From NCBI GenBank assembly GCA_037974965.1, contig JBBPFI010000013.1:496001-560000 (forward strand): DNA of 64,000 bases. The letters run 5' to 3'. The position numbers were made by a program, and so were the translations under genes. How positions within the stretch are numbered: the stretch's first letter is position 1; each line of letters begins with the position of its first letter. The stretch comes from Dacryopinax spathularia (lineage: Eukaryota; Basidiomycota; Dacrymycetes; Dacrymycetales; Dacrymycetaceae). Under the pieces are notes generated by a model, which was not told the origin of the DNA, made no database searches, and was given only the letters and a program-made list of their open reading frames with translations. Below, piece by piece: positions 1 through 64,000 of this stretch.

Positions 1-724
1 CCAAGTACAGGACGTGCGCTCGACGGGGGTCGAACGGAAGTCGGCCGTTTGGCATGTTTCCGGCCAGGTTTTCTAGGAATGCCTTTGTATGGGGGTCTTC
101 CAGGTCGAGAGTTGGGACGGTAGCCGTGGTGTATGCTGTTCCGTCCAGAAGTCCTGCGAGAGGACCTAGAGGCGTCCATGTCGATTCGGAAGCGCGTTGC
201 AGGCTTGCTATACGCGCTGTTGAGAGCATGTAGTTTGCGTACCGTGGTGTAGAGAACTGTTCCAGCTGGTGCGGCCTTTCTCCGGGTCGAGCAAGGAAAG
301 CACGAGGCACGAGAGTTACCGCGGGAGGTTGAAGAGGAAGAGAATGGGCAGGCAAAGAAGAAAGTAGATGGAGGACGCCGTTGCGCCCAGGGCTGTTTTG
401 GGAGTCGAATACGATCAATAGAATTGCAATTGTTGGGGAAGAGGGCGCTACAACAGACATATGAGCTGGAAAAACAGCAGACGGCCAAACTGGCTGACCT
501 GGCTGGCTGGGGGCCGCACCAGCGCCCGTCGAACAGGAATGCTCGCTCATGCGCCTCCTGGAGGATGAAGCCAGAGGGGCGACAAGCTGTCTTGCGAGAT
601 TACTGGAGGGTTGATGTACATTTCGGTCCTGCTCCTTTGGCCGCGCACCTTCTTCACGCTCCTTGTGGGAGTCACTCGAGGGCGCATCGTTCCTGGGAGT
701 TGGGAAATTGGTCGAACAAGCCAT
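1..724 (-). CDS. Unidentified protein, N-terminal part (runs off left edge)
   Basis: A minus-strand reading frame is open from an ATG at 722-724 to the window edge (about 241 codons). It is low-complexity and charged for about 95 residues, then becomes order-like with a hydrophobic strand (PTIAILIVFDS) followed by a stretch rich in conserved-looking aromatic and basic residues (RPHQLEQFSTPRYANYML, LPFDPRRAHVLYL). Codons end mostly in C or G, as in the neighbouring genes, which supports real coding. I do not recognise the family. The start is uncertain: the frame stays open above the ATG to a stop near 810, and an upstream exon is possible. No signal peptide is obvious from this ATG. Confidence 0.55.
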   Translation of the reverse strand, partial: MACSTNFPTPRNDAPSSDSHKEREEGARPKEQDRNVHQPSSNLARQLVAPLASSSRRRMSEHSCSTGAGAAPSQPGQPVWPSAVFPAHMSVVAPSSPTIAILLIVFDSQNSPGRNGVLHLLSSLPAHSLPLQPPAVTLVPRAFLARPGERPHQLEQFSTPRYANYMLSTARIASLQRASESTWTPLGPLAGLLDGTAYTTATVPTLDLEDPHTKAFLENLAGNMPNGRLPFDPRRAHVLYL

Positions 725-2658
725 GAGGACCAGGGTTACGCCAGCCAGATGAGGGCGAGCGGGATGTGTTCTAGTGACTCGACACCAGGCACGGCGGCGG
801 AGGAGGAGCGCTTATGTATAATACCGAATGAACGCGTAGTCCCTGTGACGCGTCCCAACATGAAGAAGCGGGGCGGAGGGGACGCGCAGCGGGGGAATTG
901 AAGATTAGAGATGAGATGGCGTGAGTCATGGGTGAGAACCAAGGAAAACGGCGCTGCATGGAGCAGACATGAGACCTTTGCTACGCCGCGCGCACCGGGA
1001 TCAATCAGCTGTGGTCGGAGACCTGCGAGACAGCGAACCGACCAGCGCAGCGGACTTGCTGTCCGACGTGCATTTTGGTGCGCCGAAGCCGGTACGGTAC
1101 ACCCCTTGCGGATGGACGTTCGTCCGCACTTGCTGTGCCCAGAGAGATATAGCTCGATCAGAATCGGCAGTCGGACTCCGAGAGGGCCGGTCAGAGGTGC
1201 CTAGAACGCTATTACCCAGGTTGAGCTCAGAGAGGATAATTGGGACCAGGGTTGGAGGTGCGGGACGAGGGCCAAGGAGTGGGACCAGGGCGTTGGACCA
1301 GCAAAGCCTGGATGTGACTGTGCCGTAGTCTAAAGCGTAGGCGCCCATTGCTGTGTGGCGGTTCCCTGCGCACGTCCCACCGCGTCGAAGAGGAGTCACG
1401 ACAAGTCAAAATCACTAATCCGACCGCATGGTCGTTCTGTCATCGGCCGAGGCCCACAACAGCTCCCATTGTAGGGTCCACCACTTCATCAAACATCACC
1501 GCCACATCTCCTTCTTTCATTGATGGGCACAGGGCGGGATCAGAAACAGGTGAGTCGCTCTTCAATGTGCGCCATCACCGTGCTCCTTCAAAGCAGTTCC
1601 TGGCTTACGAGGATAACAAATGCAGTGTACTCTCTCTCAGGTTAGTAAAGCTACCACGCAACTCAGCTTTACGAACCCCGCTGCGTTGCTATGCGACAAC
1701 CATATCTGGCAACTTGCAGCAAAGATGATCGGTTATCGATCGCATTTGCACAGTATCCGCACGCCTGGCGCAGCACGTTCTTCTGACGACTATATAACCC
1801 GCCCTCGGGTCGTTCCACGTCCAAGAACCCATGTTTATGCGTGCCCCATGCTGCTGGCCGCCTTCTGATTCGAATCGCACGCGAACGTATGTACGTACAT
1901 AATGTACAGTTTTATGCCGAAACGACCTTTTGCCGGACCGAACGGATCGGTCGGTCGTCATGCATAGCATGGCTCCGCTCTTCAGGCTATTTCCGGCAAG
2001 TGACGTGTATCTCGTGTACCAGAAATACCAGAGGAAGATACATAGCCTGAGGGCAAAACGCATCCGAACAGGTAACTAGATGAAGGTGTAAGAATAGCTG
2101 GAATTCCGATCCATGAATATGCGTGAATCTTCTGTGGTCTGGTTAGACCAGACTGAAAGCTGCGTATGAGTGTATGAATAGTCTGATCGCTACCTCGGAG
2201 CTTCACTCTCACCGCCAGAGCTTTACCAGCCTATTTGCGCGTACAGTGGCTACCCATCTTCCTCCCGCCTTATGACGCGGGTGTCGTGTCCAACGTATAG
2301 TTATTGAGGGTATATGCCTCCTAAATCCGGTTTGTACAAGGGTTCTGACCGCGAAAAATGATAAGACCCATAGAATTTCTCAGAATTCTCTATTACAAAA
2401 GTACAATTTCCCAAACCATACAGAAAGTTACAGACCGATTTCTTTAGGACAGAAAGACAGAGAAGCATTGCGAGTTAGTGTATCATTGCGTAATTTGAGA
2501 GTTTGAAAATTTGAGAGTTTGGAGAGGTTTAGAGGTTGGTAGTTTGGTTGGTCGCCCGCTGTGGGGCCTTTTTACTTCTTCCCATCCTTCTGCATCTCCT
2601 GCTTGGTCGTGCCCGTCACTTGCAGACAGTGAGGAATGGATTGGAAAGGCCGGTCTGC
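725..2658. other. Intergenic region, no convincing gene
   Basis: About 1.9 kb between the left-edge gene and the 3' end of the PP2C gene. Open frames here overlap on both strands, are short, and show no domain or splice logic. A TATATAA element lies near 1791-1797 but no gene clearly follows it. The segment 2300-2520 is AT-richer than its surroundings and contains short repeats of a GAGAGTTTG-like word. Confidence 0.5.
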
Positions 2659-5189
2659 TCATACGAGCGGAACAGCCCTCTCCCCAAACTCCTCCACGAC
2701 AGCCAACACGACCGAGATATCTATCACCCACAGTCAGCCAACCTAGTCACTCCATCCGACAAAGAAGCCATCAAGACAAGACAAGAGCAGGGAGAAGAAG
2801 AGAAGCCAAAAGCCAGAAGGTAGGTAAACATGAAAGGAAGACGCACCATCGTTCTTCCCCCCTCTCCAATTCCTCCCCGCCTCCCTCGCGCGCATCTCAA
2901 ACGGCGTGCCCCTCCCCTCCTTACCCCGCTTCATCGGCATCTCGCTCTCCTCCTGCTTGCTGCTCTCCCTCGCCTGTGCCACACCCGCAGAAGGAGAGGG
3001 AGAGGATGACGCGGGTTGAGCCTCCAGCTTCGCATCTTCCTTCTCCAACTTCTGCCTCAGCGCCCGCACCTCCGGCCGATCGACTTCCCCAGTCTCCTTA
3101 GCAGCTTCGACAACCGCCCTCGCCCGTTCTCTCTGCGCGTGCTCCACCGCCGACCCTCTGCCTTCTGCTGTTCCTCCCTCTGGCCCGCTCGCGGAGGAGG
3201 AAGAGGGAGGAAAGTCCGGCTCCGCCGCACTCCCCTTTCCATTGCTCTGCGGAGCTCGACGCGCCAGGGCGACCGATTTGGCCCGGTCAACAATAGCGTC
3301 ACACACCTCCTGCACGCTCTTCCCCTCCCTCTTCCCACCGGTTCCGCTCGTTCCTGCACCAGGTCCTGCAAAGGCAGCGTGTGCCGCCGCCGCCTGTCCT
3401 AGGCTGCTCATCCCCCCTCCCGCCGCCGCAGTAGTACTGCTCCCCGCACTGGCACTGGCACTGGAGGCGGAGGGGGACGAGAGGGAGAGGGAGAGGGAGA
3501 GGGAGAGCCCTTCGAGTTCTTCGAGGATCTCGTCTTCCCATAGGTTGTCTGTTACGCCGTCGCTTGAGAGGAGGATTATATCCCGTGGCTGGACGGGGAG
3601 GGTGTATGTCAGGATCTCGGGTTTGGGCATTTGGGCAGCTGATGGCGAGTGGTGGGCATTCGACTTGTGAGATCGAGAATGGGCGTGAGAGTCGGGGTGG
3701 GGTGAGGAAGAGGCGAGGGGGTTGGTTGAGCCAGAGGGGTTCGGGGAGTTGGAGGAGGAAGGATTGGGCGAGTTGGAGGCGGAAGGGGAAGGTGACGAAG
3801 CAGGCGACCGACCCGGGATGGGCGTGGACAGCTGAGCTGGATGGTTGAACGATTTCTGCATTGCCGGCGTCCTAAACACCACTTTCAGCTTCCCTCCTGT
3901 CCGTCCTTCTCTTGCTGCGCCTTCTGTCATTTGCAACTCCTCGCTCGAGCTATCACTCGCAGTGGCAGCCTTCTCACCCTCGACCTGCGCACCCGCAGCA
4001 CTGCCTGCGGCCGCGCTTGCGGAGATGGGGAAGGGCTCGCGCCGCACACACCAAAGCTCACAATCCCCAACATGCGCAACCCTCAACGCCCCCTCCTCCG
4101 GATACAACCGTGCGAGCGTACACGTCGCACTGCCATGCAAGCCCTCGAGCGCGAACGCGCTGAGGGTAAGGGCGTTGGCGGTTAGGAGGGCTGGGTGGGG
4201 GTCTAGCGGGGTTCGGGTGGTTGAGTCTGCTGGGGGGTGCCGGGAGGATGCGGATGCGGATGAGGTGGTGGATGAGTTGGGGGATGGGGATGTGGATGAG
4301 GTGGTGGATGGGGATTGGGAGAGTACGGAGCTCGGTGTGCTTGCCCCACCGGATGATGATGATGGGGACATTAAGGTGGAGGCGTGTGTGATGAGCGAGA
4401 GGGCGAAGAGGCCTGGGTTGCATCGCGGTCCTTTTAGGCCGCCGACGCCGTCTGATACGCCCATCGAGTCCTGCGCGGAGTGTCAGTCCTGTCTCGTCGA
4501 TCCAGACCAAACAAAAACGAACAAAAACGATAGATGGTGCGGAGCCGACCGAGGGGAGAACGAAGGGGAAGGGCAAGGGAGGTGATAGAAGGCGGTGATA
4601 AAGGAGACAGACGTAGAATGTAGAGAGCGCGACTCACCGGCAACACAAAATAACAATCCTCCCCAACCTGCACCACCCCTCCCCCCCTCGTGACACACGC
4701 CCCTCCCGACTTAGGCAACCCCCCAGCAGCAGCATGAAACCCCCACCTCCGTCCCCCCTCCCTCTCTTCTCGCTCTTTCGTCTCCTGATTGCTTGCGTCG
4801 GTCCAGAGGGCTGTTCGTTCTCGTTCTCTTGGCGGTGGAGCGGAGGGGGCTGGGGGGGCGGAAGGGGTGGGGGAGGGGAAGAGGGTCGTGCTGCCCTTTT
4901 TTGGTGGTCGGTGTGTGCGTGCTGGGGGAGGTTGGGGGTGCGTGGAGGTGTGTGGCCCGCCAGCTAGGGCGAGCAGGGCAGGGTATGGTGCGGGGGGGTA
5001 CGGACCCGCTTGCTGTGCCCCTGGGCTGGGGGATGAGCTGGATGGAGGTGAGAGCGGCGGTTGGAGTGACTGCGAGAGCTGGGACGAGGCGAGGGACTGG
5101 AGTGTGCGGGAAAGACGACGTTTATGCGCTGAGGAGAGCTGGAGTTGGGCGGCTGTGAGGAGGCCGGGTCGTTTGGGGAGGGCGGACAT
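2659..5189 (-). CDS. PTC7: PP2C-family protein phosphatase, PTC7-like
   Basis: Exons 5189-4638, 4470-2847 and 2720-2659 join in frame to 745 residues; both junctions are GT-AG. The catalytic parts match the PTC7/PPTC7 branch of metal-dependent phosphatases: GEDCYF before the first intron, then SDGVGG after it (metal-binding Asp), GSATCTLARL and VAHVGDCELW, DIILLSSDGVTDNLWEDE, and finally GGKND joined by the last intron to DISVVLAVV. In yeast PTC7 is mitochondrial and regulates coenzyme Q synthesis; that role here is inference. The protein is about twice the usual length because of Ser/Pro/Ala-rich inserts in the N-terminus (residues about 35-140) and in two loops, including a GA-rich simple repeat near 3480-3505. 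The last exon is only 62 nt. Confidence 0.9.
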
Positions 5190-5438
5190 GGCGATGATGA
5201 GGAATCAGTACTGGGTCTGGGGATGTGGCGTGTGGTCGCGATGACAATGAAGTTTGATGTACTCTCCCCCTGGGCGACGGAGGCGAAAAGTGAGGCAGGT
5301 AGGCGACCGCTCTCCACTCAAAGCAGCATCTGCTTCCTCCACCGGCGAAGTAGAAGAAGTCGCAACGACGAGAAGGAAAAGAAGGTGTTCGATCGATCGC
5401 CTCCCTCTTTACGGCCTCCTCAAGGATGTCTAGAATCT

Positions 5439-5470
<32 letters not shown>

Positions 5471-6103
5471 TCTCGCTATCGGCCCCTCCTACAGCAGCAC
5501 AGGAGAAGACGGCCAAGTCGACGGCGCCGGTCGTAACCCTAGGTGAAGGGGATCAAGAAGGATCGAGTCAAGTCAAGTGAAGAGGAGAGTCCAAAGTGCG
5601 GAGTCGTGGAAAGCGAAAGTGCGGAGACGCCGCCCACTCGAAAGCCACACCAGTTGGTTCCGTCTCTTCCCGCCAGTAACCGTCCGTAAAGCCTGAGTGT
5701 GCCAGTCCAAGTGGTAGTTGTGGGTAAGAGCCGAGTGAACAGGTTGAAAGGACAGTGATGTGGCAGCGGGTGTACTGTCCACTACTCGAGGTACGGAGGG
5801 TTGTGTGTGCCAAGGAACGATGTGCCTCACTCACGGCAGCCACCTCGCTCACCTCAGACAGGCCAAAAAGAAGAGAGGGGAAATCGACGGCCGTTCACTC
5901 GCCGTCACACCCCGCGGAGACCGGCGGGTGAATCATCCCGGGTCTGCCCGATGGTCCGCCCTGACTGGGGGAGGTCCCGAGAGGACGCGGACACGCGGGC
6001 GCGGGTGATGTGTGAGCGGGGATGACGTGGGGGCTTGTCAGGCTGAACGTGAAAAGCGAAAGGGAGGCGCCACTGTGGGGTTCCCGGAGTCAAGGTCACG
6101 TGA
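5190..6103. other. Upstream region of PP2C gene with a GGC microsatellite
   Basis: No gene seen in this stretch. It holds the presumed promoter and leader of the minus-strand phosphatase gene. A GGC trinucleotide run of about eight units lies at 5439-5464. Confidence 0.5.
5439..5464. repeat. (GGC)n microsatellite
   Basis: About eight perfect GGC units directly visible in the sequence, in non-coding DNA upstream of the PP2C gene. Confidence 0.9.
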
Positions 6104-6859
6104 TTGGAGACGGGTCGCGACCGGCCCGCGCGCAGGATCAAAAAGTTGGTTACGCTTTCACATAAGATGGCTTCTTCAATGGATAGGCCCATCAAATGTC
6201 CGATCGTCAATACAAGACCTGTTTTCTTGACTTCATGTACATCCCGCTTACAGGCCGTCAACTTGCTGGCGTCTCCGCACCCTGTTCCCCGCGCCTTGCG
6301 GGGGGGCGGGGCAGGTAGCTGGTCAATAACAGCGCCGTTCGTCCATCTGCATGAGCATCATGATGAGCAACACCGACGCCTCATCAGCGCTCGGATACCC
6401 GACCCCCATAAGAAGAATTCCAGCAACTCAAAGCCAACTGGGAAGAATCACACGAACTGCGCCCACTTCCGCCCCCTTGCCCCTCTGGCCAGAGATAATC
6501 CTACATCCAACCTCGCAAACGGCGTTCAATTGTCCGACCTCCGTCTTCGAGACATTGACTGCACCTCGGATGTGCTGTTCGAACTAATGCAGTTTGCAGA
6601 TGGACACGTTTATGCTTTTCGTCCATGCCCTCCACCTGCGAGGGGTGGTGCACTCGTGCACGCCGCGCTCCGACCGGCCAACGTCCTAGACATAAGCCCC
6701 TCGTACGTGCTCATCGATTTCGAAACCTCTTCCCTCCTCCGGCTCGAGCCCTCTCCCTCTTCCTCACCTGAGTCCAAAGAGAGAACGCCCCCAACCCTCG
6801 GGATCGACATCCAGGCAAATGGCCCGAAACGGACGCCTCCGGCACCCGACAGTGCCTGA
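6104..6859 (+). CDS. Kinase-like ORF, possible pseudokinase or remnant
   Basis: A 251-codon plus-strand frame. Its C-terminal third reads VHAALRPANVL followed by SYVLIDFETSS, which resembles the catalytic loop and metal-binding strand of the two kinase-like genes next door (HHGDLFQRNVL then SFVLIDFSLASS). Codons in this part are strongly C-ending, as in real genes here. The catalytic Asp of the HGD motif is replaced (HAA), and the C-lobe that should follow is missing because the frame ends 50 residues later. No N-lobe is recognisable upstream. It could be a decayed third family member in inverted orientation, a pseudokinase fragment, or chance. The exact start is unknown; ATGs at 6166 and 6173 (different frames) are alternatives. 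Confidence 0.35.
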   Translation: METGRDRPARRIKKLVTLSHKMASSMDRPIKCPIVNTRPVFLTSCTSRLQAVNLLASPHPVPRALRGGGAGSWSITAPFVHLHEHHDEQHRRLISARIPDPHKKNSSNSKPTGKNHTNCAHFRPLAPLARDNPTSNLANGVQLSDLRLRDIDCTSDVLFELMQFADGHVYAFRPCPPPARGGALVHAALRPANVLDISPSYVLIDFETSSLLRLEPSPSSSPESKERTPPTLGIDIQANGPKRTPPAPDSA

Positions 6860-7200
6860 ACCAGATTGAAGACTGCTTCAGCGTCGTTCGTTGGTTGCGA
6901 CGCCGGCTTGAGCAGGGTGCGGAGTGAGAGCGCGTTATTGGTGATGCTAGGATCTTGGACAGATGGGAGGATGCAGCGTATGGGATGAGCGGAGCGCGTG
7001 GGACGCAGAGGGGGTTTGGTGGATTTGGAGTTTGGAGTTAACTTGAATGGGGTCGGTGTATCGTTAGGGCCAAGCGCCCAATAACCCCTCAGATTGAGTG
7101 GAAACACGCGACTAACGGGCCCATGACGTGGTGCATTCGGGTGCCTAGTGCAAAACCCAAGGTACAAATCGGCCGGAAGGGCATTCGGTTTAGAGGACAT
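6610..7200 (-). CDS. Hypothetical ORF overlapping the kinase-like ORF
   Basis: A 196-codon minus-strand frame overlapping the kinase-like ORF by about 250 nt on the opposite strand. It begins with ATG at 7198-7200 and has a Pro/Thr-rich middle. No domain was recognised. The part upstream of the overlap (6863-7200) has ordinary codon use, so it may be real, but both frames being genuine over 6610-6859 is unlikely. Confidence 0.25.
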   Translation of the reverse strand: MSSKPNALPADLYLGFCTRHPNAPRHGPVSRVFPLNLRGYWALGPNDTPTPFKLTPNSKSTKPPLRPTRSAHPIRCILPSVQDPSITNNALSLRTLLKPASQPTNDAEAVFNLVQALSGAGGVRFGPFAWMSIPRVGGVLSLDSGEEEGEGSSRRREEVSKSMSTYEGLMSRTLAGRSAACTSAPPLAGGGHGRKA

Positions 7201-7277
7201 CGCCCAAAGCAGCAGTGGATTGAAAAGGATTGTACTACCTTGCCTTACTCGAGAGTGAACATTCCACTGTTAGGGCG

Positions 7278-8564
7278 TCAAAATGGTTCTTGCTGGGACT
7301 CGATAGGGGTCGAAGTCGCCTCTTGGTTCTTTTCAGGACCACGATAATCGACCCTCAGTGCCCTTCGAGCGCGAGCCTCCTTCAGATGCTCGACCTGGCC
7401 CTTATACCCCCGCTCTATCGAGTCGGCTGATTCCCGCAACCGTTCAAGGAACCGTCCTTTGGTGAATACGGCGGTCCAGTCCTCTCCGCGAGCGATATTG
7501 TCTTCCAACCAATCGCATAAGACAGGTCCTTCTTCAATCTCCTGCAAACAATTCCACAAACCCACAGCGTCGATCGTGCCGTATCTCGAGCGGTTAGATA
7601 TGGACGAAGCAAGACTGAAGTCGATCAGGACGAAGGAAGAGGTGCCCTCAGTGCGCAACTGAAGGACGTTGCGTTGGAATAGATCGCCGTGATGAACACC
7701 AAGGGAATGCATGCAGTAGACATTCTGCACCAGTTGCAGCAGCTGTGTCAACTCCTTGTCAACCCATGGAACGGCGATAAAAGAGTGAACCTACCATCTG
7801 CTGGCGATATTCTCGTGCGCTGGGTGAATAAAACGAACCGTCGATCATGGCTTCGTAATCGCGCTGCAACGCCTTGCCGTCGATGTGCTCCATAACATGC
7901 CCAACGACAGTTTCCCCACATGGTAGGTGAAACTACAGAGATAGTCGTTAGATGGCGATAGCCACGCTGGAGTGACAAGGCATATGATACTCACCTCCCA
8001 GAAGCCATACGAGTGAGGCAAAACGCTACCTTGCAAGGAACGAAGTGTGTCGAAAGCCCAAGCCTCGTTCGCGCTCTGACGGCGCGCACACCACGAGTCG
8101 TAACGCAAGAAGTCTACCGCATCAGGAGCCGGGAAAAGCGATTCTTGGAACAGTTTGACAGCGAGCTGCAGTTCTTCTGAGGTACCATCGTTTTTCCCTT
8201 CAGCGAGCCAGACTTGCGACCAATGGCCATTGCCGTCCGCAGACCACAACTTGCGAAGCTTGGCGGGGAGATGATCAACCTTACTGGCACGGAGTGATCG
8301 CAGCAACCGCAGCGAGATCACCGTCTCTTCAGCCCGCAAATCGAGCTTAGGACGTATGGGAGCCGGGGAAGAAGCGCCACTGCTGCTACTCAGCGGCCGA
8401 GGCGGTTCAGTAGCGATATCTGTCGTAAGCTTGCCCATCAAAACCGTGTTGGGTCGGAGGGGATTGAGACGGGCGGCGGTATTCTGCAGTTTCCATTGTT
8501 CCATGTAGAGAGCATGCTGTCGAACTGCCTCTTTCTTCCTCTGCCTTCTCTCTTCGTGATCCAT
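7278..8564 (-). CDS. Fungal protein-kinase-like protein, copy A
   Basis: Exons 8564-7995, 7932-7795 and 7754-7278 give 394 residues, all junctions GT-AG and in frame. The sequence has kinase landmarks: an LAVKLF lysine strand (residues about 130-135), the hinge-like GETVVGHVMEHIDG, the catalytic loop GVHHGDLFQRNVL (Asp and Asn kept) and FVLIDFSLAS in place of the classical DFG. The N-terminus is basic and charged (MDHEERRQRKKE). This fits the diverged, expanded kinase-like families of agaricomycetes; whether it phosphorylates protein is unknown. It is the downstream member of a tandem pair with the gene at 9223-10420, with which it shares intron positions and a middle exon of exactly 138 nt. 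An in-frame ATG upstream at 8678 is less likely as start. Confidence 0.8.
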
Positions 8565-9222
8565 GATTGTCGAAGATGTAGCATGCGCAGATGGGAAGGA
8601 GGTGATGACAACGCGCGGGCAACTTGAGACTTGGGGGTTTGTGCGAACGGGCCCTTGACAACCAGGGCGTAAGTTCAACCCTCCCTCGTTTCGTCACGGC
8701 CCAAGGTGTATGGGGGAGACAGAAGCCTGAACTGAGTCTGATGGGGACTTGGTGAGAGTTCGGCCTCCCGTGTGGGGAGGGGGGTGCGGGCATGTGATGG
8801 AGTTCGACGCTAACAAAACCTTGCAACGTGACTGGATCATGCCGCGGGACGAGTCACGACGAAGATATATGTGGTATTCGGACGTCGAGAAAAGGAAGTG
8901 GGAGCAAAAGGGAAGCCTCTACCCTCCTCTTCAATTGCACCTGGTTCAGGCATGTATGTACGAGCTAAAGGCCAGTGTGGTTTGCAGATGAAAACGTTCA
9001 TGACGGTGGGTTGCTACAATTCTTCCTTGTTGCGGGGGGCCGATGAAGCCTGCCTCCGCCTAAACCCCTCCTGGCTCTCCGCACTCGCTAACAACGCTCT
9101 CAGCTCGATATCCTCCTCAGACCAGCTCGCCCATGTCCTCCATGCCTCCAGAACCGTCGCCTGTTATTAGCCATCCTGGAGCATGCACGTCCCAAAGGGG
9201 TATTAACCTGGGACCTCCAGGC
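8565..9222. other. Spacer between tandem kinase-like genes
   Basis: About 660 nt with no supported gene. It contains the presumed promoter of copy A and the terminator region of copy B. Confidence 0.5.
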
Positions 9223-10420
9223 CTACCATTCCGACTCTGACGTCCCGGTTCGTTTCGGTGCACTCTCCCGAGCCTCAAGCTCGAACTCGCTCTCCTCAAA
9301 CTCGGCTCGCGACATCAACCCTTCTGGTGTTCCTGCTGTCAACTTGAATAAGCTCGCCCAGGGCAACCCTTGCTCCTGACTCTCCAGTATGTACCTCACG
9401 ACGAGCCTACAGTCTTCTACTGCCGTCAAGCATTCCCAGGCTCCTGTAGCTTCATCCATCCTTTGTCCCCAGCGGTACCTCTCGCGGATGGGACCTGACA
9501 GGGCGAAGTCGACAAAGACGAAGGGTGCGTATCGGTACGGTCTACTTCCTGATAGTGACCTCGTCCACAGACAATTGTCGGCCTTCAGATCGCCATGATA
9601 GATCCCAAGACAATGAAGACGATGAATGCTTGCCATCATCAGTTTCAGCTATAAGGCCTGTATTCAGTAACTTCATCGGGAAAGAGCGATCAATAGGAAA
9701 ACAGATACCTCGGTGCCGCACCTAGCACGCCCTTCCGGACTATCCCAAGTCCCCTCGGCCATACTTTGAAAATCCCGCATCAACGGCTTCCCCTCTACAA
9801 ACTCCATAACATGCCCGCAAACCGTTTCTCCGGATGGCAAGCCAAACTATCTCCTCGGTCAGTCCAATTTCACTCCCAAGCCAGTCTCATAGACGCACCT
9901 CCCAGAAACCAAACGAGTGGGGCAGGACGGTTCCCTCCAAAGAGAGCGCACGCTCGTACGCCCAAGACTCTCGGTGCGCCAGGGCTTCCGCACACCAGTC
10001 TTCGTGGTATTGGTATTGGTAGTGACCTCGTTCGGGGAAGAAGCATTCCTGGAACAGCTTTACCACAACTCGACCGCCTGCCCGAGAGCTTGGCGTCGAG
10101 AGGGTCGCGGTCCAGGTTTGGGCCCAGCAGTCTCCCTGTTGTAGCGGCGTATCAAGTACCAACTCAACGCCCGAGAGAGATTCAGTCAAGCAAGCCAACC
10201 GCGCTCTGGCAGTAAAGTCTAAGACAGGCAAGTCCTCCGACCACGCGGGTGCATATTTGTCGCGAAGGTCGATATACTTCTTATACTTGAATTTGGTCCG
10301 CGTCGTTGATGTGAGAGTCGTACCGCTTCGCAGCGGGTGCGCGTTGGCTGCTTCTTGTTGCTTTTCTATTGAAGCTTTGTAGCGGCGATAGCTCCGGAAT
10401 AGGCGGTAATGAGGCGCCAT
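9223..10420 (-). CDS. Fungal protein-kinase-like protein, copy B
   Basis: Exons 10420-9899, 9846-9709 and 9648-9223 give 361 residues with GT-AG junctions in frame. Landmarks mirror copy A: VVVKLFQECFFPE (lysine strand), VLPHSFGFWE just before intron 1, GETVCGHVMEFVEGKPL in exon 2, then the catalytic loop GIYHGDLKADNCLW and FVFVDFALS. HGD Asp, loop Asn and the DF(A/S) Asp are all present, so nucleotide binding is plausible. The ATG at 10418-10420 (MAPHYR) is chosen because it starts the conserved region; the frame is open further upstream. Copy A and B differ at many positions, so the duplication is old or fast-evolving. Confidence 0.8.
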
Positions 10421-10780
10421 GAGGGTTGAGGTTGTTAAAGTGCGAAAAAGGCAGAAAAGATGATCGTTCAGAAGCAAGCAACGCTGCACAGCCTCGACCT
10501 TTGCCGCATTCTGAAGACTTCGCCGGACATCAAAGACAGGGAGTACGAAGACTTCTTGAGGAGTCCTTGAGCGACGGTCTCTGAGCACGAGGGGGAGGCT
10601 CGAGATGACTCGCGTGCATATTCACTAATCGTAATCCAGAACGAAACTATGATTGGACATTAGCGCATCTAAGAGACCGAAAAACGAAACGCATAGCGCG
10701 TCGACAGCTGCGCTTCCCACGTATTCGCACATATACACATAGCGCCTCACAGTGATAGCAGAGAAACCCCAGAGTCCATC
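10421..10780. other. Intergenic region between kinase-like copy B and NSE3
   Basis: About 360 nt without a gene; it holds the copy B promoter and the 3' flank of NSE3. Confidence 0.5.
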
Positions 10781-12272
10781 TCACTTGCTCAGCTCACCCC
10801 CGGCAGCCCTCTCAACCTCCCGCATGACCTTCTCCCAATCCTTCCTCTCTTTCTCCTTCTTCGCCCTCCTCTCCCGTCTTCTCTCCGCCGCGGGATCTTC
10901 CCTCCCCCTTCCTCGTCCTCTACCGTTTCCTCTTCCGCCTCTCCGGCCGGTGTCTCCCTCCTCCTCCTCCTCCTCGTCGTCGCTCGCTTCGAGCTCTGCC
11001 ACCTCTTCTCGGCGCTTCAGATAGACGTCAGCGATGAACTCCCCCACCCCTTTCTCCCCAACTTCCGCCTGCGCCCTAGCACCCCAGCGCCACTCGAACG
11101 CAACATCTCCTTCCTCCGCATCATTATCCGCTCCTCGAGCTCTCCTTCCTCCTCTAGAAGCTTGTGTAGCTGCTGGAGCCTGTGTGCCCAGGCCTGGGAG
11201 ATGAGTCCGGAGTCGGTCGAGGTAGCCGAGTTTTGTGAGGGTGGATAGGTATGTGTCGAGCGTTATGGATTTGCCGGAGGAGGTGACGAGGGGCATGTTG
11301 CCGTATACACCCAGTTTCTTGAGGTATGACCTTAGTTGGGCTGCATGGATGCGCTCAGCTCCCCTGTTGCATCGGAGAGGACAGAGAAGGACGTACGATC
11401 CGGCACCGATCGGCCATTAACCAAAACCAGACTTAAGATGACGAACATTAACCCCTGCAACGCGACGTCGTCCCCAGTCTGCCAAGCCATCATCCTCCCC
11501 GGCGCATGTTCGGGCCTCGTAGGGTCATCAGGCAATAAAGCCCAATCATCTTCTTCCACTTCTGCGAGTGATTGGTCGTGTTCCGCTGCGAGCTGGACAA
11601 CGGTCTGGGGCAGGCAAGTACGGAGCATCCATGATCTCGGGCCGGCGTTTACGACTGCCCACACCGGCATCTGGGTTAGCGAGATGAGGCGGAGGAGTGT
11701 AAGGGGACATACGTTTCTTTTTGACGCCGGTGGTGTCGTCCGGGTCTGCGGTCTCTTCTAGTACCAGCCTATCTCTGGCCCCCGCGGATTGGAGGGGGAC
11801 GAGCTCCATGCCGAACGTCTCCTTGAGGGTTCGTTCTGCAGCGGAAAAGACCATCCTGAATGATCTGGTGTGCTTGCCGAGCACTAATCGTAAGTCAGCG
11901 AAGGCCTGTGAAGTGAGGGGGAGAGAGCGTACCTTTCTTATTGATATCATCTCGCCGCAGAGGAGCGTGCTTGTATTCAGTAAAGAGTGCCAGCCGGACA
12001 AGGTCCGCAGCCATCTTCTCCTCCGCCTTTTCTCCTATCAGTGGCTATCTCGTCCAGAACGAAAGAAGGGGACGTACCGTAGTCTCATCCCCCATCTCCT
12101 CATCTCCCTCCTCCCCTTCTTGCTCTTCATCTTCTTGCTGTTCGGCTTCCTCCTCTTCCTCTTCTACGCGTCTCACCCTCCTCCTCCCACCATACCCCCT
12201 CATCTGCGTCCCTCCCTGTCTCTGACTGTGCGTTCCCCCACGTCTCTGACTTTGCGTGGCCCGAGGCGCCAT
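10781..12272 (-). CDS. NSE3: MAGE-domain protein, SMC5/6 complex subunit Nse3
   Basis: Best model: exons 12272-12078, 12026-11933, 11883-11713, 11654-11393 and 11330-10781, 423 residues. The MAGE winged-helix features are clear: MAADLVRLALFTEYKH with RRDDINKK, then PRSWMLRTCLP, GLMFVILSLVLVNG, and after intron 4 SYLKKLGVYG, TLTKLGYLDRL and FEWRWGARAQAEVGEKGV. In Nse3 these pair with Nse1 and Nse4 and bind DNA; the complex supports recombination repair in the nucleus. The N-terminus is basic then acidic, and the C-terminus is a long Arg/Glu-rich tail. Junctions 1 and 4 are the least certain: exon 1 could use a neighbouring donor, and donor 4 (GTCCTT) is non-optimal. It lies 373 nt head-to-head with the small membrane protein gene. 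Confidence 0.88.
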
Positions 12273-12645
12273 CACTCCCTATGAAAGATCGAGATACAGA
12301 TCCAAATAGATCAAATGAAAGAAGATGAGAAGGTGTCGGATAGAGATGCGTGGACGTATGCGCGTCGTTAGTAGTTGGGACGCGACGCGCGTGATCAGCG
12401 CACATTACCAGAAGGGGAAGCTGGGTCGGAGCTGCGCTTCCGGCGGGGAACCCTGAGCGTCATCGGGTTGGGCTTCTTCTTCTGCTGGGGTGAGAGGGCG
12501 GCGTCGGACGGAAGGCAACGATCGCCAGCTCGAGAGTCGTGCACAGCGGCTGCCTCGATCGCCCTGGAGTGCAGTCGCTGAACAACGCCGCTCTGCAGTG
12601 AAGAGTTCGGCAGGTGCCGGAGACATTTCCGGTACTCAGCGGGAC

Positions 12646-13347
12646 ATGTCGTCCACGGATCCATCGCCAACGGTGTCTGCGTCTGCTTCGCCGACCTCGA
12701 CGAGCAACAGTCTCCTCCAGTCATTCAAGTGTACGTGTCCAATATCCTTCTTCCGGTCTCTAACCTGACCCCGTTTGTAGCCAAGGTCGTCCTCACCGCA
12801 ACAATAGGCGGTATCCTCGTGCTGGCCGTGACGATCTTCCTGGCCGTGTTCAAGGTCAGCACTGCATGCCCTCCCCCACGTCTAGGTTCGCTGACTGAAG
12901 GTCAGATCTCACGTGGGATTCGGTCGTATCGCGAGTCCAAGCGGAGGAGACGGCTCGCTGTGAAAGTGGGAACGGGGAGGAAGGGGAGGAACGCGTATGA
13001 GATCTTTGAGTGGGAGGGCGTACCGGTGCGCTCCACAATCGAAAATCCAAAGCTCGTCACTGAAGGGAGATGTGTAGGCCTGATGAACTACGTTGAAGCC
13101 TCTGAGACTCGACAACTTTTTCCAGGGCGTTTTCTTTCCCAATATGAGCTGAGCGTAGAGCGCGTCCTTTGACGAGATGCTGCGTAGTGCTTCCATTCGC
13201 GAGCAGTCCATCAAGGCGGCTGTGGTGAGTTGGCTGCTCCATGTGCATTGATCTTGCTTAACCTCTTCATAGGCATATCCGCCGGAGCGCACGCTTCCAA
13301 CAGTGCGGGACCCGAGCGTCCCGTATCCGGTGCTGTCTACCGAGTAG
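12646..13347 (+). CDS. Small single-pass membrane protein, unknown function
   Basis: Exons 12646-12730, 12781-12854, 12906-13025, 13159-13224 and 13273-13347 give 139 residues. A Ser/Thr-rich N-terminus of about 28 residues precedes one hydrophobic helix (LTATIGGILVLAVTIFLAVF), then a basic stretch (ESKRRRRLAVKV) and a C-terminus ending VPYPVLSTE. The topology suggests a type III or tail-like membrane protein with a positively charged cytosolic flank. The third intron (13026-13158) is 133 nt, longer than the rest, and may hide another exon. No family recognised. Confidence 0.65.
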
Positions 13348-13547
13348 AACCGCAAAGTCACGCGCATATGGCACACGCTTGCGGCCTTCAGCTTCAGTAA
13401 CATCCAGGCGATGGTTCAGCCCGGGAACTGTGCTCTCAGCCACACTTGGCATTGGCTCTGCTGCGGGCCCCAATGATATCGTTATTAGTTAGGATATATA
13501 TGTGTAAATTCTACAGATGGTATACAACTGTATGCTACAGATCGTCG

Positions 13548-14952
13548 TCATCTCCGTCCAATCCTGCGTCCCCATGGCCAAAGTCTGCTAGATGCTCGTC
13601 CGGATCGAGCGACGTCAAAGATCTCCATACTCGATTTGACAACTTCGGACCAAGCCGCTGTCGCTGTCTGGTCATGCCGTCTTTTCGTTTCGTGATCTAC
13701 CGCCTCCATTAGCACGCATTCGTCGGCCTGGCGGCAGAGGCGCACTAGAACATCCTGCAGCAGACGCTCTCCCTGCCATCCGGAAGCTTCATATGTAGAC
13801 ATGAGGGAGTAGAATGTCGGATATTGTTGCATTATCCCCTGTGCTGCGGACTCGGTCATACGCGGTACTTGGAGTAGCATCTTGTAGAACGTGTCGCGCG
13901 CATTGATACCCGTTTCGAGGTTCGTGTCACCCAGATTCGGAAGATGTGACTCCACCAATAACCTGCCACGACATTAGCTTGGTCTTAAAAAAGGGACAGG
14001 AGGACATACCTGTGCGGCTTGAACCCCAAGTCGGCTGTCATATCGTACAGCCAAGTCGCAGCATCCTCGACTCCATCAGCGCGGATGACATTCAGCCGAT
14101 GCTTCATCGTCAGCAAAGTCAACTGCCGCTCAATCTCTTTCGACCGGCTCCCGCCGTCGATCATAGCGAATAACAGTCCTTTCGGTCCCATCAGTCCACG
14201 TAGCCTCTGGACCGTCTCCTCCAGACTGCCATTCCTCAAGCCAGACTGAAGATGCTCCTTGGGTATGTAGAGCAGACGGGCATTCTCCTGGTGTGTCTCC
14301 GGGTGCTCGAGTGGCACGTACTGCCGGCGCACCTCGTCGTACCGAGCTTTGACGACCCGCCTCCAGCAGACACTATTCGGCGGGTCCAGTGCATCAACAA
14401 CCCGTATCGGCCAGTCTCGCGCTGTTGGCTTGCCCGACTTCTCGGAAATGACGGCTCGGAGCTGGTGTGCGATCGGGCTGAACTGAGGCGAGTCGTGTAG
14501 AGCAGAACTGATCTCGACGAACATATCGGGTAGAGTGTCTTTTTTCGAGGTGATGATCTTGTTGACTGCTTTTAAGGCGTTATTCTGCGCTTTTTCGGCC
14601 GCTTTGGCTGCTTCTTTCTCTGCCTTTACGTGCGTGAGAAGATCGGCAGTGTAGTTCAAGGTACGTATATACGCACCTTTAGCCGCGCCCGCTCCTCTTT
14701 CTTCCTCTCCGCTTCGGCCTTCTTATCTAAAGCCTTCTGTGCCTTGTCGGCTTGCGGAGCAGCAGCTGCCTGGGCTGCCTGGGTGCTTTCCCCAGCAGTA
14801 CTCCGCTTCCTCTTGCGAGCGGGACTAGCTGATGACTGGCTCGCTGCCCACCATTCTTGCATCTCTCGTTCCAGGCTCTCCGGTAATGAGCCTCGAGACA
14901 TTTGAGATGATGGAAGGGGCTCATCGTCGTCGCTGATTGTGATAATCTCCAT
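13548..14952 (-). CDS. EME1: Crossover junction endonuclease subunit EME1/MMS4-like (ERCC4 fold)
   Basis: Exons 14952-14677, 14623-14010 and 13962-13548 give 434 residues. An acidic SUMO-interaction-like start (EIITISDDDE) is followed by a Lys/Ala-rich coiled stretch and the degenerate ERCC4 nuclease domain: GLLFAMIDGGSRSKEIERQ, then DAATWLYDMTADLGFKPHR. The last exon carries the helix-hairpin-helix-like part (VPRMTESAAQGIMQQYPTFYSLM). EME1 is the non-catalytic partner of MUS81, cutting nicked Holliday junctions and 3' flaps. The annotated frame ends in an Arg-rich tail at 13548; an alternative frame over the same end reads an acidic tail stopping at 13535. It shares a 185-nt divergent promoter with the Rua1-type gene. 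Confidence 0.85.
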
Positions 14953-15137
14953 CTCAGACTTCTCTAGACTAGATTAAGATATTGATACTGTAGGAGGTGC
15001 ACGCAGCCAAGCCGTACGGCGAGCAGCAGCCGAGCACGTCGCTTGCTTCCGAGACGCGACGCGTCCCCGCGTCTTTCTCTCTTCCCACCACCTCCATTTT
15101 TCTCACAACACTGTTGTATCTTAGCTTTTCATCGAAT
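14953..15137. promoter_or_regulatory. Short divergent promoter between EME1 and Rua1-type gene
   Basis: The two start codons are only 185 nt apart, head to head, so the promoters must overlap. Position is from the gene models; no specific factor site was recognised. Confidence 0.5.
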
Positions 15138-17533
15138 ATGTCTGCCGGTGCACCTCTGTCGAATATTACGAATACCCCCACACGCCGCCGGAAGATGAAA
15201 AGGGAGAGTCCGCCAACAATGAAGTTGGAGGACTTGCTGCACATAACCCCCACGTCCTCGTCTCCGCCTGACCGCCGATCCGCGACGTCGTCTCGCAGTT
15301 CGGCTAAGTCTCACGACCGCACTCCGCAACATGCCCACTCCTTCCCGTCTCTGTCTCCTCCAGCCATCCTGCATGCGAATCCGTTCATAGATGCTGAGCA
15401 TACGACGGATGAGTGGAAAAGCATTGTCTCTTCGCTCGGACTTGACTCGCATCTTGGCCGTAGCTATTCTGCCCCGGAGTCTTTCCCCACTTCCGACTAC
15501 ATTGACCCTGCAGTAGCATCTAACGCTGTGTCCGAGTCAACCTCTCCTCCGAAACCGTTTCCGTATGATGATGTATATGCTCGCAGGATCGCGTTAAGAG
15601 CTGCTCTTTACTGACTTTTCAGGACTTTCTTTCCTTTTCTCCCTCTCGTCACGCCGACGAAACTCCTGACTCTCCGTCTCTTCGACGTCTCTCTGGATCC
15701 AAGAACTTAACATACGATCCTCTAGACTCTTCTTTCTCCTGGTCTGACACTCCCTCTCGTGCCTCTAGCTCGGACAAGCCCTCCTCTCCTGTACCAGAAG
15801 AACGACCTCGTCCGCTTCTCTACAGCCCCAACCCGTTTCTGGGTCACTTCGAAGTGCGCTCTGTGTCACCAATGGCGACCGAAACGATTCCGTCGATCTC
15901 GCTCTCGAGACCTGCTCCTGAGTTTCATACTGCCAACCTTGTTGCTGCTGCCGAGACCATGGTGCAGACTGTCATTCTTGATGGTCGAGCTGGGCATTCT
16001 CGCTCAAGCTCATCCTCCAGCCAGAAGTCGACCACATCGCTTACTGCCGAAGGTTATCTTACTGTTCTACCATCCTCACACAAAAGGCACGAACGCGTCA
16101 ACACACCAGTCTCAGCCCTCCGCAGCACCGCCGAATGGGAGAAGGAAGGCCTCGACTACGTTCCACCTTCACCCGCGCCCTCCTCGGCTTTGACTTCTTT
16201 ATCCTCCCAAGATGAGTCTCCTGAGAACCAGCAGGCACTTGCAGCAAACAAACGACCTCCTGCTGTCCAACCGGCACAGGAGCCGCCTACCAAACGAATC
16301 CGATTGTCGCTGCCCGACCCCACCCCCACTTCACGATCGCAACCTACCCCATCTACCTCAGTGAAGAGAACACGTCGCAAGAGGATGTCTTCCACTAGCA
16401 CGTCGACATCCGCCTCGGCCAGGGCAGCTCGAACGTATACATCAAGCACCCTCACCTCCATGACCGCTTCCCAGCATTCCGCGCGTGCCGATTATAGCTC
16501 CAGCACTGTCCAAACCACAAGCAGTAGCGCAGGCTCGGACGAACCTCAGCCGGCAACGGTATCATCCGACATATCGACCGACGAGGCTTCCTCTCCGGTG
16601 CTTGAGCAGGATCCAGCGGTCTTCGATGAGAATGGCGCATATATTCGACGAATCTTCCCGGACGACGTCCCGATTGTGGAGGACTTCGCTCTCTTCTACC
16701 GACGCTGGCCGCTGTCATCGTTCTTCCGCGACGACGACGAGATTGGCAAACAAGCACTCCGTCAAGCGTAAGTCTTCGCGCATGGGCATAGAATTCAAGC
16801 CTAATAGTTGTGTAGGGCGATCACCGTCAGAAGACCTCAAGGTGGATGGACATACAACGACCCACGTTCGCCCTACGACCTCTATACTCCGCGCTTAGTG
16901 AAGGGCCTGGGCAAGGATAAGGTCGCGATGTGCCCGATCTGCATCGAACCCTTCAGTCGAGGAGGAGAAGGTAAAAAGGTCGCATATAAGACCAAGGTCT
17001 CCGCATATAGTGAGTCACTTCCTCATCTACAGGCATAAGCCTCATTGACCATCTTTGCAGAGTACGTCTCGTTCTCCTCAGGCTCCTATGCCATGCTAAC
17101 CTATTACGTCCCTTCAGCTATCATATGCAGCACCATCATGGTGAGCGCCCATCCACATGCGAAAAACCGACTGTCCTGACCGCTTGTGTAGGGATCTCCG
17201 CCCGGACGGGACGACCATTCTACCCGCCGCTGGCTTTTCGCAGCGCTGAGCGCAACGTAGCTGGCAGTAAGAACATGAAAGACGTCATGCGCGAGGGGCG
17301 CTGTCATCGATGCAAGAAATGGATCCCGCTCGACGGAGTACGGTCTGGAGATGTAAAGGTAGGCCCGTCCCTCTAGCAAAACAGACCTTGTACTGAGATT
17401 ACTCCAGGTGAAGGAGATCTTCTGGTGGAAGCACGCGACAAAATGTCACGGAGACGACGATCCAGTAGAAGATACTCATCCCCACTTCGAGGACAACCTA
17501 TATCGCGCATATAAGTCATTAAGCGCTCAGTGA
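15138..17533 (+). CDS. Transcription regulator with Rua1 C-terminal zinc-binding domain
   Basis: Exons 15138-15572, 15623-16767, 16816-17009, 17061 (one base), 17118-17140, 17192-17358 and 17408-17533 give 696 residues. The N-terminal 500 residues are Ser/Pro-rich and probably disordered. The C-terminus matches the Rua1 family of fungal regulators: GGWTYNDPRSPYDLYTPR, MCPICIEPF, a YHMQHHHGISARTGRPF segment, GRCHRCKKWIPL and FWWKHATKCH, giving Cys/His pairs for zinc. Rua1 in Ustilago maydis activates glycolipid synthesis; the target here is unknown. The YHM segment can only be kept in frame if a single adenine at 17061 is an exon between two normal-sized introns (51 and 56 nt). An upstream in-frame start at 14997 is possible but lies in the divergent promoter. 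Confidence 0.85.
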
Positions 17534-17855
17534 AAAGCAGAGGCAGGAACTCCCATAGACGCCACCGGCAACGAAAGAAAGTTCGGCCATACAAGCCGTG
17601 AATAACCGCATTCCTAATCTCTCGTCCTTCATCACCTGGAAGCAAGGACTAGCGTTACCTCAGTTCATGTACTCATTTCAGCATGTATTGTGCACCGTAG
17701 ACTGTCGAAGCCAAGAAACTGTAGACATACAACGGTAATCGCCGAAGAATGTAACTATTATTACCGATGCTGAGCTGGACCCTGCTCATCGACTTCATGG
17801 AACGAAACACAGGCCGACTTGCAATGCTCAGGTAGTTACTTGATCTTTATGTGGT
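17534..17855. other. Intergenic spacer
   Basis: About 320 nt with no gene seen; it holds the 3' end of the Rua1-type transcript and the promoter of the Kelch gene. Confidence 0.5.
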
Positions 17856-20652
17856 ATGGCTAAGAAGAAAACAAACGCAGCTGCAAAAGCTGCCAAGAAG
17901 GCGAAAGCCGAGAAGAAATCTGCAAAGCGGGAAGAAAAGGTTACGAAGAAGGGTGCCAAGGACGAGCAGGATGACCAGGATCTGGAGACGATCCTGGAGG
18001 ACGTGCGCACCCTTTCTTGCTTGGAGCGAACGGACCAACGTCTGACTCGCCGTTGTATATAGATGCGGAAGAAGTGGGAGGAAGTAAGCGATCGAATTGC
18101 GCTCTCTGGCTTTCGCTCATGGCTCGCTAGCAACATCGTGTCACGGAAGAGACTGTCGAAGGCCCTCCGAGCCGAAGAGCTAACGCGACCTTCACGCCTG
18201 ATCCCAATGGCAACTACCTATGGAGTATTGGTATGCCTGTAGCGACGTGACGTGGAGCATGGCTAACATGCCGCTGTCAGGATAGGCGGAGAGTACTTCA
18301 GCGATGATGGCAAAGCTGTACGTCCTTCCGTGGCCCGTGCTTCTCCCGCTCACGCAGTCTTAGTACTTCTACAACGATGTGTACCGTTACTCTCCTGAGA
18401 AGGTGCGTATGTACTATTTAATGGTGGGGCTCGTACTGAAAGCCAAATAAGGACGAATGGCGTCGATATACGTCTCCCACCTGTCCTGGGCCGCGTTCAG
18501 CACATGCAGTGGTTGCAATGCCGCAAGGAGGCGGAAAGCTGTTCCTCTTCGGTATGCATGTATTGTCCCACCCCTTCATCAGCTGCTCACCATCTCTTAG
18601 GTGGAGAATTCTCGTCCTTACATCAGACAACCTTCCACCACTACCGAGACTTCTGGGAGTTCGACATCACGACGAGTTCCTGGGAGAGGATTGACACCAA
18701 AGTTCGCCCCACAGCACGTTCAGGTCACAGGTGCGGACAGCTGGACCGATATCTACTCATTGGAGCTCACACCGCGTACAGAGTGGCCGTCTGGAAGCAT
18801 TTCGTCATCCTGTTCGGCGGATTTTACGATCCTGGAATACGAAGTAAATGTTTCTCAGCTGCACTTCGCGGTCCACTGACCAAAAGCAGCGAATTATTTG
18901 AACGACCTTTGGTTGTTCGACACTCAGACGTACAAGTGGCAGCAGATCGAGTTCAGGGATAATGACCGGAAACCATCGTACTTCACCGAGCACTCACGCT
19001 AAAGGGGTGTCGTGCTGACGAACTTCGTAGACCACGTAGCGGATTCTCGTTCCTTCCGGTCCCAGAAGGGGTTATCCTGCATGGTACGCTGTTTTGTCGC
19101 CGCCGCATTAAGCATGGCTCATCTGTCCTGCAGGTGGCTATTGCAAGGAGTATGTCAAGGGCAAGCGCGCACAAGGCATAGCCTTGGAGGACACATGGCT
19201 CTTACGGTCGGTTCGCTGGCATCGGCCCTCCACATCCGGCTGACTAGCATCGAAGCATGGATATGGACCCCAAGCTAATCAAGTGGGAACGTCGAAAGAA
19301 GGCAGGCTATCCGCCATCCGTCCGCTCAGGCTGCACCATGGCTTATTGGGCAAATCGGAGCATGGGCATCCTGTTCGGCGGTGTGTACGATAATGACACG
19401 GACGAGGAGACTCTGGAGAGTACCTTTTATAATGACATGTACGCCTCTCCGAGTGCTGGATATAACAGTACTGATGGATCTCTAGGTACGGCTATCAAAC
19501 AGCTGGAAATGGTCGATGGGTATCGCTTATGTTGAAGCGACCAAAGCGGGCTGGAGGCAGAAGGAAGAAGTCGCAACCATCTGTGCAGCCAAAGTCTGGG
19601 CAGGAGGACGAAGAGAAAGAAGACGGAAGCGATGTTGAGGGCGGCACGTCAGACTCAGATGTATGGAAATTATTGTTCGTGCCAGTCTGATCCTGACTCT
19701 TATGCAGGTGGAGACCGTCCCGCCGAAACCTGCTCAACCGGCCAAACCGGCACGACCTCCCGAACTGGACGACACGCACGACGAGAACGAGCCTTACGAT
19801 CCCGAGAGTTCTCGCCCTCTACCGCGGTACAATGCAATGCTAGCAGTCCTACGGAACACCCTCTACATGTACGATACATATCTTTCCTTTCAAATCCATA
19901 ATCTGATTGTCGCTCAGCTACGGTGGGATCTACGAATCCGGTGCCCGAGAATACACGCTCGACGACTTCTATGCCCTCCAGCTAGACAAGATGGACCGAT
20001 TCTTCTGCCTCAGGCCTAATACCGTCGTATTCGGGAACGAAGAGAGCAGCGAGGACGAAAGCGACAGTGACGACAGCAGCGACGAAGGCAGCTTAGAGCT
20101 GAACAAGGACGAGGAGGACGAGGATGGTCAAGGCGAGGAGCGGAAGGAAGCTACCTCACCCCAGCCGGAACCTGTCGTACCGGATGGAGAGGATATCCGA
20201 GCGAGGGCCAATGCTTTCATGGGAGTTGCGAAGGACGCGACTCGTTCGGCTGAGGAAGTTATCAGCACGCCCCTTCCGGGGGAGACGATAGCGATGTTCT
20301 ATGACCGATCTCGTGCGTTCTTTCCTGTCCTCTGTCCTCCAGCAGTTATGTTGATGCGCCGTCAGGAACATACTGGGCCCAAAAGGCACTCGAGATCACT
20401 CAAAACAGAGGCAAGCAGGGTCGCAGGGACGGATTCGAGCTTGCTCAGGAACGATATGGTAGGTCCTTCTCCCTGTCCTATACAGCCCAAAGTGCGTCGC
20501 TGACTGGGTACGTGGGAACAGCTGCGTATAAACCACTGTTGGAGGAAGTGGAGCGGATCCTTGCTGAGGCTGGGCTGGACGAGGAGGAGATCAAGCGAAG
20601 CGCTGCTGGAGGGGCGGGTGGCGGGGTAGGGCAGAGCCGGAATCGGAGATAA
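17856..20652 (+). CDS. KEL3: Kelch-repeat protein with DUF4110 (KEL3/KLHDC4-like)
   Basis: Seventeen exons: 17856-18002, 18063-18083, 18131-18230, 18286-18317, 18364-18402, 18452-18551, 18601-18730, 18782-18843, 18890-18977, 19031-19083, 19134-19206, 19256-19438, 19486-19660, 19708-19868, 19918-20316, 20346-20458 and 20522-20652, 668 residues. The Lys-rich start (MAKKKTNAAAKAAKKAK) is typical of the family. Kelch blades follow: WSIGGEYF, GPRSAHAVVAMPQGGGKLFLFGGEF, ARSGHR with ILFGGFYD, SPRSGFSFLPVPEG with ILHGGYCKE, and SGCTMAYW with ILFGGVYD. An acidic linker precedes a DUF4110 C-terminus (PLPGETIAMFYDR, YWAQKALEITQNRGK). The family is conserved from yeast to man and not well understood. Exon 2 is 21 nt, and exon 16 has a CAGCAG (NAGNAG) acceptor allowing one extra Ser. 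Confidence 0.92.
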
Positions 20653-20769
20653 CGTAGAGGGATTAGGACGAGGATGAGTATCATGAGCGTAAACAAATGT
20701 GCAATACAAGATGTGACCAGCGAATCAGCATCAACATGAAGATTACGTTGAAGGATGGAGAGAGGGAAA

Positions 20770-22267
20770 CTATCGTCGCGCTTTCGCGCGTTTTGGTGGC
20801 GGAGGCCGTGCTTCTTCCTCCTCATCTTCATCATCGTCCGTACTCTCATCCGCACTCCGCTCCGCTTCCTCAATATCATCCTCCCAATCCTCCTCATCAC
20901 CCTCGTCTTCACCGTCCGGCACCGCATCCTCATCATCCTCTTCTCCCTGTCCATCCTCCTCGTCATCCTCGTCATCATTATCCTCGTCATCGCCGGCGGT
21001 CTCGCCACGCTCTGCCTTCTTGCGCGCTACGTTCCGTTCTTGTTCTACCCTCCTTTCCCGTCTTATCCGTTCGCGCTCTTTGACCTCCTTTTCTTGGGCT
21101 TTCTTTTCTTGTTCGGTTTTATGCACTACACCACGCGTCAGTACGAATTCAACCACCGCAGTAAAGGTCGCCGAAAGAGGAAAGATAGAGATGGGAGGAC
21201 AGGGGGGGAAGGACTGACCAAACTCATGAAAGATAACCGCCCCCTCCTTCCCCGGCACGCCCTCGGCAATCTTCACAAGCCTCAACTCCATCCTCGGCCC
21301 CACCTCCTCCAGCCTGACAGCCCTCTTCCTCCCCTCCTCCGCACCGCCACTCCTCACACTCTCCCCATCTCCCCCCTCAGCCCTCGCACGATCCTTATAC
21401 CACCCCACCCTTCCCCCAGCACCGGAAGGAGCGAGAGACGAAGAAGGGAGGTCGATCTCTTCCCCTTCACTTTGCACGCTGGAGGCGGATTCGTACCCGT
21501 CTTCGTTGAGGATGAAGTCGGCTACGTCTTTCACGTTTCCGAGGTCCAGGCCAGGGCGGAGAAGTTTTCGGACACGGCGGGAAACGCCAAAGGAGCGGAT
21601 GGTGATTATGTAGTGCCTGAGCTGGATCGTGCCCGTTCCCGCCGAGTAAGAGAGTAGGACCACTCTCCTCGCCGACGAGGGCTTCAGCGTAAGAGGCGAT
21701 AAAGGCGGGAAAAGGCTCTGCAGAAGCTTGGCGACAAGCCCCAACTGAGGCTGCTCCTTATCCCCCACCGGGAACTTGGAAAGCACCATCAGCGGCGGAG
21801 TCCTATACTCCGTCCCCTCTCCCCTCGGTTTCCGCTTCGACGTCCTTATATCCGCAATTGTCGAGTACCTCTCTATACGGAACGTTGCGGTGGGTCCGGC
21901 GGGGGTGCGGATGATGCGGAGGTAGGGCGATTTGGGCGTTAGGGTGAAGAGGAGGATGTGGGATACGGAAAGGGAGGGTGCGAGGGTTAAGTAGTCTTTT
22001 AGCTTGTTGCGCGTTCGTTCCTGCCATCTCGCGTCAGCACCCGCACTGCACTGCTCTCCTTCTCAGGAGAGGGGGTAAGAAAAGACGTACTCGGAGACGG
22101 GTAGCGGTGTTGGGCTCCATCACTTTTCGCATATCCCTCACCAGAGCTGATAGCGCTGGTCCGACTTGGCCATGTTTGATAATGAACGACTTCGGCGTTG
22201 CTGCTTCGCTTCCAGGAGGAGGAGCAGGTCCCTTATTATGAGTACGGTGCTTTCGTCGTCGGGCCAT
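20770..22267 (-). CDS. SSF1: Brix-domain ribosome biogenesis factor SSF1/Peter Pan
   Basis: Exons 22267-22091, 22020-21219 and 21125-20770 give 444 residues. Diagnostic features are the basic start MARRRKHRTHNK, TPKSFIIKHGQVG, PNTATRLR joined by intron 1 to ERTRNKLKDYL, then RTPPLMVLSKFP, LLSYSAGTGTIQLRHYIITI and FHEFVHKTEQEKKAQEKE spanning intron 2. SSF1/PPAN acts in the nucleolus in 27S pre-rRNA processing for the 60S subunit. The C-terminal 60 residues are nearly all Asp/Glu, ending in a short basic patch (PPPPKRAKARR). It diverges from the amidohydrolase gene across 397 nt. Confidence 0.93.
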
Positions 22268-22664
22268 TATCGCTGATGGAGACGGTACAAGACGAGGTAG
22301 AGAGCGGGCTGGCCAGAGGAGGAGGAGGAGATGGGTTCAGGGACGCAGACAAAATTCGGCACTGCCACTCGAAAGAAGCGCCCATCTGAAGCATGCGGTT
22401 CTCTGCGCGTCTATCAGCTGAACCTGTCATTGTCGACTGCTTCTCTTCGACCATGACGTCCCCAACCTCGCTTCGACATCGACAGAATGAATGGAAGATA
22501 ATTATAACCCACTATGGAGTGGGAAACGAAGCTGCGGTTTTGTGGAGATGATCTGTGCCGCAGTTGCACGTTCGCTGCTTGCGTTCCATAAATATCTGGA
22601 GAGAATGAACGCTATAACTGAACGCGGCGCCCTCCAACTAAGGATCTGTAGAACTTGAAGGATC
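22268..22664. promoter_or_regulatory. Divergent promoter region, SSF1 and amidohydrolase
   Basis: 397 nt between two head-to-head starts. The last 150 nt before the amidohydrolase are AT-richer. No specific motif was assigned. Confidence 0.4.
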
Positions 22665-24338
22665 ATGCTCATCCTCACTTCCCGCCTGTTTGACCCGGAG
22701 TACACCTACCCCGCAAAATGTCTTCTCACTGATCGGACGCTCGTGGTGGATGTCCCGACGGGTCTGATCGCTGATGTACGGGCTACGACAGCTGACGACC
22801 TCGCTCTCCTAGAGAACCAGGGGGAGAAGGCTTGCGATGGGGAGGAGATGCTAGACCTGAGAGGGCTGACTGTCCTTCCAGGGCTGGTGGACGCACATGT
22901 GCACTGTACGTTCTTTCTTCCCTCCACCTCCGCCTACCGCCGTGGACTGATGTGAACTGCCAGTCTTCATGCATTCATGGAAAGAAGCAAGCTGGACAGA
23001 TCAAGTCACCAAAGAGCCTCTCGCAGAACGGACAATCCGAGCAGTAAACCACGCCCGAGCGACCTTAATGGCCGGGTATACGACCGTGCGGTCCGTCCTT
23101 TCCCCTCTGCTGCACCTCCGCAACACCACTGACGGAGAGCGCAGGGATCTAGGAACGGAAGGAGCGGAAGACGCCGACTTGAGTATACGGAAGTGTATTG
23201 CCCTTGGACTTATCCCGGGCCCGAGATATTTCTGCGTAACGCGGGCGATAGTCAGTACTGGCTCGTATGGTGTGTCTATACTCCTTTACTGTGAAGACGA
23301 ATCGTGCTGATGGATGGGCGGCGGGATATTGCAGGGCCTAAGACGGAGCGGAGACCGAGTACGAACGATGTTGATGGTGCTGTTGGTGCTGAGGCTGCTG
23401 ATGGGCCTGATGAGTGTAGGAAGGCGGTGAGGCGCCAGGTTGGCGCTGGGGCAGATTGGATAAAGGTGCGTCCCGCTCTGCTCCCTGCCCTCTGGCACTG
23501 TATCTCCTCCTTCCGGTCTAGACTGAACATAAGCTGATGTCATTTCTGCTCTATGCAGATCTACGCCGACTACTCCTTCCGCGCCCGTCTCCTCCATGTC
23601 GACCTGTACAAAGCCGAATCCAACTTCCCCCTCTTCCTGCCCGACGAGCTCTCCACGCTCATCACCACCGCCCACTCGCTCGGCGTCAAGGTCGCCGCGC
23701 ACGCCTCGATGGCCACATCAATCAAGACCGTCGCCGACCTCGGGGTCGACAGCGTCGAACATGGCCCCGAGGGCGATTTAGCGGGCTTGCAAGCAATGGC
23801 CAAGAACGGCACCACGTGGGTTCCTACGCTTTCCGTGTTCTACCTCACGAACCTGCATGGCCGGTGGGAGAGACTGCAGGCGCTGTTCAGGGCGGGTATG
23901 AAGGTTAAGGGGCTTAAGATCGCCGCGGGGGGGGATACGGGCGTGATGGCGCACGGGGAGAACGCGCTCGAGCTCAAGCTGATGCACGAGTCCGGCATGC
24001 CGTGGCAAGCGGTCCTCCGGTCCGCGACAAAAGTATCGGGGGAGCTGGTCGTCGGTCCCGAATGGGCCGAAGGATCCCAAGGGAGAGCGGAGAAGCTAGC
24101 GGAGCTCGTCAAGCTCGCCCGGTCGACGGAGGAGGGCAAGGAGAGCAGGAGACCGGGGCAGAATGCGGTTCCTCTTGGGTTGCTGAAGGCGGGGTATGCG
24201 GCGGATTTGATCGCTATCGCTGCGGGGGAGAAGGAGTTGGAGACGGATTTTGCGCGGGAGATTAGGGGGGAGAAGGTGAGGTGGGTCGTGAAGGGTGGGA
24301 AGGTGTACAAGAGGGACGGGGTGCCTGTACTATCCTAA
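22665..24338 (+). CDS. Metal-dependent amidohydrolase
   Basis: Exons 22665-22905, 22964-23269, 23335-23465 and 23559-24338 give 485 residues. Metal ligands of the amidohydrolase TIM barrel are visible: LPGLVDAHVH near the N-terminus, a His in VAAHASMATS, SVEHGPEGD, and AAGGDTGVMAHGEN carrying the late Asp. TRAIVSTGSYGGPK at the exon 2/3 junction matches the imidazolonepropionase/prolidase-like branch often annotated only as amidohydrolase in fungi. The C-terminus GYAADLIAI with VVKGGKVYKRDG is the usual small beta sandwich that flanks the barrel. No signal peptide is seen, so it should be cytosolic. The substrate cannot be told from sequence. Confidence 0.88.
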
Positions 24339-24827
24339 GAAGCGCGCGCAGCGCTGACCGGGGTTGTTTGGGCGTCTGGTGGTTCTCGTCTTCCAACATT
24401 CGAATCTGTGTACATGTCAAACTTTGTACTTTTCTATGTCTTACAAAGCGCGCTTCTCCCGAGTTTCCGGCTCGAGAAAAGCCAAATGTTGGAGGTCGCC
24501 ATATGCACCTTTTCGCCCGCAATGTCCAAAAGGGGCAAAGGAAGGTCCCCAGGTTCGCCCTCCGCGCTTTCCCCGCGTCCTTCTTTCCCCCCGCGACGAT
24601 GCCACAATGTTCGACCGCCTATACATAGTATACAGACTCCGGCGCTGGACAGCAGTCAGAAGGTCCTCGTGACTTTGTTCGCGGGGATGGAGAATATATT
24701 CTGCTGGGTGCGGGGGTGTGGGGGTTCGGGGTAATGCGGTGACGAGGTCGGTGTATAAGACCTTGGTGGGGGAACGGCTCGCACCGCTGGCGAGAGCTTC
24801 GGACTGGACCAAGGCTGGACTGGCAAG
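24339..24827. other. Intergenic region upstream of carboxylesterase 1
   Basis: About 490 nt between the amidohydrolase and the first carboxylesterase, with no gene seen. A TATAA element lies at 24754-24758. Confidence 0.5.
24754..24758 (+). promoter_or_regulatory. Candidate TATA box, carboxylesterase 1
   Basis: TATAA 70 nt upstream of the carboxylesterase 1 ATG (24828), a normal distance for a fungal core promoter. Position only; no initiator was identified. Confidence 0.4.
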
Positions 24828-27210
24828 ATGCAGCTGCTCGTCATTGCTGGTTGGTCGCTCGCTGCCCTCTCATCTGCGCTGGTGCGGGCAGCGCCGTCCC
24901 CCAGCTCGCTGGGGAGCGACATCACGCTTCTCTTCCAGAACGACCTGAACTGTGCGTCCCCATACCTCCCTTACATGAACCTAAGGCTAACGAATAAGCA
25001 GGGACGAACTACGCCTCCCACTCCTCCGCGCTCCTCCTCTCCACCCCCGTGAATAGCAGCACCGCCATCTCCGCCTGCGAGTCGCTCTCCGAATACCTCA
25101 TCTCACCCTCCAACCCCAATTTCGCAACGGACCTAACCCACCAACTCGCCTACCTTGCCTATACGGGCCAGCACTCCTTCCTCCAGCGGCATTGGGTCGC
25201 TCCCCGGGAGGATGGGACCTGCCAGGCTGTAGGGGCGTTCGGGACGGTCGTAGCTGCTGACTGTAGCGAGAGACTGCCCGCTCTGTGCTCGCAGACCGCG
25301 AGCTGGGTTATAACGGGTGAAGGGACGGTGCCGGCGAAATGGGACATGTTCCCGCCCGTGGAGAGCAAGTACGAAGTTGGCGTTCAGAGCGGGAACTTGA
25401 GCATTACGGGGTGCGTCCCTCCTCTCTCCCCACCATCTCCACAGCGCAGCAGGCTAATATCCTCGGTGCGTTAGGACGCGAGACCAACTCTCATTCCGTT
25501 TCCTCGGCGTACCCTACGCAAACCCTCCCGAGCGATTCGAGTACTCGACCGTCTACACCGGCCCCTCCGACATAAACGCCACATCCTACCAATCCCAATG
25601 CACCCAAGTAGGCGGTATGGGCAACGGGAGCGAGAACTGTCTTTTCCTGAACATCTGGACTCCCTACCTGCCCTCCTCGCCCTCTCCGCCGACGAAGGCG
25701 CTCAAGCCGGTGCTGCTGTGGATCCATGGTGGTGCTTTCTTGAATGGCATGTCCTCTGATCCGACGTTCGATGGTGGTGCTCTTGCGAGTCGGGGGGACG
25801 TGGTCGTGGTGACGATCAACTATCGTCTCTCAACCCTTGGGTTCCTGGCCTTACCGGACGGGAAGACGAACGGCTCGTACGGCGTAGCGGACGCAGTGAC
25901 GGCACTGCAATGGGTTCAGCAACACATCTCCGCCTTCGGTGGTGATCCCGCACGAGTGACGATCAGCGGGCAAAGCGCGGGCGCAGCAGCAGTCCGTGTC
26001 CTGCTGGGCAGCCCACCTGCCGACGGGCTGTTCGCGGGCGCCATTCTGCAGAGCGACCCTGTCGGGACTGGACAGAGTGCACCGTGGACGTATTATAGCA
26101 CTGTGGAGGAGGCGTACGATTCTACTACTAAGGATATCCTCGCGCTTACGGGGTGTAACGCCACGAATGACCTGGAGCAGCAGCTGAGCTGCTTGAAGGC
26201 GTATGATCCGCTGCAGCTTGTAAACCTTACTACGGTGGCCAAGTGAGTGTGCATATATGCTTCATGCGAGGCAGTTGGCTGACATGACCGTAGTGCACCG
26301 ACGGTTGACGGCACGTATGTGACTACGACGGAGCTGCCACTTACTGGGAGCGGGCCGCTGGCGAAGGTTAACGTCATGATCGGCAATATGAGGGATGATG
26401 GTGCTGCCCTGATTGGATATCCGAAGACCGGAGAGAGCCTGTTCGACGCGACCGTAGCTGCTAGCGGGTATGTCCGCGATCCATCGTGGGAACAAAGGTA
26501 ATCTAACATGTTTTCAGGTACTCGAACGCCTCCGTCCAGGCCTTACTCGATACGGGCCTTTTCCCTGTCCCGACGGGACCGAACAGCACCCTCGACATCT
26601 TCAATGTCACAGCACGCATCGCGACTGACTTCACATTCCGCTGCTTGTCCGAGGCGACAGCCGTATCGGCGTTGAATCACAGCTTGTTTAAGAGCCTGTG
26701 GTACTACCAATTCGAGCGGAGTTATCAACTGAATTGGTGGAGTCCGAACTTCCCCGTTTGTACGCCGCCAGTCACCGCGCAGTTCCCGAACGGCGATCCA
26801 AGTCAGGAGTATTTTCAGTAAGCATCGCATCATCTCATTCGTCCTGTTCGAACAGGCATGCTGAGAGAGTAATCAGCTGCCATTCTGGGGATCTTTACCT
26901 CGTGTTCGGATCCCTGAACCGAGCCGCCCTGCCTTACCGGGACGAGAACGACCTGCCCTTCGCGCAAGCCGTGCTCGACCGCTGGGCATCCTTCATCCGC
27001 TCGTACAACCCCAACCCCAACCCGGCATACCTCACCGTGCGCGGCTATACAAACACGTACAACACGCTTGTCCAATCCGGCGTATGGAAGCCGGTGGGCG
27101 CAGTAGAGGGTGCAGAAATCAGAGTGCTGAGCGTGCCGGAGAGTAGCAAGCCGTGGCAGGAAGTTCAAGCCTGTCAGGCGCTTAACCTCAGCTTGTCCAC
27201 TTTCGGATAG
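24828..27210 (+). CDS. Secreted type-B carboxylesterase 1
   Basis: Exons 24828-24951, 25002-25410, 25475-26242, 26294-26467, 26518-26817 and 26877-27210 give 702 residues. A signal peptide (MQLLVIAGWSLAALSSALVRA) opens the protein. Residues about 25-175 form a Cys-containing, N-glycosylation-rich extension not found in ordinary esterases. The alpha/beta-hydrolase part follows: FRFLGVPYANPPERF, oxyanion WIHGGAF (residues about 262-264), nucleophile elbow SGQSAGAAA with Ser near 345, and the His in CHSGDLYLVFG. Family members hydrolyse carboxylic esters such as lipids or esterified plant phenolics; the real substrate is unknown. It is the upstream copy of a tandem pair with carboxylesterase 2. 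It has one intron more, at 26818-26876, just before the catalytic His. Confidence 0.93.
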
Positions 27211-27668
27211 GCATTCCCGGGCTAGGCAGTAATGGATTCCCACGTTGATGGTTAAATATAGCAAATATCGAAGTTATCGGCGATTACCGCTTGCTTGGTG
27301 CTTCTAAAACCGAATATCGATCGGCGATTGGGGAATGACGTCTTCCCTTCTACCCCCTGCATACAGTTGCGGGTTCACTTGCTTTGCTTCTTTTGGAACA
27401 CCGTTGATGACCAGTCGGCCATTCACAGCTTTGTCACTCAACATCTACAATCATGTTGCGAAACAGATTGTTCCTGTGCGGAAGGCGGAGGCGCTCTTAT
27501 TGACCCACCGGAATGTGTTCTAGTGGATCTTAGCCGGAAATCAACTGCCGGCTCTTAAATTTGTGCGATGATGAGACGACCGCCTTCTGGGGTTCACGCC
27601 TCTCTGATTTCTCAGGGCTTATATAACCTGAACATGGCACCCTCCGAATCCTGCATACTTGCAGGACG
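27211..27668. other. Spacer between tandem carboxylesterases
   Basis: About 460 nt with no supported gene; it contains the promoter of the second copy. Confidence 0.5.
27620..27626 (+). promoter_or_regulatory. Candidate TATA box, carboxylesterase 2
   Basis: TATATAA 43 nt before the ATG at 27669, a good match in sequence and position to a core TATA element. Confidence 0.55.
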
Positions 27669-29969
27669 ATGGCGCCTCTACTTCTTGCCGCTGTCTTTGG
27701 CGCGCTCCTCAAGGTGACATCTGCTGCCGTCAGCCCTTCGGCGCTCGGGACGGACTTGACGGTCCTCTTCCAAAACGACTTGAACTGTAAGCCTTTGGCA
27801 AGCCGCCGACGATAGGTCTTAGCTCACCTTTATACCAGGGACGACGTTCGCAGACCATCAGGCTGCTATCCTGCTGTCCACTCCGCTGAACGCAAGTGAT
27901 GCCGTAGCGGCTTGTGCAGCACTCAACGAGACTCTGCTCTGGCCCCACTCGCCCTCTTTCACTTCCGACTTCAAAACCTTGCTCCAATATGAATATGAAG
28001 AGCGTAGGGACGGTATATCGAAAAGGCAACTGTATTGGTCGTCAGCTGTGAACGGCAGCGTTGTCGCACTCAAGGCGACACGCGAGACCGAGGCAGTTAG
28101 CAAAAGCAAGAAGCTGCCTGTGCTTTGCGCGGACTCGGCGGGGTTTACTTCCACTGCAAATGGTACTCTGCCCACTCAATGGGAGTTCAACCCCCCGTCC
28201 AATAAAAACTGGCAAGTGCAAGTAGCAAGCGAAAACTTGACCTTCGTCGGGTACGTATACGACTACAGCTTCCCGCGACCTACGTCTGACAGGACCGTAG
28301 TACTCGGGACGAGCTGTCATTCCGTTTCCTTGGCGTACCGTATGTCAACCCGCCAGAACGCTTTGCCTATTCTACGCCCTACATCGGGCCCAGCGAAATT
28401 GATGCGACTGCCTATCGCCCAAATTGTCTCCAAGTTAGCCCTTTTGCAACCGGGTCTGAGGACTGCCTGTACCTGAACATCTTTACACCTTACCTACCAT
28501 CCGACCCTCCGACGTCCACGAAACTGAGGCCGGTTTTGTTCTGGATCCATGGAGGCTCTTACCTCGAAGGCACGGGCAACGATCCCACTTTCGACGGCGG
28601 TAGTCTTGCTTCTCGCGGTGACATCGTGGTCGTTGCGATCAACTATCGTCTGTCGACGCTCGGCTTCTTGTCTCTTCCAGATGGGCATACGAACGGAAGC
28701 TTCGGTATTGGAGACATGGTCAATGGTCTGAAGTGGGTTCAGCAGCACATTAGGGCATTTGGTGGCGACCCCTCGCGAGTGACGCTCGCAGGGCAGAGTG
28801 TGGGAGCGACCAGCGTCCGCGTCATTCTTGGCAGTCCACCCGCCGCTGGGACTTTCCAGGCTGCTCTCCTTATGAGCGACCCGGCTGGCGGTAGTCTTGC
28901 TTCAGCCTGGACAACATATGATACAATACAAGAGGCGTACGAGAGCGTGACTGTGCCTATCTTGGCTGCGACTGGATGCAACAGCACGACGAACTTTGCA
29001 TCCCAGCTAAGCTGTTTGAAGGCGATCGATCCTCTGACGCTTATCAACCTCACTGCCGTTGCTTCGTGAGTCTGTTACACACGGCCGCCATCTCTGAACT
29101 GACTATAATCTAGTGCTCCGGTGGTTGACGGATTTTATGTACCAACCGACCAGCTCCATCTTGACGGCAGTGCTTATGCGGCCAAGGTTCCAGTTTTGAT
29201 GGGGCAGATGAAGGATGATGCCGCGGCTGCCCTGGTTCCGCAGCCGCCGAATGACACCCTCGCTCAATACGTCCAGTCCAGTTGGGGGTGAGTCATTCTG
29301 TCCTCCAGCGATTCCCTCGTTAACTAGAAGTTCAGTCTCGATCCAGCCACCATTCAAGATATCCTTGGGAGCAACCTTTTCCCCGAGCCAACTGGAAGCA
29401 ACACCACCTTAGACATATACAACACGACCACCCTCATCGGGACCGACATAATCTTCCGCTGCTTCGACCAAGCGACCGTCTTCGCAGGCCGGCAGAACAA
29501 CATCTTTCCCAAAGCATGGTACTACGAGTTCCAGCGGTCCTATCAGCTGAACTGGTTCAATCCCGTCCCACCGCTGTGCACTCCACCTATCACGGCAGAC
29601 TTCCCGCTAGGCGACCCGAACATGGAGTACTTCAAGTGTCACGAGGGCGAGCTGTACTACACGTTCGGCACGCTTGGGCGGGCAGCACTTCCGTTTAGGG
29701 ATGCGAACGACCTGCTATTTTCGCAGCAGATGCTGGATCGCTGGTCGTCCTTCGTGAGGACACATGACCCGAACCCTGATCCGGAGTATTTGAAGGTCAG
29801 GGGGTATGAGACAACACTGGAGGTGTTCAAGAAACAGGGTAAATGGGCTCCAGTGGGGGAGAGCAACAATACGGATGTGAGACTGCTGAATGTGCCGGAG
29901 AGCGCGAAGCCGTGGCAGGACTTGTCGCAGTGCACGCTGCTCAACATGAGCCTCACAACCTTCGTCTGA
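27669..29969 (+). CDS. Secreted type-B carboxylesterase 2
   Basis: Exons 27669-27786, 27839-28250, 28301-29065, 29114-29287 and 29336-29969 give 700 residues. A signal peptide (MAPLLLAAVFGALLKVTSAA) and the same N-terminal extension as copy 1 are present, though several Cys differ. Catalytic landmarks are FRFLGVPYVNPPERF, WIHGGSYLEG, GQSVGATSVR with Ser near residue 343, and KCHEGELYYTFG for the His. The first four introns lie at the same places and phases as in copy 1, and the fourth exon is 174 nt in both; the fifth intron is absent. Many Asn-X-Ser/Thr sites fit a secreted glycoprotein. It arose by tandem duplication with copy 1. Confidence 0.93.
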
Positions 29970-30212
29970 AGCAGCTTCATGTATCCATATTCGCAATAAA
30001 GTATCTTCTGTTCGCAATTATTCTTGACGGTCGCGTTGGATGTAATCGTTGTTCGGTGAGACGCACGTCGCCTTCTTCATGTTCACCTCGAAAAGCCTCC
30101 GATGCTTCTCCTTAGTGGCGGTGCAGTAGCTTGCGCGTTCCCAATCGTCGTGTATGCGTACCCCGTACCCACCTGCACGTCCGCACCCTCTGCCTCACCA
30201 ACCAAAGCAACA

Positions 30213-31343
30213 ATGGACCACTTCCCTCTCTCCTGGGGCCGCCCTGTCAGTCTCTATACTATAGCCGTTGTGAGAGAAAGCTGACAGTGCAACAGAGAAA
30301 TGAAGCTGTCGACCTGTACTCCACCTACCCCGTGAATGAGCGACAGAGACATGGGCCGAGGAATGACGCGTTCGCTGAGGGGGTGCAACATACACAGTGC
30401 GGTATACTTCATTAACTCGATGAGGCGTGAGCTCATGGCGGCTCCAGGCAACCGATTGTGACTGGTACTTCCGTACTGGCGATCCGGTACAAGGACGGGA
30501 TTATGATGGCTGCTGACTGCCTTGGTGCGCCTCATTCGATGAAGTACAGGCTGGCGTCAGTGGGGCTGACAGGAGTTGACAGGCTCGTACGGCTCCATGG
30601 CGCGGTTCAAGGACGTCTCCCGTTTGCACGCAGTAGGGCAGTACACGCTCATCGGCGCAGGCGGCGACCTCTCAGACTACCAATACCTGCAACACATCCT
30701 CAACAGCCTGATGTGCGTCCTTCTTCCATCCCAACTTACTCTGTAGCATACTGAGTATAGAATTCAGGATCGATGAGTACACGGCTGATGATGGACACAA
30801 GCTGGGGCCGGACGAGATTTATCATTATCTTTCGCAGGTCATGTATGCTCGCAGGAGCAAGATGGACCCTCTGTGGAACACGCTCCTTGTTGGCGGGTTT
30901 AAGGATGGGAAGTCGTACGTGCCTTCCGCCTCCGACTCGCTCTAGCGATGGTATGCTGATCGCAGGGACAGATTCATTGGCTATGTGGATTTACTTGGTG
31001 TAACCTACACCGCTTCGACGCTCGCAACCGGCTATGGCGCGTACATTGCTCTGCCATTGCTCAGGAAAGCGGTCGAAGGGAGGGAGCACGAGCTGACAGA
31101 AGAAGAAGCACGGGCAATCATCACCGAGTGCATGAAAGTGCTGTTCTACCGGGACGCTCGTTCACTGAATAAGGTGCGGACTCGGTCTAACTCGCCTCAT
31201 GATTTGCGACTGAGAAAGACCGCGCTTAGTTCCAAATCGCTACTGTGACGGAGAGGGGAGTCGAGATTGGAGATGCGATCTCTGCCCAGACGGAGTGGAG
31301 TTTTGCGGAGAAGCTGTCGAGCTTTGGGCCGAAGGCGTCGTGA
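30213..31343 (+). CDS. PRE4: 20S proteasome beta-7 subunit
   Basis: Exons 30213-30245, 30296-30396, 30448-30524, 30583-30712, 30768-30914, 30966-31173 and 31230-31343 give 269 residues. MDHFPLSWGRP is the typical beta-7 start; HTQQPIVTGTSVLAI is the propeptide cleavage region, followed by DGIMMAADCLGSYGSMARF, GAGGDLSDYQYLQ and DLLGVTYTASTLATGYGAYIALPLL. The residue at the mature N-terminus is not a catalytic Thr in this subunit, so it is structural; its C-terminal arm clamps the two half-proteasomes in yeast. Exon 1 is only 33 nt. Confidence 0.96.
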
Positions 31344-31978
31344 GACCTTGATGTAGCAGGATGTGGGCGAGAGTGAGCAATATACAATGTGCTACTGAGA
31401 AGCGGTTCGCATTGCTACAGGGGTTTGAAATTCTGTACTCATTTGGCGCGATACGGGCGGGACTGCGCCTAGATGCATGAAATGCCGATCTACATGCGTG
31501 GGTAGAGTGCCGTATCATTGCTGAGTACATGTGCCCAACCACTTTCTCTGTTAACTTTACGTGACTTCTTGCGTGGTCTACAACCTGGACCAGCGGTGGC
31601 TGACGCGTTCTCAACGTTCCGTAACCACGGCCGGAGACGCCGCCCAGTTTGGTGAAGGCAACAAGCGCCCTTCCGTAAGCACAGCCACCCCCATCGAGAG
31701 TGTGACGACATCCCTCGCCCGCCTCCCGCCCGACTTCCCCGCCTCCTCGCATTTCCCACTCGCACCAAAAGACGGCGTTGCGCATCTGCTCACCGCCAGC
31801 CGTCAACGTTCAGCCGCCCGTGGACCTATAATTTGAACGGAGGGGGCGAGCTCACGTGCACCCTTTTGGATCGGAACGACCACCTACCCACCACACACGC
31901 CGGCGCTCGGCTGAAACGCGTACTCGACCCTACCCCGCAAGCGCGTTCCTGCGCCGCTACCAAGAAAGAGACACCACG
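31344..31978. other. Intergenic region upstream of membrane protein gene
   Basis: About 635 nt between PRE4 and the multi-pass membrane protein gene. Short frames occur on both strands but none has domain or splice support. Confidence 0.5.
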
Positions 31979-33247
31979 ATGTCGCCCTCATTACTCGCTC
32001 AGCTTACGCTCCTCACTCCTACTCAACTACTTAATGTCCTAATTCTGGTCGTATACTTGCTTACTGTCGCTGCCTTGTTTGGCGCGATCGTCTACACTCT
32101 TCCGCGACCCAAGCCCGGAGATGAAAGGATGCTTGCACGGGGTGTGTTCGCCTTGGGCACAGTCGCGAGTGGTGCACATACGTGGTACTGTGCGTTCTCC
32201 CATTCTGCATCGCATCTCAGAGGTAAGGAGCTGACGAGTTGCTCAGACATGATCAAATTCCTGCAACACTCCTACTACGCACACCTTGCCGCCTACCCGC
32301 CAGCACTCGGCACGCCCACCCTAGTCCGCATCGCCGCCTGGCTCTCCAACACATCCCTATTCGACGAAGCATGGCGACACGTATTCTCCACCCCACTCAA
32401 CACCTGGTGGTCAGCCCACATCACCCTCTACGCTTTGCCCTGGACAACCTTCATCGTCGCCGAAGGCCAGCGTCACTCCATCCCTCATCTCTGGCTCTAT
32501 CCTATCCTCGGGCAGCTGATGGCCATGTCGACTGCCTCGGCTTTGTTCTTCCTTGCGCTCTTCTCTGCTCCAGCGCTGGATCCTCCGGTTCCACGACCGA
32601 GGTTGAGGCTGGAACAGTACCTCCCTATCCTTGGAGCAGTGTTCCCGGTGCTGTACACGCCGTACCTCATCCCAGAAGGATTCATGCCCAACCTCCTTCT
32701 CCTGCACAGTCTGCTACTCATCCCTTTCCTGCCAATCGAGAAGATCGCCTCTGCGCTCGGACTCCCCGCCCCAACCCCAGCAGAAGAAAGCAGCACCACC
32801 CTCGGCCCCAGCGCTGTCCTGTCGATCCTCGAGGCCACCTCTTTCCTCATTCGCTCCGGTACGATCCGCGCCCTGCCATCAGGAGGCTGGAGGGACGTCC
32901 ACGCGCTCTGGCAAGTCCTCCATTCCCACCCTGCTCAAGCGAGCATAGGCTGGGACGCGATGCACGTCTCTCTCCTTCTTATCCTCTACTCCCTCCTCCG
33001 TCGTGGAGCCTGGCCAACAAAAGCAGGCGCGTACGAGGCGCTCGGTGCTCTGGCCGGGATCTTGGCTGTTGGACCTGGGGTCGTGGCCCCGCTCGTGTTT
33101 AGGGGCGGTGTGAGGGATAGGAAGAGAAAGACGGTGAAGGGCAAGAATGGGGAGAAGTATGGACAGCTGCTGAAGGAGGAGATGCCGCTCGCGAGGAGGA
33201 CGAGGAGCGGGAGGATGTATAGTGATGTGGTTGTTGGGAAGAGCTGA
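31979..33247 (+). CDS. Multi-pass membrane protein, unknown family
   Basis: A single open frame of 422 residues from ATG 31979. Hydrophobic helices are visible at about residues 14-40 (LLNVLILVVYLLTVAALFGAI), 53-70, 145-160, 170-195 (PILGQLMAMSTASALFFLAL), 210-250 and 365-395, suggesting six to eight spans. The tail is basic (RDRKRKTVKGKNGEKYG). It is Trp- and Leu-rich with no recognised catalytic motif; a role in the endomembrane system is only a guess. A 24-nt segment at 32223-32246 begins GTAAG, contains CTGAC and ends CAG; it is in frame with no stop, so it could be translated or be an ultra-short intron (the protein would lose eight residues). Confidence 0.75.
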   Translation: MSPSLLAQLTLLTPTQLLNVLILVVYLLTVAALFGAIVYTLPRPKPGDERMLARGVFALGTVASGAHTWYCAFSHSASHLRGKELTSCSDMIKFLQHSYYAHLAAYPPALGTPTLVRIAAWLSNTSLFDEAWRHVFSTPLNTWWSAHITLYALPWTTFIVAEGQRHSIPHLWLYPILGQLMAMSTASALFFLALFSAPALDPPVPRPRLRLEQYLPILGAVFPVLYTPYLIPEGFMPNLLLLHSLLLIPFLPIEKIASALGLPAPTPAEESSTTLGPSAVLSILEATSFLIRSGTIRALPSGGWRDVHALWQVLHSHPAQASIGWDAMHVSLLLILYSLLRRGAWPTKAGAYEALGALAGILAVGPGVVAPLVFRGGVRDRKRKTVKGKNGEKYGQLLKEEMPLARRTRSGRMYSDVVVGKS

Positions 33248-34253
33248 GGGTTTCTGGAGTGGTTGGGGGAGACGAGTTGTCCCGCTCGTTGATTCGCGAC
33301 GCATGTCGAACGGTATCGTCGGCTGAGCAATCGTCCCGCTCCTATGCATCGGACAGTTTCATGGTTCTCTGTAGCGATCTCTTTCCTGTTGTATCATGCG
33401 CATCATCTAATAATGGCTATCTCCCTTCCGCTATTTCAGTCTGATTTGGTGCTGTCTGCACCTTTGGGCGGCGCGTGTCAGTACCAGCAATCTGGCATCA
33501 TGTCATAAAGGATAGCGATATGTAGCAGTTATCAAACGCTTCACACATATCGTCATTATCGTCCACTCAATCGTCCCATGCAAAACATCCAGACAACCCC
33601 AGAACACACGCGAATCCATCTTCCCATCTCTTCCCGCGCGCCACGCGGTTCCGAGGAAGAAACGAGAATCGGGGTGCTTTATGTGGAAATTTGCTGATCG
33701 GGATCCGTCAGGCGTTGGAGAATGGCGTGCGGATTGAGGCGGAGCGGGCGTGGTGGGCTGATAGAGGGGTTTGATGGGGGGAGGCGTCGCTGGCAGTTGG
33801 GATTGGGCAGAGAGAAGAGAACGGACAAGGGGTTGAGAGGAGGTAAGGTTTGGACAACAAAGGGGTTTTGAGTTGCTCAGAGAGAAAATGCCCCTCTGTG
33901 AGGGGCTGGGCTGACGTGGCAACCGTTGATAGGGAAGTGCCCCTCCTCAAGCAGGGACAGCTCACCAGACTTTAGGAGAGACTGGCTCGTACGAGGCAGT
34001 CGCGAGTGCGGTACCAGGGAGTAAGACATCTCCCATCCGAGCAGGGCGTAGACATTCATCCATAGCAACTAGCATACAAACAACCATTTGTCGTACATTC
34101 TCCCCGCCGCGTATCCGCCCTACCGAGCAGCACAGCGAGAGAGGCGCCCTAATCGTCGTGTGTGTCATGCCATGCGAGCCGGAGTGGAAGTGGATACATC
34201 ATTGAGTGAGTAAACGAGTGAAGAGATAAGGTCAACCGCAGCCAGAAGATGGA
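33248..34253. other. Region between membrane protein and SUMO genes; one doubtful ORF
   Basis: About 1 kb. A minus-strand frame at 33503-33922 (139 codons, Pro-rich start then IKHPDSRFFLGTAW) has fair codon use but no start context, domain or clean splice partner, so it is not called a gene. Nothing else is supported. Confidence 0.4.
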
Positions 34254-34744
34254 TCATAACCTTCCGCCACCGACCTCTAGAGGGAGGATGAGTCATGTAT
34301 TCGCGCAAGGAAAAAGAGGAGAAGACGTACGCTCAACCATCACGTCGATCGTGTCGCCATCCTGCATCTCCAGCGACGCGGGTGTCTCGTCCTCTCCTAG
34401 ACGCTCGCCGTCGTACAGGAAGCTACACAGGGTATATGGTCAATGAATGTCGCGCAAGCATGAGTGGCAACACCGGTACTCACCGAATAGTCTGGACGTC
34501 CTTCCCAACACGCTGAGCGTACGCGCCCTTCAGCTTGGACATCTTCGTGTTCCTCTTGATCTTGAAGAACACCTCGTCCCCAGTGCTCGTGACGACCTGC
34601 GTACAAGAGATAGGTTAGCATATATGCTACTTCTATGTGAGGTGGAGGTCAACAACGCACCTTGACGTTGATAGGACCATTAGCGTCCTCCTGCTTCGGC
34701 TCCTCCTGAGTCTCGTGCTGTTCCTGTTCCTCAGAGTCGGCCAT
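34254..34744 (-). CDS. SMT3: SUMO (small ubiquitin-like modifier)
   Basis: Exons 34744-34661, 34596-34484, 34422-34331 and 34276-34254 give 103 residues. An acidic flexible start (MADSEEQEQHE) leads to PINVKVVTSTGDEVFFKIKRNTKM, SKLKGAYAQRVGK, IRFLYDGERLGEDETPASLEM and GDTIDVMVEQVGG. The ubiquitin fold, the hydrophobic groove residues and the C-terminal diglycine identify SUMO; the short tail (GRL) after the glycines would be removed by a Ulp1-type protease before conjugation to nuclear targets. The last exon is 23 nt and alone encodes the diglycine end. The gene is divergent from the ORF at 34903. Confidence 0.96.
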
Positions 34745-34902
34745 ATCGTCTAGATTTCGTATATGACTTGTATCCGATATAAGAGTGCTGTGCTAATGCT
34801 GATGGATGTAGCGGAGCGTACAACCAGACGAGGGAAGATGGTGGTGCGGGAGGGAGAAGGAAAGCGGCGGGAGCGGGACGGTCGAGGCGCGGACTGGTTC
34901 GA

Positions 34903-35418
34903 GTGGCGAAGTGGCGAAATTGGGATTCTTCCGCCCACGCGTCCGAGTCCTTCCTTCGCCTTCTGTCATCGCCCTGGTCTTCGCTCCACGCAAACCGTGC
35001 TAAGCTTGTCTCCACAAACCTACTACTGGGTGCTCAGGCCTCAAACAAAACCCATGACTCACAGCGCTCTTCTTCCACCTGCTCGGAGCTGCTAGACTAC
35101 TTCAAAGCTTGGACCCAAGAGCGCGAGTTTCCGCACACTACTGTCCTCGTCCGCGAAACGACACAATGTATTATGCTCAGACGGTTGCCGAAATACGATG
35201 CTATACCAGATTTGGTCTGTACCTATGGAAGTCTTCCGGCGGAGTGGGACGACTGTCTAACCGCTGCATCTGTCGACTTGTCTGGTGCTGCTTCCCAATC
35301 TGCTGACGGCGAAGTCTACGTGAAGCGTCCTAAAGGGGTGGGCTACGCCATGTCGCGCCTCGACATCGTCACTGAGTTCCAGTCACTATGCGATGCCCTC
35401 TGCCGCGGCCGCCAGTAG
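34903..35418 (+). CDS. Hypothetical protein
   Basis: An open plus-strand frame of 171 codons whose first codon at 34903 is GTG, so the real start is unclear; the first in-frame ATG is at 35173, which would leave 81 residues. The C-terminal half has a protein-like composition (YVKRPKGVGYAMSRLDIV, FQSLCDALCRG). No domain was recognised. An upstream spliced exon is possible, and the 5' part overlaps the SUMO promoter zone. Confidence 0.4.
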   Translation: MAKWRNWDSSAHASESFLRLLSSPWSSLHANRAKLVSTNLLLGAQASNKTHDSQRSSSTCSELLDYFKAWTQEREFPHTTVLVRETTQCIMLRRLPKYDAIPDLVCTYGSLPAEWDDCLTAASVDLSGAASQSADGEVYVKRPKGVGYAMSRLDIVTEFQSLCDALCRGRQ

Positions 35419-36099
35419 CTGATGGTTGCGCCGAGATTGGTAGAGAGAGCTCGAGAGCGCCGTTGGATTCTTGCACTCTCTGGGGCCTTATCATGATCAT
35501 CCCGTAGACGGAGAACATCATGCTTGAGGAGACTGGCGGGGTCATCTTGATGGACCTGGATATCGCGTCGAGAGAAGGGAAGGAGGGTCCTGTCAAGGGA
35601 CGGACATTGGCTGGATGGACGAGTGGGACGAAGAAGGGCAGTGCGGTTGGCCCCTGGTGATGCGCAGGGGAGCCGACTGGAAGGCGCTGGGTTTGATCGT
35701 TGCTGAACTTGGGAGGACGGAGGGGGGCGACGGGGGGCGAAACTGGATCTGATACCGTTCTTTCAAGGTACCGATTCATTAATATATCCTTCTGAGCGGA
35801 ATACCTCGCGATGCGTACGATCCAGTGACGCATATAGGCGCCTGATTGCCCGGAAAGCTTCTCCTTATCGGATATCCTTCTGGGCAGAATACCTTGAAGT
35901 GCATGTTCGATAGCCCATATAGGCAGCGATTAATGCATATAGCTGTTGAAATCCGAGTCCAAAGGTGATTATACTACAGTACATTGCCAAGTCCTCCATA
36001 CACCGCCGATAAGCCGTCCAGTTGAGAGTCTCTAAGCGTCCCTGGTATATCCTCCATACCCTCCGCTCTACACCAATACAATCCCTCCTCCATCCATCT
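35419..36099. other. Intergenic region carrying a diverged direct repeat
   Basis: About 680 nt with no supported gene. It contains two related segments described separately. Confidence 0.5.
35783..35935. repeat. Pair of diverged direct repeats, about 62 bp each
   Basis: Copies at about 35783-35850 and 35872-35935 share the pattern TCCTTCTG-GC-GAATACCT and CATATAGGC-GATT/TGAT-ATGC at roughly 75% identity by eye, offset by about 88 nt. Both strands are non-coding here. It looks like an old tandem duplication. Confidence 0.6.
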
Positions 36100-37021
36100 C
36101 TAAAGCGCAACAATCCAAACACTCACCCCCACCCCCACCACAAGCCCCACCAACCCCCCCGGCACGCTCCTCCCCTTCCCGGCCCCTCCAGTCGGAGTTG
36201 CGCTCCCTGTTGGCCCTGCTTGGCCTGCGGTGGCGCTCACTGTTCCGTTAGCGGACATCAGACCTGTGGTCAGCGATGTTTGGGAGGAGGGGGAGGCGGT
36301 GGCTGTCACACCGATTGTGAGGGGTGAGATTGGGGCTGAGGCGGACGAGCAGCCGGATACGAAGCCTGTTGCGCATGTCAACTTCCGACCTTCTCCTCAC
36401 ATGGCCAGGCCATAACGAGCAGCGCATAGAACGGCAAGGACAAGCAGCAAGAGTTGTGCGGGCAGGAGATGTGGGAGAAGGAAGGGAAGGGGGGAAGGGA
36501 AGGACGGGAGGAAGGAAGGAAAGAGGTGGGGCGGAACGCACTATCCAGCTGAGACTGCGCGGCCTGCACCTGCTGCTGCAACACCCCACCCAGGCCAACC
36601 CCGCAATTAATGCACTGAAGGAGCTCCCAGCCGATCGTATTACTACACAAACATGTCGCGTTCGCAGCGTCGTTTGCGCAGCTCTGCAAAATCACCACCA
36701 TATCAGCACCAATGCTCCGAGCGAAGCAGAGGAAGGGGAGGGGAGGGGAGGGGGGACGTACGGTGATGGCACTGACGACGGAACATTGGGAGGTGCAGTT
36801 AGAGGGGATGGAGAGGGGAAAACTGTTCTCTCCTCCGGTGCTCTGTCTCGCTATGAGGCCGGGTGCGGGTGTGGGTGCGGGTGCAGGGTTGGGGGAAGCG
36901 AGGGTGAGGAGCGCTACACTCACACCAAAAACAACCAGATTAGCAACCGCTTCGTGCTTCAGCTTATCAAGCGCTACGCACCTAGAGGCAGCAGCAGGCA
37001 AACCCTCCAAAGCATCTTCAT
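36100..37021 (-). CDS. Secreted GPI-anchored protein with Cys cluster (CFEM-like)
   Basis: Exons 37021-36982, 36913-36762, 36683-36542 and 36365-36100 give 199 residues. A signal peptide (MKMLWRVCLLLPLALLTLA) is split by the first intron. Residues about 50-100 hold seven Cys in order C-C-C-C-C-C-C with spacing NCTSQC, SCANDAANATCLC and LLQCINCG, recalling CFEM-type eight-Cys modules, and Q/L-rich helices follow. The tail is Ser/Thr/Gly-rich and ends in a hydrophobic stretch (GGLVGLVVGVGVSVWIVAL) typical of a GPI-attachment signal. It is probably a plasma-membrane or wall protein. CFEM proteins can bind haem, but the motif match is partial, so function is open. Confidence 0.8.
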
Positions 37022-37942
37022 CCTAGCCTTCTAGCCTTCTACTCCCAGTCGAGATAATGGCAAAGCCCAGGCGTAACAAGTTGAGATGATCGCCCTCTTC
37101 AACGAAAGAGATGCACAGCAGAGCGCTGTTTTCAGCGATACGGCTGACGACTAGGGGTCGGCTAGGGGGCGATGCCGGGTGTGAGATGAAGGGCGACGTC
37201 CGATTTTGGGTGCTGATGGATCAGGCAGAATGGTTGATGGTGTGTAGGGGTTAGGAGGGTGGTGGGGTGATGGTACTATAGTGTACTCCTCGAGGCTGTA
37301 GTTCTGCTTCTAGCAGCTGGGGGGGAGGTATGTTGGCAAGGAGGGGCTGCAGGTCGGCGACGGCAGCGCGCTCGCCGTAGTCAACGAGAAAAAGGAGATG
37401 AGATGAAACGCATCCCCCGTCCCCCTAGCCAAGAATAGATAACCAGCCCCCCCTTCCTCTAAACCTCGCCTCGGCGACCGCCGCTCCCAACACCCAAGGG
37501 GGCCATGCATACGCACGGTGCATCGGGGGGTTGACGTCGTGCGTTGTATTGCGCCTGGCGAAGACGGTGATGGGAAGTGTGGCACTCCGATGAGACACGT
37601 GCGGGTTTGATTGCGAAGTGTGTGGCAGGGGCCTCGGCATATCGCCGGGCCACCGTAATGCAAACAGGGAACGGGTGTATCGTGGCGGAATGTTGCAAGC
37701 TTATCGCTTACCAGAATACAGGGCAGATGACGACGTGCCCTGATGACGCCTCTCGTGCGCAGCAGCCGCTCTGGACTGGAAGCAGGTTGATGGAATGCAG
37801 AAGCCAGAAGCTTGCCCAGTATCACGTGGTTTGATGATATTGATATTTCCCCGTCAACACCAATCATTGTAAATGTAGCTTCCTGACCAGGGCTACTATA
37901 TGGATACAGTCATTATCCAATGTTTTTTTGGGACTACGGTCC
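37022..37942. other. Intergenic region
   Basis: About 920 nt between the GPI-protein start and the 3' end of STE24. A 185-codon minus-strand frame at 37310-37867 has no domain, splice support or coding-like composition, and I do not call it. Confidence 0.5.
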
Positions 37943-39681
37943 TCAGAGCTCTTTCTTTCCCCTCTGGATTTCCTCTAGCTTGTCCATCGCCTTCAGCCTT
38001 TCTGGCAGAGTAGGGTGCGAATAATGATATGCCGAGTACCTGTGCCCCGGCTCAAATCAGCGTACTGCTTCCAAAGCCAAAGGCAAGTGGCGAGAGAGAA
38101 GACAAAGAGAGAAAAGAAAGAGGAGACGCACAGCCAATCCACATGCAGCGTGCTCAGGTTCTTGACGTGCAGCTTTGTGAGCGCCTCTGCCAGCTTCTCC
38201 TTATACTCCCCTCCCAGGCCCACGGCAAACGCATCTGCCTGATACTCGAACAGCCTCGTCACGGCATTCATCGCAAACTGGACCAGATGCTCCACAGGCT
38301 GCAAAAACATCTGGTACAGCAAAAAAGTGGGTAAGATCGGTGCTGGCCTCGTTATCGGCGTGTCCAGAGGCAAAGGGGGAAACCCGAACGAGGGGAGGAA
38401 GGTTCGGGAGACTAGGAACGGGGGGAAGGAGGAGAGGAGGAGGAAGATGTGGATTTGGCTGATGAGGAGGAGTTTGGTGGGGTGGGACATTGACCAGTGC
38501 CCCAGTTCGTGGGCGAGGACGGCTTCGACTTCTTCTTCGGTGGATTGGGCGATGAGGGTGTCGAAGATGACGATGTGCTTGCTCTGCGTCGTCCGTCAGC
38601 TTTGGCCGTATCTACGCAGCATGTTCCACAACTAAAGGGAGGAAGACAGGAAGAGAGGCGAAGCGGGAGGACGCACCCATGGCAAACCGTAGAAATACGC
38701 ATTCGAGTGACTGCTCCTCTTACTCCCATCAATCTGATACAAATGCTTCAACGGGAACCGCAGCCTCCCCGCAAGACTCTCGATCCTCCTCCTCAGGCTA
38801 CTCCCCTCCTCCAACGGGGTCAGCTTATTGAAAAGCGGCTGAATGACCAGCGGATACAACACGACCAGCACAAGCTGGAAAACGAGCATGAACCCCATCA
38901 GGTAGTAGACGAAGGATTGGCCGAAATGGCGGATGATGGAGAGGAAGGCGGCGAGGAATGGGACGCCGAGGAAGATGCCGACGAGGAAGGACTTTAGGAG
39001 GTCGGTTATGAATGTTAGCCGGGTCGTTTTGTTGAAGCCGTGCGATTCCTCGAGGACGAAGGTGTAGTAGTAGTCCCAGGGGAGGGACGTCACTACAGAG
39101 ATGAGGCCGAGGATGCCGGCGAAGATGATGCTCTGAGCAATCTATCCCTCAATCAGCCTCCTGTCCCCCACTTCTTCTCCAATAGGAAGGCAAGAGAAGG
39201 GCAGCGTACCTCCCGATCCCCGCCATAACCGAAATACGCCAACACCCCAGCTGCCGCCCCCCAAGCCCAAGCATACAAGTCGAAATATATGCTCAGCCCG
39301 CCCTCCACCAACCCCCACAAATTCTTATACAGCGTAAACCAAGCCTTGTCCTTCCCATACGCCTGCGACTTCTTATACGTCTCGGGGGGGAAATGGTCTT
39401 TCAGCGAAGCAGGCGGTTCCGGCTTCGAATAATTACCTAACTGTCGGATCCTGTCATCCGCATCTCACATCAGTCCGGGCTCGTGAGATGGGAGAGGGAG
39501 AGAGGGAAGGGACGCACAGGAGGAAGTTCTCGAATATCCCGCTGAAGAGCGTGAGCCCTAGGGCGATGGACTTGAAGTCGTGTGGAGATTGGACGATCCG
39601 GGTCAGGGGGAGCTGGAAGGAACGTTGCATCCTGTTGAAAGTGCCCAGAATGGGCGAGAGCAGGGAGCGGATCACGTCCAT
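37943..39681 (-). CDS. STE24: CAAX prenyl protease STE24 (M48 zinc metalloprotease)
   Basis: Exons 39681-39518, 39450-39210, 39141-38677, 38583-38132 and 38039-37943 give 472 residues. SQAYGKDKAWFTLYKNLWG, LPWDYYYTFVLEESHGFNK, KRSSHSNAYFYGLPWSKHIVIFDTL and the zinc site HELGHW (His near residues 315 and 319), with a later FEYQADAFAV Glu ligand, are diagnostic. The C-terminus YSAYHYSHPTLPERLKAMD is also typical. STE24 sits in the ER membrane with several spans and cleaves prenylated CAAX proteins, including the mating-pheromone precursor, and clears clogged translocons. The divergent promoter to the coiled-coil gene is 367 nt. Confidence 0.96.
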
Positions 39682-40048
39682 CCTTGATCTCTCTCTTCGA
39701 GTTATATGGGGAAACGAGCGAATGTAACGTGGAGGACAGGTAGAGAATGCGATGAGCGGTACCGAGATCTTTTGTTCGATGCTGATGATGCGCACGACGT
39801 GTAACAGTCCGCGCTCGTTGCTGGGGTCCAGGGAAGGCAAGGGTTTGTGGCTGTGCTTTTAGACGCGTGTTCCCGTGACGTGAAAGACCGAAGGCGCGTG
39901 TTGACGACAGACGCGCCGTCATCCCCACGGCCGCTGACTGCCGGCAACGACCACCACCACAACGGCATTAACGACACCCTCCCTACTCCTATATACTACA
40001 TCTACCTGCTTGAACGCATATATCTATCTTCGTTTGTGGTGGTGAAAG
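39682..40048. promoter_or_regulatory. Divergent promoter, STE24 and coiled-coil gene
   Basis: 367 nt between head-to-head starts, with no other gene. A TATATA-like run at about 39990-39996 and 40018-40030 could serve the plus-strand gene. Confidence 0.4.
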
Positions 40049-42136
40049 ATGGCGACGATGACAACACTCGGTACCCCTCCCTCCCTCGCCAATTTCGGGA
40101 TAACGACCTCCCCCGAACTAGCCGCAATGCGCAGAAAAGACCAGGATATCGCCGAGCTCGTCGCGCGTTCTCAGCTCCTCTCTGCCGACTTGGAGAGGGA
40201 GAGGGCGAGTAAGGCCGAGGTGGAGAAGCGGGCGGAGAAGGAGAAGATGCGGTGGAAGGAGGCTAATGATGCTGTATGCACTTCGGCTTTCTGGTGCTGG
40301 TTGGAGGATGGTTTGCTGACGGGAGATGCAGATGCAGATGCAGTATCAGACGGTTCAGCTCCAGTATCGGCTGGCGTTGAGCGAGGAGAGGGTGAGGGAG
40401 ATGGATGATAGGCATGCGATGCTGCAGATGAAGATTGCCCAGAGTGCGTTCGTCTCCATGGATGTGCTATATATATGCAGTGCTGATGTTGAGGACAGCC
40501 GTTCGAGACCACAGAATATCTCGGTTCCAGACGCGTGAAGCGGAACTTACCTGGGAGATTCAGGATTTAACCGTACGCGTAGCTCCTCGGTTCCCTTGCA
40601 GCAGTATCTGATGATTAACAACACAGGAGGAAGCTGATGAAGAGAGGGAAGAGGCAGCAGCTCAGCTTGAAGCGGCTCAAGAAGAACTCGAGAACGTGCA
40701 GCACGAGCTCAGTAAGAAGCTTGCCAAAGCCGAGAAGCAGCGAGATCGAGCCGCCCAAGAAGCCGAAGAAGCGCGGCAGAACGTGCAAGACGCCGAGGTT
40801 TGTCCCTAACTCCCCTTCAAAAGGGCTGAAACTGACGAGTTTTGTATGCCAGAGAGAGCTCGAGCACCTGCGCGTGCAACACTCCACACTCGAAGCGAAC
40901 CACCGCAAAACTTCCCTCTCCCTGCAACGCCTCCAGCTCGAGCTCGAGTCTCTCAAAGCCCAAGAAAAGGAATGGAAGTCCCGCGCGGCAGACTGGCAGA
41001 ACCTGGAGAAGAGGAGCGATAAGGAGCTTGATAAGCTTCAGGAGGCGAAGCAGGCGCTGGAGGGGAAAGTGAGGGAACTGGAGAGGGAGGTAGGGGAGTT
41101 GAGAAAGCGGGAGAAGGGGGTGGAGAGGGAGAGGAAGAGGGTTGAGGCGCTGGAGGGCAAAGTGGAACGGCTTGAGGTCCGCCTCCCTCTCTTCCACTTA
41201 TCTACGTACCCGTCAACTGATCCGTGCGTACAGGAACTGCTGGAGAAAGCGCAATCCAAAACCTCAGAAGCGCAACAAGAAGCACACGATGCGCAGACCG
41301 AGCTCGGCCGGGTGCAGAAACAGCTCATCCGCTTACAAACCCAGCTCGCGCGGGAGATATCGGTCATACCCGTGTCTAGTACGAGCCATAAACCACCGAG
41401 CTCCAATACGGCCGTGGCGGTCGAACCTTCCCCCGAGCCATCCCCTGAGCCAGAGGCAGAACCAGAACCAGAACCAGAACGGGGACCGGCAAAGGCAAAG
41501 CAGCCGCGGAAGGTACGCTCTTTCGTACATGCTTCCCGAATATCAGAGCTAACGACGAAATAGCCACGTAAACTCCCTCCCATATCCAAAGCAGCGGTCG
41601 AGCGTGTCCCATCCCCTCCTGCCTCAGAACCGGATTCGGACAAATCAGAAGACTCGCTCACGTTCTACTCTATCATCCCCGGGCGCGAGAAAGCGGCTCG
41701 CAAGCCCGCTTCGAAGACAGCCGCTGAGAAACCCGCTACGACGAGCCATAAACCTGCTTCCGGCACTCAGAAGCGTTCCGCTCCTAAAGCTGCTGAGAAA
41801 GCGAAGCAGCAGCGGGAGAAACCGCAGCCCATCGTCGAGGAAGACGAAGAGAAAGAGAACGACGACGTCGCCCCAGCCCCTTCTGCACCCGCTTCCAAAC
41901 CCACAGCACGCAAAGCCCCCGAAAGAGCAGAAGAAGAAGAAGGCCAAAAGAAGAAGAAACGCAAGCTCTTCGGCGCGCCCAGTGCGGCTCCGTTCCAGTG
42001 GGCAGCAGGGATGAACGCGGGCGACGGGGCGGACTCGATTATCCCTTCTATTCTGAGCCCTATTAAGGGCGGTGGGCCTGCACCTGCTAGGGCGGGGGTG
42101 AGGGCGCTGGGGTTGACTAGTGGGAGGATCTTTTGA
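40049..42136 (+). CDS. Long coiled-coil protein with basic C-terminus, unknown function
   Basis: Exons 40049-40273, 40332-40443, 40499-40572, 40627-40797, 40853-41176, 41234-41512 and 41564-42136 give 585 residues. Residues about 25-390 are heptad-rich (repeated ERERASKAEVEKRAEKEK, EEADEEREEAAAQLEAAQ and RELERE-type runs), a long helical rod. A Pro/Glu linker (EPSPEPSPEPEAEPEPEP) then leads to a Lys-rich tail with a nuclear-localisation-like KKKKRKLFG and a C-terminal LTSGRIF. The tail composition suggests a nuclear or spindle-associated structural protein, but no family was recognised. The acceptor of exon 2 sits in an ATGCAG repeat and could shift by six bases. Confidence 0.8.
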
Positions 42137-42378
42137 AATAGCTGGCTGATCGTGCGGTTATGGACGAGAGTTTGGTGCATTGCTTATCTTCGTTTCTTTG
42201 TTTTTGGCATACCCGTTGATTTGTTCAGATACTTATACGTAATACGATTGGATACCAACACAAGACATTCAAAATACACCTCCATTCTGTGAACGACCGC
42301 CCACTCGCATCTGTCCGACCATACAACCCACCCCTCACGGCCTCTGTCACCCTGCAGCCCAGGCCTCCCTAAGACCAA

Positions 42379-43163
42379 TCAGTAATCCGTAGCCGAATGC
42401 ACCCCCGCAGAAGCAGTAGCCCACTCCGTCTCCGCACTCGCAAACATCCCCTTGCTCTTGAACGTATTGATCAACAGAGCGACCTGTACCCAGGTGAGAA
42501 CGATGAGGTCGAGCAGTCCGAGCGCTTCTTCAGAAAGGACGAGCGCGGCGCGTTTGTCCGAGGCGAGGAGGGAACCGTGTTCCATTGTGTAGATTGCGAG
42601 GGGGTCGGGGAGGCCTTTACGACGCAGCTGGAGGGCCGTCAGCCTTGCGTGCTCCGAGTCATCATGAGGGAGAAATGAGGACCTTGGCAGTATCGCCCAT
42701 CAGCGTCCACTGGTAGACCTCACCCGTCGGCGAAGTGAACTCTCGCTTGCTATGGAACTCGTGAGCTCAACAATCACCAAGGACAACCAGAAGACGACTC
42801 ACTCATGCTCCTCCGCCATCTTCAAAAACCTCCTAACCTTACTATCCGACACCGGAACCCTCAAGAACTCTCCAGCGGGGACCGACTTCCCCTCTCCAAC
42901 CCCTACACCACATATCAGCCCTTCTTCCCTCACTCGCACTCGCCGGATACAGAGTACTCACTGAACGACATCGGCCTATTCCAGTTCAATTCTCCCGTGG
43001 TAACGAACTGCGTTGGCTCGTCCTCCATCCCGAGCTTCTTGGGCAGTGCGCGGAGGACGTAGGAAATACCTTTTTCGGTCTTGATTTCGTAGATCACTTC
43101 TCCCGAGGGATTGACGAGCATCGCATGTCTGGGGTTGTTGTACAGGCTGTAGAGGGTGGTCAT
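42379..43163 (-). CDS. DUF6593 family protein
   Basis: Exons 43163-42962, 42902-42803, 42749-42683 and probably 42651-42379, about 213 residues. The sequence starts TTLYSLYNNPRHAMLVNPSGEVIYEIKT and continues through FTSPTGEVYQWTLMG to LLDLIVLTWVQVALLINTF, matching the compact beta-rich DUF6593 domain common in basidiomycetes, of unknown role. No signal peptide. The last junction is weak: keeping frame needs a 31-nt intron with donor GTCCTC and acceptor CGGAG. Confidence 0.7.
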
Positions 43164-43794
43164 CTTGCCGCCACAGAACTGTGATCGACCAGAGAATGGT
43201 ACTGTACTGCAGTTCCTGGAGCCAGATACAGTGCCGTCTTTTTATCTGTTCATATCCTGTATGATGTCCCCTCGGACATCTACCTTCTTCTCCCTCCGCA
43301 GCAAAAGTAGTCCAAACCCATTAACCTCCGCCTCCCACAAACGAACAAAAGAAAGGGTTGCGGGCCAATTTTCCAACCCGACTTGTCCCCTGTACGCAGG
43401 AATGTTGAAGAATTCCGGGTACGCCTGCACTGCCTTTCGCGGGCGCTTGGGATTAGGCCGAGCTGCGCAGTTTGGAGGTCTCGCGGAGCTTGTGGCTCTT
43501 ACTGGGGAGGTGTAGGGGAAAGGAGGATGTTGAAGTGCCGCATCAGAGGCTGATGGCGAGAGATGCGCCTAGGAGAGAGATGTGGCGCAAATTCGGGGGG
43601 CGAGGAAATCCGGCGCATGCGCGTATGTCGTCGAGTGGCCGTATAAGGCATTTGCATCGCGTATGTCCCCGAGTGTGAACAGACACATGTATAATCCATC
43701 AACGGAGCTGTAGAATAATCGTCTAGTTTTACATCTTTGCGCAGCAATCACCGAACAATAGGCAGAAAGCACATCACCAGTCATTAGGCTGTCT
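43164..43794. other. Intergenic region
   Basis: About 630 nt between the DUF6593 gene and the 3' end of DPB4, with no gene seen. Confidence 0.5.
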
Positions 43795-44653
43795 TCAGTC
43801 TTCCTCGTCGCCGTGTTCGTCCTCATGCCTCCCCCTGTCCTCCACATCCATAGTAACGTCTTCCTCTGGCGGCTCATCCTCGTCCATCTCCTCATCTTCT
43901 CCCTCACCTTCACCCTCCTCACCTCCTTCCACTTCATCTCCCTCCTCGCCCTCCCCTTCCCCTTCAGCACCCTCCTCCTCTTCACCCTCATGTTCCTCCC
44001 CCTCGCCGTCGTCATGCCCCTCCTGCCCCTCGTGCTCGTCGTGCTCCCCAACCTCCTCCTCAGCCTCTTGCTCAGCAGCAGCCTTCGACTTCCTCTTCCC
44101 GCTCTTCGAAGTCCCATTCTCCTCCGCAGCCTTTTTCTTTGCTTTCGACTTCGGGTCTTGTGCCGCTTTCCATGCTGCTGCACCATCAGTACGATACTCT
44201 AGGTAGGGTCGGCCTAGTTGGCGTACCTGCGAGCTCCCGCTTCATAGGCTCTACTTGGTCGTCGAACTCGATTATCTCGAGCGCTTTTAGGACGTCCTGG
44301 GCTGTGATCGTCTTGGCCGAGCGGGACCATGTTACGTCCTGCGCAGTTGCGGCTGCGGAAGGCAGTCAGCGTCAACACTACTAATGGTAGACAAGCAGAC
44401 GTACCCAGATAGTTGATAAACACAGTACTCGACATCACCAAAGCCGTGACGGCCTCTTTCTGCAGCTTGGCATTATCCGGCAACTATCAATCCCAACAAT
44501 CAGTACGCACGTCCCATAAGAGAGAGGAGCAGGACGTACGGCCGCCTTCGCGATACGCGTAACGATCGTCTTAGGCAACTCGAAATCCTGGATCGAGTGC
44601 TGTTCTTGCTGCTTGAGCGCGTCTTCCGCGTCGGGTGAATCGGCGCGGGGCAT
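43795..44653 (-). CDS. DPB4: Histone-fold subunit of DNA polymerase epsilon / chromatin accessibility complex (POLE3/Dpb4-like)
   Basis: Exons 44653-44540, 44483-44405, 44352-44227 and 44177-43795 give 233 residues. FELPKTIVTRIAKAALPDNAKLQKEAVTAL, VFINYLGATA and KTITAQDVLKALEIIEFDDQV form the CBF/NF-Y-type histone fold used by Dpb4/POLE3, which pairs with Dpb3/POLE4 in polymerase epsilon and with ISW2/CHRAC-type remodelers. A Lys-rich patch (SKAKKKAAEE) and a very long acidic Glu/Gly tail of about 100 residues follow; POLE3 also carries an acidic tail that binds histones H3-H4. Confidence 0.92.
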
Positions 44654-46868
44654 CTTTCGCCTGCGAGTATACTACTCCTTCAGGCGGCGGTTACGCAGTA
44701 GCAGGAGGACAAAGGGTAGCAGATAGGCGTAGGTGTTGATAGGTGGTGGGTGGGTTGGTAGGTGGTGGGTGGTGAGGACGCGTGTGGCGGGAGGAGGAGG
44801 AAGGGAGGGACGCGTCTAAAGAAGCATACGAAGGGCGATCATCGATGGTCTAATCGAGCTAGGGTTCCGATCATCATCATCATCATCAACCACTGGCACC
44901 ACCACCCAAATCTAGCGCTGCTCCTGCAGATTTTACAGCGTCCTTGATTCAACCTAGCGACCTACATAACCACTGGCGGAGTCTACAGACTTGGCTAGCA
45001 CGCTTTTTTGTGCTTCGTGGTCCGAAATCAGAACGGCTAATGGATCAGCTGCTATACATTGCCTGCATTCATTCAACAAGCCCTCCTCTACTCTAAATCC
45101 ACTTTCGTCTATATGGACCAAAGTCCGGATAGCTCAGAACAACCTGTGACAAAGTGAAATGCGACAACGTGTGCAACGGCAGCAAGGTCCACCAAGACCG
45201 CGCGCACCATAGTTTTCCATGCTGCAACGATGAAGCTCGAATACTGTACGGTGAGCAGGTCCCTCCCAGCGGCACTCGGGGGCTTGGCTATGCAGAATCA
45301 ACCGCCCACACAAAATGTTCCTTAACGGTATTCAATTATACTTTTCCCGCCAGCCCCGACTGACAGCAATCAATGCTCCTGTGCGCTGATTGGAGTGAGC
45401 GACAGGCGCACGATGGCATGCGCGAATGCTGCGCTCCCGATAATATTCAAGCGAGCCAGTGTTTTGATATGATCGTCTGTTTTGAGACGGTTTGCTGATA
45501 TGGGCAGCTTTCCGGGTTGTAAGGTTTTTGTCGCAGGTGATTCAGGCGGACAAGGGCGGCGGTCGCGAGATAAAGTAGGACGAGCGTCGTTGGCTCCAGA
45601 CCGTTATGATCTAACAAGAAACTGGAGTAACACGAGCAGCCGGCACCGTATGGTGTATTTCCTTTCTGCGTGAAAGAAAACAGTGCTCCACGGGCAGAAC
45701 CGCAAGAAATTGTAAGCGAGCACGCGTCAATATCCAGCTGTAGGCTGGCTCGCCCGAAGAGGGAACGATGGTGACGTGTCCATGGGTAGTAGATATCGAA
45801 GATAACGAACAGAGATAAAGCATACATCGTCCCAAAGTCTCGCAATACAGATCAATTGGGGAGGATGCGAGACCTTACTCTTGCTGATATGTATAGGGCA
45901 GACTAGGAAGGGGTCAGCGATGACGTTGTAACGCGCGCGAAGAAGTAGGGGAAGAAGCGAGCGTGTGTGTCTCATATGACGAGTACATTGGGACAAAAAT
46001 GGTTTGCAAATACCATTTTGCCTATTCTACACCGAAACCCTCTGAGTTACATGCAACCGCGGTGCTATGCAGCGAGCGACTCTTATTTCCCTTATAGTAC
46101 CTGACTTTGCGTGCATTTGCCCTAATCTGCCCTAATCTGCCCTAATCTGCCTGATACCTATTTGGGATGTGGCACTGATGGATAAGTCATGTGCCATCCT
46201 GCTTTTGGCGCGCCCTATGACAAACTCGAGGGTTGAGCAACAAAATGAATTTTTGACGGTGCTTCATTGGGCAAGAGAGGGCTGAAAACAATAGTGGAAC
46301 TTGAGGGAGAATGGGGCACAACATCAGGGGGGATGATGCATATCCGCGCAGCTCAGGGTAAGCGCGGGCTGATGCGGGGAGATGCGGGCAAGTCAGTGGA
46401 AATTGATTTCGACTTTGCGGAAACTGAATTATGTCCCATCCTACTCGTCATAGTCTCACGTGTACTTTTAGCCGATTGTCAATTATTTCATCGCGATCAT
46501 CCATCCTCCCATCCTCCTACATCCCAAAGCACCTCCTACAAAAAGGCATCGCCAGCCCACACAAGGTCCCGTCTGTCCATCTAAGACCGTCCACCAGCCA
46601 CGACGATTACTTCTCAGCAAGGGTGCGAGCATTCCAGTGAAGAAGGTTGTTTTGATCGCGCCAAGTCTTTGTCCCCCCCGCTGCGCGTGCTTCCTCGCTT
46701 CCTCACCTTCGGCCGGCCACGCACACGATTCGCCACCCCGAGGGAACGGGCTCGGCGAAAGATACACAAAAGTCTTACAAAAGAAGTTGGGACTGAGCAG
46801 GGCGGAGAGGTTGTCGTAATCCCCGCATCTGTAGTTTGCTCCTGCGCTCTGAGCTGTATGAGCTCGGT
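44654..46868. other. Long intergenic region with simple repeats
   Basis: About 2.2 kb. It holds the DPB4 promoter, a short (CAT)n run near 44872-44889, and a 10-bp tandem array at 46121-46150. A 132-codon minus-strand frame at 45447-45845 has a hydrophobic stretch but no start context or family match. It could be an undetected spliced gene, but nothing supports one. Confidence 0.5.
46121..46150. repeat. Three perfect 10-bp tandem repeats, CCTAATCTGC
   Basis: Three head-to-tail copies of CCTAATCTGC, directly visible, preceded by a half-matching TTTGC. The CCCTAA core resembles a telomere-like word but the 10-bp period is not telomeric. Confidence 0.9.
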
Positions 46869-47990
46869 ATGGAGTCTCACCAACAAGGTGCAAGACAAGG
46901 ACGACGTGCCAGCAGCAGGTCGATCAATCCCTCGGCCAGCAGCATGCCCTCCTCATCCCGTCCACGACTGTCAAGACGAGAGTCTCACTCCGCCTCAAAC
47001 CGTTCTCAGCCTACAGCAAGCTCGACCTCTGCAGGAGCTGGACCACCGATGTCCTACCGCTCATACCATAGGAGAAACACAGCGTCGATCGATTTCCCAA
47101 TCATGCTCGCTCCTCCCCCTCCGCCCCGAACACGAACGACCACTTTCCCTGCCTCTTCCTCTCTCTCATCCTCAGCATTGAACGCATTTACGACAACGCC
47201 CCTTACGCCCCTCCTGCCTAATTCAGAGGACAGCACGCTCGTCTTCGCCCCTTCCTCCCCTGCGAAGGGGAAGGAAGTATACCTGCCCACAACGGCCTCT
47301 TCATCTTCCTCTCCGTCTCACACCGACAACCCCGCATCAGCATCAGCATCATCAGCGCCAGCGTCCCCAACACTCTCAGCGCCATCCACGCCGGACTTGT
47401 CCTACTCCTCGCCGTCCTCGAGTCCACCCACAACCCCAAGCACGCCCACGTACTCCCCACCCGTGAGCCCACACCTGAGGGAGAAACCCTTCCATCACCA
47501 GCACCCTCAAGCGGAGGGGACGCTCTCCCCCCCTCCCACACGACCGAGCCGAACGCGTACACAGTCCACGCCCCGCAGAAAGCCAACAGGCGACTACCTC
47601 ACCCCTCCCTCTCAGCCACTACGTAAGCCCTCCCCCTGCCTTCTTCCTTATCGTTGCTCCGAGACTAACAAACGGATCGTAGTGCGTCCAACAACATTCT
47701 GGAAAAACACCTACCGCACAGCGCTCGGCTCCCCGGCCGACTCACCAGGATCACGAGTGATCCGACACGGCTCTTTCCTAGCGCACAACCCTCCCCTCTC
47801 GGCCTCTGAGCTCGACGCGCCCACTCCGGGTCAGCCATATACGCCCGGCACAAGCCCAGCAGCGAGCGGGGAAGACCTGGCACTTGTCCTGAGCGAAGGC
47901 TGTGGTAGCTGTTGGGTTATCGAGCCTAGGGAACAGGACCGGGTTAGAGTGGTTTTGCTCCCTCAGGGGGTGGACGTCGTGCGCTATTGA
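46869..47990 (+). CDS. Ser/Pro-rich disordered protein, unknown function
   Basis: Exons 46869-47622 and 47683-47990 give 353 residues; the intron has a clean GTAAGC donor, a CTAAC branch-like site and a TAG acceptor. Almost all of the first exon is Ser, Pro and Thr (for example [13 protein letters not shown]), with basic islands. The second exon is more structured: LRPTTFWKNTYRTALGSP and VIRHGSFLAHNPPLSASELDAP, then DLALVLSEGCGSCW. No domain was recognised. It stops only 12 nt before the ATG of the next gene on the same strand. Confidence 0.65.
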   Translation: MESHQQGARQGRRASSRSINPSASSMPSSSRPRLSRRESHSASNRSQPTASSTSAGAGPPMSYRSYHRRNTASIDFPIMLAPPPPPRTRTTTFPASSSLSSSALNAFTTTPLTPLLPNSEDSTLVFAPSSPAKGKEVYLPTTASSSSSPSHTDNPASASASSAPASPTLSAPSTPDLSYSSPSSSPPTTPSTPTYSPPVSPHLREKPFHHQHPQAEGTLSPPPTRPSRTRTQSTPRRKPTGDYLTPPSQPLRKPSPCLLPYRCSETNKRIVVRPTTFWKNTYRTALGSPADSPGSRVIRHGSFLAHNPPLSASELDAPTPGQPYTPGTSPAASGEDLALVLSEGCGSCWVIEPREQDRVRVVLLPQGVDVVRY

Positions 47991-48002
47991 GCGAAGTCGA
48001 GA

Positions 48003-49832
48003 ATGCCACGGCTCCGTATCAGACCGCGTGGGAAAGGAGTGCGCGGAGGCAGGACACGCGGGGGAGGCGGGGGAGGAAAGGGAGGGGCGAGACAGCTGCC
48101 GGTGGTGGGGACGACGACGAGTACGAGCAGCTATGATTATTGGTGGCCTTATCCGCCGATGGGTGTGCCTGCTAGCACTACGACGGCGGCAGCTATAATG
48201 ACGACTACTCCGGCATTGGGAGCGAGCACGACAGATCCAGATGGGGCGAACACTATTCCCACAACAGCGATATCCAGCATCAACAGTATATCACCTTCTT
48301 TCTCATCATCATCAGTATATGCATCTCCAACAGCCATATCCACAGACTCCGACACGGAGAGCGATACCAACACGACCACCGACTCGCCAAGCCCAACCAG
48401 CACAGACACCCTATCATCCTCCACCGACTCCCTCTCAAGCACCGATACGACAACCCCAACGCTATCCGCCACAGCAGCCCCACAAGCCGATCTAAGCAAT
48501 AAGATCCCCATCCCCCTTCCCCTGCTCTACATACTCCCCATCCTGCTCGTCCTTTCCCTCGCTGGCGGCTTCTTCCTCGGGTGGTGCATCGCAAAGCGCC
48601 GCAGGAGGGGTCCGTTTCGCCGGCGAGAGCTGAGCTTCAACCCGGACTATACGGGAGGCGACGGGGAGCCTTTCCTCGAGCCTTCGCCGTCTCCGATCGC
48701 GTATGAGGAGAAGGACTCTTGCCCGCCAACGCCCTGCGAGAAAGCCCATACTCGGACCCGCCGTTCACAGGACTTACAAGCAGGAGACCCCTTCTTCGCT
48801 GCCTCTTCCCTACCTCCCTCAAGGGGGACATCACACAAACACAAGCTCCTCAAGCACTCTCAACGCTATTCTATCTCGCTCGCTCCCTCACTCGCGTGCC
48901 CCTCACCCTCCCCACCTCCATCAAGCAAACACAGGCGCACACCCTCCCTCTTTTCCCCCTACTCTCTGGGCGAGACCGAATCAGAAGGAGGCTACTTCCC
49001 CTCCTCCTCCCCCGCACAAGGCTCGCCCAGTAAAGGCCGGCACGGGCGGAGTCGCTCTATGCGTACCAGTCGGAGTCGGGCCAGCCAGCTGAGCGGGAGC
49101 AGTCAGGCGGAGACGCCCAGGAGCAGGGAGAGCCCAAGGCCGAGCTGGTTCAGGCGCGCAGTGGCAGATGCGGTGTCGCCTCGCTCCCGCGCGGCTCTGC
49201 AAACCGGGCTGGGGGTGGGAGTAGGACCCGACCAACCTGTGGGAAAGAGAGGAGCTAGAGTGGCATCGGGTCTGACGGCCCGGCTTAGGCGGTCCCCCGA
49301 CGAGGAAGAGAAGGAGTCACCGGGAGAGGCCGGGAGGAGGGAGAGAGTATCCAGGTTGATCTTAGCGAGGCAGGGCGAGCTCCCTCCTCTGCCGGCTGTG
49401 CCGTCTCTGTCGTCGATCCCGCCGGCTCCGCCTCCCAAACCTGCGCATGACCGAGAGAGGGAAAGGGAAAGGGAGAGGGAGCGGGTATTGCCGATGTCCC
49501 CGTCGGCGGTGACGAGTCCCGGGATGTTTGTGGATGTTAGTCCCTCCATCTATAGCCTCGCGAGTCCTCCCCCAATCGGGGTGGGGCTAGGAAGGCTCCG
49601 CACGCTTCCTCGCGCGGGTTCTTCCGTCCCTGCTGCTGCTGCGGGTGGACGAGCTCATTTGCCACGGGACGGGAGCGTGAGAGGGGGGAGGGTGAGGCCT
49701 TTGGAGGTGAGGAAGAAGCGGCCTTTCCCGGGTGAGTCGGGGCTGAGGAACGGGGTGAGGAGGGAGAGTATGGGCTTAGGAGTGGGCATCGAGCAGCGGT
49801 TGGAGGAGGTGGAGGAGATTGGGTTTGCTTGA
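48003..49832 (+). CDS. Ser/Thr-rich single-pass membrane protein, sensor-like
   Basis: One open frame of 609 residues. A basic Gly-rich start is followed by a Ser/Thr-rich region (residues about 60-165), one membrane span (LLYILPILLVLSLAGGFFLGW, residues about 175-197), a stop-transfer RRRR cluster and a long cytosolic part rich in Ser, Arg and Pro with a RERERER repeat (codons near 49453-49480). This architecture resembles fungal cell-wall stress sensors of the MID2/WSC type, but no WSC Cys module is seen and no clear signal peptide lies at the annotated start. An upstream exon, or an internal start at MGVPAS near 48159, may be the truth. Confidence 0.65.
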   Translation: MPRLRIRPRGKGVRGGRTRGGGGGGKGGARQLPVVGTTTSTSSYDYWWPYPPMGVPASTTTAAAIMTTTPALGASTTDPDGANTIPTTAISSINSISPSFSSSSVYASPTAISTDSDTESDTNTTTDSPSPTSTDTLSSSTDSLSSTDTTTPTLSATAAPQADLSNKIPIPLPLLYILPILLVLSLAGGFFLGWCIAKRRRRGPFRRRELSFNPDYTGGDGEPFLEPSPSPIAYEEKDSCPPTPCEKAHTRTRRSQDLQAGDPFFAASSLPPSRGTSHKHKLLKHSQRYSISLAPSLACPSPSPPPSSKHRRTPSLFSPYSLGETESEGGYFPSSSPAQGSPSKGRHGRSRSMRTSRSRASQLSGSSQAETPRSRESPRPSWFRRAVADAVSPRSRAALQTGLGVGVGPDQPVGKRGARVASGLTARLRRSPDEEEKESPGEAGRRERVSRLILARQGELPPLPAVPSLSSIPPAPPPKPAHDRERERERERERVLPMSPSAVTSPGMFVDVSPSIYSLASPPPIGVGLGRLRTLPRAGSSVPAAAAGGRAHLPRDGSVRGGRVRPLEVRKKRPFPGESGLRNGVRRESMGLGVGIEQRLEEVEEIGFA

Positions 49833-50800
49833 TCTTTCCTTTCCTTCTTTCCTCCTCTCGGACCCAATCATTTCCTGCTTGCGATCACCTCTTTGGTGGA
49901 TGAGCCGGGTGTGACGTGCTTTATTGTGGGGCTTGGCATGGCTGGGGTTGACGACGGACTGGATGACTGGATGATCATGATACTTGCACGGACATTTACT
50001 CTCCTTTTGTTTTTTTATTCATTATGCCACGCACGGACTTGATCGCATGAAATCTTGTAGCATACAACGATCTTATGGACGAACATCAACAGGACCAGGA
50101 TCACCAAACAGCACCACTGTAAGGCCACAAAGAGCACTATCATCTACTGTGTGGGCATAGACTTGTGCAACCGATCTTGGGATATAAGGTGAAAACGGAA
50201 AAAGACGAAGAATGTGGCAAAACATTCCGAAAGCTTCTGACTGTCAATCATCCTGATAATTCCAGGGTCCGGGACCGTCGGAGGCCGACGGCAGAACAGC
50301 CATCCAAAAGAAACCAGCCACCACCATCGCATAACTCAGCAACCTACCCCCCCTAGTCTAACAAAGTAATCGATGTGATGGTGAGGATGATGATAAAGAT
50401 GACCAACCACCAGCCTTCTCATAAGGGACATGTCGTCACCCCCCCTTCAGTGCGCCCGCCCACAGGTAAAGAGTGGCGTCAAAAGGGTCCGCTCTACTTA
50501 TGATGAGTGGGTGAGTGCGTTGTGAGTGTGAAGGGAAGGCACCGCCGCCGCGCCCGGAGGCTGAGCACACGCATCTGCCATACAGTACTGACCGCGCCCC
50601 TGCGCCCCCACCTTCGCTCGCCTTTACCGAGTGCAGCAACTAGTACTACTCCTGTCAACTGTCGTGCGGCGTGTGATTACTGATTATCATCTTTGGCTGC
50701 GGACGAACTTGCTTCTCTTCCTTTGACTATTGCGACTATCATCACTGCTGCTGCTGCTGAGAGGAGAAGTCAACGAACATACGCGAAAGACGCCAGTCAT
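49833..50800. other. Upstream region of KIN1
   Basis: About 970 nt without a supported gene; it contains the KIN1 promoter and probably a long leader. T-rich stretch near 49999-50018. Confidence 0.5.
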
Positions 50801-53800
50801 ATGGCGTCCACCTCCTCGTCCTACCCGACTTCTCTCGCCGCTCAGCCTCATCCAGGTTCACTCCGCATCCACGACCTACACGGCGTCGCCCACGCACCGG
50901 GCGAGAACTCGCCCACCGCGTCCGTATCGGGCAACGGGGACGTCACGCCCAGCCACGGAGGGAGCGTGCCGACGGGACACGAATACGACATGCCTATCCA
51001 ACCCCGATCATATTTCCGCGATCCGAGTCCGTTGAGGAACGCCAATACCGACGCTGGGGCCGCGACGGTCGCGAATGGAGCTGCTGTCACAGCATCGGGC
51101 TCGAGAGGTCTGACACAGCGCACCAGACCGCTCTCGATGCCGCCGCAACCACCGCCGGAGTCGAGGAGGTATGAGGAGGACCCGCCGACGCCCCGTGCGA
51201 CGCGCCCGAGTGCGAGTGGGAATGCCGAGGGGGGGAGGTCGAAGAGCAGCGCGAGGATCATTGGGGATTATACGATGACCAAGACGCTGGGTGCGGGGAG
51301 TATGGGAAAGGTCAAACTAGCGACGCATAATATCACGGGAGAAAAGGTGCGCCTTTACCTTGTCCAGAACGTTAAGAACGAGAGTGTTGATCCTTTATCA
51401 GCTCGCGATAAAGATCGTTCCACGCTCAGCGACCGCTCTACAACCCAACCCATACCCCGGATCAAGCAACCTGCCGCATAACGTCCCCGCTCCGCCACCA
51501 CCCACAAACCCAAACGACCCCAAATCGAAAGAAGCGTCCAAAGAGATCCGCACCATCCGGGAGGCGTCCCTCTCCCTCCTCCTGCACCATCCCTACATCT
51601 GCGGCATGCGCGAGCTCATCGTCCATCCACACCACTACTACATGGTCTTCGAGTACGTCTCCGGCGGCCAGATGCTCGACTATATCATCTCGCACGGCCG
51701 ACTTCGGGAACGTGTCGCGCGCAAGTTCGCGAGGCAGATCGGGTCTGCTCTTGAGTACTTGCACAAGAACAGCGTCGTCCACCGCGACCTCAAGATAGAA
51801 AACATCCTCATCTCCCAGTCGGGGAACATAAAGCTGATCGACTTTGGCCTCTCAAACCTATACAACCCGCAGTCACATCTATCGACCTTCTGCGGGAGCT
51901 TGTACTTTGCCGCACCAGAGCTGCTGAACGCGAAGGTCTATACAGGGCCAGAAGTGGACGTGTGGAGCTTTGGAGTGGTGCTGTATGTGCTTGTATGCGG
52001 TCGGGTACCCTTCGACGACCAGAGTATGCCCGCACTGCACGCGAAGATAAAGCGCGGGGTGGTCGAATACCCTAATTGGCTCTCTCAAGGTGCGCCTTTG
52101 TTGTTTCTCGGGCTTATCTGCGGCGTCTGACGCGCATGTAGAATGCAAGAACCTCCTTTCGCGCATGTTGGTCACTAACCCCGCTCTGCGAGCCACGCTG
52201 ACAGAGGTGCTCAACCATCCATGGATGAACCGATCGTATCCCCACCCACCCTCCTCTCATCTCCTGCCACGCGAGCCCCTGCGAGCCGACGACCTGGATA
52301 AGGAAGTCATCCGCCGTATGACGGGCTTCGAGTTCGGCACTGACGAAGAGATCGAAGAGCGGCTACGTACCGTGCTGGAAAGTGACGCATATAAGCGTGC
52401 TGTCGAGTCATGGGAGCGGAGGCGACACGGTGGCCAGCTCGGATGGAAGAGCGAGAGCTCGTTCGGGGATAGCGCAACTGGTGCCAGTTCCTGGGCAGCG
52501 AGCAACTCAACCGTCTCGACCGCTATTACCGCTCCGCCCAGTGCGCCTAGCGCGTCGTCCGCTGCTGGGGGTGCGTCGTCCCCACCAACGCGGAAGGCGA
52601 GCAAACGATTCTCTGGGTTTGACTACTACCGCCGTAAACTCTTCCCTGGTACTGGCAACTCTCCCCCTACAACGCCGAGCACAAATCCGCCTACGATCAA
52701 TTTCCCCAATACGGCCACTTCGCCCCCTGTCGGCTCGCCCCTTCCGCTCGAGCGCGAGCCGCCCGACCCCACACGGGGCTTCCATCCACTTATCTCTATC
52801 TACTACCTCGTAAGGGAGAAGATGGAGCGCGAAAAGGTGTACGGCCCAGGCCACTTCGCCAGCTCGCAGCTCAGCCTTGTGGGGGACGAAGTCCTCCCCT
52901 CCACCCAGAGGCTCTCTACCTCCGCTCCGCCCGAAGTACCGCCCAAGACGAACCTGCCTATCTCTGTCCCCGCTACGCCAATTACGCCCGCCACGCCCAA
53001 ATCGGCCTACAACGTCCCTACTCCCAAGCTGCCCGCGCCTCCCCCTTCTTACGTCTCGAGCGCAGCCACTTCGTACGGCGTACCAGCTACGCCATCCCCT
53101 ACCGCTGCGGGCTTCGCCGGTGCACAGCAGCAGCAGCCAACACCGCGTGCCCGCGCCCCAGAAGCAGTCATGCAGCTTCCTGGCGAGGCCGAGCGCGGGC
53201 ATGTCGACTTGCGCAAAACCGACGTGCCCGCTTCGCCCAACCTCAACGCTCCTACTGCCCAGAAGCAGGAGATGGTCGGCCTGGGCGTTAACGCCAGCCC
53301 GACAACGCCTATCAAAGCGCCCGCAGCGACGAGTCATAGGCGGAGTCACAGTCTTTCGCAGCGCGTCGGCGCGTGGGAGCGGGAGAAGCCTGCTGGTGGC
53401 GCCATCGGCTTACCGACTGTGGGTGAGACGGACAGGGATCATCAGATTCCCCAGACTGCGGGGCCAGAGTTCGGCACGTTCGCCCAGAAGGTCGGGGCGA
53501 GGAGTGTTGCTGAGGCTTCTGGGACTCCGGAACGGCGGCCGAGCGAGAGGGGGAGTCAGAATGGCGAGGAGTCGTCAAGCCCTGGGGCGACCCTTGTTCG
53601 CAGGTTTGGCAGCATCCTCGGTACGCGGCGTGAGCACCACCGGGAGAGGGATGACCGCCTGCGGGAGAGCAGGAGCGTGCCTGCTCCTGGGCTTGCGGCT
53701 GCTGCTGCCGGGGGCGAGAAGGAGGATAAGGAGAATATTGGGCATCGGCGGGCTTCTACCCTGCTTGACAGGAATAATCATGCGAATCGGCATAATCGGC

Positions 53801-54862
53801 GCAGTTCGCTTGGCGGGAGCGTGGGTAAAATGCTTGGCGGGCAGGTGCGGCCGCGCACGGCGGGTGGAGGGAAGTTTGACGATGTGTGGGAGGAGAACGA
53901 GGAGGCTGGGGATGGGCGTGCGAGCGACGAGCGGAGCCAGGAGGGCGCGGTCTCGGGTAACGAGAGCGTGCAGGTCAAGCCGGCCAGCTTGAAGGGTGTC
54001 TTCAGGTAAGCAAATGGTCCGTATATGCGCATATATGCGGGTGTTGACGGGCATACAGCGTTTCTACTACGAGCTCCAAGAGCCCTGCTGCTATCAAGGC
54101 TGATATCCGGCGCGTTCTGGATCGCATGCAAGTCCAGTACCGCGAGATCCCAAGCGGCTTCGAATGCGTACACCAGCCCTCAATCGACCTTAACACCGTA
54201 ACGCAAGATCAGGAGGGTGCACTCGGCGTCAACGGCCCTCGCGTGAAGCGAAAGTCGTCCAAGCTGTCCCTTGGTCGGTTATCAGTCAAGAAAAACGAAG
54301 GCAGCACGCCTCCGACTCGCAACCAGGATCGGCCTGCCATCCGTTCCAGCGCTAGTGGAGGCAGCTCCTCGTTCTTCACTCTCCCCGGAACAGGTGGTGC
54401 ACCCGTCTCACCAGGACCAAGCACGACGGCCGGCATCCTGCCCGAAAGGACGGCCTCGCCCGCAAACGATGCTCCAACACCAACGATAACCGGCTCGCCG
54501 ACCCTATCCCCCAACCGGAGCAAGTTCCTGCCACCGATACCCCGAGACTTTGGCGGAACCTCATCAGGCCGGCGAGGCGGTGCCGACTTCTCTGGTGATG
54601 CCGTAAATAACGCTTTTGAGAATTCGACGAACAGCGACTTGGTGGTGCGGTTCGAGGTGAACGTGGTCAAAGTGAGTCTCGTCTTCTTCCATCGATCCGC
54701 TTAATCGATGGATCGCTTCCGGATACTCATGCTGACCGCTTCCCCGTATCCGTGTAGGTACCCCTCCTCCCGCTGCACGGAATCCAGTTCAGGCGCGTAG
54801 GAGGCAACGGATGGCAATACCAGATGCTGGCGCGGCGGGTGCTCACCGAGCTCAAGCTCTGA
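50801..54862 (+). CDS. KIN1: KIN1/KIN2-type serine/threonine protein kinase with KA1 domain
   Basis: Exons 50801-51346, 51402-52089, 52142-54005, 54059-54671 and 54758-54862 give 1271 residues. The kinase domain runs from about residue 152: [13 protein letters not shown] (glycine loop), LAIKIV, an insert of about 35 Pro/Asn-rich residues, [10 protein letters not shown] (Asp near 311), LIDFGLSN, the activation-loop [13 protein letters not shown] and [19 protein letters not shown]. The middle is long and disordered with many Ser/Pro sites. The KA1 domain closes the protein ([47 protein letters not shown]). KIN1/PAR-1 relatives act at the cell cortex in polarity, exocytosis and septation. Confidence 0.95.
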
Positions 54863-57800
54863 GCCTCTGACATCCTTCCTCGCAGCCCGCATCACCCTCA
54901 GCAACGGATCATATACCCTACTTACTACAAACCCGGCAAGCGCTACAACCTCTTGCCCGCACTACCCCTCCTTGCTATCAATTTCATTTCCCCTTCCTCT
55001 TCCCTGCCGATTTCCCGTATAGCAATCCCCTGTAGTGTCTCCATTCGAGCATAACAAGCATCGAGGATACCTATCTCAACATGCACCTCTCTCATTTCAT
55101 TTCCGTTTCATTTCGCTTCGGTCCTTTCTGTGCTCACTCCTAAATGGTATTCTCTACTCTCGGCTTGGCGCCTCGCTAGCTCCGGAATCATACTTCCCCT
55201 TCCCTTTGTCTCCATGTTCCATACTTCGCTTTCCAAGAGGATCGATTACGTTAATGACCCCTATCGCACCTTCAATCCCGCCCGCCCGTCCAATCAGACC
55301 AACTCCCGCATTCTTCGTGACGGCATGCAGCCCACAAGCGTGGGATGGGATGCCCATGGGGTCAGCAGCAGCCGCATGACGGAGAACGGAAAGGGAAAAC
55401 ACGCAACTTCCGCTCCAAGCTGTCAACTTCCTGCACCCTTCTCGCATCTTTCGTCTCGCACCGCACTTCCGTATGCAGACCACACTTCGAAAGCGAAGAC
55501 AGCACGAGGTCGTGTGCGGTGCAGAAGCCTCAGAAGTTACTGGAGAAGAAGGCTCGGAAGCGATAGTGGTATAGAAGCCAAAGCCCGAGTTTTGGAGAAG
55601 CGTGCCCAAGTGGGTGTGATGTGATGATGATCATCGGTTGTGCCTGATTTGGGCATTGTCGTTTTTTCTGCCCATACTTGACTGCATGCTCTCGTAGAAG
55701 GCCGGGGAGGACGGGAGAAATCAGATCAGATGGTTTGACCGGGACGTGGCGGGCCACTCCGGTGCTGTTGTGTTGTGAGGAGAAGGAGACTTGCGCGCGC
55801 TGAGTGAGGTCCTGCTGTCCTGCTCTCCTGGTGCAGTTGATCCTGTTATTCCCCGCGGCGCCAGTACTTGAGATAGGAGAACAGGAGAAGAAGGGTAATG
55901 AGAAATAAACCACCCTTCTATCTCCCGTTCCCGTTCCGGGACTCAGAGGGTTGAGCAAGGTCAGACGAAGGGCCAGGCCGTCCTGAAGATCAGGATATAG
56001 CATGTAGCAGAGATAGCATATATACAGTAGCCACGCCCACCGAGGTCGAGGCCACAGCCCGAGGTAGGGGAGATCCCAGCAGAGAGGAGAGCAGGGAGAC
56101 CGAGGAGACCACCCACCCCACCCAATGGCGCGGGGGCGTATGTGCCTTATCCCACAGCTTGCTCGGCTGGATAAGTGGTCTATGGGCCATTGTCGGACAG
56201 TGATAAGAGGGAAACACCATAGCAGACCAGGCTGATTACCCGATAGGGAAGGCCGATTACCGGATCCGGCAGGTAAGGCTCAGATCGGCGGAGAGCGAGG
56301 AGTGGAGCCCAGTAAAGGGGAAGAGCTACGTCTCCGCGGTGTGTCCTACGCCCCAACCCAGCGGTTTGGGTGCATCCCAGAACCCAGAACAGATGGGAGC
56401 GCATCAGCAAAGGAAGGCAGCACTCATCAGTAGAGAGAGGGGGGAAGAGACCAGAGCGGACGGGGGCGAGACTTGGTGAGGGGGGGGATCGATCGCTTGT
56501 TGGCTTGCTTAAGCAGGATCTGGGATGGCGCTCTATCTGACCGGCTGGCCGGAAGGACAGAGGGTGGGAACGAACGGAGTCTCCGTGCTCTGCTGGCCCC
56601 GGTTCCTCCGACCCTCCGACCTTCCGACGGTGCGCTTCGGTGGTTCGGCCCTTCCGAGAGGTGGGACGATGGCGCGTCAGTGTGCCATTTGCGCTGGGCT
56701 AAAAGGGGTGAAGAACGGGAGAACGGCAGAAGAGGGGAAGAGGGGAAGAGGGGAAGAGGCCCGTAAGAGCTGCCAGCTGGACTCGGATGGGAAGAAGGAT
56801 GCGGTTGATGGATTTTGACGGATGGGATGGGGGTGCTGGCGGAGGGGTGTCTTTATTTGGAGGAATGGGTCATTTGGAGTGTGCTGCCCTGAGTCTGCGT
56901 GCTATAGGCAAGAGCGATTGTTGTGCGAAGGAGTCACATATGTAGACGGGAGGAGGGGATGGACGAGAGGCTGCTTGATTGTTGCCTACGTATTGAGCGA
57001 ACATGTCTTACTTCGCCGAGCGGATCTCTTGACTTGATGCCGCAAGCGTAGGGAAGGCTGGACGCCCATTACTTCACACTCTTCAAGTGGTTCAGCTATG
57101 GGGGACGACGAGCGCTCACCACAGACGGCCACTACCCGACAACGCGCCCTTGGCCGGCGAGGCATGGACTGTCTCAAGGAGGCGACGAGTGGGTTTGGGA
57201 GGTTATGTATGGATGCTAATGCATTATTATCGGCACTGTCGGTATTCGCAGATGTATTGCGGGCAAGTTTGACGGTTGGATCGATGCGGCTGGATTGTAG
57301 CCATGATCTTCCTCGCTGTTGTGCCAGTCTCCCTTTTTACGGCGCCCGCTCATAGTCTCGGAACGGCACGAACTTCTGCATGGAGCTGTAGTCTGCAGCC
57401 TCCGTCTGCTTCTGTATTAAACGCGTTTACTTTGCTTCTTCGGAGAGAAAGGGTAGGGCGGTGTAGAATGACGTATTACCCCCGCTAGGCAAGGCGGGCC
57501 AAGCTGCCGGAGCGAGGTAAACCGAAGGAAGAGAAGTGGCCTCTTTCTCGGGCGCCGAGGCTGAGATTGTAGGTTGGATAGGGCCTGTCCTCCTCGCGCG
57601 GTATTTCGATGGTGTCAAGGGAGTGAAAGTGAAGAGGTGACGAAAGCGAGTCCGGATTGGAATCTTCGAAAAACGGATGCATCGGGGGAGTTACCTGTGA
57701 GCCGAGCGCCTGTCATATCCCCGACCCCCGCCCCCTGGACACAAGGAAATCACGCAGACGTTTTCATCCGAGGATCGTAAGGGGCGTTGAGTTGGACAGG

Positions 57801-59406
57801 AGGGAAGCGAAGGGGCAAAGACGGAGTCGGATTGGCTGGGCTGTCGGCGATGATGGGACAACGATGGGCCCGTCCCCCGTCCCTGGCATGTATGTATATG
57901 CGCGCGCCGTATGGGCCCATCTGCGATCCCCGTTTCTGCTCGCTGTTCCCCCTCGGCTGCCCTCGACAACGACGGCGAACTAAGGTAACCACCCATCCCA
58001 AATCAGCACTTATCCGCTCTATCAGCGCAAGGTCTATCGATATCCCCCACAAGCCTCTGAGTTATACTTTTTGCACACCTTTTCCGACCTCGTTCCGCCC
58101 GTTCCGATCTCGAACGCAACGCTGGCGACGCCATCAGCATCGGGAACACATATCATCACACTCTCACACCTATCATCATCATCCTCATCATCATTCTCTC
58201 TGCCCCTGGCGATCGCTTCGGCTCGCACCTGAACTTTGGGTGTGGGTTTGGGTGCTTTGTGCATCGACCCTGCCTTCGCGTCTTCCGCCCTCCTCCTCCT
58301 TCCTCTTCCCGCACCATACGAACCCGCAGCGACAAGGAGACACCGATTCAGCCGGCCCGCGACGGTTTGGGGCCCGCGTCGTCGTAGGGTAACGAAGGAG
58401 AACCAATTCAATCTTACCTTTGCTTCTTTACCATCCCTTGCATTCCTTCGCCCTCTTTGCCATGCTGGTCCTCCTCTGAGCATACACACATACGCACACC
58501 CAAACGTCCTTGGCTGCCGTCCTCCCTCAACTCGCACCCACCACACCTTGCCTCTCCTCCAAAGGTCCATATCGGCCGTCGTAACCCTGGTCCGCCAGCG
58601 CTCTCTCGCCCCACCAGAATAGCAAAGCAGAAGGACGAACACGACGTACGTCAGGGCCTCGTCCTCCCAACCCAGTCCTCCGCCGACGCGCGACGACGCA
58701 CAGCGCACGGCTGGCCACACTAGCGCGGGATAATTCGATTAGGCCACTCGTTTCTGCCATCTCCCATCACCCACCTGGCCCTCTCTTTTCACCGCGCTGT
58801 CCATCCCAACGGTCCGAAGACATCGACAGATCAAACACACTCCCGTCCTTTCTGCGCATACACACGCGCTCAGAGCCATTCAGGCATCTGCCAACTGCCA
58901 ACTGCCCACCTGCGACACTCCCACTCGTCTGGCATTGCGCCCGCAAGCTCCCCTTCTGCCCCTGCCCGACCCACGCTCGTCCTACAGGCTGTTGAACCCC
59001 CTCCCTCCAAAGTCAGTATCTCCCTTTCCCCCGCTGCCATCTCCCCACCTCATTACTCTACAGCCACGTACACGCCCACCCAACCGCACTTGCTGCTCTC
59101 TCCGCACCATACGCCCATCATCCCCGGACCGGAGTCTTTGCACTGGCACACGCTACACACCCATACCGGCAATCGCGACTCTGCTCAGGACGGTCTATTC
59201 CTGTGTTCACGTGGATGACAAGTGGTGAACCTCGTCCCGGATCGAACGGTGCTGCTGCCTCGCTGGATCACACTCACTCCTCCTCTCTCTCCTCCCCTCA
59301 CCCGCTCGCACTCGCACCCGACACCCGCTCCGTCCCCGCTTCCCTACCCTCTGCTCCTCCATCACCGTCGTCGTTAACCTCCCTGCGACCCCTCTAGTCC
59401 AGCAAG
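54863..59406. other. Long region without a convincing gene
   Basis: About 4.5 kb, the largest empty stretch in the window. Frames of 60-230 codons exist on both strands but lack domains and consistent splicing. 56733-56758 holds three 8-bp AGGGGAAG repeats. The final 1.5 kb before the F-box ATG is C/T-rich on the plus strand with several small upstream frames, which fits a long promoter and leader. Confidence 0.5.
56733..56758. repeat. Three tandem AGGGGAAG octamers
   Basis: Three perfect head-to-tail copies of AGGGGAAG in non-coding DNA, directly visible. Confidence 0.85.
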
Positions 59407-61350
59407 ATGACGACGGCGAATCACCACACCACGCTCGCCGTCTCGCACGACCCGTCGCCGGAAGCTCAGATGCGACTTCGGTCGTCTCACCTTAAGCATG
59501 CCGTCGACCTCTTCGGCATGCTTAACAGTGTCATGGACTCGACCGCGCCCAACAGGCGTAACATCACACACAGCACCGATCCAGATGTCAAGGTCTCCGA
59601 CGCTGCCGTGGAGATCCACAAGCTCGAGACGGAACTCGACCGCGGCATGCGCAGCCTCCACGTATCGTTTAACGAGTCCAAATGCTATATGGAGAGGCTT
59701 CCGGATGATATCCTCCTGCATATATTCCAGATTCCGTTCAACGAGGAGTGGCGTCACCAAGTGAGATGGTCCATCACTATTTCGCATGTATGCACTCGGT
59801 GGAGGAGGATCGCTGTTCGCACGGCTGCGATGTGGGCGATGGTGTGTTTCTCCGCTCGGGCCTCATTACCGCCGCAAGTCAGTACGATCTATCGGTCGCG
59901 GTATGACGAGGACGGGCGATATCGGCGACCTCACAACCGGTGGTCGAACTCTCAGATGCTGACTTTCCTCCTCCGATCGCGAGGGACAGGCTTGGCGAGC
60001 GAACTCAAGATCGGCCCAGAACTGAACAACGACTCTATTCCTCAATTCGTCAATCGATTTGTCGATCTATGCGCAAGTCGAACGGACAATCTTACTTTCA
60101 CGTTCAAGCAGACACCGGCACATCCGAAGACCATGGCCGTCATCATGCCCTGTATGCGCGTTCTGAGCGGCCACCTCCGGCGACTCAAAGTTTCTTTTCC
60201 CACCTTCACCGAGTATGACATGGGAGGGCATATGTCACCGCTGTTCCAGACGTGCATGCCCTGCCTGGAGGAAGTCGCATTCCACAACGTCCCGCTCACA
60301 CGACACAACGGCGACTATCGCATGCTGGCAACGTGCAAGAAACTCAGCATCGTCGCCACGCCACAAGCATACTTTTCCCCGGAAGTGTTCGTCCCTCTCC
60401 TCAGATCCGCTCAGCAATTACGAGAGCTCCGGATCGACATCTCTACATCTTGGCTCATGCCGCCAAGTCCGACACAAGCACCACGTTCGCTGGCATGCGA
60501 GCGCGTGGTCCTTCCGTACTTGGTCAAGTACGTCGTTGCCACCGGTGCATGGATGGAACGCGCGTTCGAGTTCTTCGCCGCACCTCGTTTGCGCTGGCTC
60601 GAGATGGATACGGAACGGTGCGATATCCCGCCGTGGACGTTTGATGCTCCGATCTACGAGTTCCTCGAAATCTCAAATCCACCGGTCGAGACTTTCGTCG
60701 TCCGGCATCCCTCCAACATCATCTCCCACCTCCTCCGTCAACTACCTACAATCCGACAAGTCGTTTTCCTGAACGCAGAGGCCGACTATGGATCAGCATA
60801 CAAACAAATCCTGAATGAGATGACCCAGTCCGTGTTCAGACTTGAGTCTAAACCCATCTGTCCCGAGCTCGAAGTCCTCTGCACCGATATGGAGCTGGCC
60901 GAGCCCACGCACCTGTACTCACTGTACGACTTCACCGCGATCCGGAACGAGCACGGTATGGGCATCAAGCGGCTCTTCTTTCGCCCTGGTCCAGTCTGGG
61001 ACTTTAAGGTCGTGCCTCCCCAGGCGCCGCAGTGTGGCAGCAGCCCACCGCTCACGGACGAGACTGGCTCCTCGCCTGGATCGGAGGCATCGATGCAGGA
61101 CGCAGGTTCCGTGTACGAGACTGGCTATCGGCGATGGCCCACGCCCGAGCTATGGCTCGACTACTTCGAGCCCGAGCCCGTGCGCGGAGACAGGCTTATC
61201 GCACAAGAAGTCGGCCAGTTTATCATGGGCAACCACATCTTCGACCTCGAGACCGATCGGTGGGAGGACGACACGGCCATCGTCCGCCGGGAAGAGCGCT
61301 TCTTCCACGAGCACATGACACGGCGGGACGGGTTTGTCAGTGCGAGTTGA
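59407..61350 (+). CDS. F-box protein, intronless
   Basis: One open frame of 647 residues. An F-box motif lies at about residues 95-140 (RLPDDILLHIFQI, SHVCTRWRRIAVRTAAMWA), preceded by a helical stretch (AAVEIHKLETELDRGMRSL). The rest has leucine-rich-repeat-like spacing (LRRLKVSF, CLEEVAFHNVPL, LRELRIDIS, LRWLEMD) as in many agaricomycete F-box proteins, which recruit substrates to SCF ubiquitin ligases. The target is unknown. Unlike nearly all neighbours it has no intron, which is common in this expanded family and may reflect retrocopying, though no poly-A trace or target-site repeat was seen. Confidence 0.85.
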   Translation: MTTANHHTTLAVSHDPSPEAQMRLRSSHLKHAVDLFGMLNSVMDSTAPNRRNITHSTDPDVKVSDAAVEIHKLETELDRGMRSLHVSFNESKCYMERLPDDILLHIFQIPFNEEWRHQVRWSITISHVCTRWRRIAVRTAAMWAMVCFSARASLPPQVSTIYRSRYDEDGRYRRPHNRWSNSQMLTFLLRSRGTGLASELKIGPELNNDSIPQFVNRFVDLCASRTDNLTFTFKQTPAHPKTMAVIMPCMRVLSGHLRRLKVSFPTFTEYDMGGHMSPLFQTCMPCLEEVAFHNVPLTRHNGDYRMLATCKKLSIVATPQAYFSPEVFVPLLRSAQQLRELRIDISTSWLMPPSPTQAPRSLACERVVLPYLVKYVVATGAWMERAFEFFAAPRLRWLEMDTERCDIPPWTFDAPIYEFLEISNPPVETFVVRHPSNIISHLLRQLPTIRQVVFLNAEADYGSAYKQILNEMTQSVFRLESKPICPELEVLCTDMELAEPTHLYSLYDFTAIRNEHGMGIKRLFFRPGPVWDFKVVPPQAPQCGSSPPLTDETGSSPGSEASMQDAGSVYETGYRRWPTPELWLDYFEPEPVRGDRLIAQEVGQFIMGNHIFDLETDRWEDDTAIVRREERFFHEHMTRRDGFVSAS

Positions 61351-63121
61351 GCCACGTCCGCGGGCCGGCGGCTGCTGGCCTGCAGCCTCCCGCCCTCCCG
61401 CTCCAGTCTACGCTGCGTTTCCGCCCTTTCGGATCTTTCGACGTACAGTATGGCATACGCTTTCCGCCCGCCCCTCGGCCGGGACGACCTTGCGTTTCGT
61501 GGGCGAACGACCGCGGACCGCAATAGCCGCAAAACGCTGAAGTGGTAGTGCTTGGCTAGCGGCGCGCCGCTGACGCATGTGGGCTGTCGCTGGGTACGTA
61601 ATGGGACTGTGCGCGGGGCGCGGAAAATGCTTGTTTCGGGCTGGCATTGTTGCTACTGGCACTGCAGCGCGGAAAGGGGAAGGGGCGTGGGGTGGGAAGG
61701 GGCGTGGGGTGGTCAAAAAAAGGTCGGATGATTAATGGATCATTCGCGGATGGTTTTGCGCGCAAACAGACCCGCACATGGATGAGCCGTTTCCCGTTTT
61801 GCCCACAAGGGAGCGCGTAAGCTCTGTTTTGCTGTATACTAGTGGTGGTCTGGAGGGTGTGAGAAGCGGTCGGTCAAGCGCGGTGTAGCAGCTATTTTGG
61901 TTATTCTTTTTCTTATTGGTTCTGTTCTGTTGCTACGTGCAGTGCTAGAATGACAGCTGGAGGGGGGCCTGGAGGGGGGTCTCGCGCACACGTCCGGGGG
62001 CTGGTAGCCGGGTAGTCGATATCATACTGTATCTTCCTCTTTTTCTAATGGATCTTGGATTCCGCTGGGTATACATGCACGCTCGTACGTAGCACCATCA
62101 TCATGGGTCTTTGGGACAGGTCGAGGTCGGCATGGTCGGCCCGCGGGAAAGTCGACACACGTCGGCAGATAGCTTTAGGCCGCCATCTCACCGCGCGCCG
62201 GGGCGGACCGCCGCCTATACCACATTGTCGGCACCGGAAAAGCAGGGGTCGAATGGCGGACAAGAAGCTTCTGGGCGACACAAGAGTTCTCATCGAGCCA
62301 GCTTCTCGCGGATCAAGGATTCTGCATTAATGGCGCCAGCACGTGCTGCCGGGGCTTGTAGAAGGGAAGCGCTGTAAATGGAGGGTTTACCATAACTACG
62401 GCACCAGGGGTTGACCGTTGGAAGCTGTGACTTGCAGAAAAATGACTCCAGAATATTACTGACGCGCAAACCGCTTCTGCTTTCTGTTGAGCTCCGTTGT
62501 ATTTTTTTTCCGGAACAATGTTCAGCAAGTTGTCGCGCGGCATTTGGCTATAATTGGCAGGAGCAAAATTCAGCGAGGCACCGTACAAGCCCTCGAAGCA
62601 ACGGCGCGTACTGACTGCTTCTCGGAATCCGACTATGTTGGAACGTATGGGTTGCAGACGGGAAGCTCCGGGAACTGCCGGATTTGGTTTTGGGGCCAAT
62701 CGTAGGCCGTGCAGCGCGGAACCTTCCGCAGAGCACAAGACGAGTTTCCGATAACTTCACTTCTTGATGAAAGCGTAGGAATGTCCGTCAGGGTGTTTTC
62801 TGCTCGGTTTCATTCCTTTCCAACGGCCACCGATAGACTCCAGTATCTTAGGAAACGTAGTCCAATACGGCAAGTGGGCATGCGGTAATAGATTCTGGAA
62901 AGTTGCGATCTTCCATCCATCATGGGGCGCGCCGTGGAAATGATGATCAAATGAGTGAGTAGCGTGCTAAGTATTAGAACTATAGACACAGTGCGGGAAG
63001 GCGAGAAGTTCCGAAGTCAAACCATGCGTCAACGAAAGCCAAAGCCAACCCTACTAGAACTATTATTCCAAATGTCGCATAGTAGTGCAAATCTCAGGTA
63101 CCCGTGCTCGTGTATTCACTT
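61351..63121. other. Intergenic region between F-box gene and TOM70
   Basis: About 1.8 kb with no supported gene. It contains the F-box 3' flank and the TOM70 3' flank (the two genes converge). Confidence 0.5.
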
Positions 63122-64000
63122 TTAGCCGGCGAGTGATCGGGCCAGTTGGCCGAGTTGGGTCGCCATCTCAGGGTATTCCCTGACGAACTGCATCTGTGCT
63201 TGTGTAGCCTGATTATGCCGTTAGAATGACAGCTTCACTGCAGCAGTAATGGTCACTCACGTATTGGTAGGTGAGAGCATTCTCCAGATCGGGCGCCGTC
63301 CGCGCAATCTCCGCACCTTTCTTGAACATCTCAATAGCAGTGTCGAGCTTGCCCATCTGCAAGCTGAACTGCGCAAGAGTGCCAACAGCGGCATCGCACT
63401 CCGGATCAATCTCCAGCGCCTCACGGCAAAGCGCTTCCGCAGCGGCCGTATCCTGCTTCCATTGATAGATGGTAAGCGCCTTGTTAACGAGAGGAAGGAC
63501 GTTCATTCTCCGGCGAGGCTTCTGTCGCTCAAGCTCGATCGCACGGTCAAACTTCTCCACCGCGTCCTGGAACCTCTGCTGGTCGAGCAGGAGTTCACCA
63601 CTGTGTGCTGTCAGAAACCGCGCAAGACGCAGTGGTAACCGACACTCACTAGTAATTCTGTGGCTCGCTGCTCTGCGGGAACTGCCGCATCGCCGCCCGG
63701 AACTTGGCCATGCTCTGTGGGATGTTGCCCTGTTTGTACTTGGCGACCGCAAGCTGGATATGGGTGAACACGAAGTTCGGATCGAGCGCGACCGACTTCT
63801 CGTAGTCCTCGGAGGCGGCATCATAGTTGCCCATGATGAAGTGGACTTGCCCACGGTGGTAGTAAATATCCGGGTCGTCCTTGTTGTACTCGAGCGCTTT
63901 TTCGAAGGACTTGAATGCGGCGTCGGAGTCGTTGAGCTCCATGTGGACGCTGGCGATCTTGACCCATGTTTGGGTAAGGGTGGGATCGGCGTCAATCGAT
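63122..64000 (-). CDS. TOM70: Mitochondrial import receptor TOM70, C-terminal part (runs off right edge)
   Basis: Exons 64000-63650 (open at the window edge), 63600-63261 and 63208-63122. The sequence is a run of TPR helices: DSDAAFKSFEKALEYNKDDPDIYYHRGQVHFIMGNYDAASEDYEKSV-type repeats, then YGELLLDQQRFQDAVEKFDRAI, CREALEIDPECDAAVGTLAQ and LDTAIEMFKKGAEIART, ending VREYPEMATQLGQLARSLAG. Repeat spacing and the C-terminus fit Tom70/Tom71, the outer-membrane receptor that takes Hsp70/Hsp90-bound precursors. The N-terminal membrane anchor lies outside the window. Confidence 0.9.

Follow-up and report, generated by a model that had tools for sequence, protein, structure and literature searches.

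A predicted single-nucleotide exon in a Rua1_C-domain regulator gene of Dacryopinax spathularia

Can a lone adenine, set between two ordinary introns, make up a complete coding exon in a basidiomycete regulator gene? The question is posed by a gene on the plus strand of the window (the whole 64-kb stretch of DNA that was analysed), in which two complete sets of intron signals lie one base apart within the region encoding a conserved C-terminal domain. The relevant features are as follows:

15138-17533, plus strand: Rua1_C-domain regulator gene, 696 aa, seven coding exons counting the predicted 1-nt exon
15573-15622, plus strand: intron 1, 50 nt, splice score at the 51st percentile of 84 reference introns
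16768-16815, plus strand: intron 2, 48 nt, splice score at the 8th percentile of 84
16816-17009, plus strand: exon 3, ending in phase 1 after SAY plus A, and holding the CPIC cysteine pair
17010-17060, plus strand: intron A, 51 nt, with donor GTGAGT, branch CATTGAC and acceptor TTTGCAG
17061, plus strand: predicted single-nucleotide exon (A), the middle base of an Asn codon, AAC
17062-17117, plus strand: intron B, 56 nt, with donor GTACGT, branch TGCTAAC and acceptor CTTCAG
17118-17140, plus strand: exon following the 1-nt exon, reading (C) YHMQHHH..., a histidine cluster
17141-17191, plus strand: intron 3' of the YHMQ exon, 51 nt, splice score at the 32nd percentile of 84
17258-17260, plus strand: premature stop reached on skipping the 1-nt exon (17009 spliced directly to 17118); the last exon junction lies 98 nt further downstream
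17359-17407, plus strand: last intron, 49 nt, splice score at the 21st percentile of 84

The one-base junction and its splice signals

With 17061 taken as an exon, the spliced frame is open throughout, from the ATG at 15138 to the TGA stop at 17531-17533. The C-terminal part of the predicted protein then matches the Pfam family Rua1_C (PF14616), scoring above the gathering cut-off across the domain (111.5 bits against a cut-off of 27, covering profile positions 3-122 of 122). In Ustilago maydis, Rua1 has been described as a transcription factor of the zinc-finger type controlling the synthesis of cellobiose lipids, and the conserved C2H2 motif of a Sporisorium homologue is placed at the N-terminus (PMC7673458); given that placement, the passages of PMC7673458 that concern the motif do not tell whether the Cys and His residues of CPIC and YHMQHHH belong to the same finger. 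From the residues themselves, we infer that zinc would be bound jointly by the CPIC pair and the YHMQHHH histidines.

At the junction, exon 3 closes with TAT A at 17009, A17061 follows, and the sequence resumes with C TAT CAT ATG CAG from 17118, such that joining 17009-17061-17118 yields SAY-N(AAC)-YHMQ; the spliced product expected with the 1-nt exon is TCCGCATAT-AAC-TATCATATG. The coordinates, motifs and lengths given for both introns in the initial annotation agree with a direct reading of the DNA. For scoring, models of the donor, branch and acceptor were rebuilt from 84 introns lying outside the Rua1_C gene but within the 64-kb window; these reference introns are themselves predictions, and the percentiles are thus biased towards consensus-like introns. 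Intron A has a total splice score of 14.3 (64th percentile), with its donor at the 65th, its branch at the 8th and its acceptor at the 98th percentile: the branch, 12 nt from the acceptor, is weak, yet those of introns 2 and 5 are weaker. Intron B scores 15.5 (85th percentile), and its branch lies 18 nt from the acceptor. Donor, branch and acceptor are therefore complete on both sides of 17061. A single intron spanning the same 108 nt would be unusual in this window, as only one of the 84 introns is at least 100 nt long and five are at least 90 nt. Both sets of intron signals, the requirement for a single base and the fit to the domain can all be established from the sequence, and the reading of 17061 as a one-nucleotide exon is very probably the correct one for this locus.

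A further acceptor lies at 17130 (ATGCAG) and scores 15.8, against 15.5 for the in-frame acceptor at 17117; being strong but frame-breaking, it may be a site of mis-splicing or alternative splicing.

Domain fit, alternative splice models and chance

The length of the junction was probed through the score of the Rua1_C match, and a gain of exactly one base gave the best domain score when set against nine splice alternatives. Deletion of the junction residue lowers the score from 111.5 bits with Asn to 103.2, the two-residue junction SD (SAYSDYHMQ) gives 107.4 and the junction KYVS, from a 10-nt exon, gives 104.6, while longer inserts give 99.4, 98.3, 96.9 and 96.4; overall, deleting the residue or adding others costs 4-15 bits. 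An in-frame deletion through an intron at 16997-17130 reduces the score to 83.2 bits, and treating 17010-17117 as one 108-nt intron leaves a frameshifted product with an early stop and 28.4 bits. The identity of the residue matters far less than its presence. Among the 11 residues substituted at the junction (W, N, A, S, T, R, D, H, I, Y and F), the highest scores were obtained with W (112.8), N (111.5), A (111.2), S (111.1), T (111.0) and R (110.9), followed by D and H (both 110.8), I and Y (both 110.2) and F (109.8), and this narrow spread indicates that the column is tolerant. Hence, the proposal that the domain requires Asn stands insofar as one residue is required, but Asn specifically is not, since it ranks second of the 11; it is, nonetheless, the top scorer among the residues that can be encoded by A-x-C (N, S, T and I).

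The initial annotation had also held that any other choice of sites either breaks the frame or needs a 30-nt intron, and this proved incorrect: of 2154 one- and two-intron models enumerated with GT donors, AG acceptors and introns of 40-150 nt, 385 restore the frame without a stop. These include a single intron at 17014-17117, producing SAYSDYHMQ, and a 10-nt exon flanked by introns of 51 and 47 nt. The 1-nt model nevertheless comes first among the 385, both by its weakest splice element (3.7 versus 2.0 for the next model) and by its mean intron score (14.9 versus 13.0), and this rank, together with the best domain fit, supports the interpretation of 17061 as a one-nucleotide exon. The runner-up by both measures likewise keeps the single base 17061, although from an earlier first donor at 16971, which leaves the domain 13 residues shorter with a score of 86.6 bits. 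Models with GC donors, which fall outside the count of 2154, entail introns of at most 36 nt or the loss or replacement of domain residues near the junction.

The acceptor and branch of intron A and the donor of intron B together give a splice-score sum of 14.75 around A17061. Of the 406 AG-N-GT sites that the two strands of the window contain (120 bases per end omitted), only the 17060/17062 pair attains at least this value. When the interior was shuffled with dinucleotide composition preserved and the outer donor, branch and acceptor held fixed, some 1-nt exon arose in 1019 of 20,000 shuffles for introns of 45-70 nt, and in 1458 of 20,000 for introns of 40-70 nt, with none reaching the score in either case; if any frame-restoring micro-exon of 1-28 nt is admitted, 6091 of 20,000 shuffles contain one, and a single shuffle reaches the score. 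Similarly, the window has 120 intron-like spans of 95-120 nt; some 1-nt exon can be placed within 13 of them, and 17010-17117 alone reaches the score. The signal pair around A17061 exceeds chance expectation.

These results bear on three other explanations of the locus. One-base indels are a frequent type of assembly error, and the outer sites at 17010 and 17117 together score 15.0 (81st percentile), so that a single 108-nt intron, combined with a base missing from the adjoining exon through an assembly or sequencing error or a true frameshift mutation, would be formally adequate; it would, however, call for an intron of a length reached by only one in 84 in the window, and for an acceptor and a donor to have arisen by chance at precisely the one-base spacing, delimiting two introns of normal size, which none of the 20,000 shuffles reproduced. 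We regard this explanation as very unlikely. A single 104-nt intron at 17014-17117, with the donor moved by 4 nt, restores the frame without recourse to a micro-exon, adds one residue and costs the domain merely 4.1 bits; against this, its donor GTCACT scores -0.9 (0th percentile of 84) compared with 5.7 for GTGAGT, its length is again unusual for the window, and the strong acceptor/donor pair inside it would have to be a coincidence, and we consider it a shade less probable still. The lowest probability attaches to a larger middle region, of which two variants keep the frame: an exon at 17061-17070 (SAYKYVSYHM), whose donor GTTCTC scores -1.9 (0th percentile) and whose domain match falls to 104.6 bits, and a 53-nt intron at 17010-17062 with 17063-17117 translated (18 further residues), whose acceptor GCAGAG scores 0.3 (1st percentile) and whose domain match falls to 96.4 bits.

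A gene finder trained on the window alone (21 gene models and 89 introns of mean length 59 nt), in which exons of any length were permitted and protein data were not used, gives partial backing for the exon. In the final run, a 1-nt exon was called at 17061 and in none of the other gene models (21 in total); this run resumes after the acceptor at 17130 and stops at 17260, a structure ruled out by the Rua1_C domain. The intron penalty was set by hand and then varied over five values with the Rua1_C gene either in or out of the training set, and the 1-nt exon at 17061 was called in eight of these 10 settings, three of them resuming at 17118 and five at 17131 (acceptor 17130). With the gene held out and a penalty of -10, the full proposed 3' structure to the stop at 17533 was recovered. 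In the remaining two settings (gene held out, strong penalties) no gene was called at the locus. The loosest penalty introduced four further 1-nt exons, at 6916, 25513, 30740 and 38014, and from -10 onwards there were none.

Predicted splicing and comparison with known single-nucleotide exons

In the arrangement that we favour, two ordinary U2-type introns, each of normal length for the window, would lie one base apart within the conserved C-terminal domain, leaving A17061 as a constitutive one-nucleotide coding exon. We infer that introns A and B would each be recognized by intron definition and excised consecutively: with one base between them, the 3' site CAG of intron A and the 5' site GTACGT of intron B could hardly be bound together. 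Whichever intron is excised first, the mRNA would read AAC (Asn); in the model, the donor of intron B stays strong, scoring 6.10 with intron A present and 6.39 once it has been removed. Removal of 17010-17117 in one step would truncate the protein to 621 aa at the stop at 17258-17260, whose distance from the last exon junction would suit nonsense-mediated decay. Given that CPIC lies upstream of the junction and YHMQHHH downstream, the two halves would be joined only when the one base is included. The exon could conceivably act as a splice switch, with inclusion joining the Cys/His halves and skipping giving the 621-aa product and mRNA decay; we think this improbable but, if true, the dose of the transcription regulator would be determined by how efficiently the two introns are spliced out in turn. 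The gene may also be annotated incorrectly by automatic pipelines. An origin of introns A and B by duplication was considered and rejected, as their sequences are not alike (z -0.15).

Nuclear single-nucleotide exons are already known in plants and in Fusarium, and 17061 adds another candidate, in this case from a gene for a transcription regulator whose introns are very short. The documented spliceosomal examples are few, those among the literature found being plant APC11 and VPS55 and Fusarium CYP621A. The last of these, reported with RNA reads by Nelson and Syed, was termed by them the first 1-nt exon of any fungal gene and the second altogether (PMC12940212); that of VPS55 had been described earlier, in a plant survey (PMC8831610). 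CYP621A resembles the present locus closely: it is a fungal nuclear gene in which a phase-1 boundary is unable to join the next exon, and a conserved motif is recovered through one base lying between AG and GT, as the middle position of a split codon (PMC12940212). Unlike 17061, the base is G (AGGGT) rather than A, and the gene encodes a P450 enzyme of an ascomycete; moreover, 18 RNA reads and 20 orthologues stand behind CYP621A (PMC12940212), whereas 17061 is a prediction from DNA. APC11 of Arabidopsis (PMC4674806) and VPS55 (PMC8831610) likewise have a 1-nt exon flanked by two introns, although they are plant genes and experimentally verified. In Arabidopsis APC11, the base is A, as at 17061, and sequential splicing by intron definition has been suggested, with Guo and Liu judging simultaneous splicing of both introns very unlikely; the intron region around the base extends over 422 nt, compared with 108 nt here (PMC4674806).

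The compactness of this 108-nt two-intron unit places it next to stwintrons on the scale of fungal intron crowding. As in [D1,2] stwintrons, two fungal U2 introns are in contact, consecutive excision by intron definition would be expected and one-step mis-splicing is a risk (PMC12403724). In stwintrons, however, the donor of the outer intron is interrupted by the inner one and nothing exonic is retained (PMC12403724, PMC5639578), whereas here the GTACGT donor is unbroken and a single base remains. A stwintron parse of 17010-17117, in which an inner intron would interrupt the donor, branch or acceptor of an outer one, was rejected: both introns are contiguous and complete, and full excision breaks the frame. 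Organellar genomes offer a more distant parallel, namely, a lone A that separates a pair of group II introns in the mitochondrial rnl of Ophiostoma, with a similar earlier report from Ceratocystis (PMC12308204), and a single-nucleotide exon in placozoan mitochondrial cox1 (PMC5436844). These share with 17061 one base between two introns, this being A in the fungal rnl, but the introns concerned are self-splicing, of group II or group I, rather than spliceosomal (PMC12308204, PMC5436844) and, unlike 17061, the single-base exon of rnl is not protein-coding (PMC12308204). Among the matches listed from the open-licence literature, there was no single-nucleotide exon from a basidiomycete. Searches for relatives of the Rua1_C junction, covering viral and prokaryotic contigs only, gave 2 (viral) and 14 (genome) contig stretches with protein patterns, none of them confirmed, and 0 and 0 matches with DNA patterns.

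Neighbouring genes in the window

The downstream neighbour of the Rua1_C gene, at 17856-20652, has 17 predicted exons within 2.8 kb, including micro-exons of 21 nt (18063-18083) and 16 nt (18302-18317). Searches of the 64-kb window for Rfam families and tRNAs gave no matches. Two adjacent models on the same strand, at 24828-27210 and 27669-31343, carry carboxylesterase domains (PF00135; 225 and 216 bits, respectively, for their longest exons), and they are possibly a tandem duplication. Further Pfam matches, again in the longest exons, were to the MAGE homology domain (10781-12203), Brix (20770-22267), CAAX protease/M48 (37943-39681) and an F-box-like domain (59407-61350); these four neighbours look like ordinary eukaryotic genes.
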